A stretch of 47,779 nt of DNA from Candidatus Bipolaricaulota bacterium (GTDB taxonomy: Bacteria > Bipolaricaulota > Bipolaricaulia > Bipolaricaulales > Bipolaricaulaceae): assembly GCA_030550535.1 (NCBI GenBank), contig JAUQPF010000036.1:1-47779 (forward strand), given 5' to 3'. A model generated the notes under the pieces. That model was not told where the DNA came from. It saw only the letters and a list, made by a program, of their open reading frames with translations, and searched no databases. Shown one piece after another: positions 1 through 47,779 of this stretch. A program made the translations under genes and the position numbers. Each line of letters opens with the position of its first letter. The first letter of the stretch is position 1.

Positions 1-18
1 AGTAAGCTTCGGTTTTGC

Positions 19-93
19 GCCGGCGTAGCTCAGCGGCAGAGCAGCCGCTTCGTAAGCGGCGGGTCGGAGGTTCGAGTCCTCTCGCCGGCTCCA
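19..93 (+). tRNA. tRNA-Thr (anticodon CGT)
   Basis: A full cloverleaf can be folded by hand. The acceptor stem is GCCGGCG (19-25) with CGCCGGC (83-89). The D stem is GCTC/GAGC, the anticodon stem is GCCGC/GCGGC around loop TTCGTAA with anticodon CGT at 51-53, and the T arm is GGAGG-TTCGAGT-CCTCT (66-82, with one G-T pair). The discriminator is T90 and CCA is encoded at 91-93. CGT reads ACG, so the tRNA carries threonine. The G1-C72 and C2-G71 pairs agree with known threonine identity elements. It lies 26 nt before pdxS and may be co-transcribed with it. Confidence 0.97.
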
Positions 94-119
94 GGGCTTG
101 GCCCGCGGAGGTGGGGAGG

Positions 120-995
120 ATGCTGAAGGGAACCTACCGGGTGAAGACGGGGTTCGCCGAGATGTTCAAGGGCGGGGTCATCATGGACGTGACCACGCCC
201 GAGCAGGCCCAGATCGCGGAGGAGGCCGGGGCGGTGGCGGTGATGGCCCTGGAGCGGGTGCCCGCGGACATCCGAGCCCAGGGCGGCGTGGCGAGGATGG
301 CCGACCCCAAAAGGATCAAGGAGATCATGCGCGCCGTCTCCATCCCGGTCATGGCCAAGTGCCGCATTGGCCACATCGCGGAGGCCAAGATCCTTGAGGC
401 TTTGGGGGTGGACTTCATCGACGAGTCCGAGGTCCTCACCCCGGCTGATCCCTTCCACCACATCGACAAGTGGCAGTTCAAGGTGCCGTTTGTGTGCGGC
501 TGCCGGGACCTCGGGGAGGCCTGCCGGAGGCTGGCGGAGGGGGCGGCCATGCTGCGCACCAAGGGCGAGGCCGGCACGGGCAACGTGGTGGAGGCCGTGC
601 GCCACATGCGCCTCCTCAACGACCAGATCCGCCGCCTCAAGGAGATGTCCCGGGCGGAGCTCGTGTCCTACGCCAAGGAGCTGGGCGCGCCCGTGGAGAT
701 CCTGGAGATGATCCAGGAGCTGGGGCGGCTCCCGGTGGTGAACTTCGCGGCCGGGGGCATTGCCACGCCGGCGGATGCCGCCCTCATGCGGATGCTTGGC
801 GCCGACGGCGTCTTCGTGGGAAGCGGCATCTTCAAGAGCGAGAACCCCGAGAAGCGCGCCCGCGCCATCGTGCTCGCCTGCACCTATTACGACGATCCTG
901 AGCTCCTGGCCAAGGTCTCCGAGGACCTGGGCGAGGCCATGCCCGGCCTGGAGATCGAGAAGATCCCCGAGCACGCCCTCCTTCAGTACCGATGA
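120..995 (+). CDS. pdxS: PdxS, pyridoxal 5'-phosphate synthase, synthase subunit
   Basis: This is the lyase/synthase subunit of the DXP-independent vitamin B6 route. It builds PLP from ribose 5-phosphate, glyceraldehyde 3-phosphate and ammonia supplied by PdxT. The protein is 291 aa, close to the usual 290-295. It has the N-terminal KGGVIMDVT segment, the catalytic lysines in [11 protein letters not shown] and [11 protein letters not shown], and the [27 protein letters not shown] phosphate-binding region (two adjoining pieces). An open frame extends upstream into the tRNA, but the ATG at 120 follows GGAGGTG (107-113) and matches the family N-terminus (MLKGTYRVK), so it is chosen. The stop overlaps the pdxT start, giving translational coupling with its partner subunit. 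Confidence 0.97.
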
Positions 996-1558
996 AGATC
1001 GGGGTTTTGGCCGTCCAGGGCGCGGCACGGGAGCACCTTTTGTGCCTAAGCCGGTTAGGGGTGGAAGCGGTTCCGGTCCTGCGGCCCGCGGACCTTGCGG
1101 GCCTTTCGGGGATCATCCTTCCGGGCGGGGAGTCCACGGCCCAGTGGCGTCTCCTTTCCCGGGCGGGCTTGGCCGACCCCCTCCAGGAGGCGCTGCGGGA
1201 GGGACTTCCCGCGTTCGGCACCTGTGCTGGCCTCATCCTCCTTGCGCAGGAGATCACGAATTGGCCGGAGCGGTACCTCGGCGCCCTGGACGTGGCGGTG
1301 GAGCGCAACGCCACGGGAAGGCAGGTGGACTCGTTCGAGGCGAAGGTGCGGGTGGACGGGCTTGGGGAGGTGCCCGCGGTGTTCATCCGGGCTCCGGCCA
1401 TCCGGCGGGTAGGTCCGGGGGTGGAGGTCCTCGGGACGTACGAGGGCGAGCCGGTTCTCGTTCGGCAGGGTTCCGTCCTTGGCGCCACCTTCCATCCCGA
1501 GCTCACCGAGGACCTTCGCGTCCATGAGCTTTTCCTGAGCTTGTGCCGAAAGGGGTGA
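992..1558 (+). CDS. pdxT: PdxT, glutaminase subunit of PLP synthase
   Basis: This class I glutamine amidotransferase hydrolyses glutamine and channels ammonia to PdxS in the 12+12 PLP synthase complex. The protein is 188 aa, normal for the family. Visible motifs are LPGGEST near residues 44-50, the nucleophile elbow FGTCAGL (Cys about residue 79), and the C-terminal FHPELTED carrying the His-Glu pair of the catalytic triad. The start ATG lies inside the pdxS stop (ATGA). The gap gene begins two bases after its stop, so pdxS-pdxT-gap read as one unit. Confidence 0.96.
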
Positions 1559-1560
1559 AC

Positions 1561-2613
1561 ATGGTGAGGATAGCGATCAACGGGTTTGGGCGGATCGGGC
1601 GGGTGACGCTTCGCGTTTTGGCCAAGCGGGGCTGGCCCCTGGAGCTTGTGGCCATCAACGACCCCTTCCTCTCCCCGCCGACGGCGGCGCACCTCGTGAA
1701 GTACGACACGGTCTATGGCCGGGCGCCGTTCCCCGTTTCCGCCACAGAGAAGGCCCTCCACGTGGATGGCCGGGAGATCCGGTTCTTCGGGGACAAGGAC
1801 GGCTACAAGGATCCGGCTGCGCTTCCCTGGAAGGATTTGGAGATCGATGTGGTGATCGAGGCGAGCGGGGCCTTCACCGATCCGGCCTTGGCGGGCGGGC
1901 ACCTCAAAGCGGGGGCCAAACGCGTCCTCATCTCCGCCCCGCCTAGAGGCGAGGAGTCCGCGGACGTCCCCCAGATCCTCTGGCGCATCAACGAGCATCA
2001 TTTCGACCCTCAAAAGCACCAGATCGTGTCCGCGGCCTCCTGCACCACGAACTCCCTGGGGCCGGTGGTGAAGGTCCTGCACGAGGCCTTCGGGATCGAG
2101 CACGGCTTTTTGACCACGATCCACGCGTACACGGCGGACCAGCGGCTGGTGGACGCGCCCCATCGGGACTTGGCGCGGGCGCGGGCCGCGGCCGCCAACA
2201 TCGTTCCCACCTCCACCGGCGCGGCCCGCTCCATCCCCATCATCTTCCCCGAACTCAAGGGGAAGATGGACGGGATCGCCATGCGCGTCCCGGTCCCCTC
2301 GGGCTCGGTTTCCGACTTCGTGGCCAAGCTCAAGAGGCCCGCGGGGGCAACGATGAAGGAAGCGGTGGAGAACGTGAACCGGGCGTTTGAAGAGGCGGCG
2401 AAGGGCCCGCTGGGGGAGGTCATGGCCGTGACCCGCGATCCCATCGTGTCCTCCGATGTGCTGGGTGAGGACCACTCCGCGGTGGTGGCCCTGGCCTACA
2501 CCATGGTCCTCTCCGCGGCCTTGGACGTGGTGAAGGTGCTCTCCTTCTACGACAACGAGTGGGGCTACTGCTGCCGGCTGGTGGATGTGGCCCAGTACAT
2601 CGCCGGCCGCTAG
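1561..2613 (+). CDS. gap: Glyceraldehyde-3-phosphate dehydrogenase (type I)
   Basis: This enzyme interconverts glyceraldehyde 3-phosphate and 1,3-bisphosphoglycerate in glycolysis/gluconeogenesis. The N-terminal INGFGRIGR is the Rossmann dinucleotide loop, and the Asp in AINDPF is the usual mark of NAD preference. The catalytic cysteine is Cys161 in SAASCTTNS, with the HAYTADQ and [10 protein letters not shown] substrate-binding segments following. The end is [18 protein letters not shown]. At 350 aa it is slightly longer than the common 330-340. The ATG at 1561 follows AAGGGGTG and gives the family start [11 protein letters not shown], so an in-frame ATG at 1543 inside pdxT is rejected. No pgk or tpiA is adjacent. 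Confidence 0.97.
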
Positions 2614-3295
2614 GTGGCTCGCGGGGTGGGTTGGGCTCCTTTTCCCGCCCCAGTGCCTCGTTTGCGGAAAGGAGCTTGGGGAACCCGCACCGGTTTGCGC
2701 CGAATGTTTCGGGGAGCTTCCCCGGTGGGGCGCGGTTTGTCAGGTCTGCGGGGTGGGGGTTGCGGCGGGCTTGGACCTCTGCGAGGCGTGCGCGGTGGAG
2801 GCCAGGCCCTATTCCTGGGCCCGCTCGATCGGGCCCTATGAAGGGGTTCTGCGGGCCCTTATCCTCCTCGTGAAGTACGAGGGCGAGCGGGCCGTGGCCC
2901 GCGTTCTGGCGCGGGAGATGGCCCGGACGGTGGCCGGGGAGGTGGCGGTGGTGACCTGGGTTCCGCCGGATCCGCTCAGGCTCCGTCGGCGGGGCTTCCA
3001 CGGGGCGGAGCTCCTGGGCCGCGAGGTGGCCAGGATCCTGGACCTTCCGGCAAAGCCCCTTCTTCGCAAGCTTCGGCCTTCCCCGGAGCAGGTGGGACGG
3101 CCCCGGGAGGAGCGGATCCGCGCCATGCACGGCCTTTTTGTGGCCACGCGGCGGGGCCGGGGGGAGGCCGTGCTCCTCGTGGACGACGTTTTGACCACGG
3201 GGGCCACGGCGGCGGAGGGCGTGCGGGCCCTGCAAGAGGCCGGCTTCGGCGAGGTGGCCGTGCTCACCTGTGCCCGCACCGTGGGACGGGAGTGA
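2585..3295 (+). CDS. comF: ComF-family amidophosphoribosyltransferase-like protein
   Basis: The protein is a double zinc-ribbon followed by a type I phosphoribosyltransferase fold, as in ComF of competent bacteria and GntX/YhgH homologues. Two CxxC pairs (CLVC, CAEC) and a second set (CQVC, CEAC) occupy roughly residues 24-66. The PRPP-binding loop [14 protein letters not shown] is near residues 197-210. The only normal in-frame start is the ATG at 2585, which overlaps the end of gap by 29 nt; no strong ribosome binding site precedes it. ComF is needed for inward transport of single-stranded DNA during transformation in several species, but no other competence gene is visible here, so that role is inferred from the family. 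Confidence 0.85.
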
Positions 3296-3897
3296 TGGAG
3301 ATCCAAAGCTTCGTGGTGGGACCGCTTCTCACCAACGTCTACCTCCTCGTTGAGGGGGGCGAGGCCGCCCTCATCGACCCCGGCGGCACCTCCCCCGAGC
3401 TGGAGCTTGCCCTCGCCCAAGTGAAGCTGCGCTACATCCTCCTCACCCATGGTCACTTTGACCACGCGGACTATGCCGAGCTATTTCGGGCTCGGACGGG
3501 GGCACCCATCCTCTACCATCCCGCGGAGAAGCCGACGTTCTGGGCCCTGGGCCGCACCCCGCCCCCTTTGGATCAGCCCCTGAACGAGGGGGACCGCCTT
3601 CCCTTGGGTTCTGAGGAGCTTTGGGTTTGGCATTTGCCCGGCCACTCCCCGGGCTCCGTGGCCTTCCTTTGGGAAAAGGGGAAGATCGCGTGGGTGGGAG
3701 ACGTCCTTTTTGCGGGGTCGGTGGGGCGCACGGACCTTCCCGGCGGCTCCTGGGAAGAGCTCTCCCGCTCCCTTTTGCGGCTTTTGAGCCTGGGGGAGGA
3801 GTGGCGGATCCTTCCGGGGCATGGGCCCGCCACGGCCCTGGCCCACGAAAGGGCGCGCAACCCGTTCCTAAGGGAGCTCGTGCATGGGCGCGCTTGA
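3295..3897 (+). CDS. MBL-fold hydrolase, glyoxalase II-like
   Basis: This is a metallo-beta-lactamase fold hydrolase of about 200 aa, the size of the short prokaryotic glyoxalase II/YcbL group. The metal motif THGHFDH gives His52, His54, Asp56 and His57. Further ligands are in LPGHSPGS (His), the Asp of AWVGDVLFAG and the His of LPGHGPAT. The group commonly hydrolyses S-lactoylglutathione or related thioesters, but the substrate cannot be read from the sequence. The ATG at 3295 overlaps the comF stop by one base (TGATG). The 3' end overlaps dnaG by 14 nt. Confidence 0.88.
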   Translation: MEIQSFVVGPLLTNVYLLVEGGEAALIDPGGTSPELELALAQVKLRYILLTHGHFDHADYAELFRARTGAPILYHPAEKPTFWALGRTPPPLDQPLNEGDRLPLGSEELWVWHLPGHSPGSVAFLWEKGKIAWVGDVLFAGSVGRTDLPGGSWEELSRSLLRLLSLGEEWRILPGHGPATALAHERARNPFLRELVHGRA

Positions 3898-5596
3898 GGA
3901 GATCAAAGCGCGGGTGAACATCGTGGACCTCATCGGCCGGTATGTGGTGCTCAAGCCGGCTGGGAAGAACTACAAGGCCCGCTGCCCCTTCCATCCCGAC
4001 GACACGCCCTCCCTCATGGTCTCCCCGGAAAAAGGCCTTTGGCACTGTTTTGGCTGCGGAGCCGGCGGCGATGCCCTCTCCTTCCTCATGCGCATCGAAC
4101 GCCTCTCCTTCCAGGAGGCCCTGGCCAAGCTCGCGGGGGAGCTGGGGATTGAACTCCGGGGTGGGGAGGGCCGGGCCCGTCTCCTTCAGGTGAACCAGGA
4201 GGCCCTGCGCTACTTCCAAAAGGCCCTGCAGGGTCCGGAGGGCGAGAAAGCTCGAAGCTATTTAGTTTCTCGGGGCATCGGGGAGGCCTTATGGGCCCGA
4301 TGGGGGCTGGGGTACGCCCCGCCCGCGTGGGACGGGCTTTTGCGGACCTTAAGCCGCTTCGGGGTGCAGACCCTTTTGGAGCTGGGCCTGGCCGTGCCCG
4401 GCGACCGTGGCCCCTACGACCGCTTCCGGGACCGCGTGATGTTCGCCATCCGCGACGAGCAGGGGCGGGTGGTGGCCTTCGCCGGAAGGGCCTTCGAGGG
4501 CGAGCCCAAATACCTCAACACCCCCAACACCCCGCTGTTCACAAAGGGCACGCTCCTCTATGGGCTGGACCTGGCGAAGGAGGCCATTCGCCGGAGGGGC
4601 CAGGCGGTGGTCGTGGAGGGCTACACCGACGTGATCAGCCTCCATGCCGCGGGGATCGAGGAGGCCGTGGCCTCCATGGGCACCTCCCTCACGGCGGATC
4701 AGGCCCGGCTCCTTTCCCGCTACACCGACGAAGTGGTGATCGCCTACGACCGCGATGCGGCCGGCGAGTCCTCGGCCCTGCGGGGCATGCTCATCCTCCG
4801 CCAGGCGGGCCTGCGGGTGCGCGTGGCCTCCCTTCCTCCCGAAGAGGACCCGGACAGCTTTGTGCGCAAGGAGGGCGGGGAGGCCATGCGTGCCGTGCTC
4901 GCCCAGGCCCAGCCCTTCCACCAATTTTTCCTTTCCGCCTTGGCCTCCCGCTACGACCTTGGGACCACCGAAGGGAAGGAGGCCGCCCTGCGGGAGGCCC
5001 AGGCCTTGTGGCCCGAGGTGACCAGCCCCGCCCTGCGCCTGGAGCTCCTCACCGGCCTTTCTTCCCTCCTCGGCCTTCCGCCGGAGGAGGTGCAGGAGGC
5101 CTTGCGCGGGGTGAGCCGGCCCGTGTCCCCTGCGGAGCGGAAAAAGGAGGGTGCGGAGCCCGTTCTCACCCCGGAGGATCTGGTGGTGCGGTTCCTCCTG
5201 GAGGGGAAGGTCCCGGAGCCCGTGGTTTCCGAGCTTCTGGCGGAGGAGGGCCGGTTCAGCCCGGCCTATCGGGAGGTGGTGCGGCGGTGGGCGGAGGCCC
5301 GGGCGGCCGGGGAGAAGCCCGCGCCGGCCCACCTTCTTTCCGGGGTTTCCCCGGAGGCCGCGGCCCAGGTGGCGCGCGCCCTCCTCGTGGACCTGAAGGT
5401 GGCCGACGAGAACCGGGCCCTGGAGGAGGCGCTCGTGCGCTTCCTCTATCTTCCGCGGATCACCCGACGCATGGAGGAGGTGCGGTTGGCCCTAAAGGAG
5501 GCGGAGGCTCGGGCCGATGGGGAGGCGGTGCGCCGGCTCAGCCTGGAGTTCCAGCGTCTGTGCCGGGAGCGTTTAGAGCTTTTGCGGAAAAGATGA
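3884..5596 (+). CDS. dnaG: DNA primase
   Basis: Primase synthesises the RNA primers for replication. The N-terminal zinc-binding domain has Cys34, His37, Cys55 and Cys58 (CPFH and CFGC motifs). The TOPRIM catalytic domain shows [16 protein letters not shown] and AYDRDAAGE, the acidic metal-binding residues. The C-terminal part is the helical DnaB-interaction region, with weaker conservation. At 570 aa it is in the usual bacterial range. It overlaps both the MBL hydrolase gene upstream and the sigma factor gene downstream (ATGA at 5593). The dnaG-rpoD pair is the core of the classical macromolecular synthesis operon; rpsU, usually first in that operon, is absent here. Confidence 0.97.
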
Positions 5597-6645
5597 GCTC
5601 ATCCCCGGAGTTCGTGGAGGCAGGGCGGCCGGAGGGGCTCGAGGGCGAGGAGGATCTCCTCACCCTCCTCCCCTTCCTGGTGGAGATGGCGGAGGCCGAG
5701 CCCGAGGAGCCCGAGGAGCGCGCCCAAGACCCCATCCGCACCTATCTTCGGGAGATCGGCCGCGTGCCCCTCCTCACCAAGGAGGAGGAGGTGGAGCTGG
5801 CCCAGAAGATCGAGGCGGGCCGGGAGGCCGCCCGCCGCCTGCGCGCGGAGAAGAACCTCCCCCCTGAGGAGCGCGCGCGCCTGGAGGAGCTCGTGCGGGA
5901 GGGGCAAGCCGCCCGGGAGCGCATGGCCACCGCTAACCTCCGCCTTGTGGTCTCCATCGCCAAGCGCTACATGCACCGCGGCCTTTCCTTTTTGGACCTC
6001 ATCCAGGAGGGGAACATCGGGCTCATGCGGGCCATTGAGAAGTTCGACTGGCGCAAGGGCTTCAAGTTCTCCACCTACGCCACCTGGTGGATCCGGCAGG
6101 CCATCACCCGGGCCATCGCCGATCAGGCCCGCACCATCCGCGTTCCCACCCACACCATGGAGGCCGTACAGGAACTGCACCGCCTGCGCCAGGAGTACGT
6201 GCGCGAGCACGGCGTTCCCCCCACCTACGAGGAGCTCGCGGAGCTTCTGGGCACCAGCGTGGACCGCGTGAAGAAGCTGGAGCAGGCCCTCATGTCCACG
6301 ACCTCCCTGGAGCGGCCGCTTTCGGAGGACGACGAGGAGACCTTGGGCGACTTCATTCCCGATGAGAGCGCGCCCTCCCCGGTGAAGGAGGCCCTGAAGG
6401 CCAAGCTGCGGGAGGACCTGCTGCGGGCGCTGCAGGAGCTGGAGCCCAGGGAGCGGGAGATCCTGGAGCTGCGCTATGGCCTCAAGGACGGGCATCCCCG
6501 CACCCTGAAGGAGGTGGCCACCCAGTTCGACATCACCCGGGAGCGCGTGCGCCAGCTCGAGCTCAAGGCCTTGGAGAAGCTGAAGTACCCGGCGCGCCAG
6601 CGCTCCCTGCGCTACCTCTACAGCCTCCTTCTTTCCGAGGAATGA
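5593..6645 (+). CDS. rpoD: Primary RNA polymerase sigma factor (sigma-70/SigA)
   Basis: This is the housekeeping sigma factor. Region 1.2 reads [20 protein letters not shown]. Region 2 contains [33 protein letters not shown] (core binding) and the -10 recognition segment [11 protein letters not shown]. Region 3 is [12 protein letters not shown]. Region 4.2 carries the -35 helix [19 protein letters not shown]. The protein is 350 aa, and only a short acidic stretch of about 45 residues lies ahead of region 1.2, so a full region 1.1 is missing, as in many short SigA proteins. The ATG at 5593 overlaps the dnaG stop. Near-consensus -10 elements in the window agree with a standard region 2.4. Confidence 0.96.
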
Positions 6646-7559
6646 CGGTCCTCCTCATCCTTGGCCCCACCGCGGTGGGGAAAACGAGGGTGGCGGCGTA
6701 CGTCGCGGAGAGGGTGGGGGCCGAGGTCATCTCCGCCGATGCCCGCACGATCTTTCAGGACCTCGTGGTGGGGGCGGACCGTCCCCCGCCGGAGATCCTC
6801 GCCCGCGTTCCCCATCATCTGGTAGGCGTGTTTCCCGCGGAGGCCCGCTACGACGCTGCCCGTTTCCGTGCAGACTGCGAGCGCCTGGTCGGGGAGATCT
6901 TGGCGCGGGGGAAACGCGCGGTGATCGTGGGCGGAAGCACCCTGTACATCCGGGCCCTCACCCGCGGCCTTTTCCCCGGGCCTTCGGCGGATCCCCAAAT
7001 CCGCGCGGAGCTTGAGCGGCTTTCCACCGATGCCCTGCGGGAGGAGCTTTGGCGCGTGGACCCCGAAAGCGCCCGGCGCATCCACCCCCGCGATCGGGTG
7101 CGCCTGATCCGGGCCTTGGAGGTCTTCCGCCTCACGGGAAGGCCCATCTCCGCCCAGTGGGGAAGCGAAAAGCCTTTTCCTTGGCCGTTGGTGAAGGTGG
7201 GGCTCCTCTGCTCCCGGGAGGAGCTGCATCGGCGCATCGAGGCTCGGGTGGAACGCATGCTCCACGAGGGCCTCGTGGAGGAGGCCCGCCGCCTCTGGGA
7301 GCGGGGTCTGCCCGCGGACGCCCCCATCCTCCGCACCATCGGCTACCGCGAGCTCTTCGGCTTTTTCCGAGGGGAGTACGACCTTGAGACCGCAAAGAAG
7401 CTCATCGTCCGCCGCACCAAGGATTATGCGCGGCGCCAGCTCGCCTTCTTCCGGGCGGAAAAGGACGTGCACTGGCTGGACGTGACCGGGAAAACCCCGG
7501 AGGAGGTGGGCGCGGAGGTGCTCGCCCTTTGGCGGGAGCACGAGCCCCGCCTACAATGA
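6642..7559 (+). CDS. miaA: tRNA dimethylallyltransferase (MiaA), somewhat diverged
   Basis: MiaA transfers a dimethylallyl group to A37 of tRNAs reading UNN codons. The protein is 305 aa, the normal size. The P-loop GPTAVGKT spans residues 8-15. VPHHLVG, the usual VPHHL motif, and GYRELFGFF near the C-terminus are typical. Two usually strict motifs are altered: the DSRQ-type loop is DARTIF (Ala34, Thr36) and the GTAKP segment is GADRPP; GGTGLY reads GGSTLY. The identity is still clear from length, order of motifs and neighbours, but substrate binding may differ. The ATG overlaps the rpoD stop. Confidence 0.9.
7529..7557 (+). promoter_or_regulatory. Predicted leaderless promoter of nnr
   Basis: The -35 TTGGCG (7529-7534) and -10 TACAAT (7552-7557) are separated by exactly 17 bp. 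The -10 ends 7 nt before the ATG at 7565, where transcription would be expected to begin. The elements lie inside the 3' end of miaA. The same -10/7 nt/start spacing recurs at dinB, glmU and the M3 peptidase gene. Confidence 0.5.
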
Positions 7560-7564
7560 GGGCC

Positions 7565-9112
7565 ATGCTCCCTGTGCTTTCCGCCAAAGCCGTTCGGGAA
7601 TTGGATCGCCGCGCGGAGGCCCTTGGGGTCCCCGCGCTCCTCCTCATGGAGTCCGCAGGAAGGGGCGCGGCCGAGGAGATCCGGCGCTGGCTTTTGGACC
7701 TCCAAGGCCGGCGGATCCTCGGCGTGGCCGGAAAAGGCGGGAACGGCGGGGATGCCCTCTGCGCCCTGCGCTTTTTGGGGCTTTGGGGCGCGGAGGTGCG
7801 GGCCGTGGTCCTGGGCGAGCCTATGGGGCCCGCGGCCACCGAATACCAGGCGTTTGCCGCCTCCTTTCCCGGAAGGGTGCAGGTCATCGGGGATGAGAAC
7901 GACCTTCCCCACCTTGAGGAGGCGCTGAGGTGGGCGGAGGTGGTGCTGGACGGCATCCTTGGCGTGGGGGTGGAGGGGGAAGCCCGGGGCCTTCCCCGTG
8001 CGGCCATCGAGCGGCTCCAGGATTTCGCGGGTGTGGTCATCGCCATCGATCTTCCCTCTGGGCTTTGCGCGGACCATGGCCGGATTTTGGGGCCGGCGGT
8101 GCGGGCCCACCTCACCCTGGCCATGGGCGCCCTCAAGCCCTGCCACCTCCTTCCGCCCGCGGCCGAGCTCTGCGGGGAGGTGCGGGTGGTGGAGGTGGCC
8201 TACCCCCCGCGCGCCTGGGAGGAGGTGAACCCCGAGGCCCACGTGCTTTCCCAGGATTTCTGTGCCTCCCTTTTGCCGAATCGGCCGCGGTTTGGCCACA
8301 AAGGGACGTTCGGCCGGGTGCTGGTGGTGGCGGGCTCCGTGGGGATGGCGGGAGCAGCGGCCCTCTGCGCGGAGGGGGCGCTGCGCGCCGGCGCCGGCCT
8401 CGTTCACGTCTTCGTGCCTGAGCCGATCTTTCCGGTCGTGGCCGGGCTTGTGCCCGAGGCCCTCGTCCACCCCGGCCGTGCCGATGCGGAGGGCACGTTC
8501 GCGCCCGAGGCCGCGGAGGAGGCCCTGCGCTGGGCCCAAGGGATGGACGTGGTCGTGGCCGGGCCGGGTTTGGGCCGCACCCCCGGCGCCGCGGAGGTCG
8601 TGCGCGCCCTCCTCACCGAAAAGCTTCCCAAGCTCGTCCTGGATGCGGACGCCCTCTTCGCCCTGGCCCAGGACCCCAAACTTTTGCGGAAAAAGCACGG
8701 GGAGCTCGTGCTCACCCCCCATCCGGGGGAGTTCTCCCGCCTCGTGGGGGTCCCCACGGAGGAAGTGGTGCCGGAGAAGATCCGCTGGGCGCGGGAGAAG
8801 GCGAAGGAGTGGAAATCCGTGGTGGTCCTGAAGGGGCCGCCCACGGCCGTGGCCGATCCCGAGGAGCGGGTTTTCCTCAACACCACGGGGAACACGGCCC
8901 TGGCCCACGGCGGCTCCGGCGACGTCCTTGCCGGGTTGATTGCGGGCCTCTGGGCCGGAGGGCTTGCCCCCTGGGAGGCCGCAGCCCTCGCGGTGTTCGC
9001 GCACGGAAGGGCCGCGGAGGTCCTGACCCTGGATCATTCCGCCCGTGCCGTCCTTCCCAGCGACCTCTTCGCCGCCCTGTCCCAGGTGTTCCTGAGCCTT
9101 GAGCGCCACTAA
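7565..9112 (+). CDS. nnr: Bifunctional NAD(P)H-hydrate epimerase / ADP-dependent dehydratase
   Basis: This enzyme repairs hydrated NADH/NADPH. The N-terminal YjeF_N half (about residues 1-210) epimerises NAD(P)HX; it has KAVRELDRRA, GVAGKGGNGGDALCALR and IDLPSGLCADHG. The C-terminal ribokinase-like half (about 230-515) is the dehydratase, with PRFGHKGTFGRVLVVAGSVG, LTPHPGEFSRL and the active-site loop HGGSGDVLAGLIAGL. Two starts are possible: the ATG at 7556, overlapping the miaA stop, and the ATG at 7565. I prefer 7565 because it matches the family N-terminus and sits 7 nt after a TACAAT -10 box. The extra residues from 7556 would be MRA only. Confidence 0.93.
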   Translation: MLPVLSAKAVRELDRRAEALGVPALLLMESAGRGAAEEIRRWLLDLQGRRILGVAGKGGNGGDALCALRFLGLWGAEVRAVVLGEPMGPAATEYQAFAASFPGRVQVIGDENDLPHLEEALRWAEVVLDGILGVGVEGEARGLPRAAIERLQDFAGVVIAIDLPSGLCADHGRILGPAVRAHLTLAMGALKPCHLLPPAAELCGEVRVVEVAYPPRAWEEVNPEAHVLSQDFCASLLPNRPRFGHKGTFGRVLVVAGSVGMAGAAALCAEGALRAGAGLVHVFVPEPIFPVVAGLVPEALVHPGRADAEGTFAPEAAEEALRWAQGMDVVVAGPGLGRTPGAAEVVRALLTEKLPKLVLDADALFALAQDPKLLRKKHGELVLTPHPGEFSRLVGVPTEEVVPEKIRWAREKAKEWKSVVVLKGPPTAVADPEERVFLNTTGNTALAHGGSGDVLAGLIAGLWAGGLAPWEAAALAVFAHGRAAEVLTLDHSARAVLPSDLFAALSQVFLSLERH

Positions 9113-9875
9113 AGCCCGCCTCTTTGACGCCCACGCCCATTTGGACTTTCCCCAATTCGACGGGGACCGAAGCCTCATTCTTTCCGCCATGCGGGATCAG
9201 GGGGTCTACGCCCTCAACGTGGGGGTGGACCTCCCGAGCTCCCGGGCCTCCCTGGCCCTGGCCGCAGCCCATCCCCATATCCTTGCGGCCTGTGGGGTTC
9301 ATCCTCACGAGGCCAAAACGGTGTCGGAGGCGACGCTCGCCGAGCTTGAGGGACTTCTTCGGCAGGGCGCGGTGGCCCTCGGTGAATGCGGCCTTGACTT
9401 CTACCGGGATCTCTCGCCCCGGGAAAAGCAAATCCAGGTATTCCGGGCCCAGCTTCGGCTCGCAAAGAAGCTGGATCTCCCGGTGATCCTGCACGAGCGC
9501 GCGGCTTGGCCGGAGTTCCTGGGGATCCTGCGGGAGGAGGGGCCGGTGCGCGGCGTCCTCCACGCGTTCTCCGGGGACCTCGTCCGCGCCCAAGAGGCCT
9601 TGGCTTTGGGGCTGTACCTGGGGATTGGGGGTCCTGTGACCTACCCCAAGAACGAGGCCCTGCGGGAGGCCCTGCGGAAAGTCCCGCCCCAGCGCGTCCT
9701 TTTGGAGACGGATTGTCCCTACCTTCCGCCTCAGCCCTTCCGCGGCCAGCGCAACGACCCCCTCAAGGTGCGGCACGTGGCGGAGGCCCTGGCCCGGATC
9801 TGGGCCCGACCCTGGGAGGAGGTGGCGGAGCTCACCTGCGCCAACGCCCAAAGGTTCCTGGGGGTGAAGCTGTGA
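9099..9875 (+). CDS. tatD: TatD family metal-dependent deoxyribonuclease
   Basis: TatD/YcfH proteins are amidohydrolase-fold metal-dependent DNases. The N-terminal metal motif is FDAHAHLDF. GVHPHEAK, LGECGLDFYRD (metal-binding Glu), ILHERAAW (His in VILHE), LHAFSGD and the ETDCPYLPP motif with its catalytic Asp follow in the usual order. The protein is 258 aa, a standard length. The start appears to be TTG at 9099, inside the last codons of nnr, since no ATG or GTG is near. Its stop overlaps the GTG of the GH57 gene. Confidence 0.92.
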   Translation: MSATKARLFDAHAHLDFPQFDGDRSLILSAMRDQGVYALNVGVDLPSSRASLALAAAHPHILAACGVHPHEAKTVSEATLAELEGLLRQGAVALGECGLDFYRDLSPREKQIQVFRAQLRLAKKLDLPVILHERAAWPEFLGILREEGPVRGVLHAFSGDLVRAQEALALGLYLGIGGPVTYPKNEALREALRKVPPQRVLLETDCPYLPPQPFRGQRNDPLKVRHVAEALARIWARPWEEVAELTCANAQRFLGVKL

Positions 9876-11350
9876 CCGAGGTCCATGTCGCGTTCCTTTG
9901 GCACATGCATCAGCCGTGGTACCTCCTTCCGGACTCCGGGGAGGCCGTGCTTCCCTGGGTGCGCCTGCGCGCCTCCAAGGACTACTACGACATGGCTCAA
10001 CACCTGCGGCGCACAGGGTTTCCTTGCACGGTGAACTTCACGCCCTGCCTGACCGAGCAGCTCCGTCTTTTGGCCGCAGGAAGGGCGCGGGATTCCTACG
10101 GCCCCTGGGGCTCCAAGGAGGCGGAAGAAGCCGTGCGGGCGGGGCTCATCCCCCTTCCTTTGGCCCGGCGCGGGCTTCCCAACCCCCTGGGCCTCACAGG
10201 CTCCGAAGAGCTTTGGACTGCGTTTCTCTTGGCCTGGACGGCGCAGACGGTCCTTGAAGAGGATCCGCGCTTGGAGCGCTTCCGCCGCCCGTTTTCCCCC
10301 ACAGCCAAGGACGTAGAGGAACTCCAGCGTCTCCATCACGAGCTCATCGCCTCCGTGCTTCCTCTTTACCGGGCGCTTGGGGCTTCCGGCCAGGTTGAAC
10401 TCACCGCCACGCCCTTCTATCACCCCATCCTGCCGCTTCTTTTGGATTCAGGGGTGGCCAAGCGCGCCAGACCCACGGACGAGGTGCCGCTTTTCCGGGC
10501 ACCGGAGGACGCGCGGGCGCAGGCCGAGCAGGCCCTCGCCCACCACGCCGAGGTCTTCGGAACAAGGCCCGAGGGGATGTGGCCGGCCGAGGGCGCGGTG
10601 AGTTCCGAAGCCCTGGCGCTCCTGGCGGAGCTTGGGGTGACCTGGGTGGCCACTGACGGAGAGATCCTCGCCCGCACCCTGGGTCGGCCGCCCGCGCCCG
10701 AGGAGCTCTACCTGCCTTGGCGGCTGCGCCTGGGCGGGAACGAAATCCTCGTGGTCTTCCGCGACACCGTGCTCTCCAACCTCCTCAGCTTCACCTACGG
10801 CGCTTGGCCCGCGGAGGGGGCGGTGGAGGATTTCCTCGCCCGTCTTTCCGCGATCGGCCGCGAATGGAAGGGGAAATCCCCGCCCCTTGTGGTGATCGCC
10901 ATGGACGGGGAGAACGCCTGGGACCACTACGCCCAGAACGGCCGGCCCTTCCTCCTCCGGCTGTACACGGAGATCCTCCGGCGCTTTCGCCCCACGACGA
11001 TCGGGGACTATCTCCGCAAGTACGGCCCCCAAGGGGAGCTCTCCGCGATCTGGGCAGGCTCCTGGATCGACGCGGATTTTCGCACCTGGATTGGTGAGCC
11101 CGCGCAGAACCGGGCCTGGCAGGCCCTGGCCGAGGTGCGGGAAGCCCTGCGTAGCCACCCGGATCCTCAGGCCCAAGCGCGGGCCTTGGCGCACATCTAC
11201 GTGGCGGAGGGAAGCGACTGGTTCTGGTGGCGGAGCTCCCGCAACCCCACGCCTTTGGCCTCCCATTTTTCCCGGATCTTCCGGGAGCATCTTGGGGCGG
11301 CCTGGCGCGCCCTGGGCCGCACCCCGCCGGAAGCCCTCGCAACCCTCTAG
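9872..11350 (+). CDS. Glycoside hydrolase family 57 protein
   Basis: GH57 enzymes act on alpha-glucans (amylases, 4-alpha-glucanotransferases, branching enzymes) and are typical of thermophiles. The protein is 492 aa. It starts with VAFLWHMHQPWY, the family's N-terminal His motif. The catalytic nucleophile region is GMWPAEG (Glu240), and VVIAMDGENAWDHY holds the likely acid/base Asp345. The late GSDWFWW motif is also typical. No signal peptide is seen, so it is likely cytoplasmic and may process storage glucan. The GTG start overlaps the tatD stop and is preceded by GGGGGTGA. The exact specificity cannot be assigned. Confidence 0.9.
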   Translation: MTEVHVAFLWHMHQPWYLLPDSGEAVLPWVRLRASKDYYDMAQHLRRTGFPCTVNFTPCLTEQLRLLAAGRARDSYGPWGSKEAEEAVRAGLIPLPLARRGLPNPLGLTGSEELWTAFLLAWTAQTVLEEDPRLERFRRPFSPTAKDVEELQRLHHELIASVLPLYRALGASGQVELTATPFYHPILPLLLDSGVAKRARPTDEVPLFRAPEDARAQAEQALAHHAEVFGTRPEGMWPAEGAVSSEALALLAELGVTWVATDGEILARTLGRPPAPEELYLPWRLRLGGNEILVVFRDTVLSNLLSFTYGAWPAEGAVEDFLARLSAIGREWKGKSPPLVVIAMDGENAWDHYAQNGRPFLLRLYTEILRRFRPTTIGDYLRKYGPQGELSAIWAGSWIDADFRTWIGEPAQNRAWQALAEVREALRSHPDPQAQARALAHIYVAEGSDWFWWRSSRNPTPLASHFSRIFREHLGAAWRALGRTPPEALATL

Positions 11351-11358
11351 GCCTCGCG

Positions 11359-11384
11359 TATCATTCTGGAGTTTAAGGAGGGGA
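11359..11384 (+). promoter_or_regulatory. Possible -10 box and strong ribosome binding site of fba
   Basis: TATCAT at 11359-11364 is a plausible -10 element, with only a weak -35 candidate about 17 bp upstream. It is followed by AAGGAGGGG (11375-11383) just ahead of the ATG. The 37-nt gap breaks the pattern of overlapping genes, suggesting that fba-pfk-ctpA has its own promoter. Confidence 0.35.
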
Positions 11385-11387
11385 AGG

Positions 11388-12386
11388 ATGCCATTCCTCG
11401 GGGGGAAGGAGCTAGCCCAAGTCTATGCCAAGGCCAAGCGCGAGGGGTTTGCCCTTTTGGCCAACAACTTCGCGGAGACCAACGTGCTTTTGGGCCTCAT
11501 CGCCGCCCACGCCGCGAAGAAAAGCGACCTGCTCCTCCAGATCTCCCAAGGGGCGGCGAAGTTCGCCGGGGGCGGAAACGCCCTGGCAGGCCTGCGGGCC
11601 CTCGTGGGTTACGTGAAGGCCCTCGCTGCCGCCCAAAAGATCGGGATCTTTGTTAACCTCGACCACGTCACCCCCGACGCCATCGACTCCTTCATCCTCC
11701 CCGCCCTCGAAGAGGGCCTCTGCTCCTCGGTGATGATCGACGCCTCCGACCGGCCGTTTGCGGAGAACGTGTCCATCACGAAAAAGGTGGTGGAGCTCGC
11801 TCGTCCTTACGGGGTTTTGGTGGAGGGGGAGCTTGGGCGCATCAAGGGCGTGGAGGAGGGGATCGTCTCCGACGAGGCCTTCTACACGGACCCCGATGAG
11901 GCCGTGGAGTACGTGGAGCGCACGGGCGTGGACCTCCTGGCCATCTCTGTGGGCACGCAACACGGGGTTTCGGCGGGGAAGGAGCTCAAGCTGCGCGTGG
12001 ATTTGGCCCAAAAGATCGACGAGAAGCTGCGCCAGGCCGGGTTGGAGCGCCCGTTGGTGCTGCACGGGGCCTCAGGCCTCACCACGGAGCAGGTGCGGGC
12101 CCTGGTGGCCGCGGGGATCTGCAAGGTGAACAAGGACACGACCTATCAGTACGTGTACGCCCGCACCGCCGCCACCTTCTACATCGCCCAGCGCGCGGAC
12201 ATCCTCCCGCCGGACGGCGTGCCCTTCGACCCCATCACCTTCGAGGCCCCGGGCGCCAAGTGGTCCCCGAACAAGAAGGTCTTTGATCCCCGGGTCTTGG
12301 GGAAGGAGATCCAGGCGGCCATCCAACGGGTGGCGGAGGAGATGATCGACCAAGTGGGATCGGGAGGGAGGTCGCTCTATGCCTGA
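11388..12386 (+). CDS. fba: Class II fructose-bisphosphate aldolase
   Basis: This zinc-dependent aldolase cleaves or forms fructose 1,6-bisphosphate. The protein is 332 aa. NLDHVTPD carries the catalytic Asp and zinc His, VMIDASDRPF matches the usual VMIDGS segment, and VEGELGRIKG holds the conserved Glu. AISVGTQHGVSAG and LHGASGLTTEQV carry two further zinc histidines. VNKDTTYQY occupies the place of the usual KVNxxT substrate loop. It resembles the longer class II branch rather than the short FbaB-like one. It overlaps the start of the phosphofructokinase gene by 8 nt, so the two sequential glycolytic enzymes are translationally linked. Confidence 0.94.
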   Translation: MPFLGGKELAQVYAKAKREGFALLANNFAETNVLLGLIAAHAAKKSDLLLQISQGAAKFAGGGNALAGLRALVGYVKALAAAQKIGIFVNLDHVTPDAIDSFILPALEEGLCSSVMIDASDRPFAENVSITKKVVELARPYGVLVEGELGRIKGVEEGIVSDEAFYTDPDEAVEYVERTGVDLLAISVGTQHGVSAGKELKLRVDLAQKIDEKLRQAGLERPLVLHGASGLTTEQVRALVAAGICKVNKDTTYQYVYARTAATFYIAQRADILPPDGVPFDPITFEAPGAKWSPNKKVFDPRVLGKEIQAAIQRVAEEMIDQVGSGGRSLYA

Positions 12387-13461
12387 GCTTCAAAGGATCG
12401 GGATCCTCACGGGAGGCGGGGACTCCGCCGGCATCAATGCCTGCATTCGGGCCATCGTGCGCCGGGCCCATAAGGAGGGGATCGAGGTCGTGGGCTTCCG
12501 GGATGGCTGGCGCGGCCCTCTTGAGGACGACGCCGTCGTCCTCACCCTGGACAGCGTTTCAGGGATCCTCCCCCAGGGTGGCACCATCCTCGGCACTTCC
12601 CGCACGAACCCGTTCCGCAAGGTCCAAAAGGACGGCCAAACGGTGTGGGAGCCCACGGAGAAGGTGGAACGCATCCTACAAAACCTGGAGAGGCGGGGGA
12701 TCGACGCCCTCATCCCCATCGGAGGGGACGACACCCTGGGCGTGGCCTGGCGGCTTCATGAGCACTACGGGCTTCGGGTTGTGGGCATCCCCCAGACCAT
12801 CGACAATGATGTAGCCGGAACGGACTTCTGTTTGGGCTTCCACTCCGCCTTGGCCGTGGTCACCGAGGCCTTGGACCGCCTGCACACCACGGCCCAATCC
12901 CACCACCGGGTGTTCGTGGTGGAGGTGATGGGGCGGGATTCCGGATGGATCGCGCTCCTTGGGGGCATCGCCGGGGGAGGCGACGTCATCCTCGTTCCCG
13001 AGGAGCCCTTCTCCGTGGACGACGTGGTGAAGGGGATCCAGGCAAGGCTCGCCCGAGGCCGCACGTTCTCCATCATCGTGGTGGCCGAGGGCGCCCGGCC
13101 CGTGGAGCTGGGCGGGAAGCCCGTGGCTCAGGAGGGCCGGGTGGACGCGTTCGGGCACGTGCAGCTGGGAGGCATCGGGTACTGGCTTGCCGAGCGGTTG
13201 GCGGAGCGGGGGATGGAGTGCCGGGTGGCGGTGCTGGGGCACCTCCAGCGCGGCGGCATCGCCACCCCCTTCGATCGCCTTTTGGCCACGCGCTTTGGTG
13301 TCGCCGCCGTGGAGTTCGCTCTGCAGGGGAAGTTCGGGGTCATGGTGGGCTTGCGCGGGCACGACATCGTGGCCGTGCCCCTCCGGGAGGCCCTTCCCCA
13401 GAGCCCAAAGCCGGTGGACTCGGTCTTCCTTGAGCTTGCCCGGGCCATCGGGGTGAGATGA
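12379..13461 (+). CDS. 6-phosphofructokinase family (ATP or PPi donor uncertain)
   Basis: The fold and motifs are those of PfkA-type phosphofructokinases: GILTGGGDSAGINA at the N-terminus, PIGGDDTLGVA at about residues 113-123, the catalytic loop TIDNDVAG, and VEVMGRDSGWIAL. At 360 aa it has the length of the clade that contains many PPi-dependent enzymes. The phosphoryl-donor positions are unusual. Asp118 in GGDD is the PPi-type residue, but the second position in PQTIDND is Gln139, neither the Lys of PPi enzymes nor the Gly of classical ATP enzymes. The partner fba is directly upstream and overlapping, and ctpA overlaps the stop. The reaction at fructose 6-phosphate is secure; the donor is not. 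Confidence 0.9.
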   Translation: MPELQRIGILTGGGDSAGINACIRAIVRRAHKEGIEVVGFRDGWRGPLEDDAVVLTLDSVSGILPQGGTILGTSRTNPFRKVQKDGQTVWEPTEKVERILQNLERRGIDALIPIGGDDTLGVAWRLHEHYGLRVVGIPQTIDNDVAGTDFCLGFHSALAVVTEALDRLHTTAQSHHRVFVVEVMGRDSGWIALLGGIAGGGDVILVPEEPFSVDDVVKGIQARLARGRTFSIIVVAEGARPVELGGKPVAQEGRVDAFGHVQLGGIGYWLAERLAERGMECRVAVLGHLQRGGIATPFDRLLATRFGVAAVEFALQGKFGVMVGLRGHDIVAVPLREALPQSPKPVDSVFLELARAIGVR

Positions 13462-14591
13462 TGCGCAAAGCGTTTGCGTTGTTGGTGCTTTTGGGCGTGG
13501 TGAGCTTCGGCGCGGGCCAGACGGCCGCCCTCTTCCAGCCCCTGGGTCAGGTCTACGACGCCATCCGCAGCTACTTCCTTTGGGCGGACCAGGTGACCGA
13601 TGACCAGCTTCTCCAAGGGGCCATCAAGGGCATGGTGGGAAGCCTGGGCGACCCCTACTCCGTGTACTTCACCCCTGAGGAGTACGCGAAGTGGGAGCAG
13701 TCCCTCTCCGGCGAGTACACCGGGGTGGGCATGGAGATCACCATCCGCAAGGGCTGGGTCACGGTGGTGACGCCCCTTCCTGGGACCCCGGCGGAGGCCG
13801 CGGGGATCCGGCCGGGCGACGTGATCCTCGAGGTGGACGGGGAGTCCACGGAGGGCTGGACCCTGGAGCAGGCCTCCATGCGCATTCGCGGCCCGGAGGG
13901 CACCCCGGTCACCCTCAAGGTGCGCCGTCCCGATGGGAAAGTGGAGGTCCTCACCATCGTGCGCGCCCGGATCCGCGTGGAATCCGTGCGCGCGCAGTAT
14001 TTGGAGGAGGAGAAGGTCGGCTACGTGCGGGTCCTTCGCCTGGACGCGGACACCGGACGTCTTTTGGCCCAGGCCCTTTCCTCCTTCCCCTTGGGTGAAC
14101 TGCGGGGGATCGTCTTGGATTTGCGCAATAGCCCGGGTGGCTACCTCTCCGCGGCCGTGGAGGTGGCCAGCCTCTTCATCGACCGGGGGGTGGTCGTGCG
14201 CACCCGCGGCCCCTCCTTCGGGGAGCGGCTGTACCACTCCCGCGGCAACAACCTTCCGAACCTGCCCTTGGCCGTGCTCGTGAACGAGGGCACCGCCTCC
14301 GGCGCGGAGATCGTGGCCGGCGCGGTCCAGGACTACGGGGTGGGCGTGCTCGTGGGCCGCAAGACCTTCGGGAAAGGCCTGATCCAGGAGATCGTCCTGC
14401 GCCTCCCCGACGGCGGGGTCCTCAAGCTCACCACCGGGGAATACCTCACCCCCAAGGGGCGCAAAGTCCACGACGTGGGCCTCACCCCCGACATCGAGGT
14501 GGAAAGGGCTGAGGAGGCCGAGGAGGACTTGGATCTCAAGGCGGCGCTGGAGTGGATCCGCGCCCAACTTCCCGTGGGGGTGGGGCGGTGA
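13458..14591 (+). CDS. ctpA: Carboxyl-terminal processing protease (S41, CtpA-like)
   Basis: This is a secreted or periplasmic serine protease of the C-terminal processing family. Residues 1-20 form a signal peptide (hydrophobic AFALLVLLGVVSFGAG). A PDZ domain with GVGMEI and AAGIRPGDVILEVDG covers roughly residues 90-170. The protease core has the Ser-Lys dyad: Ser281 in GTASGAE and Lys306 in KTFGKG, 25 residues apart as in other family members. The protein is 377 aa. The start may be either of two adjacent ATGs (13458 or 13461); 13458 overlaps the pfk stop. Likely roles are envelope protein maturation or quality control. Confidence 0.93.
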   Translation: MMRKAFALLVLLGVVSFGAGQTAALFQPLGQVYDAIRSYFLWADQVTDDQLLQGAIKGMVGSLGDPYSVYFTPEEYAKWEQSLSGEYTGVGMEITIRKGWVTVVTPLPGTPAEAAGIRPGDVILEVDGESTEGWTLEQASMRIRGPEGTPVTLKVRRPDGKVEVLTIVRARIRVESVRAQYLEEEKVGYVRVLRLDADTGRLLAQALSSFPLGELRGIVLDLRNSPGGYLSAAVEVASLFIDRGVVVRTRGPSFGERLYHSRGNNLPNLPLAVLVNEGTASGAEIVAGAVQDYGVGVLVGRKTFGKGLIQEIVLRLPDGGVLKLTTGEYLTPKGRKVHDVGLTPDIEVERAEEAEEDLDLKAALEWIRAQLPVGVGR

Positions 14592-15751
14592 AGGCCCAAG
14601 TTTGGCAGGAGATCGATCGGCGCGCGGAGGAACTCTGGGATTTGGCCCTGCGCATCCACGCCAACCCCGAGCTTGGCTTTGAGGAACACAAGGCCGCGGC
14701 CTGGCTCACGGAGATCTTGGAGAAGAACGGGTTCCGGGTGGAGCGGGGGGTGGGCGGGCTTCCCACGGCCTTCCGGGCCGTGCATCCCGCGGAGAAACCC
14801 GGTCCCCGCCTCGCCATCCTTGCCGAGTACGACGCCCTTCCCGAGCTCGGCCATGCCTGCGGCCACAACCTCATCGCGGCCATCGCCGTGGGCGCCGCTT
14901 TAGGCCTCGCGCCCTTCAAGGAAGGGCTCCCCGGCGCCCTCATCGTCTTGGGCACCCCGGCGGAGGAGGGCGGCGGCGGGAAGATCAGGCTCATCCAGGC
15001 CGGCCTCTTCCGCGACGTGGACGCGGCCATGATGGTCCATCCCTCCGATCAGACCCTCGTGGACCGCGGGTCCTTGGCCATCACCGAGGTGAAGATCGAG
15101 TTCCACGGGAAGGCCGCCCACGCCTCCTCCGAGCCGGAGAAGGGCATCAACGCCCTGGACGCGGTGATCCAGACGTTCGTGGCCCTGAACGCCCTGCGTC
15201 AGCACATCCGCGACGGCTCCCGGATCCACGGGATCATCACCCACGGCGGGGTCAAGCCCAACATCGTTCCCGAGTACGCCGCCGCCCTGTTCTACGTGCG
15301 TTCCGCGGACAACGCCTACCGGGATGAGCTCGTGGAGAAGCTCCGCCGATGCGCGGAGGGCGCGGCCCTGGCCACCGGGGCCAAGCTCGTCTTCACCAAG
15401 GTGGGCCACGAGTACAAGGCCATTCGGCCCAACAAGACCATGGCCCAGGTGTTCGCCAAATACCTTGCCGAGCTCGGGTATCCTCCGGAGGAGCCCAAAG
15501 GGGGCTTGGGCTCCACGGACATGGGCGATGTCTCCTGGGAGGTCCCCGCCATCCACCCCTACATCCGCATTGGGCCGGGCGAGATCCCTGGACACTCCCG
15601 GGCGTTCGCGGAGGCCGCGAAAAGTGCGGACGCCAAGAAGGCCATGGTGGCGGCGGCCAAGGCCGTGGCCGCCACGTGCCTCGAGCTTTGGACGGATCCC
15701 GAGCTCTTCCGTCGGGTACGGGAGGAGTTCCGTCAGGGGACGGGGTCGTAG
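14588..15751 (+). CDS. M20 family amidohydrolase/aminoacylase
   Basis: This is a zinc peptidase/amidohydrolase of the M20D branch (AbgB, aminoacylase and N-acyl amino acid hydrolase relatives). The protein is 387 aa. Visible motifs are [30 protein letters not shown] with metal His residues, the catalytic [32 protein letters not shown] in the dimerisation domain (split here only for naming), and [10 protein letters not shown] with the last metal ligands. The GTG start overlaps the ctpA stop. The 3' end runs 19 nt into the convergent yidD gene, leaving no room for a terminator. The natural substrate is not determinable. Confidence 0.88.
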
Positions 15752-15954
15752 CCGCCGGGGTGCCAGGGGCCGCAGCGCAAAAGCCGACGCAGGGCCAACC
15801 ATCCTCCGCGCAGAGGGCCGTGTTTGAGCAGGGCTTGCGCGGCATACTCCGAGCAGCTTGGGTAGAACCGGCAGCGCCGGGGAAGAAGCGGGGAAAGCAC
15901 CCGCTGGTACACCCGGATCGGGAGGACGAGGATCCTCCTCACCACAGCCGCCAT
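15733..15954 (-). CDS. yidD: YidD, membrane protein insertion efficiency factor
   Basis: YidD is a small membrane-associated protein thought to assist YidC-dependent insertion. The 73-aa product has an amphipathic N-terminus ([19 protein letters not shown]) and the cysteine-rich core [15 protein letters not shown] with [14 protein letters not shown], diagnostic of the family. It normally sits between rnpA and yidC, but here it is the last gene of a dinB-barrel-yidD minus-strand group. Its start overlaps the upstream gene by 16 nt, and its end overlaps the convergent amidohydrolase. Confidence 0.95.
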
Positions 15955-17024
15955 CCCGCGGAGATGAGGAGGTCCTGGGTCCAGTTGGGGGCCTCCGCCA
16001 CCTTAGAAAAGCCGACCTGGAGGGTCACGGTGGCCCCGCCCAGGCGGAACACCAGCTGAAACGTGACGTTCTGGGTACCCGCGGGGAGTTGCCCGCGCGG
16101 CTTCACCTGACGCAGGCCGTACTGGGCGGAGAAGGTGGCGAGCTCGTTCAACCGGTAGTTGTAGCTCGCGTTTAGGTTCCACGTGTACTCCTCGAACACC
16201 TGGTAGGGCCCGGAGATCTCCGTTTTGAAGAGGACCTGGGAGCGGGGATCGGGGGCCATGGCTCCCTGCAGGGCCAGGTTGAACGTGAGCTCCGCCCCGG
16301 GCTGCGGCCGCAGAAGGGCGTAGCCCAGCCCGAACTGCACCACCCACCCACAGTACCGTTCCATCCCCTCCTCCGCCAGCACCTCCTCCACAAGGAACAG
16401 GCTTTTGGGGTCCAGGGTGACTTTTACTTCGGCCTCAAGCAGGCGGGCCAAAGCGGCGGCGAGCTCCGCCCGCGAGGCGTAGAGCTTTTCCCGGCCGATC
16501 TCCTGGGCCAGCCGCAGGAGGGTCCCCTCCCGCAGGGCGGCCAGGAGCACCCCGCGCTGCAGAAGCTTTTCCTCCAGGCGCAGGGCCCGCACAAGGGGCG
16601 TGACGTCGGTGAAGCGGCCGTAGCCCACGCCAGCCCGTACCTCCAATCCCGGCCGGGGAAGCCGCGTGTCCAAAAAACCCTCCACCCCACCGAACGCGAA
16701 ATAGGGGATCTCCGGGAAAGGGTACTGCCGGAAGGTTCCGGAGACCTGGGCCGTGGCCCCCGCCAGGGCCACCTGGTACAGGGCGAACTCGCCCCCGAAG
16801 GTCAGGCTGATCCCCTGGGACGGCGCATCCACAAGCCAATCGCCGTTCAGGGTCAGCCGGCCGCTGGCCATGTCCGGCCCCGGGGTGAGGGGATCGTCGT
16901 AGTAGCGGTAGTAAAAGGCCGCGTCCCCCCGCAGGAGGTTCGTGGTCGGCGCTTGGTATTGGCATAAGGAGATCGCCCAACCCAGCGCACCCCAGATCCA
17001 AAAGATCAGAAAGGCGTACCGCAT
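15939..17024 (-). CDS. Secreted beta-rich protein, putative outer-membrane barrel
   Basis: I do not recognise a named family. The 361-aa product begins with a hydrophobic signal segment ([16 protein letters not shown]). It continues with alternating polar/hydrophobic stretches typical of transmembrane beta strands, for example [39 protein letters not shown] and [10 protein letters not shown]. It ends in a strand with a terminal aromatic residue (ISAGWRLW), a usual signal for outer-membrane assembly. A helical insert rich in Leu, Ala and Glu lies near residues 140-225. It is 24 nt downstream of dinB and overlaps yidD. The outer-membrane location is inferred from strand pattern and C-terminus only. 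Confidence 0.6.
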
Positions 17025-17048
17025 GGCCCTTGAGCGTACCGGATGAGC

Positions 17049-18197
17049 CTAATTTTGGCCAGAGCCGGCGAGATCCAGCGCTTGCGGACCGTATTTCTTG
17101 CGGATTTCCCCGATCGTCTGGCCCAGCCGATCGTCGGCGAAAAGGGGGAGGGCCCGGAACCGCGCCGGCGAAAGCTCGGCCACCCCCACCCCCAAAAGCC
17201 TCACCCCTTGCCCCTCGGGGATGGAGACCCGCGCCAAAAGCCCCACGGCTTCCTCCGCGATAAGAAGGGGATGGTCCGTGGGCTCGGGAAGGTGGGTCTG
17301 CCGGGTCACCGTGGTGAAGTCCGAGAAACGCACCTTGATCTGCACGGTTTGCGCCAAAAGCCCCTGGGCCTGCACCCGATCCACCACAAGGAGGCTCAGG
17401 CGCCGCACCTCCGCCTCGATTTCCTGGGGATCGAAAAGGTCCTCGGGGTAGGTGGTCTCGTGGGAGAGGGATTTGGCGGGGCGGGTGGGCACCACGGGAT
17501 CGTCGTCCAGACCCCGGCTCAGCCGCCACAGGACCTCCCCGCCTTTCCGGCCAAACCAGGACTGCAAAAGGGAAAGGCTCACTTCCCGAAGCTCGGCCAC
17601 GGTGTGGATGCCCTTTTCCCGCAGCCGCGCCGCCGTCTTCGGCCCCACGCCCCAGAGGTCCTCCACGGGAAGGGGGGCGAGGAAGTCCAGGACCTCCTCG
17701 GGGCGCACGATCCTAAGCCCCCCGGGTTTGGCCGCGTCGGAAGCGAGCTTAGCCATGAGCTTGTTCGGCCCAAGGCCCACGGAGCAGGAAAGGCCCGTCT
17801 CCTTGGGGATGCGCTCGTGGATCTCCTGGGCCACCCTCTCCGGAGGGCCGTGGAGGAGCTCCGTTCCCGTGAGGTCCACGAAGGCCTCGTCGAGGGAGAT
17901 CGGCTCCATGAGGGGGCTGTAGCTGCGGAGGATGGCCCGCACCTTTTCGGCCATCTCCTCGTAGCGCTCGAAACGGGGCGGGAGGAAGACGCCGTGGGGG
18001 CAGAGGCGGCGGGCCTGGGCCGTGGGCATGGCCGAGTGCACCCCGAACGCCCGGGCCTCGTAGGAGGCGGTGGCCACCACCCCCCGCGGCCCGAGCCCCG
18101 CCACGATCACCGGTTTCCCCCGAAGCTCGGGGTGATCGAGCTGCTCCACGGCCGCATAAAAGGCGTCCATGTCCACATGGAGGATCCAGCGCCCCAT
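17049..18197 (-). CDS. dinB: DNA polymerase IV (Y-family)
   Basis: This is a translesion polymerase, 382 aa. The N-terminus ILHVDMDAFYAAVEQ holds the first catalytic acidic residue, and YSPLMEPISLDEAFVDLT holds the other two (the LDEAF motif). GLGPNKLMAKLASDAAKP and the helix-hairpin-helix region LWGVGPKTAARLREKGI follow, then the little-finger domain. The open frame extends upstream past the next gene's promoter, but the ATG at 18197 gives the family start MGRWILHVDMD and is 7 nt from a -10 box. No clear beta-clamp motif at the C-terminus was verified. It probably leads a minus-strand transcript with the barrel protein and yidD. Confidence 0.95.
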   Translation of the reverse strand: MGRWILHVDMDAFYAAVEQLDHPELRGKPVIVAGLGPRGVVATASYEARAFGVHSAMPTAQARRLCPHGVFLPPRFERYEEMAEKVRAILRSYSPLMEPISLDEAFVDLTGTELLHGPPERVAQEIHERIPKETGLSCSVGLGPNKLMAKLASDAAKPGGLRIVRPEEVLDFLAPLPVEDLWGVGPKTAARLREKGIHTVAELREVSLSLLQSWFGRKGGEVLWRLSRGLDDDPVVPTRPAKSLSHETTYPEDLFDPQEIEAEVRRLSLLVVDRVQAQGLLAQTVQIKVRFSDFTTVTRQTHLPEPTDHPLLIAEEAVGLLARVSIPEGQGVRLLGVGVAELSPARFRALPLFADDRLGQTIGEIRKKYGPQALDLAGSGQN

Positions 18198-18204
18198 CGC
18201 GGTG

Positions 18205-18232
18205 ATCCTAAGGTTTTCGGAGCCGGGCGCAA
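18205..18232 (-). promoter_or_regulatory. Predicted leaderless promoter of dinB
   Basis: On the minus strand the -35 is TTGCGC (18232-18227) and the -10 is TAGGAT (18210-18205), with a 16-bp spacer. The -10 is followed by 7 nt and then the dinB ATG, so the transcript should start at or next to the start codon. No ribosome binding site is seen. It is back to back with the spoVS promoter. Confidence 0.5.
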
Positions 18233-18239
18233 CGCGGGA

Positions 18240-18268
18240 TTGTCGGAGCCCCCGTGGGCCGCTAGAAT
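18240..18268 (+). promoter_or_regulatory. Predicted sigma-70 promoter of spoVS-argS
   Basis: The -35 TTGTCG (18240-18245) and -10 TAGAAT (18263-18268) are spaced 17 bp, and an ideal ribosome binding site AAGGAGG (18294-18300) follows downstream. It differs from the divergent dinB promoter in giving a leadered mRNA. The two -35 boxes are only 7 nt apart, so both promoters could be blocked by one bound factor. Confidence 0.6.
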
Positions 18269-18305
18269 GGCGGCGCAAATCCTTGCCAAAACCAAGGAGG
18301 CCAGC

Positions 18306-18566
18306 ATGCAGATCCTCAAGGTCGCTGCCACTTCCAATCCCAAAGCGGTAGCGGGAGCCATCGCCGGGGCGTTGGAGGAGGACGGCATCGTCGAGGCCCA
18401 CGCCATCGGCGCCGGTGCCGTGAACCAGGCCGTCAAGGCCATCGCCATCGCCCGCCGGCTCGTGGAACGGGAGGGCGAGGCGGAGATCAAGGTGACACCG
18501 GGCTTCATCGACGTGGAGATCGGGGGCGAGGTCAAGACCGGCATCCGCTTCGTCATCGAGAAATAG
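18306..18566 (+). CDS. spoVS: SpoVS / Alba-like stage V sporulation protein S family
   Basis: The 86-aa product matches SpoVS throughout: the MQILKVAATSNPKAVAGAIAG start, the central VNQAVKAIAIAR helix and the ending FIDVEIGGEVKTGIRFVIE. SpoVS affects sporulation in Bacillus, but close homologues occur in many non-sporulating thermophiles and have an Alba-like fold suggestive of nucleic acid binding. The ATG has a strong ribosome binding site 5 nt upstream. The argS start follows its stop directly, so it is first in an expression-related operon. Its function outside sporulation is not established. Confidence 0.95.
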   Translation: MQILKVAATSNPKAVAGAIAGALEEDGIVEAHAIGAGAVNQAVKAIAIARRLVEREGEAEIKVTPGFIDVEIGGEVKTGIRFVIEK

Positions 18567-20207
18567 ATGCGGCTGGAGGCCCTGGTCCAGGAGTCGATCC
18601 GCACGGCCCTGGACCGCCTGGGCCTGGCCCCGCCGGCCGAGATCCCCGTGGATCGCCCCCCTCGGCCGGAGCTTGGGGATTTCACGTCCCGGGTGGCCTT
18701 CCTCCTCGCCAAGGAGGCGGGCTTTTCCCCTCAGGAGGTGGCCCAGCGCCTGGCCCAGGCTCTCCGCAGCTCCCCGGCCTTCCGCGAGGTCCACGCCGTT
18801 CAGGGGTTCCTCAACTTCTTTCTGCGTCCCGAAAGCCTGCATGGGGTGCTGCGGGCCATCCTCGCTGAGGGTTTGGCCTACGGGAAAAGCACGGAGGGCC
18901 AGGGTCGGCTCCTTCAGGTGGAGTTCGTCTCCTCCAATCCCACCGGCCCCCTCACCATCGGCCACGGCCGCCAGGCCGCCCTGGGCGATGTCCTCGCCAA
19001 TCTCTTGGCGGATCTAGGGTTCCGCGTCGTCCGCGAGTACTACCTCAACGACGAGGGCCGCCAGATCGAACTCCTGGCCCAATCCCTCTGGGCCCGCTAC
19101 CGCGAGGCCCTGGGCGACCCCCAGCCCCTCCCCGAGGGCGGCTACCACGGCGATTACCTGATTCCCATCGGCCGAGAGCTCGCCGAGAAGTTCGGGAATG
19201 CCTACCCGGAGTGGAACGCCGAGGCCAAGAAGGTTTTCCGAGGCGAGGTCGTCCCCCGCATGCTGCGCCTGATCGAGGAGGACCTCGAGGCCATCGGGGT
19301 GCGGTTCGACGTGTGGACGCGGGAGGGCGACATCATCCGCAAGGGCCTGGTGGACGAGGTCCTGCGCCTCCTGCGGGAAAAGGGGGCCGTCTACGAGAAG
19401 GACGGGGCGATCTGGCTCTCCGCCAAGGCCCACGGGCTCGGTCGGGATCCCGTGCTCCTCCGCTCCGACGGCACCCCCACCTACCTCATGGTGGACATCG
19501 CCTACCACCTGGACAAGTTCCGGAGGGGCTTCGATTGGGTGGTGGACGTCCAAGGTGCGGATCACATCGAAGAACAGCAGCAGGTGAAGCTTGCCCTCCG
19601 GCTCCTTGGCCTTCCCGAGGGTTTCCTCAGCTATTGCCTTCATCAATTCGTGACCCTGAAGGGCGCGGAGGGGATCGAGAAGATGTCCACCCGGGCCGGC
19701 CGCTTCCTGCGCCTCAAGGACCTCGTGGACGAGGTGGGCCGCGACGCCACCCGCTACTTCATGGTCATGCGCAAGCCCGAAAGCCACCTGGTCTTCGACT
19801 TTGAGCTTGCGAAAAAGCAGAGCCTGGAGAACCCCGTGTACTACGTGCAGTACGCCCACACCCGCATCGCCTCCGTGTTCCGGGAGGCCGAGGCCCGCGG
19901 GGAGATGCCCGAGGACCTCCTCTCCGTGGATCTCAGCCCCCTCACCGAGCCCGAGGAGCTCCTCCTCATCCGTGAGCTCGACCGCTTTCCTGATGTGGTG
20001 CGTAAGGCTGCCTACGACTTTGCGCCCCATCTTCTCTGCGAGTACCTGGAGGCCCTGGCCGGGATCTTCCATCCCTATTACGCGCGGGTGCGCATCCTCG
20101 GCCAGGGCGCGGCCACGCCCGCGCGCCTGGCGCTCCTGGCCGGGCTGAAGCTCGTGCTCTTCCGGGGCCTCTCCCTCCTTGGGGTGCGCGCGCCCGAGCA
20201 GATGTGA
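18567..20207 (+). CDS. argS: Arginyl-tRNA synthetase
   Basis: This class I aminoacyl-tRNA synthetase is 546 aa, the usual length. The N-terminal Arg-tRNA-synthetase additional domain covers about residues 1-95. The HIGH-type motif is in SNPTGPLTIGHGRQAALGD, and the KMSK counterpart is EKMSTRAGRFLRL. The C-terminal DALR anticodon-binding region includes YAHTRIASVFREAE. The ATG directly follows the spoVS stop. The 3' end overlaps ftsY through GTGA. Confidence 0.97.
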   Translation: MRLEALVQESIRTALDRLGLAPPAEIPVDRPPRPELGDFTSRVAFLLAKEAGFSPQEVAQRLAQALRSSPAFREVHAVQGFLNFFLRPESLHGVLRAILAEGLAYGKSTEGQGRLLQVEFVSSNPTGPLTIGHGRQAALGDVLANLLADLGFRVVREYYLNDEGRQIELLAQSLWARYREALGDPQPLPEGGYHGDYLIPIGRELAEKFGNAYPEWNAEAKKVFRGEVVPRMLRLIEEDLEAIGVRFDVWTREGDIIRKGLVDEVLRLLREKGAVYEKDGAIWLSAKAHGLGRDPVLLRSDGTPTYLMVDIAYHLDKFRRGFDWVVDVQGADHIEEQQQVKLALRLLGLPEGFLSYCLHQFVTLKGAEGIEKMSTRAGRFLRLKDLVDEVGRDATRYFMVMRKPESHLVFDFELAKKQSLENPVYYVQYAHTRIASVFREAEARGEMPEDLLSVDLSPLTEPEELLLIRELDRFPDVVRKAAYDFAPHLLCEYLEALAGIFHPYYARVRILGQGAATPARLALLAGLKLVLFRGLSLLGVRAPEQM

Positions 20208-21106
20208 CGAGCTTTTGGGAGAAGCTGAGGCAAGGGCTTTCCCGCACGCGGGAAGGGCTTTTGGGCCCGCTGCGCGCGGCCTTCCAAGGGGAGAAGAACG
20301 AGGAGCTCCTTTCCCGCCTGGAGGAGGCCCTTTTGGCTGCGGACGTGGGGCCGGAGGAGACGGGGCGCGTGGTCCAGGCCGTGGCCGAAAAGCTCCCCGC
20401 CCGTTGCACCTGGGAGGAGCTGCTCTCCCTGGTGGAGGGCGTGCTCTTGGCGGACCTGCGGGGCGCGGAGCGCGCCCTTTCCTTGCCCTCCGAGCTTTCC
20501 GTGCTCCTCTTTGTGGGCGTGAACGGCTCGGGGAAGACCACCACCGTGGCCAAGGTGGGGCATTGGCTGCAGCGGGAGGGGCGGCGGCCCCTTCTTGTGG
20601 CCGCGGACACCTTCCGGGCCGCGGCCATCGAGCAGTTGCGGGAATTGGGGGAGGCCGCGGGCCTTCCCGTGGTGGCCCAAAAACCCGGGGCGGACCCGGG
20701 CGCGGTGGTCCACGACGCGCTGGAGCACGCCCGCGCCTCCGGCTATGATGTTGTTTTGGTTGATACCGCCGGGCGGCTTCAGACGAAAAGACCGCTCATG
20801 GAGGAGCTGGGAAAAATCCGGAGGGTGGTGGAGAAGATGACGGGCGGGCCCCCGCAGGAGCGGATCCTCGTGGTGGACGCCACGGTGGGGCAGAACGCCA
20901 TCTCCCAGGCCCAGCTTTTCCATGAGGCCGTGGGGCTCACGGGGCTTGCGGTGACGAAACTGGACGGGACGGCCCGGGGCGGCGCGGTCCTCCCGGTGGT
21001 GCGGACCTTGGGCCTCCCCATCCTTTGGGTGGGCACGGGCAAGGACCTCGAGGACTTGGCCCCCTTCCGCGCCGCCGACTTCGTCCGGGCCCTCCTCAGG
21101 GGGTGA
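20204..21106 (+). CDS. ftsY: Signal recognition particle receptor FtsY
   Basis: FtsY is the membrane-associated SRP-family GTPase that receives ribosome-SRP complexes. The protein is 300 aa. It has the helical N domain (about residues 1-85) and lacks the long acidic A domain of E. coli. The GTPase motifs are GVNGSGKTTTVAK (P-loop), DTFRAAAIEQL, DTAGRLQTKRPLMEEL and TKLDGTARGGA. A short amphipathic N-terminus (TSFWEKLRQGLSRTREGLL) could provide the membrane target. The GTG start overlaps the argS stop. Confidence 0.96.
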   Translation: MTSFWEKLRQGLSRTREGLLGPLRAAFQGEKNEELLSRLEEALLAADVGPEETGRVVQAVAEKLPARCTWEELLSLVEGVLLADLRGAERALSLPSELSVLLFVGVNGSGKTTTVAKVGHWLQREGRRPLLVAADTFRAAAIEQLRELGEAAGLPVVAQKPGADPGAVVHDALEHARASGYDVVLVDTAGRLQTKRPLMEELGKIRRVVEKMTGGPPQERILVVDATVGQNAISQAQLFHEAVGLTGLAVTKLDGTARGGAVLPVVRTLGLPILWVGTGKDLEDLAPFRAADFVRALLRG

Positions 21107-21108
21107 AG

Positions 21109-23838
21109 ATGGCCAAATACGTATACCTCTTCGGAGCTGGAAGGACCGAGGGCAGCGCCAAGATGAAGGACCTTTTGGGCGGGAAGGGCGCGAACCTCGC
21201 GGAGATGGCGGCGCTGGGGATCCCCGTGCCGCCGGGGTTCACCCTCACCACCGAGGTCTGCCGCTACTACTACAAAAACGGCGGGAAATACCCGGAGGGC
21301 TTGGCCGAGCAGGTCCGGGAGGGCATGAAGTTCCTGGAGGAGGCCACGGGCCGGAAGTTCGGGGACCCCCAAAACCCCCTTCTCGTCTCCGTGCGCTCGG
21401 GCGCGCCCGTGTCCATGCCCGGCATGATGGACACCATCCTCAACCTGGGCCTCACCGACCGGGCCGTGGAGGGCCTGGCCGCCCGCACCTCCCCCCGCTT
21501 CGCCTACGACGCTTATCGTCGGCTCCTTTCCATGTACGGCTCGGTGGTCCTGGGCATCAAGGACGAGATCGACCCCTTCGGTGAGGCCATGGAGGAGCTG
21601 AAGCGCGAGCGGGGGGCCGCTTCCGATTTGGACCTCACCGCCGAGGACTTCCGGGAGCTCGTGGCCCGCTACAAGGACATCATCAAAAAGGCGGGGAAGG
21701 AGTTCCCGCAGGACCCGTGGGAGCAGCTTTGGGGCGCGATCGAGGCGGTGGTGCGCTCCTGGATGAACGAGCGGGCCCGCGTGTACCGCCGCATGTACCG
21801 CATCCCCGAGGACATGGGCACGGCCGTGAACGTTCAGGCCATGGTGTTCGGGAACCTCGGGAACCGCTCGGGCACAGGGGTCTGCTTCACCCGCGACCCC
21901 GCCACCGGCGAGAACCGCCTCTACGGGGAGTTCCTCCTCAACGCCCAGGGCGAGGACGTGGTGGCCGGCATCCGCACCCCAAACCCCATCGCGAAAAGCG
22001 CGAAAACCGAGCCCACCCAGATCTCCCTCGAGGAGGCCATGCCCGAGGTGTACCAGGAGCTCCTGCGCATCCGGGAGGTCCTGGAACGCCACTACCGGGA
22101 CATGCAGGACGTGGAGTTCACCATCGAGGAGGGCAAGCTCTACATCCTCCAGACCCGCTCGGGGAAGCGCACGGGTTTCGCCGCGGTGCGCATCGCCGTG
22201 GAGATGGCCGAGGAGGGCCTGATCACCGAGGACGAGGCCATCCTCCGCATTGACCCGGCGGAGCAGCTCTCCCAGCTTCTCCAGCCCATTTTCGATCCCA
22301 AGGCCAAGGCTCGGGCCAAGGTGCTGGCCAAAGGGCTGGCGGCCGGGCCGGGCGCGGCCACAGGGCGGATCGCCCTCTCCGCCCAGAGGGCCGAGGAGAT
22401 GGCCAAAGAGGGCCCGGTGATCCTCGTGCGCCACGAGACCTCCCCGGACGACATCCGGGGCATGGCCGCCGCGCAGGGCATCCTCACGGCCCGGGGCGGC
22501 CTCACCTCCCACGCCGCGGTGGTGGCCCGCCAGATCGGAAAAGTCGCGGTGGTGGGCTGCGAGGCCCTCCACATCGACTACGGGAAGCGCGAGATCCGCG
22601 TGGCCGGGGAGGTCCTGCGCGAGGGCGATTGGCTCTCCATCGACGGCACCACGGGAGAAGTGCTCCTCGGAAAGATCCCAACCCAGCCGAGCGAGGTGGT
22701 GCAGGTCCTCATCACCAAGACCCTGAAACCCGAGGAGGCCCCGATCTATCGGCTCTTTGAGAAGCTCATGCGCTGGGCCGACGCGCGCCGGAGGCTTGGG
22801 GTTCGGGCCAATGCGGATCAACCGGATCAGGCCGCGATTGCCCTGGCCTTTGGCGCGGAGGGGATCGGCCTTTGCCGCACCGAACACATGTTCTTCGCGG
22901 AGGACCGCATCTCCTACATGCAGGAGGCCCTGGTGGCCCCCAGCCCCGAGGCGCGGAAGCGCGCCCTTTTGGCCCTCCAGCGCATGCAAACCCAGGACTT
23001 CGAAGGGATCCTCCGGGTCATGGACGGAAAACCCGTGATCATCCGCCTCCTCGATCCGCCCATGCACGAGTTCCTCCCCCGGGAGGACAAGGACATCCGG
23101 GCCCTGGCGGAGCGCCTGGGCATGAGGTTTGAGGAGCTCAAGGCCTACATTGAGTCCCTGCAGGAGTTCAACCCCATGCTTGGGCACCGCGGGGTGCGGC
23201 TGGGCATCACCCATCCGGACCTCTACGACATGCAGGTGGAGGCGATCTTCCGCGCCGCCGCTAAGCTCAAAAAGGAGGGGCTCAACCCCAAACCCGAGGT
23301 GATGATCCCCCTCGTGGGCCACGTGAACGAGATGAAGGTCATGCGCGAGCGGGTGGTGGAGATCGCGAAGCGCGTGATGGCCGAGGAAGGGGTGGAGATC
23401 CACTTCAAGGTGGGGACGATGGTGGAGGTGCCGCGCGCGGCCATCACCGCCGATGAGATCGCCAAGGAGGCGGAGTTCTTCTCCTTTGGCACCAACGACC
23501 TCACCCAGATGACCTTCGGGTTCTCCCGGGACGACGCCGGCAAATTCATCCGGGAGTACCTCGAGCGGCGGATCCTCCCGGAGGATCCGTTTGAGACCCT
23601 GGACCGCAACGGGGTGGGCGAGCTCATGCGCCTGGCTGTGGAGAAGGGCCGGCGGACCCGGCCCGACCTCTCCGTGGGCATCTGCGGCGAGCACGGGGGT
23701 GAGTCGCGCTCCGTCCACCTCTGCCATGAGCTGGGCCTCGATTACGTTTCCGCCTCGCCCTGGCGGATCCCGGTGGCCCGGCTGGCTGCGGCCCAGGCGG
23801 CCATCCGCAAAGGAAAGGCGGAGGTGGTCGGGGACTAG
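21109..23838 (+). CDS. ppdK: Pyruvate, phosphate dikinase
   Basis: This enzyme interconverts pyruvate, ATP and phosphate with PEP, AMP and PPi, and can run either glycolytically or gluconeogenically. The protein is 909 aa, slightly longer than the common 870-890. The N-terminal ATP-grasp part has LLGGKGANLAEM and SVRSGAPVSMPGMMDT. The swivelling phosphohistidine is His468 in GGLTSHAAVVARQ. The PEP-binding barrel has GLCRTEHMFF and the catalytic Cys859 in GICGEHGGE. The ATG has GGGGGTGAAG just ahead and starts 2 nt after the ftsY stop. Its presence suggests PPi-linked carbon metabolism. Confidence 0.97.
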   Translation: MAKYVYLFGAGRTEGSAKMKDLLGGKGANLAEMAALGIPVPPGFTLTTEVCRYYYKNGGKYPEGLAEQVREGMKFLEEATGRKFGDPQNPLLVSVRSGAPVSMPGMMDTILNLGLTDRAVEGLAARTSPRFAYDAYRRLLSMYGSVVLGIKDEIDPFGEAMEELKRERGAASDLDLTAEDFRELVARYKDIIKKAGKEFPQDPWEQLWGAIEAVVRSWMNERARVYRRMYRIPEDMGTAVNVQAMVFGNLGNRSGTGVCFTRDPATGENRLYGEFLLNAQGEDVVAGIRTPNPIAKSAKTEPTQISLEEAMPEVYQELLRIREVLERHYRDMQDVEFTIEEGKLYILQTRSGKRTGFAAVRIAVEMAEEGLITEDEAILRIDPAEQLSQLLQPIFDPKAKARAKVLAKGLAAGPGAATGRIALSAQRAEEMAKEGPVILVRHETSPDDIRGMAAAQGILTARGGLTSHAAVVARQIGKVAVVGCEALHIDYGKREIRVAGEVLREGDWLSIDGTTGEVLLGKIPTQPSEVVQVLITKTLKPEEAPIYRLFEKLMRWADARRRLGVRANADQPDQAAIALAFGAEGIGLCRTEHMFFAEDRISYMQEALVAPSPEARKRALLALQRMQTQDFEGILRVMDGKPVIIRLLDPPMHEFLPREDKDIRALAERLGMRFEELKAYIESLQEFNPMLGHRGVRLGITHPDLYDMQVEAIFRAAAKLKKEGLNPKPEVMIPLVGHVNEMKVMRERVVEIAKRVMAEEGVEIHFKVGTMVEVPRAAITADEIAKEAEFFSFGTNDLTQMTFGFSRDDAGKFIREYLERRILPEDPFETLDRNGVGELMRLAVEKGRRTRPDLSVGICGEHGGESRSVHLCHELGLDYVSASPWRIPVARLAAAQAAIRKGKAEVVGD

Positions 23839-23850
23839 CGCCCCTTTTGC

Positions 23851-24792
23851 GTGTTCCGTTTTCTCCTTGGGCGCTTGGTGGCCATGGTCGCCACCGTGCT
23901 GGTGGTGGCCATGGCCGTTTTCTTGGTGCTCACCGTGATCCCTGGGGATGCGGCCCGGCTCATGGTGGGGCCGGAGGCCAAGCCCGAGCGCTACGCCGCG
24001 GCCCGGAAGGCCCTGGAGCTCGACCAGCCCTGGCCCGTGCGCCTTGGAAACTGGATTTGGCGAGCCCTGCACGGGGATCTGGGCGCCTCTTGGCGCTATC
24101 CCGGCTGGCCCGTGGTGAGCCTCCTGGGCCAGGGACTCCAGATCACCTTTCCTTTGGCCTTCCTTGCGAGCCTTCTCTCCTTCGTTTTGGGCGTGCTTTT
24201 GGGGGTGGCGAGCGCCGCGCAGCTTGGGCGCCCCCCGGACCTCCTCCTCTCCGGCCTTTCCCAGCTGGGCCTCGCCCTCCCGGAGTTTTGGCTGGGGATC
24301 CTCCTCATCCTCATCTTCTCCGTGCGCGGACAGCTCCTTCCCGCAGGAGGGTTCCCGGGCTGGACAGGCGAAAGGGCCTGGGTTTACCTCCTTCTTCCCG
24401 CCCTGACCCTCGCTTTGCCCCGCGTGGCTTACTTCGCGCGCCTCACCCGCGCCGTGCTCGCGGACGTGCTCCTTTTGGACTTCGTGCGCACGGCCCGGGC
24501 TAAAGGGCTCGGGGAACGCGGGGTCCTCCTCCGCCACGCCCTGCGCAACGCCCTCATCCCCCTTGTGGCCGGGCTTGGCCTCACCTTCGGGCGGCTCCTC
24601 GCCGGCGCCCTCGTGGTGGAGCAGGTCTTTTCCCTCCCCGGACTGGGAAGGTACGCGGTGGAAGCGGCCTTTGGCCGGGACATCCCCCTCCTTTTGGGCC
24701 TGGCGGTGGTGGCCGCGGCAGCCGTGGCCGGAGTGAGCACGGTCGCGGAGATCCTCTACGGTTTCCTGGACCCTCGGGTCCGCGCCCCATGA
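23851..24792 (+). CDS. ABC transporter permease, DppB/OppB-like
   Basis: This is an inner-membrane permease of the peptide/nickel/opine uptake family, 313 aa. It has an N-terminal membrane helix (VATVLVVAMAVFLVLTVIPGD), the periplasmic loop with the GNWIWRALHGDLGASW pattern typical of DppB, and five further hydrophobic segments. The EAA-type motif contacting the ATPase is FVRTARAKGLGERGVLLRH (about residues 210-228). The start is GTG at 23851, 12 nt after ppdK, with no convincing ribosome binding site. It is paired with the next permease, but no binding protein or ATPase gene is present in the window. Confidence 0.88.
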   Translation: MFRFLLGRLVAMVATVLVVAMAVFLVLTVIPGDAARLMVGPEAKPERYAAARKALELDQPWPVRLGNWIWRALHGDLGASWRYPGWPVVSLLGQGLQITFPLAFLASLLSFVLGVLLGVASAAQLGRPPDLLLSGLSQLGLALPEFWLGILLILIFSVRGQLLPAGGFPGWTGERAWVYLLLPALTLALPRVAYFARLTRAVLADVLLLDFVRTARAKGLGERGVLLRHALRNALIPLVAGLGLTFGRLLAGALVVEQVFSLPGLGRYAVEAAFGRDIPLLLGLAVVAAAAVAGVSTVAEILYGFLDPRVRAP

Positions 24793-25586
24793 GTCGCTTG
24801 CTCCTGGGGTTTGGTCTGGCGGGCGCGGGCTTGCTCCTCGTGCTTCTTGGGCTCTTTTGGCTTCCGTACGAGGCGGAGGCCCTTTCGGGGCCGGTCCTGG
24901 CGCCCCCTTCCCTGGCCCATCCCTTCGGCACGGACTGGTTTGGCCGGGACGTGCTTTCTCGGGTCATGGCCGGGGGCCGGCTGAGCTGGGCCGTGGCCTT
25001 CCTTTCCCTGGCTGGGGGCGGCCTCCTGGGCGCCCTCCTGGGCCTGGCCTGCGGCTACTTCCCCAAGGCCTCCCCCTTCATCCGGTTGGCCGACGCCCTC
25101 CTCGCCTTCCCACCCGTGCTTCTTGCCCTGCTTTTGGCCGTGCTCCTTGGGCCGGGAGTGGGGGGCGTGGCCGCGGCCTTGGCCCTCTTCAACCTCCCCT
25201 ACTTTGCCCGGCTTTCCCACGCGGGGGCCCTGGAGCTTCGGGTCCGGGAATTCGTGGTGGCCGCGCGGGCCGTGGGCGCCGGGTCCCTCCGCATCCTCGC
25301 CCGGCACATCCTCCCCAACCTCGCCTCCTCCCTCCTCGTCCAAGCCACGTTCTCCCTCTCCACCTCCCTTTTGGCCGAGGCCTCCCTCTCGTACCTGGGC
25401 TTGGGGGTGCAGCCTCCCCACCCCACCTGGGGGCGCATGCTTTGGGAGGCCCAAGCCTGGCTTTTCCGCTCCCCCTGGCCCGCGGTTTTTCCGGGACTGG
25501 CCCTCACGGGGTCCGTCCTGGGCCTGAACCTTTTGGGCGACTTCCTCCGGGACCGTTGGGATCCGCGCTTGCGTCGTCTTCCTTAG
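24789..25586 (+). CDS. ABC transporter permease, DppC/OppC-like
   Basis: This is the second permease of the same importer, 265 aa, shorter than the usual 280-300 because the N-terminal region is compact. It has the DppC hallmark AHPFGTDWFGRDVLSRVMAG, several membrane helices, the EAA-type motif FVVAARAVGAGSLRILARH and LPNLASSL, and ends with GDFLRDRWDPRLRRL. The ATG overlaps the stop of the first permease gene. The substrate is unknown; oligopeptide is only the family default. Confidence 0.87.
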   Translation: MSRLLLGFGLAGAGLLLVLLGLFWLPYEAEALSGPVLAPPSLAHPFGTDWFGRDVLSRVMAGGRLSWAVAFLSLAGGGLLGALLGLACGYFPKASPFIRLADALLAFPPVLLALLLAVLLGPGVGGVAAALALFNLPYFARLSHAGALELRVREFVVAARAVGAGSLRILARHILPNLASSLLVQATFSLSTSLLAEASLSYLGLGVQPPHPTWGRMLWEAQAWLFRSPWPAVFPGLALTGSVLGLNLLGDFLRDRWDPRLRRLP

Positions 25587-25588
25587 CT

Positions 25589-25617
25589 TTGCGCAAAAAA
25601 GGAAGCCGGGCTATAGT
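25589..25617 (+). promoter_or_regulatory. Predicted leaderless promoter of glmU-prs-rplY-pth
   Basis: The -35 TTGCGC (25589-25594, the same hexamer as at dinB) and -10 TATAGT (25612-25617) have a 17-bp spacer. The GTG start of glmU comes 7 nt after the -10, at the expected transcription start. The element fills the only gap between the permease genes and glmU, and there is no ribosome binding site. Confidence 0.55.
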
Positions 25618-25624
25618 CCCTTGG

Positions 25625-26995
25625 GTGAACTCGCCCTTCGACGTTGTGGTGCTGGCGGCGGGCAAAGGAACGCGCATGCGTTCCGCCCGGCCCAAAGTGT
25701 TGCACGCGCTCTGCGGGCTCCCCCTCTTGGCCTATCCCCTGCGCGCGGCCCAGGCCCTCGGTCCTAACCGGATCCTTGTCGTGGTCTCCCACGGAAAGGA
25801 GGAGGTGCAGGAGGCCTTTGCCTCCTGGCCGGTCGTTTTTGTGGACCAAGGGGAGCCCCTCGGCACGGGGCACGCCGTGCGCCAGGCCCGCGCCTATGTA
25901 ACCGCTCCCCGCTTTCTTGTGCTTCCGGGTGACGTCCCTCTCGTTCCCCCCGCGGCCTTGGCGGCCCTGGTGGAGCACCACCTCCGGGCCCAAGCCCTTG
26001 CGTCCTTCCTCACCGTGGAGCTTGAGGAGCCCGGGGCCTACGGCCGGGTGGTGCGGGACGAGTCCGGCCGGCCCCAACGGATCGTGGAAGTCGGGGACGC
26101 TTCCCCCGCGGAACTCGCCCTGCGCGAGGTCAACAGCGGCGTTTGGTGTCTGGAGAACGCCCCCCTCGTTTGGGAAGCGCTCGCCCAAATTTCCCCGAAC
26201 AACGCCAAGGGCGAATACTACCTCACGGACCTCGTGGCCCTTCTCCATCCGCGGGTGGCGGCCCTGCGCTGGCCCCATCCCGAGGATCTCCTGGGGATCA
26301 ACGACCGGGTGGATCTGGCGAAAGCGGAATCCATCCTGCGCACGCGCATCCTCACCTCCTGGATGCGGGAGGGGGTGAGCGTCCCTGATCCCGCCACGGT
26401 TTACCCCGGGCCCGATGTGCGCGTGGGCCCTGACACCCTGCTCCTTCCCGGGACTTTCCTCTACGGGGATACCGAGATCGGCCCGAACTGCGTGATCGGT
26501 CCCCAGGCTTATCTGGTGGACGCCAAAGTAGCGGAAGGGGTGCGCATCTGGTTTTCGGTGGTGGAGGGCGCCTGGATTGCGGAGGGCGCGCAGATTGGGC
26601 CCTACGCCCATCTCCGCGCCGGGGCGCGCATCGGGGCGCGGGCCCGCATCGGCAACTTCGTGGAGGTCAAGGCTTCCCAAATCGGCGAGGGCGCCAAGGC
26701 CCTGCACTTGGCGTACATCGGGGACGCGGAGGTGGGGCCGCGGGCGAACATCGGGGCCGGAGCCATCACCTGCAACTTCCAGCCCGGAAGGGCCGAGAAA
26801 TTCCGCACGGAGATTGGGGCGGGCGCGTTCATCGGCAGCAACGCCTGCCTCATTGCGCCCATCCGCATCGGCGAGGGTGCTGTGGTGGGTGCGGGCTCCG
26901 TCATCACCGAGGACGTGCCGCCCTACGCCCTGGCGTTGGCGCGCAGCCCCCAGGTGGTGAAACCCGAGCGGGCCCGGCGCTTGGAGGAGCGATGA
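25625..26995 (+). CDS. glmU: Bifunctional GlmU (GlcNAc-1-P uridyltransferase / GlcN-1-P acetyltransferase)
   Basis: GlmU makes UDP-N-acetylglucosamine for the cell wall and envelope. The protein is 456 aa, the normal size. The N-terminal nucleotidyltransferase has VVVLAAGKGTRMRSARPKVL, LPGDVPLVP and EVNSGVW. The C-terminal left-handed beta helix is made of hexapeptide repeats (IGPNCVIGP, IGARARIGN, VGPRANIGAG) with AITCNF and the acetyltransferase segment near AFIGSNACLIAPI. The frame is open far upstream, but the only reasonable start is GTG at 25625, immediately after a promoter-like element. The prs gene overlaps its stop, an order found in many bacteria. Confidence 0.95.
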   Translation: MNSPFDVVVLAAGKGTRMRSARPKVLHALCGLPLLAYPLRAAQALGPNRILVVVSHGKEEVQEAFASWPVVFVDQGEPLGTGHAVRQARAYVTAPRFLVLPGDVPLVPPAALAALVEHHLRAQALASFLTVELEEPGAYGRVVRDESGRPQRIVEVGDASPAELALREVNSGVWCLENAPLVWEALAQISPNNAKGEYYLTDLVALLHPRVAALRWPHPEDLLGINDRVDLAKAESILRTRILTSWMREGVSVPDPATVYPGPDVRVGPDTLLLPGTFLYGDTEIGPNCVIGPQAYLVDAKVAEGVRIWFSVVEGAWIAEGAQIGPYAHLRAGARIGARARIGNFVEVKASQIGEGAKALHLAYIGDAEVGPRANIGAGAITCNFQPGRAEKFRTEIGAGAFIGSNACLIAPIRIGEGAVVGAGSVITEDVPPYALALARSPQVVKPERARRLEER

Positions 26996-28014
26996 GTCCC
27001 CAAACGAACCTGCGGATCCTGGCGGGCAGCGCTAGCCTCGCCTTGGCCCAGGCCATCGCCCTGGAGCTCGGGGTGGAGCTGTGCGAGGCCGATCTTCCCG
27101 ATCCTCAAACGGGGGAGCGGCGGTATACCCCCGGCCGCTTTCCCGACGGTGAGATCCGCGTGCAGATCCAGCAAAGCGTGCGCGGAAAGGATGTCTTCAT
27201 CATCCAGTCCACCTCTCCGCCGGTGAACGATCACCTCATGGAGCTTTTGCTCCTTGTGGACGCGCTCAAACGCGCCTCCGCCCGCATGGTGTGCGCGGTC
27301 ATCCCTTACTTTGGCTACGCTCGTCAGGACCGGAAGAAAACGGGGCGGGTGCCCATCTCCGCCCGGCTCGTGGCCAACCTCCTGGAGACGGCGGGCGTGG
27401 ACCGCGTGGTGACCCTGGAGCTCCACGCCGGCCAGATCCAGGGCTTCTTCAACGTCCCCGTGGATCACCTGCGCATCGATCCCCTTTTGCATCGGCACAT
27501 CCTCACCCACCATCCCGACTGGGTGGAGGACCTTGTCGTGGCCTCGCCCGATCTGGGTGGGGTTTGGCGGGCCCGCAGGCTCGGGAAGCTCTTCGATCGC
27601 CCCCTGGCCGTGGTCGTCACCTACCGCAGCGAGCGGGGGGAGAAGGCCCGGCTTCCCGCGGGCGAGATCCGCCAGCAAGTGATCGGGGACGTGCGCGGCA
27701 AGCGCGTGCTCCTTGTGGACGACATCCTGGCCACAGGGGGGACCCTGGTGGAGGCGGCCCAGGCCCTCCTCGACGCCGGGGCCCGCGAGGTCTACGCGGC
27801 CTGCGCCCACGGTCTTTTCGTGGGCGAAGCCTTAACCACCCTGGAGCGCTCGCCCTTGCGCAAGGTTTTGGTGACCGATAGCATCGCCCTTCGTGACGAG
27901 GTGCGGCGGCACCCCTTGGTGGAAGTGGTGTCCATCGTGCGGTTCTTAGCGGATGCCATCCGCCGCATCTATCAACACGAGTCCATAACGGAATTTCTCG
28001 CCTACGGTCCCTGA
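26992..28014 (+). CDS. prs: Ribose-phosphate pyrophosphokinase (PRPP synthetase)
   Basis: This enzyme makes PRPP from ribose 5-phosphate and ATP, feeding purine, pyrimidine, histidine and NAD synthesis. The protein is 340 aa, slightly longer than the usual 310-320. Motifs are PGRFPDGEIRVQI, IPYFGYARQDRK (ATP-binding loop), LELHAGQIQGFF (metal His), VVASPDLGG and the PRPP loop VLLVDDILATGGT. The ATG overlaps the glmU stop, and an 11-nt gap separates it from rplY. Confidence 0.95.
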   Translation: MSPQTNLRILAGSASLALAQAIALELGVELCEADLPDPQTGERRYTPGRFPDGEIRVQIQQSVRGKDVFIIQSTSPPVNDHLMELLLLVDALKRASARMVCAVIPYFGYARQDRKKTGRVPISARLVANLLETAGVDRVVTLELHAGQIQGFFNVPVDHLRIDPLLHRHILTHHPDWVEDLVVASPDLGGVWRARRLGKLFDRPLAVVVTYRSERGEKARLPAGEIRQQVIGDVRGKRVLLVDDILATGGTLVEAAQALLDAGAREVYAACAHGLFVGEALTTLERSPLRKVLVTDSIALRDEVRRHPLVEVVSIVRFLADAIRRIYQHESITEFLAYGP

Positions 28015-28024
28015 GGAGGGAGCG

Positions 28025-28651
28025 ATGATCACGGTGCGGGCTAAACCCCGATCCCTGAAAGAGAAGGCGCGTGCCCTGCGCCGGCAGGGGCTGATCCCCG
28101 CGGTGCTGTACGGCGCCCACCTGGATCCCGTGCACGTGGCCCTGGCCGAAAAGGACGTGCGGACTCTGTTCGGCCAGATCACCCGCTCCACCATGGTGGA
28201 GCTCCACGTGGACAGCGAGGTCTACCGCGTGTTCGTCAAAGACGTGCAGGTGGACCCCATCACCCTGAAGTTCCTGCACCTGGATTTCTACGTGCCCGAG
28301 CCGGGTCGGCCCCTGGAGATCGCCATCCCCGTGAAGCTCGTGGGCGAGGCGCCTGGGGTTAAGGCCGGCGGGGTTTTGGAGCTTCTGCACACGGAGATCC
28401 CCGTGGAGGCGCCGCCCGAGAAGATCCCGCCCTACCTCACCGTGGACATCTCCAAGCTCGGCCTGGACGAGGCCATCCTCGTGCGGGACATCCCCTGGCC
28501 GGAGGGGGTGAAGCCCCTCCTTCCGCCCGAGGACGCGGTGGTCGTGGTGGTGCCGCCCAAGGTGGAGGCGGCGCTGGCGCCCGCCGAGGCGGCGGCTCCG
28601 ACGGCCCCGGCACCCGAGCCCAAACCCGGGGCCAAACCGGAGAAGGGTTGA
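28025..28651 (+). CDS. rplY: Ribosomal protein bL25 (CTC type)
   Basis: This 5S rRNA-binding large-subunit protein is of the two-domain CTC/TL5 form. The protein is 208 aa. The N-terminal L25 domain (about 1-90) starts KPRSLKEKARALRRQGLIPAVLYG, and the C-terminal beta domain (about 95-185) includes VKAGGVLELLHTEIPVEAPPEKIP. A low-complexity Ala/Pro tail (residues about 186-208) ends the protein. GGAGGGA precedes the ATG at a good distance. It sits in the well-known glmU-prs-rplY-pth order. Confidence 0.95.
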   Translation: MITVRAKPRSLKEKARALRRQGLIPAVLYGAHLDPVHVALAEKDVRTLFGQITRSTMVELHVDSEVYRVFVKDVQVDPITLKFLHLDFYVPEPGRPLEIAIPVKLVGEAPGVKAGGVLELLHTEIPVEAPPEKIPPYLTVDISKLGLDEAILVRDIPWPEGVKPLLPPEDAVVVVVPPKVEAALAPAEAAAPTAPAPEPKPGAKPEKG

Positions 28652-29214
28652 GGGCGGTCGTCGGCCTTGGCAACCCGGGCCCCGAGTACGCCGCCACCCG
28701 CCACAACGTCGGCTTTTGGGTGCTGAACCGGCTCCTCTCCCAGGGGAAGTGGCGGCTTCACCGCTTCCCCTGGGGCGAGGTGTTCCAGAAAAAGGAGGCC
28801 CTGCTCCTTCGGCCCCTCACGTTCATGAACCTCTCGGGGCAAGCGGTGGCCGAGCTTCTCCGCCGGTTCCCTCTCTCCGCCCAGGATCTCCTTGTGGTCT
28901 ACGACGACGTGGACCTGCCCCTGGGCGAGGTGCGCCTGCGGCCGCGGGGTGGAGCGGGTAGCCACCGGGGGATGCGTTCCGTCCTCGCGGTCCTGGGCAC
29001 GGAGGATGTGCCGCGGCTGCGGATCGGGATCGGTCCAGCCCCACCCGACCAGGATCTCGCCCAGTTCGTCCTTTCCCCGCCCTCCGCTGAGGAGATCCCC
29101 CTCCTGGAGCGCGCCTGCGATCGGGCCGCGGAGCTCGCCCACGTCTTCCTTGGGCGCGGGCTTCGCGCGGCCCTAGACGTCCATTCCCGGAACCCCACGG
29201 CCCCCTCGGTATAA
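28648..29214 (+). CDS. pth: Peptidyl-tRNA hydrolase
   Basis: Pth recycles peptidyl-tRNAs that drop off the ribosome. The protein is 188 aa. VVGLGNPGPEYAATRHNVGF contains the catalytic His of RHNVG, LLRPLTFMNLSGQAV holds the conserved Asn, YDDVDLPLGEVRLR the catalytic Asp, and GGAGSHRGMRSV the substrate loop. The start is TTG at 28648, overlapping the rplY stop (TTGA); no other start fits the family N-terminus. The last codons overlap a -10-like TATAAT that may serve clpC. Confidence 0.95.
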   Translation: MRAVVGLGNPGPEYAATRHNVGFWVLNRLLSQGKWRLHRFPWGEVFQKKEALLLRPLTFMNLSGQAVAELLRRFPLSAQDLLVVYDDVDLPLGEVRLRPRGGAGSHRGMRSVLAVLGTEDVPRLRIGIGPAPPDQDLAQFVLSPPSAEEIPLLERACDRAAELAHVFLGRGLRAALDVHSRNPTAPSV

Positions 29215-29215
29215 T
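29210..29215 (+). promoter_or_regulatory. Consensus -10 box ahead of clpC
   Basis: TATAAT overlaps the pth stop codon and lies 20 nt before the clpC ATG, followed by AGGAG (29222-29226) as ribosome binding site. No convincing -35 is seen at 16-18 bp, and no CIRCE-like inverted repeat is present. Confidence 0.4.
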
Positions 29216-29235
29216 CACCCGCAGGAGCGCCCTTC

Positions 29236-31647
29236 ATGTACGAGAAGTTCTCCAAGGAGTCCATGAAGCTTCTGGCCTTGGCCCAGGAGGAGGCCGCGGA
29301 GTGGCGCCACCGCTACGTGGGCACCGAGCACCTCCTTTTGGCCGCCCTGCGCAGTGAGGGCACGCGCATCGCCCGTTTTCTCGCCTCCAAAGGGCTCACC
29401 TACGACCGGGTGGCCCGCTACGTGGAGCGCCAAAAGGGCCGGGGCCGCATCTACGTTCCGCCCGATGAGCTCGAGCCCACCCAGCGCCTCAAACGCGTGA
29501 TGAAGCTCGCCTACGAGGAGGCCCGGCGGGACGGCTCCGAGACCATTGAGCCCGAGCACCTCCTTTTTGCCGTCCTGCGGGAGGGCGAGTGCACGGCGGC
29601 GGAGATCCTCCGGGCCCATGGGATCGATCTGCGCACGGTGCGGGAGTACTTCGCGCCGCGCCGGGGAACCCCCCGCATCCGCACGGCCACGGCCCGCCTC
29701 CCTGGGGAGCTTGGGGAGTTTGGGCGCAACCTCGTGGAGGAGGCCGCCGCGGGCCTTCTGGACCCCGTGATCGGAAGGGAGCGGGAGCTCGAGCGGGTCA
29801 TCGAGATCCTCTGTCGGCGCAAGAAGAACAACCCCGTGCTCGTGGGCGAGGCCGGTGTGGGCAAAACCGCCATCGTGGAGGGCCTGGCCCAGCGCATCGC
29901 CCGGGGCGAAGTCCCCTCCCTCCTTGCGGACAAGGAGATCGTGGAGCTGGATTTGGCGGCCATCGTGGCCGGCACCAAGTACCGCGGGGAGTTCGAGCAG
30001 CGCCTCAAGGCCATCCTCAACCAGGTCATGTCCGCGGGGAACATCATCCTCTTCATCGACGAGCTGCACACCGTGGTGGGCGCCGGCGGCGCCGAGGGCG
30101 CCATCGACGCCTCCGCCATCCTGAAGCCGCCCTTGGCCTCCGGGGCGATCCAGTGCATCGGCACCTCCACCCCCGACGACTACCGCAAAACCATCGAGAA
30201 GGACCCGGCCCTCAAGCGCCGGTTCAAGGTGGTGTACGTGGAGGAGCCCTCGGTGGAGGAGACCTTCCGCATCCTGCAGGGCCTGCGGCCCCGCTACGAG
30301 GAGCACCACGGCGTGCGCATCACCAATGAGGCCCTCTGGCAGGCCGCGCGGTTGGCGGACCGCTACATCACCGACCATTTCCTGCCCGATAAGGCCATCG
30401 ACCTCATCGACGAGACGGCCGCGCGCATTCGGCTTGAGGCCACCGAGCTCCCCAAGGAGGCGCGGGAGCTTTTGGCGGAGATCTCGCGGCTTGAGGAGGA
30501 GGAAGAGGCCGCGGTGGCCGAGCAAAACTACGAGCTTGCCGCACGTCTCCGCGACGAGCGCGAAAAGCTCGTGGAGGAATTGAAGAGGTTTGAGGAGGCC
30601 CAGGTGGAGCCCGTGGTGCCCGTGGTGACCGCCGAGCACGTGGCCCAAACCGTCTCCGCCTGGACGGGGATCCCCGTGCACCACCTACAGGAGGAGGACA
30701 CGACCCGCCTCCTTAAGATGGAGGAGAAGATCCACGAGCGGCTGGTGGGGCAGGACGAGGCGGTGAAGGCCGTGGCCAGGGCCATCCGCCGGGCCTACGC
30801 CGGGATCAAGGATCCCCGCCGGCCCATCGGGTGCTTCCTGTTCCTGGGCCCCACGGGCGTGGGGAAGACCGAGCTCGCCCGAGCCCTGGCGGAGTTCCTC
30901 TTCGGCGACGAGGACGCCCTCATCCGCATCGACATGTCCGAGTACATGGAGCGATTTTCCGTATCGCGCCTCATCGGTGCCCCGCCCGGATACGTGGGCT
31001 ACGAGGAGGCCGGGGAGCTCACGGAGGCCGTGCGCCGCCGCCCTTATTCCGTTGTGCTCTTCGACGAGATCGAGAAGGCCCACCCCGATGTGTTCAACAT
31101 CCTCCTCCAGGTCATGGACGACGGCGTCCTCACCGACTCCCAGGGCCGAAAAGTGGACTTCCGCAACACCGTGATCATCCTCACCTCCAACATCGGGAGC
31201 AAGCTCATCACCGACAAAACCACCACGGGCTTTGCCACGGCGGACATCGAGTCCGAGGAGGCCTACCAGGACATGAAATCCCGGGTGATGGGGGAGGTGC
31301 GCAAGGTCTTCAAGCCCGAGTTCCTCAACCGCCTGGACGACATCATCGTGTTCCACCCGCTCACGAAAGAGCAGGTGAAGGCCATTGCCGAGCTCATGAT
31401 CGGGCGGCTGCGGAAGCGCCTGTGGGAGGAGCACCGCATCGAGCTTGAGGTGGCGCCCTCGGCCCTGGAGGTCCTCATCAGCCGCGGTTACGACGAGAAG
31501 TACGGGGCCCGGCCCATGCGCCGCACCATCGAGCGCCTCCTTGAGGATCCCATCGCCGAAAAGATCCTGTCCCACGAGTTCCCTGACGGCTGCAAGGTGA
31601 TCGCCGAGGCCCAAAACGGGGAGATCCTGGTCCGGAAGGCGGAATGA
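29236..31647 (+). CDS. clpC: ClpC-type AAA+ ATPase (Clp protease unfoldase)
   Basis: This unfoldase delivers proteins to ClpP or acts as a chaperone. The protein is 803 aa. Two N-terminal Clp repeats cover about residues 1-145. AAA domain 1 has [15 protein letters not shown] and [13 protein letters not shown]. The middle UVR-like coiled segment is near residues 410-455, the short type of ClpC rather than the long one of ClpB. AAA domain 2 has [32 protein letters not shown] and [15 protein letters not shown]. No mcsA, mcsB or ctsR genes are adjacent, unlike in Firmicutes. radA overlaps its stop, as in many ClpC operons. Confidence 0.95.
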
Positions 31648-32978
31648 GCTTCCGGTGCCAGGAATGCGGCTACCGCTCGCCCAAATGGCTTGGCCGCTGC
31701 CCCCAATGCGGGAACTACGGGACCTTCGTGGAGGAACGCGAGGAGGTCGCGCGGGTTCCCGCAGAGATCGCCGTCCAGGAACCGCCTAAGCCCCTTCCCG
31801 AGGTCCCTTCGCCCCCGGCGGAGCGCCTGTCCACGGGGATGCCCGAGGTGGACCGGGTCTTGGGCGGGCTGGTTCCGGGCGCGGTCGTGCTCTTCGGCGG
31901 CGAACCAGGGATCGGCAAGTCCACCCTGCTTTTGCAGATCGCCGCCCACCTTGCGGAGCACCATGGGAAAGTCCTCTACGTCTCCGGCGAGGAGGCCCCA
32001 AGCCAGATCAAGCTCCGGGCCAATCGCCTGGGCCTGAGCCCCCAAAACCTCTTCCTCCTCTCCACCCAGGACCTTTTGGCCATCCTGAACGCGGTGGCGC
32101 GGATCGCACCGCAAGCGTTGGTGGTGGACTCGCTCCAGACGGTGCTGGCCAACCCCGAGGGAGGGGAGGTGGGAAGCGTCGCGCAGGTACGGGAGGCCGC
32201 GGCGCAGCTTTCCCGTGTGGCCAAGGCCGGCGGCATCGTGACCTTCCTCGTCTCCCACATCACCAAGGAAGGGGGCTTCGCCGGCCCCAAAACCGTGGAG
32301 CACCTCGTGGACGTGGCCGTGTACCTCGAGGGCGTTCGGGAAGGGGATCTGCGCATCTTGCGCTGCGTGAAGAACCGCTACGGCTCCACGGCCGAGGTGG
32401 CGGTTTTGGAGATGGGAGCGAAGGGCCTCGTGGAGGTGCCCAACCCTTCCCTCTTTTTCGTGTCCAAGGAGGCCCTGCCCCGGGCGGGGGTGGCCATCGT
32501 TCCGGTTCTGGAAGGGACGCGCACGCTCCTTGTGGAGGTGCAGGCGTTGGTGACGCCGGCGGGCGGCTACGGCCCACCCCAGCGCCGCATGGCTGGTCTA
32601 GACCTCAACCGCACCCTCGTGCTCCTTGCTGTGATCGAGAAGCACCTTGGGGTGCACGTGCGCGCCCTCGACGTGTACCTCGCCGTGGCCGGGGGTCTGG
32701 AGGTCACCGAGCCCGCCGCGGATCTGGGAATCTGTGCCGCGGTCCTCTCCAGCCTTCGGGACCGGCCCATCCCCGCGGGGACGGTGGTCCTCGGCGAGGT
32801 GGGTTTGGGCGGCGACCTCCGGCCCGTGCGCAAGGGGCCCGAGCGCCTCCAGGAGGTGGCCAAGCTCGGGTTCCAGCGGGCCATAGCACCCCACCAGCCC
32901 CTGCCCAAAAAGCTGGACATGGAGGTCATCCGCGCGCGCACCCTGCGCGAGGCCATGGAAGCCCTGGAGCTTTTGTGA
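31644..32978 (+). CDS. radA: RadA/Sms DNA repair ATPase
   Basis: RadA is a RecA-like branch-migration helicase that processes recombination intermediates. The protein is 444 aa. The N-terminal zinc finger reads [19 protein letters not shown]. The P-loop is [15 protein letters not shown], the RadA-specific motif is KNRYG (in [13 protein letters not shown]), and the C-terminal Lon-like domain includes [16 protein letters not shown] and [12 protein letters not shown]. The ATG overlaps the clpC stop. Confidence 0.96.
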
Positions 32979-32989
32979 ACGGAGGGTTT

Positions 32990-33805
32990 ATGGATCACAT
33001 GGAGCGCTTTAGGGAGGCAGCGCAGAGCATCCGCGAACTGGGTTCGCCCAAGGTGGCGGTCGTTTTGGGCTCCGGCCTTTCCCGCATCCTTCCCCTGGAA
33101 GGGGAGCGGGTGAAGAAGTTCACGGAGATCCCGGGGTTCCCCCGGCCCACGGTGGAGGGGCATGCCGGGGAAGTGGCCGTGGGCACCCTGGGCGGAAAGG
33201 AGGTCCTGGTCCAACGCGGCCGCATCCACTTCTACGAGGGCTACGACCTTGCGGAAGTGGTGTTCCCTGTGCGGGTTTATGCCCTGGTGGGGGTGAGGAT
33301 CCTCATCCTCACCAACGCCGCGGGCGGCATCCGCTTCGGCTTCTTCCCCGGCGATCTCGTCCTTATCTCTGACCACATCAACTTTTTGGGCGCCAATCCT
33401 TTGCGCGGCCCCAACATCGCCGAGCTTGGCCCGCGCTTCCCCGACATGTCCGCAGCCTACGATCCGGAGCTCCGGAAGCTTGCGCGGGAGGTGGGCGCGG
33501 AACTGGGGATCCCCCTCAAGGAAGGGGTGTACCTCGCGGCCCTGGGGCCCTCGTACGAGACGCCCGCGGAGATCCGGGCCTTTCGGGCTTGGGGGGCGGA
33601 TCTCGTGGGCATGTCCACCGTGCCTGAGGTCATCGCCGCGCGCCATGCGGGCATGCGGGTGTTGGGGATCTCCGTGGTCACGAACTTCGCCGCGGGCGTG
33701 GCCCCGCAGCCCCTCTCCCACGAGGAAGTGCTGGAGGTCACACAGGCCAAGGCTGCCGAACTCGGAAGGCTCCTCTCCGCGCTTATTCCGCGCCTTCCCG
33801 TTTAA
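32990..33805 (+). CDS. Purine-nucleoside phosphorylase (trimeric type I)
   Basis: This enzyme phosphorolyses inosine and guanosine in purine salvage. The protein is 271 aa. Motifs are VVLGSGLSRI (phosphate), GRIHFYEGY, LTNAAGGI and GPSYETPAEIRAFRAWGADLVGMSTVPE. The base-recognition Glu of YETPAE and Asn of VVTNFAAG are those of 6-oxopurine enzymes rather than MTA phosphorylase. The ATG at 32990 follows GGAGGG (32981-32986); a GTG at 32975 overlapping radA and an ATG at 32999 are alternatives. It is likely co-transcribed with clpC-radA. Confidence 0.92.
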   Translation: MDHMERFREAAQSIRELGSPKVAVVLGSGLSRILPLEGERVKKFTEIPGFPRPTVEGHAGEVAVGTLGGKEVLVQRGRIHFYEGYDLAEVVFPVRVYALVGVRILILTNAAGGIRFGFFPGDLVLISDHINFLGANPLRGPNIAELGPRFPDMSAAYDPELRKLAREVGAELGIPLKEGVYLAALGPSYETPAEIRAFRAWGADLVGMSTVPEVIAARHAGMRVLGISVVTNFAAGVAPQPLSHEEVLEVTQAKAAELGRLLSALIPRLPV

Positions 33806-33864
33806 GGGGCCAAGGGTTGAAAGTCGTGCAGCTCCTCTAAGGGCCGCGGGGGTTGGCCCCAACG

Positions 33865-34782
33865 ATGGGCAACGTGTTTGGCGCTGCCGGAGTGATCTTT
33901 GTTCTCGTAGGCCTTGGGTATCTGGCCCGCTGGATCGGCGTTCTGCGCACTGGCGACGAGCGGGTTTTGAACGCCCTTGTGTACTACTTTGCCCTTCCCG
34001 CTTTTCTCCTCCGGGAACTCGCCCAGGCCACGTATTCCTTGGCCACCTTGCGGTTCGCTGCCGCCGGGGGCATTCCCCTCTTCCTCCTCGTCTTTATCCT
34101 CGTCCTTTTGCGGGGATTGGGCCTTTCCCGCGAACGCTTTTACCTCCTTTCCGCAAGCTCGGTGTTCGGGAGCCTTGCGTTCTTTGGGATCCCCTTCATC
34201 GAGTACGTGGTGGGTGGGGAGGAGGCGCCGAGGCTTGCGGCCCTGGCCGTGGGGCTTCTTGCCCCCTTTGGGGTGGCCTTCGTGCTCACCCTCCTTGAGC
34301 TCCACCGGAGCGAGGCCGTGGGCATCTCCCGCGCGCTGGGCCGGACTCTACGGCGGCTGGAACGCAATCCCTTGATCTTGTCCATCGTTCTGGGTGTGGC
34401 CCTGGGCTTAGGCCAGGTGGAGCTCCCCCGTTTTCTCCTCCAGATCCTCGGCTATCTCAGCGGGACCATGGCTCCGCTGGCCTTGTTCGCCCTCGGCGTT
34501 TTCCTTTACGGTCGGCCCTATAAGGCCCTGCCCCAAGCCTTGGGACTTTCCCTTCTGCGACTCGCTCTGCTCCCCGCCCTCACCTTGCTTTGCGCTCGCC
34601 TTTTGGGGCTCCCTGCGCTTGAGACCACGATCCTCGTGCTCATGAACGGAACGCCTTTGGCGGTGAACATGATCGTCCTTTCCCAACGCTACGAGTTCCA
34701 TGTGGAGGAGATGGCCTCCCTTACCCTTGTGTCCTCCTTGGGCGCCCTCCTCACCCTGAGCCTTTGGCGTCTGGCGCTCTAA
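33865..34782 (+). CDS. AEC-family (auxin efflux carrier-like) transporter
   Basis: This is an integral membrane carrier of about 305 aa with around ten hydrophobic segments, the size and layout of bacterial AEC permeases. Recognisable pieces are VFVLVGLGYLARW-like start IFVLVGLGYLARWIG, NALVYYFALPAFLLRELAQ, FGSLAFFGIPFIEYVVG, NPLILSIVLGVALG and LMNGTPLAVNMIVLSQRY. Substrates in the family include malate and malonate, but none can be assigned here. The ATG at 33865 is preferred to a TTG at 33853; its ribosome binding site is weak. It converges on the broken lipoprotein gene with only 17 nt between. Confidence 0.85.
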   Translation: MGNVFGAAGVIFVLVGLGYLARWIGVLRTGDERVLNALVYYFALPAFLLRELAQATYSLATLRFAAAGGIPLFLLVFILVLLRGLGLSRERFYLLSASSVFGSLAFFGIPFIEYVVGGEEAPRLAALAVGLLAPFGVAFVLTLLELHRSEAVGISRALGRTLRRLERNPLILSIVLGVALGLGQVELPRFLLQILGYLSGTMAPLALFALGVFLYGRPYKALPQALGLSLLRLALLPALTLLCARLLGLPALETTILVLMNGTPLAVNMIVLSQRYEFHVEEMASLTLVSSLGALLTLSLWRLAL

Positions 34783-34799
34783 GGGAAATCGACCGCCGC

Positions 34800-35444
34800 C
34801 TAGGGGGCAGGCGAAGCCACCACGATGTTGTCGAACGCGATCCGCATCACCTCGTTTCCCGTGTAGGAGACGGCGTAAAGTCCAATGACCCCGCCGGTGA
34901 ACGAGGAGTTCGTGGTTTGGTACACCTCTTGATCGTTCACGCGGAAGGTCAGCGAGGGGCCTACTGCGATCACGGTAAGCCGGTTGACGCCTACCCCTTG
35001 AACGATGGACGGAGAAGCGGTCCAGTCTTTGAGGGTGGTCCAGGTTCCGCCGACGACCTACCTCACCCGAAAAGTACCGGCGGGACTGATGACAAACAGG
35101 TAGTAGTTGTTCCAGTCCGTGGACCTAAATATCACGCCTGCTCCAGACTTGTTGGGGATTCCTCCGCGGTGCTCCACCTCTACGGTGAGCACGAAGTCCT
35201 CAAACGAGCCGGTGCTGGGGCATCGCACGCCGGGGACCATGTTGGGCTGTACCTCCCACTGGTACTTACCCTCCGCGATCCAGATGCGGTAACCCTCTTG
35301 CTCGCCCGTCCACCACGGGTTGTTCTCCGCCGAGGAAAAACGCTCCTCGTAGAGCACCTGAGGACCGGGAGGGCCGAAGAGCTGACATCCGGCGAGACCT
35401 AGTCCAATACAGATTAGCCCTGCCCACCTCACGCACTTGCTCAC
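34800..35444 (-). pseudogene. Lipoprotein with LamG-like jelly-roll, interrupted by an in-frame TAG
   Basis: One continuous minus-strand reading frame runs from a GTG at 35444 (preceded by AAAGGAGGGG) to a stop at 34802-34800. It is broken by a single TAG at 35060-35058. The first part (128 codons) has a lipoprotein signal ending LGLAGC, then a beta-rich region with VLYEERFSSAENNPWW, FEDFVLTVEVEHRG and SGAGVIFRSTDWNNYYLFVIS. Beyond the TAG the same frame continues WTTLKDWTASPSIVQGVGVN, RLTVIAVGPSLTFRVNDQEV and GGVIGLYAVSYTGNEV to AFDNIVV. That is the second half of a concanavalin/LamG-like sugar-binding fold. It is either a recent nonsense mutant, a read-through gene or a sequence error. Confidence 0.75.
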
Positions 35445-35525
35445 GCTCCCCTCCTTTTTGGGGCCCTCCACCCTCCCCATCCTTGAGGAAAAGTCAAACG
35501 AAAAAGCCTGCAGGGGGCCTTGAGG

Positions 35526-35566
35526 GGAAAAGAAAAAGAAAGGCCGGGCGCAGGGCCCGGCCCTTT
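35526..35566 (-). terminator. Intrinsic terminator after the subtilisin-like protease gene
   Basis: On the minus strand an 11-bp stem, with one G-T pair and a CCTGC loop, is formed by 35566-35555 and 35549-35539. It is GC-rich (GGCCGGGC/GCCCGGCC). The RNA then runs into TTTCTTTTTCTTTT (35541-35528). It lies 24 nt past the protease stop and separates that gene from the lipoprotein downstream. Confidence 0.9.
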
Positions 35567-35589
35567 CCGAACCGCGTAACAGGTATTCC

Positions 35590-36807
35590 CTACTGCACGG
35601 CCTTGTACGCGTTCACGCGGGGGATGTTCGTGGTGAAGCCCGTGGTGGGATCGCCCGTGGCGATGAGTTTCTGGGCAATTTCCGCGTTCGTCAGCGCGGG
35701 ATAGCGGGCCTTCATAAGCGCGGCCACCCCAGCCACATGGGGCGCGGCCATGGACGTCCCGCTCAGGGACCCATAGTTCCGGGTGCCGATGCGGTTGGGA
35801 TGGTTGGGAAGGGTGGAGTAGATGCTCACCCCGGGGGCGGCGATGTCCACCCACGAGCCGTAGTTGGAGAAGCTCGCCTTGGCGTCGTTTTGGTCTGTGG
35901 CGGCCACGGCGATGCACTCCGGATAGTACGCGGGATAGGTGGGAGCGCTCGTGTTCTCATTCCCGGCGGCGGCCACGAGCACCACGCCTTTCCCGTACGC
36001 GTACTTCACCGCCGCCTCCAAGGTGCTGGAGGTGGAGCTCCCGCCAAGGCTCATGTTGATCACATGGGCTCCGTTGTCCGCGGCCCACACGATGCCGTTG
36101 GCGATCCAGCTATATTGGCCGCTTCCGTTGTCGCCCAGAACCTTCACGTTCATGAGGGAGGTGTTGAACCCCACGCCGGCCACGCCCTTTCCGTTGTTCG
36201 TGATGGCCGCGGCGATGCCCGCGACATGCGTTCCGTGGCCGTAGCGGTCGTCCACCGTGCGGCTGGTGGTGAAGTTCACGTTGGCCACGATCTTGGCCTT
36301 CAGGTCCTCGTGGTCCTGGTCAATCCCCGTGTCCAAAATGGCGATGCGGATGCTTGGGGATCCGGTGGTGAGGTCCCAGGCTTCGGGGGCCTGGATCTTC
36401 GGTAGGGCCCACTGGTTGGCGTAGCCGGGGTCGTTGGGCACAAGAAAGGCCACGGCTACGTAGTCAGGTTCCGCGAATTCCACGAGTTCTTCACGCAAAT
36501 AGGCTTGAACGAAATCCGGCACACGGCCAAGCGGAATGCGCACCACGTGGACATCGATTTTGGGAATGACCTGGACCACTTGGCCGCCCAGACGGGCATG
36601 GATCTCCGCGGCCTTCTCCGGAAGAACCCCGGGTTTGAACCTGACGAGGATCTGATCCGGCGCGTAGGCCGCGCCAGGCACACCCGACGGTGGAGCCGTG
36701 GTCTCCAAAGCCCCCGCGGGCATCTCCGGGGTAGAAAACCGCAGACACCCTGCCAGGAGCGCTCCCAATGCTGTCGAAACCAAAAGTATCCCAATCTTTA
36801 GGCGCAT
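35590..36807 (-). CDS. Subtilisin-like serine protease (S8), lipoprotein
   Basis: This extracytoplasmic protease is 405 aa. The signal sequence ends in the lipobox ALLAGC (Cys21), so it is probably membrane anchored. Residues about 48-120 form an inhibitor-I9-like propeptide (APDQILVRFKPG to VEFAEPDYVA). The catalytic triad is Asp159 (ILDTGID), His191 (GHGTHVAG) and Ser352 (GTSMAAPHVAG). AAAGNENTSAP carries the oxyanion Asn. The layout resembles thermitase/fervidolysin-type enzymes. The frame is open further upstream, but the ATG at 36807 follows GGGGGAGG and begins the signal peptide. A -10-like TATCAT at 36833-36828 lies ahead. Its likely job is degradation of external protein. Confidence 0.93.
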   Translation of the reverse strand: MRLKIGILLVSTALGALLAGCLRFSTPEMPAGALETTAPPSGVPGAAYAPDQILVRFKPGVLPEKAAEIHARLGGQVVQVIPKIDVHVVRIPLGRVPDFVQAYLREELVEFAEPDYVAVAFLVPNDPGYANQWALPKIQAPEAWDLTTGSPSIRIAILDTGIDQDHEDLKAKIVANVNFTTSRTVDDRYGHGTHVAGIAAAITNNGKGVAGVGFNTSLMNVKVLGDNGSGQYSWIANGIVWAADNGAHVINMSLGGSSTSSTLEAAVKYAYGKGVVLVAAAGNENTSAPTYPAYYPECIAVAATDQNDAKASFSNYGSWVDIAAPGVSIYSTLPNHPNRIGTRNYGSLSGTSMAAPHVAGVAALMKARYPALTNAEIAQKLIATGDPTTGFTTNIPRVNAYKAVQ

Positions 36808-36871
36808 GGGCCTCCCCCAACACGGACATGATATCAAGCCACAGCGTCCGTTGGCCAACGCCCGATCTACG

Positions 36872-37552
36872 CTACGCGGAGTCTCTGAAGAAGCGTATCC
36901 AAATCCGCAGGCGCTCGTCGAGGCTGCGGCGCCCCAAAAGGAGGGGGGAGAACCCGGGCAGGACCTCGCGGGGATGGGTCGTGGCATAAAGCCCGTCAAG
37001 CTCGGAAAGAAGCCCTTGGAGGGCTTCCCCAAGGCGCGCAAGATCGGGCTCTATAGGTTGGCCCACAAGGAGAAAAGCCTCAGGATGTTCGAAGCCGCGA
37101 AGCCATATGCGGCTTCCCACGGGAACAATGGGGGTGCGGGCTTTGTGGGCGAGCCACACGGTGCCGCGCTGCAGCTCCCCAAGAGGGCCCGCGGGGCGGA
37201 GCTCGCCCTCCGGGAAAACGGCTACGGCCTCCCCCGCTTGCAGCCGCTTTAAGGCTTCCCGCAAGCGTTTCGTGGAGAGGGCTCCGACGGCCTCCAACAT
37301 GGGGAAAGCCCGCAAGTTCTCTTCAGAGATGAGAAGGTTTCCCCGGATCTTGGCCTTTTGAAAAAGAAGCCAAACGAGGTGCCCGTCGAAGAAGCTGTGG
37401 TGGTTCATGGCGAGGACGAAGGGCGGGGGCGGAAGCTCCCCCTTCACGTACACGCCGCGCAGGTTTTTCCTGAGGCTGCGAAGGAGAACGCGTCCCACAT
37501 GGGGACGAATGGCTCGCCCCAGGACTCCTTCGCGCGCGAAATTCAGGCGCAT
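36872..37552 (-). CDS. PlsC-type 1-acyl-glycerol-3-phosphate acyltransferase family
   Basis: This acyltransferase of the LPLAT/PlsC fold is 226 aa. The catalytic HX4D motif is NHHSFFD (His51, Asp56), followed by ISEENLRAFPMLEAVGAL and the FPEG motif AVFPEGELRP. VPVGSRIWL, near residue 145, matches the VPV block of the family. The most likely role is phospholipid synthesis, but the substrate could be another acyl acceptor. The ATG at 37552 has no ribosome binding site and sits 6 nt after a TACAAT box. The gene is 35 nt downstream of the M3 peptidase on the same strand. Confidence 0.85.
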   Translation of the reverse strand: MRLNFAREGVLGRAIRPHVGRVLLRSLRKNLRGVYVKGELPPPPFVLAMNHHSFFDGHLVWLLFQKAKIRGNLLISEENLRAFPMLEAVGALSTKRLREALKRLQAGEAVAVFPEGELRPAGPLGELQRGTVWLAHKARTPIVPVGSRIWLRGFEHPEAFLLVGQPIEPDLARLGEALQGLLSELDGLYATTHPREVLPGFSPLLLGRRSLDERLRIWIRFFRDSA

Positions 37553-37558
37553 CCCATG

Positions 37559-37564
37559 ATTGTA
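37559..37564 (-). promoter_or_regulatory. Possible leaderless -10 box of the PlsC-type gene
   Basis: TACAAT on the minus strand (37564-37559) ends 6 nt before the ATG at 37552, and no ribosome binding site is seen. There is no good -35 at 16-18 bp, so this case is weaker than those at nnr, dinB and glmU. Confidence 0.35.
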
Positions 37565-37587
37565 GCCCTCCCGTAGGTCCAGGGAAG

Positions 37588-39318
37588 CTACGTCTGCATC
37601 AAGGCTTGGTACAGGGTTTGGGCGGCGCGGCTTAAGGATTTGGGACCGAACTCAAAGGGCAGCCCGGCCGCGGAGAAAAGCTCGGGAAGCGGCCGTGATC
37701 CGCCCAGGGAGAGGGCGCATATATAGCCCTCCAGCGCTTGCGCCCGGTCCTCCAAGCTCCTCTGCCAAAGCGCGAGGGCCCCAAGCTGGGCGATCCCGTA
37801 CTCGATGTAATAAAACGGGGCGAGGAACAGGTGAAGCTGGCGATGCCATTCGTGCTCCAAGACCTCCTCGTAGCCGGTCCAATCCTCAAGCCCACCGAAA
37901 CGGCGGAAGATCTCCACCCAGGCCCTGTGGCGCTCCGCGCGGCTGTGCCCTGGATGCGTGTAAAGCCAGTGCTGGAAAGCGTCGATCGTGGCCACCCACG
38001 CAAGGAGCCGCACGATCCCATAAAGATGCTCCTCAAGCGAGCGTTTCCGTTCCTCGTCGCTCGGGTAGAAGACGTCAAGGAAGGGCGAGGCCAAAAGTTC
38101 CATGCCCATGGAGGCCACCTCCGCGAACTCCGTGGGGGGATCGCGGTACATGTGGAGGGGCTCGTCGCGGCAAAGCAGGGTGTGGAAGGCGTGGCCGGAC
38201 TCGTGAAGGAGGGTCCACAGGTCCTGATCCCTCCCCACGGCGTTCATGAAGATGAAGGGGAGCCGCCGCTCGGTGAGGGTGGATTGGTAGCCGCCCGGCG
38301 CCTTTCCTGGACGGTTGGCCACGTCCAAAAGCCCAAGGGCCGCCATGCGCCCAAAGAGCTCCCCGAGCCTGTGGTCCAAACGGCGGAAGATCTCCCCTGC
38401 TCCTTGCACCAAATCCTCAGGGTTCGCAAACGGGCGAAGGGGCGGCCGGCCCTCCGGGTCCACCAAAAGATCCCAAGGCCGCAGCTTTTTGAGGCCTAGG
38501 CGCTTGGCCCGCTCCTTATGAAGGAGGCGGAGGAGCGGCACCACCGCTTCCTCCACGCCCTTGTGAAACTCCTCGCACTCCCTTGGGCCGTAATCGAAAC
38601 GTTCGCGCTCGTGGAAGGCGTAGTCCCGGAAGTTCGCAAACCCTGCGTTCTTCGCGCGCTTCTCCCGAAGCACGAGGAGTTCCTCGAAGATCCCCTCGAT
38701 CTCGTCCTTGTCCTGGAGACGCCGCTCGGCGATGAGCTCCCAAGCCCGCTCCCTGAGGCGCCGGTCTGGCTCCTCTAAATATTTCGCCATCTGTTGGAGG
38801 GTGTGGGTGCGGCCCTCGAACTCCACGGTCATGGCTCCGAAGAGCTTTTGGTAGCGCTGGCCAAGCTTTTCCTCCTCCACCTTGAGGGGGATGTTCTCCT
38901 CGCGGAAGAGACGCACGGCGTTCTCCCATTTGCGCTGAAGGACGAGATAGCGTTCGGACGGCAGATCCTTCCAAGCCGGGCTTTGCGTGAACCGCAGGCG
39001 CAAACGGTGTAAGGCTTCCTCTACCTTGGGGGCCACGTTCTCCACGAACGCCAGGTAGGCCTTCTCGTAGCCGGGGTTGGTGGTGTCGCAGGTCATACGG
39101 ATGTAACGGATGGCCCCTTCCTCCTCCACGGCGGAAAGGAGCTCCGAGAGATCCAACAGGGCCTGCTCCACGTCCCGGCGGGAAAGGAGGGAGCGCTTTT
39201 CCAAGTCCTCAAAGAGGGGGGCCAGAGCCTCCCACTCGCCTATGGGGAGGTCTTTGGGGAGGAAACGCCGCGCATATTCGCACGGGAGCTCTGCAGGATC
39301 CACGAATTTTTCGGCCAT
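37588..39318 (-). CDS. M3 family oligoendopeptidase (PepF-like)
   Basis: This cytoplasmic zinc metallopeptidase cleaves oligopeptides; it is 576 aa. The HExxH site is in [16 protein letters not shown], with the third ligand Glu in [16 protein letters not shown] about 25 residues on, as expected for M3. Early helical domains (residues 1-300) are rich in Glu, Arg and Leu. [17 protein letters not shown] near the end is characteristic of PepF. The ATG at 39318 gives the start MAEKFVDP and is 7 nt from a TAAAAT box; an upstream start at 39345 would lie within the promoter. It could process peptides brought in by the permeases or released by the S8 protease, which is only a contextual suggestion. 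Confidence 0.93.
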
Positions 39319-39325
39319 CGCCGTG

Positions 39326-39355
39326 ATTTTAGCGGCCGCCCTCAAACCTAAGCAA
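39326..39355 (-). promoter_or_regulatory. Predicted leaderless promoter of the M3 peptidase gene
   Basis: On the minus strand the -35 is TTGCTT (39355-39350) and the -10 is TAAAAT (39331-39326), with an 18-bp spacer. Seven nt then separate the -10 from the ATG at 39318. It is divergent from, and close to, the rubredoxin promoter. Confidence 0.45.
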
Positions 39356-39373
39356 AACCGCTCATCCCATGGC

Positions 39374-39379
39374 TATAAT
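39374..39379 (+). promoter_or_regulatory. -10 box of the rubredoxin-NROR operon
   Basis: A perfect TATAAT lies 27 nt before the rubredoxin ATG, with AAAGGGGGAAG (39396-39406) as ribosome binding site. No strong -35 is visible; the expected place overlaps the -35 of the divergent M3 peptidase promoter. No PerR-like palindrome was found here. Confidence 0.5.
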
Positions 39380-39406
39380 GGTCCATCTTTCGGGAAAGGG
39401 GGAAGA

Positions 39407-39565
39407 ATGCAGAAGTGGGAGTGCACGGTGTGCGGGTGGATCTACGATCCGGCGAAGGGTGATCCCTCCCAAGGGATCCAGCCAGGAACGGCGTTTGAGG
39501 ATCTCCCCGACGACTGGACCTGCCCGGAGTGTGGGGCGCCCAAGGACATGTTCCAGCCCCTATGA
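39407..39565 (+). CDS. Rubredoxin
   Basis: This small iron-sulfur-free electron carrier has one Fe bound by four cysteines and is 52 aa, the usual size. Motifs are [19 protein letters not shown] (first CxxC) and [15 protein letters not shown] (second CxxC). It probably donates electrons to rubrerythrin and superoxide reductase. The stop overlaps the start of the NADH:rubredoxin oxidoreductase gene (ATGA), so donor and carrier are made together. Confidence 0.97.
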
Positions 39566-40734
39566 CCTACGTGATCGTGGGCGGCGGGATCGCGGGCGTG
39601 ACCGCGGCCCAAAAGCTGCGTACCCTGGATTCCGCTGCCCCTGTGATCCTCGTGGAGGCCGAGCCCATCCCCTATTACCTTCGGCCAGGTCTCATTGAAG
39701 TCCTCGCTGGCCAAAAGGGGCTTGAGGGGATCACGCCCTACCCCCGGGGATGGTTTGAAACGAGAGGGATTGATTACAGGCTGGGCGAAGCCGCCGTGGG
39801 CCTGGACCTGGCCAGGCGGGAGGTGGTCCTCGCCTCCGGCCGTCGCCTCCCCTTTACCCGTTTGCTATTGGCCACGGGAGCGGAACCCCTCCGGCCTCCT
39901 ATCCCCGGCGTGGATTTGCCCGGGGTGTTCACCCTGCGCACGGCGGCGGACGTGGAGCGGATCCGCACCTGGGCCGAAGGGAGGCGGCGGGCCGTGGTGC
40001 TAGGCGGGGGCTGGCTGGGGTTGGAGGCCGCCAACGCCCTTCGCCGTTTCCTCGAAGAGGTAGTGGTCCTGGCCCGAGGACCGTGGCCCCTCAGCCGCCA
40101 ACTCGATCGCGAGGCCGGCCAGATCCTCGGCGCGCTTTTGCGCGACAAAGGGCTCGAGGTGCGCGGTGCGGTCGAGGCCACGGCGATTCGGGGGAAGGGT
40201 GAGGCCGAGGAGGTCCATCTTTCCACAGGAGAGATTTTGCCCACGGATTTGGTGTTGATCGCCATTGGGGTTCGACCGCGGGTGGCCTTGGCCCAGGACG
40301 CGGGTCTGTTCGTGCAAAATGGGCTTGTGGTAAACGATTTTTTGGAGACCTCGGTTCCTGGGGTGTACGCCGCGGGGGACGTGGCGGAGTGGCAGGGAAG
40401 GGTTTACGGGATCGTTCTGGCCGCGCGAGAGCAGGCCTTGGTGGCCGCCCAGAACATGGTGGAACCCTGGAGCGTCCGCTACGCCGGAACACCGCCCGCC
40501 CAGCGCCTCAAGGTTGCGGGGGTGGATCTCCTCGTTCTTGGGGACACACAGCCCTTGGGCGGCCCCTACACGGAAGAGCGCGTGGAGGAGAAGGACAGGT
40601 ACGCCAAATTCGTGCTGAACGAAAAGCGGATCCTCGTGGGGGCCATCGTGCTTGGGTATCCCGAGCTTATGAGAGCTGCGGAAGAACTCTTCCGCTCTGG
40701 AACCCCTGCGCCCGCGAACTTGTGTAGGGAATGA
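39562..40734 (+). CDS. NAD(P)H:rubredoxin oxidoreductase (FAD-dependent)
   Basis: This flavoprotein of the two-dinucleotide-binding fold is 390 aa. The FAD-binding start is [16 protein letters not shown]. The NAD(P)H-binding motif is [15 protein letters not shown] (about residues 150-165). The second FAD segment is [12 protein letters not shown] (about 270-280). It lacks the CxxC of disulfide reductases, which fits the rubredoxin reductase/NROR group. Position directly after rubredoxin, with overlapping codons, is the strongest evidence for its partner. It would pass electrons from NADH to rubredoxin for the peroxide and superoxide reductases encoded downstream. Confidence 0.9.
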
Positions 40735-41109
40735 ACCTTTGGGCGTAGATGTTTCGACAGGGCTGGGGTGCGGAAAATTGGCCTTGCGAGCAGGCGAGGA
40801 CCAACAAGGACCACGTGTTCAAAGGTTCTTAAGGATCGCCGGCAGTGCCATCCTTGTTGGCAAAGGAAACGTGCGAGCGTTGTTTGTTTCTCCCGACCTT
40901 TCCGAAAACGCTTGTGCGGAATAGAAACGCGCTTACCTTTGCTTGGGCTTTTAGTGTGGAATTCGCACCGGCCTACGGCATGAGTTTCAAATTACTGGTG
41001 CACGGCTAATGGCCAGGGCACATGGATGATTAAAGTATGTCTGGCCTGCGCTTCGTTCTCTCCCAAGTGTTGCTTGAGGGCGGTCCGTCAAGGCCCCCTT
41101 CACCTGGGG
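40735..41109 (+). other. Non-coding interval with competing inverted repeats upstream of perR
   Basis: I see no convincing gene in this stretch, which is visibly less GC-rich than its neighbours. Short frames at 40739-40924 and 40768-40983 have no recognisable motif. A perfect 10-bp inverted repeat, CCAACAAGGA (40801-40810) and TCCTTGTTGG (40851-40860), is present. A second stem pairs AAGGAT (40831-40836) with ATCCTT (40850-40855), enclosing GGC-AGT-GCC. The two stems share 40851-40855, so they exclude each other. A short TTCCG/CGGAA stem lies at 40910-40921. It could be a small RNA or a long leader, or the remains of a lost gene. Confidence 0.35.
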
Positions 41110-41150
41110 TTGACGCGGGGCGACTGCAAACTATAATCAAAATGAAAATC
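41110..41150 (+). promoter_or_regulatory. Promoter of perR operon with overlapping Fur/PerR-like box
   Basis: The -35 TTGACG (41110-41115) and consensus -10 TATAAT (41132-41137) have a 16-bp spacer. The 19 bp at 41132-41150 match the classical Fur box GATAATGATAATCATTATC at 13 positions by my alignment. The box covers the -10 and start point, so bound repressor would block the promoter. This predicts autoregulation of the perR-rubrerythrin-peroxiredoxin-ferritin-SOR operon. Confidence 0.6.
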
Positions 41151-41546
41151 ATGAACAGGCAGGAGAGGGGCAAACGCGATCGGGTCCTTCGGGAACTCGC
41201 CGCGCGCATGGATCACCCCACCGCGGAAGAGCTATACCTTGCCCTACGCGAAAAGGGCGAGGCCATCAGCTTGGCTACAGTCTATCGCGCCCTCCGCGCC
41301 TTGGCCGAGGAGGGCTTGGTGGCCACCCTCCCCTTGGCGCCCGCGGAGCGGTTCGACCCCACCACCCACCCCCACTACCACTTCCACTGTCTTCGCTGCG
41401 ACCGCGTGTTTGACCTGGAGCTTTCCTACAAGCCCGAGCTCGATCGCGCTATTGAAGCCCTGGGTTTCTCCGTGCACCACCACACCCTCGTCTTCCACGG
41501 CCTCTGTCCTGCCTGCCAAGCTCAAAGGGAAAGGGGTGGACCATGA
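41151..41546 (+). CDS. perR: PerR-type peroxide-sensing Fur family repressor
   Basis: The protein is a 131-aa Fur family regulator with an N-terminal winged helix (HPTAEELYLALREKG, SLATVYRALRALAEEGLV). The residues aligned with the regulatory metal site of Bacillus PerR are all present: His22, Asp69 (in ERFDP), His75, His77 and Asp88. The structural zinc site is Cys80-x-x-Cys83 and Cys119-x-x-Cys122. Asp69 favours PerR over Fur. The start is either ATG 41151 or ATG 41142; the -10 box is so close that the mRNA would be leaderless or nearly so. The stop overlaps rubrerythrin (ATGA), and the operon content fits peroxide control. Confidence 0.85.
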   Translation: MNRQERGKRDRVLRELAARMDHPTAEELYLALREKGEAISLATVYRALRALAEEGLVATLPLAPAERFDPTTHPHYHFHCLRCDRVFDLELSYKPELDRAIEALGFSVHHHTLVFHGLCPACQAQRERGGP

Positions 41547-42046
41547 AAAAGATGACCGAAGAGAATCTGAAGGCCGCCTTCGCCGGGCAGTCCCAGGCGC
41601 ATATGCGCTACCTCATTTTTGCCGAGGTGGCCGAGAAGGAAGGCAAACCCAATTTGGCGAGGCTTTTTCGGGCCATCGCCTACGCCGAGCAAGTGCACGC
41701 CACCAACCACTACCGCGAGCTCGGCATGATCCGTGACTCCGGGCAAAACCTTGATGTGGCCATTGCCGGCGAGACTTACGAGGTGGAGGAGATGTACCCC
41801 GCGTTCATCGCTGTGGCTGACCTTCAAAAAGAGAGCGGGGCTAAGCGGGCCTTTCATTTCGCCATCGAAGCTGAAAAGATCCACGCCGAGCTCTATCGGA
41901 AGGCCAAGGAGGCTGCGGAAAAGGGTACGGATATCAAGATCGGCACGGTTTACATCTGCCCGGTCTGTGGGCACACCGTGGTGGGGGAGCCCCCTGAGCG
42001 CTGTCCCATCTGCGGGGCTCCGAGGGAGAAGTACAAGGCGTTCTGA
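41543..42046 (+). CDS. Rubrerythrin
   Basis: This non-haem peroxidase reduces hydrogen peroxide to water with electrons from rubredoxin. The protein is 167 aa. The ferritin-like diiron domain (about 1-130) has the Glu/His helices around [46 protein letters not shown] and [13 protein letters not shown]. The C-terminal rubredoxin-like iron site is CPVCGHTV and CPICGAP. It overlaps perR by four bases and is the first enzyme of the operon. Confidence 0.97.
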
Positions 42047-42057
42047 AAGGAGGGATC

Positions 42058-42720
42058 ATGCAGGAAAGAAGGCTTCCGTTGATCGGTGAACCGGCGCCGG
42101 AGTTCAAGGCCCAGACCACCCACGGCCCCATTGATTTCCCCAAGGACCTCAAGGGCAAGTGGGTCGTGTTCTTCTCGCACCCTGCGGACTTCACCCCTGT
42201 CTGCACCACAGAGTTCGTGTCCTTCGCCAAGCACTACCAGGAGTTCAAAGCCTTGAACGCGGAACTCGTGGGCCTCTCCGTGGACCATGTGTACTCCCAC
42301 ATCAAGTGGGTGGAGTGGATCAAGGAGAAGCTGGGGGTGGAGATCCCCTTCCCCATCGTGGCCGACACCACCGGCAAGATCGCCGAGCTTTACGGCATGA
42401 TCCATCCGGGGGCTTCGGAGTCGGCCACGGTGCGGGCTGTGTTCATCCTCTGCCCGCAGGGGATCATCCGCGCCATCCTCTACTATCCTCTCACCATAGG
42501 GCGCTACATCCCTGAAGTTTTGCGTCTTCTCAAAGCCCTGCAGACCTCCATGAAGGAGGGAGTGGCTATCCCCGCCAACTGGCCGGAGAACGAGCTCATT
42601 GGTGGCAACGTCATCGTGCCGCCGCCCTCGGACCTCCAGGGCGCGCAAAAGCGTCTGCAAGAGGCCAAGGAGGGCCAGGTCCAGTGCTACGACTGGTGGT
42701 TCTGCCATAGGAAGCTGTGA
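42058..42720 (+). CDS. Peroxiredoxin (Prx6-type, archaeal-like 2-Cys)
   Basis: This thiol peroxidase is 220 aa. The peroxidatic cysteine is Cys49 in [13 protein letters not shown]. Two C-terminal cysteines, Cys210 and Cys216 in CYDWWFC, match the architecture of the archaeal Aeropyrum/Pyrococcus thioredoxin peroxidase (Cys50, 207, 213), which forms an intramolecular disulfide in a decameric ring. AAAGGAGGG precedes the ATG. Its place between rubrerythrin and ferritin makes it a second peroxide-removing enzyme of the same operon. Confidence 0.94.
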
Positions 42721-42727
42721 GGGTGGG

Positions 42728-42754
42728 CAAGGGGCGGGGTTCTCCCGCCCCTTG
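42728..42754 (+). terminator. Strong hairpin between peroxiredoxin and ferritin genes
   Basis: A perfect 11-bp stem, CAAGGGGCGGG (42728-42738) with CCCGCCCCTTG (42744-42754), closes a GTTCT loop 7 nt after the peroxiredoxin stop. There is no T tract after it, so it is more likely a partial terminator or an RNA-processing and stability element that sets the level of ferritin and SOR relative to the upstream genes. Confidence 0.5.
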
Positions 42755-42776
42755 GGTCCCAAAGGAAAGGGGTTCG

Positions 42777-43277
42777 ATGATCGGGAAAACCATGGAGAAA
42801 GCGCTGAACGAGCAGATCCGGGAGGAGCTGGGCTCGGCCTACCTTTACCTGGCCATGGCCGCGTACTTCCACAGCCTGGGTCTTCCGGGCATGGCCCATT
42901 GGATGGAGGTTCAGGTGGAGGAGGAATACGGGCACGCCCTGCGGATCTATAACCATGTGGTGGAGCGGGGAGGTCGGGTGAAGCTCGAGGCTTTGCCGGA
43001 GCCCAGGTCCGAATGGAGTTCTCCCTTGGAAGCGTGGAAGGCCGCCTACGAACACGAGCGCTACATCTCCGGCCGCATCCATAAACTCGTGGAACTCGCT
43101 CGCCAGGAGAAGGACTACCCCGCTGAGGTCATGCTCCAGTGGTTTGTGTCCGAACAGGTGGAAGAGGAGGACCAGACGCGGCGCATCGTGGAGATGCTTG
43201 AGCGTATCGGCGAGTCGGGTCGCGGGCTTCTCTGGCTGGATAAGGAGCTCGGCAAGCGCGGAAAGGAGGAGGAATGA
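42777..43277 (+). CDS. Ferritin (non-haem, FtnA-like)
   Basis: This iron-storage protein is 166 aa, the standard length. The four-helix bundle carries ferroxidase residues in NEQIREELGSAYLYLAMAA (Glu) and WMEVQVEEEYGHALRIY (Glu, His), with a later Glu/Gln in WFVSEQVEEEDQ. Storing ferrous iron limits Fenton chemistry, which fits the PerR-controlled operon. The ATG at 42777 follows GGAAAGGGG; the upstream open frame from 42717 crosses the hairpin and is rejected. The SOR gene overlaps its stop. Confidence 0.95.
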   Translation: MIGKTMEKALNEQIREELGSAYLYLAMAAYFHSLGLPGMAHWMEVQVEEEYGHALRIYNHVVERGGRVKLEALPEPRSEWSSPLEAWKAAYEHERYISGRIHKLVELARQEKDYPAEVMLQWFVSEQVEEEDQTRRIVEMLERIGESGRGLLWLDKELGKRGKEEE

Positions 43278-43666
43278 GGATCTGCGAGAAGATCCAAGAG
43301 GCCGATTGGCAGAAGGAAAAGCACGTCCCGGTCATCGAGTGTCCGGATCGGGTGAAACCTGACGAGTGGGTGCCGGTCAAGATTTCTTTGGGCAAAGCTG
43401 TAGCTCATCCCAACACCACGGAGCACCATATCCGCTGGATCTCCGCCTTCTTCTCGCCCGATGGGGATAAGTTCACGTATGACCTCGGGAAGTTCGAGTT
43501 CAACGCCCACGGCGAGGCCGTGGCTGGTCCCAACCAGGGCCCGGTGTACACCCACCACGAGGTGACCTTCGCCTTCAAAACGAACAAGCCCGGCACCTTG
43601 CATGCCCTGGCGTACTGCAACATCCACGGTCTTTGGGAGTCCCAAAAGCGCATCGAACTTGCGTGA
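43274..43666 (+). CDS. Superoxide reductase (neelaredoxin type)
   Basis: This enzyme reduces superoxide to hydrogen peroxide without producing oxygen. The 130-aa protein has only the catalytic SOR domain, without the N-terminal desulforedoxin module. The ferrous site is complete: Glu15 and His17 in EKHVPV, His45 and His51 in HPNTTEHH, and Cys115 and His118 in YCNIHGLWES, aligning with the Pyrococcus enzyme. The start overlaps ferritin (ATGA), and an intrinsic terminator follows 7 nt after the stop. The peroxide it makes would be removed by rubrerythrin and peroxiredoxin from the same operon. Confidence 0.96.
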   Translation: MRICEKIQEADWQKEKHVPVIECPDRVKPDEWVPVKISLGKAVAHPNTTEHHIRWISAFFSPDGDKFTYDLGKFEFNAHGEAVAGPNQGPVYTHHEVTFAFKTNKPGTLHALAYCNIHGLWESQKRIELA

Positions 43667-43673
43667 GAGCCTT

Positions 43674-43705
43674 GGGGCGGCCTGCAAGGCCGCCCCTTTT
43701 CGTTT
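43674..43705 (+). terminator. Intrinsic terminator of the oxidative-stress operon
   Basis: A perfect 10-bp stem, GGGGCGGCCT (43674-43683) with AGGCCGCCCC (43687-43696), closes a GCA loop and is followed by TTTTCGTTT. It ends transcription after superoxide reductase. Confidence 0.93.
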
Positions 43706-43717
43706 GCGAGGGAAGCC

Positions 43718-44845
43718 CTGAGCTTTCTGTTTCTGCACGAGTGGTCCCTGGCCGGGTTCTTCTTCGTCCTTTGCGTTATCGCCCTCCTCAACGTGCATGG
43801 GTTTCCCCGTCTTCGTTCCCGTAAGCCCTCAGGCTTTCCCAAGGTCTCGGTGCTCATCCCTGTGCGCGACGAGGCCGAAAACATCGAGGGCTGTCTCGCC
43901 TCGGTTCTGGCCCAGGACTACCCGAATTTCGAGGTCCTTGTGTACGAGGAGGGCTCGCAGGATGGCACAAGGGCCATCCTCGCGAAGCTCCGGAATCCGC
44001 GGCTGCGAACGATTTTCGGGCAGGCCCCACCCGAGGGCTGGCTCGGGAAACCCTGGGCCTGTGCAGAGTTAGCCAAACAAGCTTCCGGAAACCTCCTCCT
44101 CTTTCTGGATGCTGACGTTCGGCTTGCTCCCGAGGCTTTAGCCTCTGCTGTGGCCGCAATGGAAAAAGAAAACCTCGATTTCCTCTCCCTCCTTCCCCAG
44201 CAGGAGGTCAAAGGCGTGGGGGAGGCGGTGCACGTGGCCCTCATTCCCTGGAGCTTGAGCTCCTTCTTTCCCTTGTTCATCCCTAAGCTCCGGCGGGTTG
44301 CTGTGGGCCAGTTCCTGCTTATTTCGCGGGCGGCTTACGCGCGGATCGGCGGCCACGCGGCCGTGCGCGCCGAGGTCCTCGAGGACCAGGCCCTGGCCTC
44401 CCGAGCGGCTCGTGAAGGCCTTCGACTCAAGCTTTTCTACGCCGGAGGATTGGCGCGGTGCCGCATGTACCGCGGCTTTGGGGCCGCCAACGCCGGACTC
44501 GCGAAGAACCTCTTCCCGATCTTCAAGAAAAGGCTTCTCCCCTTCGCGTTCGTGTGGACTTGGCTCCTTTATGTGGCTTGGCAGCCCCTTTTCGTTCTGC
44601 CCATGGCCTTGGGCGGATCTCTCCCCTCCCCGCTCGTCGTGCCTGCGGCCTGGGCTCTGGGTTGGGCTTTTGTGCTTTGGACGTTCACTGTGCTTCGCTT
44701 TCGGCTTCCGGTCTGGCTCTGCTTGGGCTATCCTTCGGTGCACCTCGTGGCCTGGTTCACTGCCGCCCGCTCGGCCTTTTGGCACCTTTCCCGCCGCGGA
44801 ACTTGGAAAGGTCGTTCCATCCATGTGAAAGGAGGTCTTGCGTGA
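43718..44845 (+). CDS. Family 2 glycosyltransferase, membrane-bound; probable CTG start
   Basis: The catalytic domain begins VSVLIPVRDEAENIEGCLAS and continues with FLDADVRLAPEA (the metal-binding DxD) and EDQALASRA. The C-terminus has three or more membrane helices (about 270-350). This resembles glycosyltransferases of lipid or carotenoid type. The first ATG/GTG start is the GTG at 43793, but the same frame upstream encodes a membrane helix (WSLAGFFFVLCVIALLN) leading straight into the FPRLR linker often seen in such enzymes. No ATG, GTG or TTG exists between the terminator and 43793. A CTG at 43718 has GAGGGAAG 2 nt upstream and would include the helix. The conservative start is 43793; the end is certain. 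Confidence 0.8.
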   Translation: MSFLFLHEWSLAGFFFVLCVIALLNVHGFPRLRSRKPSGFPKVSVLIPVRDEAENIEGCLASVLAQDYPNFEVLVYEEGSQDGTRAILAKLRNPRLRTIFGQAPPEGWLGKPWACAELAKQASGNLLLFLDADVRLAPEALASAVAAMEKENLDFLSLLPQQEVKGVGEAVHVALIPWSLSSFFPLFIPKLRRVAVGQFLLISRAAYARIGGHAAVRAEVLEDQALASRAAREGLRLKLFYAGGLARCRMYRGFGAANAGLAKNLFPIFKKRLLPFAFVWTWLLYVAWQPLFVLPMALGGSLPSPLVVPAAWALGWAFVLWTFTVLRFRLPVWLCLGYPSVHLVAWFTAARSAFWHLSRRGTWKGRSIHVKGGLA

Positions 44846-45591
44846 GCGTGCTTCTCATCCTTGCGTTTCTCTTGGGTAGCGTGCCCGCAAAAGCGGACCT
44901 TCCGGAGTTACCCAGCCTCCAAGGGACCTGGGCCCTTTACCAGGTGATCGCGGAGTACTGGGAGGTGCCGCTTTTAGGGGAAAGGTTGCGCCGAGTCCTC
45001 CAAGTTGCCCGCCTCCGCATCGAACAGGACGGGGAAAAACTTGTCTTGTGGTCTGAGGAGGTCTGCTCCATGGTCTTCGACATGGGAACAGCGCTCGTGC
45101 AGATCTCGGTCCTGCCGGAGTTCGTGCGGAGCGTCCAGGTGGGCCCCATCCCGGCCCGGATCGAGCGAGAGGAAGGAGGGTTCGTCCTGGTTGTTCCATC
45201 CTACACCGTCCTGAATGGTGTTCGGCTTGAAGACCCCCTCGATCCTCTCCCCGCGCGGGCCGAGGATCCTCGTGTTTTTGACCCCGATGGGGATGGGAAA
45301 CCCGGGTTCACCGTGCGGGTGAGGGTTCTGGGCCTGCTCTCGGGGGAGGCCTACGTGGTTCAGAGGATCCGCCAGGAGTACCGCGGTCGGATCCTCAGCC
45401 CCGATCTCGTGCGGGGCGAAGTCCTCTGGCAGGATGAGCAGGTCACCTTGGGGGCCTCTTCCCCCTTCTTCCTGATCTCGGGGAAAGGGCGTCCTGCGCC
45501 TGACCACGCGTTTTTCGTGCTCCACCGCCTTCGGGGTGGGGAGTCCTGCGCGGAGATCCTCGAGCTTTTCCGAGAAAATAGGGAACCGTGA
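44842..45591 (+). CDS. Secreted protein of unknown function
   Basis: I do not recognise a family. The 249-aa product has a short signal peptide (LLILAFLLGSVPAKA, cleavage about residue 17). The mature part is beta-rich with few cysteines. A DPDGDGKPGF stretch near residue 150 looks like a calcium-binding loop. The GTG at 44842 follows AAAGGAGGTC at ideal spacing and overlaps the glycosyltransferase stop, so it is translated with it. Its stop overlaps the TudS-DUF1722 gene in turn. It may act at the envelope with the glycosyltransferase product, but this is inference from position. Confidence 0.7.
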   Translation: MSVLLILAFLLGSVPAKADLPELPSLQGTWALYQVIAEYWEVPLLGERLRRVLQVARLRIEQDGEKLVLWSEEVCSMVFDMGTALVQISVLPEFVRSVQVGPIPARIEREEGGFVLVVPSYTVLNGVRLEDPLDPLPARAEDPRVFDPDGDGKPGFTVRVRVLGLLSGEAYVVQRIRQEYRGRILSPDLVRGEVLWQDEQVTLGASSPFFLISGKGRPAPDHAFFVLHRLRGGESCAEILELFRENREP

Positions 45592-46550
45592 CGGCGTTTG
45601 CGCGGCCCAGGATCGTGGTGAGCCGGTGTTTAGGGTTCGCCCCGTGCCGCTACGACGGGAGCGTTATCCCCGATCCGGTGGTCTCCGCCTTGGGTTCGCA
45701 CGTGGAGTTCTTCCCCGTGTGCCCAGAGGTGGAGGCGGGCATGGGGGTTCCCCGGCCGCCCGTGCGGCTTGTGCGCGATCAGGGGCTCCGCCTCGTTCAG
45801 CCCGACACGGGGCGCGACTGGACCGCGGCCATGCAGGACTTCCTCGCGCGCTTCTTCGCGGCTCTCCCCGAGGTCGATGGTTTCATCCTCAAGAACCGCT
45901 CGCCGAGCTGTGCCTTGCGGGATGCCAAAATCTATGCCTCGGCGGAGAAGGGCGCGGCGGTAGGGCAGGGCCCGGGGTTCTTTGGCGGGGCCGTGCGCAC
46001 ACGCTTTCCCCTTCTTCCCGCCGAGGATGAAGGACGGCTCACCAACAAATCCCTGCGCGAGCACTTCTTCACCGCTGTCTTCGCCCTTGCCGCCCTTCGA
46101 GAGGTGGAGAAAGCCCGTGATCTTGGGGAGCTCGTGCGCTTTCACACGCGCCATAAATTCCTCCTTATGGCCCAAAGCCAAGCAAAGCTTCGGGAGCTCG
46201 GGCGCCTGGTAGCCAACGCCCCCCGCCTTGCGGAAGGGGAGGTGGTCGCGCGCTATGCCCAGGGTTTTCGGGAGGCCTTTCTTCGCGTCCCCCGCCGCCC
46301 CAACGTGGTGAACGTCTTGGAGCACGCTTTCGGCTACGTGAGCAAAGGCCTTTCGTCCGAGGAGCGCGCGCACTTCCGTTTCCTTTTGGGGGAGTACCGG
46401 GCGGGGCGCCTCCCTTTGAGCGTACCCCGGGAGCTCCTCCGTTCTTGGATCCTGCGGTTCGGCGTGGAGTACCTCGCGGACCAGGCGTTCTTCCAGCCCT
46501 TCCCGGCGGACCTCCTTCTTCCTTTGGACTCCGGGAAAGGTGAGGGATGA
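45588..46550 (+). CDS. DUF523 (TudS-like) and DUF1722 fusion protein
   Basis: The 320-aa protein joins two domains. Residues about 8-150 are DUF523, the family of the thiouracil desulfidase TudS, whose [4Fe-4S] cluster is held by three cysteines. All three are present here: Cys14 (SRCLG), Cys45 (VCPEVEAGMG) and Cys108 (RSPSCA); Cys20 is an extra one. Residues about 185-305 are DUF1722 (YbgA C-terminal), recognisable from VRFHTRHKFLLMAQSQAKLRELG and its length. In enterobacteria the same fused protein neighbours the photolyase gene; here it overlaps the UV endonuclease gene. Substrate is unproven. The GTG start overlaps the previous stop. Confidence 0.88.
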   Translation: MTAFARPRIVVSRCLGFAPCRYDGSVIPDPVVSALGSHVEFFPVCPEVEAGMGVPRPPVRLVRDQGLRLVQPDTGRDWTAAMQDFLARFFAALPEVDGFILKNRSPSCALRDAKIYASAEKGAAVGQGPGFFGGAVRTRFPLLPAEDEGRLTNKSLREHFFTAVFALAALREVEKARDLGELVRFHTRHKFLLMAQSQAKLRELGRLVANAPRLAEGEVVARYAQGFREAFLRVPRRPNVVNVLEHAFGYVSKGLSSEERAHFRFLLGEYRAGRLPLSVPRELLRSWILRFGVEYLADQAFFQPFPADLLLPLDSGKGEG

Positions 46551-47479
46551 GAATTGGTTACCCGTGCATAAACCTGAGCTTATCCTGTCGCCCTAGCCGG
46601 ACGTTTCGCCTCCAAAACCTCACCTGGGAGCGCCTTGAGGAAACGTTGGCCAGGAACCTCGACTGCCTGGAGGAGATCGTGCGGTGGAACGCTGCGCACG
46701 GCCTCCTTTTTCTGCGCATTACCTCGGATCTTGTGCCCCTGGCCTCGCACCCCAAAAACACCTTTCCCTGGGACGAGGCCTTCGCCGAGCGGTTCGCGGA
46801 GATCGGAGCCCTCATTCGCCGCTTTGGAATGCGAATCTCCATGCATCCCGGCCAATATACGCTCCTCAATTCACCGCGGCGCACGGTGGTGGAGGCAGCG
46901 CACGCCGATTTAGCCTACCATGCTCGTGTTCTTGAGCTTTTGGGCTTGGATCGCACGGCCAAGATCCAGATCCACGTGGGTGGGGTTTACGGGGACAAAA
47001 AGCGCGCCATGGACCGATTTCTTCGGGTCGTGGAGGGGCTTCCTCCAGCGATTCGCGAGCGGCTCGTCCTTGAAAACGACGAGCGGTTTTACACCCTGGC
47101 CGATGTCCTTTGGCTCCACCGCCGAACCGGTCTTCCCGTAGTCTTCGACGTCTTCCATCACGAGCTCAATTCTGACGGGAAGAGTGTGGCTGAGGCCCTG
47201 GCAGCCCAAGCGGAGACCTGGGCGCCCAAGGACGGCCTTCCCATCGTAGATTACTCCTCGCCCCTTCCGGGCGGCCGCCGCGGAAGCCACGCCCGCAAGC
47301 TCGACGAGGCCCACTTTCTCCGGTTTTTGGAGGAGAGCCGCCCCCACGATTTCGACCTCATGCTCGAGGTGAAGGACAAGGAGCGAAGCGCCCTGCGGGC
47401 CCTGGCGTTAGCGGGCGACGACCCCCGTCTTGTTGCCACGTTTCCTGCTCCTCGATCCCAACGGGAAACCGCTCGCTAG
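46547..47479 (+). CDS. uvsE: UV-damage endonuclease (UvsE/UVDE)
   Basis: This TIM-barrel, metal-dependent endonuclease nicks DNA next to cyclobutane dimers and 6-4 photoproducts, starting an alternative excision repair. The protein is 310 aa. The start MRIGYPCINLSL is typical. Further motifs are LRITSDLVPLASHP, ISMHPGQY (metal His), IQIHVGGVYGDKK, LENDERFYT (metal Glu) and FDVFHHELN. The ATG overlaps the TudS-DUF1722 stop. The overlap and shared operon suggest a functional link around UV or sulfur-base damage. Confidence 0.94.
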   Translation: MRIGYPCINLSLSCRPSRTFRLQNLTWERLEETLARNLDCLEEIVRWNAAHGLLFLRITSDLVPLASHPKNTFPWDEAFAERFAEIGALIRRFGMRISMHPGQYTLLNSPRRTVVEAAHADLAYHARVLELLGLDRTAKIQIHVGGVYGDKKRAMDRFLRVVEGLPPAIRERLVLENDERFYTLADVLWLHRRTGLPVVFDVFHHELNSDGKSVAEALAAQAETWAPKDGLPIVDYSSPLPGGRRGSHARKLDEAHFLRFLEESRPHDFDLMLEVKDKERSALRALALAGDDPRLVATFPAPRSQRETAR

Positions 47480-47502
47480 AGGGTGAGGCACAGCCCTGGG
47501 GA

Positions 47503-47647
47503 TCAAGGGTTTTGATCCAACGATAGGCTGAGCGCAAAAGTTACTTCTAAAGCCCATGGGCCATCCGGTTGGATCTCGCTGCGCAGTGTTAAGGAAAACC
47601 TTTCCCACTCCACCCGCGGCTCCCCGTGGAAGCGGGGTTCTTCCCCC
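47503..47647 (-). pseudogene. 3' end of a minus-strand gene, apparently cut by the insertion element
   Basis: The minus strand reads a coding-like C-terminus ending VTFALSLSLDQNP and a TGA at 47505-47503. The alternating pattern of VEWERFSLTLRSEIQPDG and WALEVTFALSLSL suggests beta strands, as in secreted or outer-membrane proteins. Reading backwards, the frame enters the presumed left end of an IS element at about 47648, so the 5' part should lie beyond the window on the far side of the element. A 7-bp GGATCAA/TTGATCC hairpin spans 47500-47518, over the stop codon. Confidence 0.45.
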
Positions 47648-47680
47648 GGGTAGTGTCTCGGGAAGTGTGTCCACAGGGTA

Positions 47681-47735
47681 GCATGGTAGCCTTCCCAGAA
47701 AAACGTGGAAACGAAAGGAGGGAAGGCCACCATGC
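47681..47735 (+). repeat. Inverted repeat hiding the transposase ribosome binding site and start
   Basis: GCATGGTAGCCTTCCC (47681-47696) pairs with GGGAAGGCCACCATGC (47720-47735) at 15 of 16 positions, the exception being one A-C. The right arm contains part of the ribosome binding site and the whole ATG. A transcript reading in from outside the element would fold and block translation. Such protection is known in other insertion sequences (for example IS10, IS50). Confidence 0.75.
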
Positions 47736-47779
47736 GGGACAAAACCCGCGAAGAGATCCTAAGAGAAGTGGGAGAGCAG
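47732..47779 (+). CDS. Transposase N-terminus, IS256-like (partial)
   Basis: The frame begins at the ATG at 47732 after AAAGGAGGGAAGG (47714-47726) and encodes MRDKTREEILREVGEQ before the window ends. A charged helix of the KTREEIL type is common at the start of IS256-family transposases, but 16 residues are not enough for certainty. The catalytic DDE residues lie outside the window. Translation is probably limited by the inverted repeat around its start. Confidence 0.5.
   Translation, partial: MRDKTREEILREVGEQ

Follow-up and report, generated by a model that had tools for sequence, protein, structure and literature searches.

Why a lipoprotein gene should carry a single stop codon in the middle of an otherwise open frame is the question raised by positions 34800-35444 of the window, i.e., the whole 47,779-nucleotide stretch of DNA that was analyzed. 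The DNA comes from an uncultured bacterium with a Bipolaricaulota-type genome. The lipoprotein frame runs on the minus strand over 214 codons (35444-34803) and is interrupted once, by a TAG at 35060-35058. The stop could mark a gene that has just been lost, an error in the draft genome, a site at which ribosomes read on, or the end of a protein that works in a shortened form.

Organization and predicted fold of the split gene

The 5' half of the gene (35061..35444, minus strand) comprises 128 codons counted from the GTG start codon at 35444. Its translation begins with an export signal that has the lipobox LAGC at its end and continues, as judged from the relatives and from a Pfam match that appears only when the halves are joined, into the first strands of a jelly roll. 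The 3' half (34800..35057, minus strand) comprises 85 open codons up to an ordinary TAG stop at 34802-34800. The frame is open on both sides of the internal TAG, as the earlier note had described, and the TAG (35058..35060, minus strand) does not lie in a homopolymer. By themselves, the 85 open codons are weak evidence; 7.5% of shuffles are likewise stop-free over this length. The reading of the two halves as one split gene goes beyond chance because homology spans both of them. When the halves are joined, the protein matches PF06439 with 28.8 bits (E = 1.5e-6), which is above the gathering cut-off of 26.8, while the downstream half alone gives an E value of 0.0085 and the upstream half alone has no Pfam match. 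The domain is of the concanavalin-A-like jelly-roll type (Pfam PF06439). The claim that the downstream codons finish the jelly roll begun upstream is borne out by this joint match and by relatives that align across the stop.

A fold predicted from the single sequence was poor (pLDDT = 46.9) and was set aside; the model used here was predicted from four aligned sequences and contains 14 strands with a mean pLDDT of 77.6. Codon 129, which is the TAG, falls in the eighth predicted strand (124-131) in a confident region of the model, and six strands lie wholly beyond it, inside the 3' half. The closest solved fold to the read-through model is CBM66 (Foldseek E = 1.4e-8, TM-score = 0.59 by query and 0.76 by target). 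The jelly-roll fold is common to the lipoprotein, the PF06439 (3-keto-disaccharide hydrolase) lipoproteins, and the levan-binding modules of CBM66 (PDB accession number 4b1m), whereas the sequence identity is 18-19%. Judged from the match of its fold to CBM66, the uninterrupted protein is probably a surface lipoprotein of a sugar-binding type.

Homologues and loss of the gene in sister genomes

Matches to the lipoprotein were found in 13 of the 60 genomes searched as relatives and in 9 of the 40 genomes of a family-level search, with the genome of the window counted in both cases. Among full-length homologues, the nearest share 50-55% identity with the lipoprotein and align across the stop over almost their entire length. 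The nearest copy of all, in G006, is 69% identical and partial; the start of its contig cuts it so that only the last 98 codons are present. Four of the homologue loci are recorded publicly as metagenome-assembled genomes (MAGs) of Candidatus Bipolaricaulota or Acetothermia. Comparison of the orthologous residue at the TAG position had been suggested beforehand, and the alignments give a uniform answer: the column is lysine in nine of nine aligned homologues and a stop in none (eight of eight in the main alignment, plus AAG in the copy of G060). This count omits the weaker or partial matches L012-L019, among which L016, by eye, is without lysine at this place and was not counted. No relative with a 128-residue short form was observed in the genomes searched for homologues.

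The upstream neighbor is a subtilisin-like protease (subtilase) gene at 35590..37041 on the minus strand, and the convergent downstream neighbor is an AEC-type transporter gene at 33853..34782 on the plus strand; both were named from their sequences rather than from a family scan. A terminator-like hairpin detected by a consensus scan only (35539..35565, minus strand) separates the subtilase gene from the lipoprotein gene, and for this reason the latter is probably a transcription unit of its own. In G006, the AEC gene beside the lipoprotein gene is a mere fragment with a TGA (C33:313-603, L072), and the neighborhood is decaying there too.

In G001, G002, and G003, the subtilase gene adjoins the AEC gene with gaps of 166, 158, and 109 bases, respectively, and without a lipoprotein gene. 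The G001 gap retains a scar of the 3' end, in which 30 of 32 bases are identical to the G006 gene in the matching place and orientation; the scar translates as AFDNVVVTAP followed by a stop, and its score was reached by none of 1000 shuffles. The gaps of G002 and G003 contain no convincing remnant (their scores were reached by 19 and 342 of 1000 shuffles, respectively), and none was found in the 645 bases of G007 ahead of the contig end. In a ClpC tree, the genome of the window stands beside G003, followed by G001 (support values of 0.949 and 0.956). The copy in G060 (DSBZ01000139.1), which belongs to another genus of the family, is homologous from the lipobox cysteine on, no longer has a signal peptide, and is interrupted in frame by a TAA of its own where three relatives have AAG; it is an independent and clearly dead copy. 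Because the gene is absent from G001, G002, and G003, with a scar in G001, and is broken in G060, we regard it as dispensable in this lineage and as repeatedly lost or broken. The earlier note had named further disruptions of the 3' half in sister genomes as evidence that would speak against its account, and such disruptions were found in part, in that the sisters are without the gene or scarred and the copy of the other genus is broken.

Selection on the 3' half and decoding of UAG

In a comparison of the 3' half with that of G006, dN is 0.219 and dS is 0.844 (dN/dS = 0.26). Among sites at which all four outgroups match the other copy, the lineage of the window has two changes of its own and that of G006 has four; against G006 and the outgroups, there is no sign of relaxed selection and no excess of changes. 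Because no relaxation is seen, these data fit a stop that is very recent, a base-call error, or a 3' half that is still translated. A low dN/dS does not require translation, since the dead G060 copy is also low when compared with G022 (0.052/0.753 and 0.045/0.377, i.e., 0.07 and 0.12). In simulated neutral decay, the stretch was still open with a probability of 0.71 at 0.05 substitutions per site and 0.53 at 0.1, and the lack of additional stops is not very informative. The expectation that decay normally brings frameshifts or more stops is sound for old decay and fails for young decay.

Several observations bear on whether UAG is decoded in this genome. Release factor RF1 is present (467.7 bits against a cut-off of 423.25). 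No CUA, UUA, or UCA anticodon was found among the 47 tRNAs (Rfam, followed by ARAGORN on the surroundings); the lack of a CUA tRNA is not absolute because the genome is 91.75% complete. Pyrrolysyl-tRNA synthetase (PylS) was far under the cut-off in the genome search, and the RNA past the TAG shows no excess structure (z = 1.17), with 178 of 200 shuffles folding at least as well. TAG terminates 10 of 41 frames in an approximate set of genes from the window, and dinB ends in TAG; the next gene in frame after the dinB TAG (15939-17048, minus strand) is separate and has its own start and signal peptide. A codon-usage scan of the window for stop-split genes, which returned mostly shadow frames and neighboring genes and scored the lipoprotein gene poorly, was retained for these rough stop counts only.

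The open reading frames (ORFs) of G001 were compared with approximately 394 kb of the genome plus the window (203 comparisons, 68,042 codons), two earlier, unrefined genome comparisons having been swamped by shadow frames. Sixteen stops were flagged, all at sites under another open frame, and were judged by eye, from the comparison output rather than from family searches, to be shadow frames or 5' extensions; no real mid-gene stop was found in the 203 comparisons. The reverse comparison of the genome's own ORFs with G001 flagged 5 in 214. In-frame stops are rare, by this comparison, in genes common to G001, which argues against recoding and also against a generally error-rich assembly. That TAG is a normal stop here and that global recoding is unlikely had both been proposed beforehand, and both agree with the use of TAG in the window, the tRNA set, the presence of RF1, and the rarity of in-frame stops.

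Two large families were also examined in the genome itself as a yardstick: three of the 60 matches to ABC ATPases contained a stop, as did one of the 45 to permeases. An ATPase gene on C49 contains a TAA in an otherwise intact frame, frameshifted ATPase and permease genes occur on C25 and C49, and a decayed ATPase gene occurs on C4. The peptide-transporter-like cluster at C49:53600-56900 (L110, L108) is either a decaying operon or a poorly assembled stretch; its permease gene and one ATPase gene are frameshifted, and another ATPase gene has a TAA past IFQDP. The permease case, an ABC permease on C47 (L107:171-173), is a 538-codon frame that is open except for one in-frame TAG at codon 54, where four of six relatives have lysine, one has arginine, and one has leucine. 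Apart from the lipoprotein gene, it was the sole gene with a lone TAG encountered in this genome. A homologue of this permease in G005 (C117, L115) is broken too, by a TGA and a TAG, and is split into two matches. A match in the genome resembling a decayed paralogue of the lipoprotein (C3:12682) proved to be a chance frame within ordinary genes, and no match to the lipoprotein gene region was found in a plasmid collection.

Origin of the stop

Taken together, we consider it probable (approximately 0.72) that the lipoprotein gene, which is dispensable, has recently been inactivated by a nonsense mutation that changed a lysine codon to TAG. The mutation would lie inside the eighth predicted strand of the jelly roll, and RF1 would end translation there in the normal manner. 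The product would then be a 128-residue lipoprotein that is missing six of 14 strands in the model and is probably misfolded and degraded. We infer that the TAG occurs in the living population and did not arise in assembly, and that the short product is without function. The loss of the gene family in sister genomes makes a real lesion credible.

The same observation weighs against the notion that a base-call error, an assembly error, or a mixture of strains placed the TAG in the draft genome while the gene of the population is intact. This is a less likely explanation, but the main rival: the genome is a draft of 56 contigs, the named relatives are MAGs, and the frame is perfect apart from the TAG, with selection not relaxed. 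However, the site is not a homopolymer, and the G001 comparisons, with zero real mid-gene stops in approximately 68,000 codons, suggest that substitution errors that make stops are rare in this assembly.

Read-through of UAG, with lysine or another residue inserted at low efficiency to give a short and a long lipoprotein, seems improbable. The purifying pattern of the 3' half and the similar TAG in the C47 permease would suit it, as would a published survey arguing that many in-frame stops of bacteria do not mark pseudogenes (Belinky et al. 2021, PMC7918605). Its cases resemble the lipoprotein in having a TAG within the gene and a dN/dS below 1. However, the survey restricted its stops to those common to orthologues at one position in order to avoid artefacts, whereas the TAG of the lipoprotein occurs in one genome only and in no relative; moreover, a product ending at the TAG would contain half of the domain in the predicted model. 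Read-through is without positive support because the stop is not conserved, no suppressor tRNA was found, and the RNA past it is not structured. Two TAGs at lysine columns, in the lipoprotein and in the C47 permease, count weakly against the nonsense reading (n = 2), and we regard as very improbable the related idea that UAG is decoded as lysine at a low level by a near-cognate tRNA at a few lysine codons that have become TAG, leaving genes such as these two partly expressed. Should peptides show it to be true, it would amount to leaky decoding in a phylum that has been little studied, and only then would the case be important. That the TAG is a new functional end, with the truncated lipoprotein working as a short protein, is hardly to be expected. 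The signal peptide and lipobox are intact, but the chain would end inside a predicted strand with six of the 14 absent, and the short form occurs in no relative. Of the three options offered by the earlier note, a very recent nonsense mutation is therefore the best supported, a base-call error is the main rival, and programmed read-through is improbable.

A literature search on pseudogenes of Bipolaricaulota found nothing. With a recent nonsense mutation as the preferred reading, the locus would be an ordinary case of early gene loss, in which one genome has a fresh lesion, one sister has a scar, and two have nothing. It resembles the young bacterial pseudogenes that carry a single nonsense mutation, which share with it one premature stop, an otherwise intact sequence, a low dN/dS, and loss in sister genomes.
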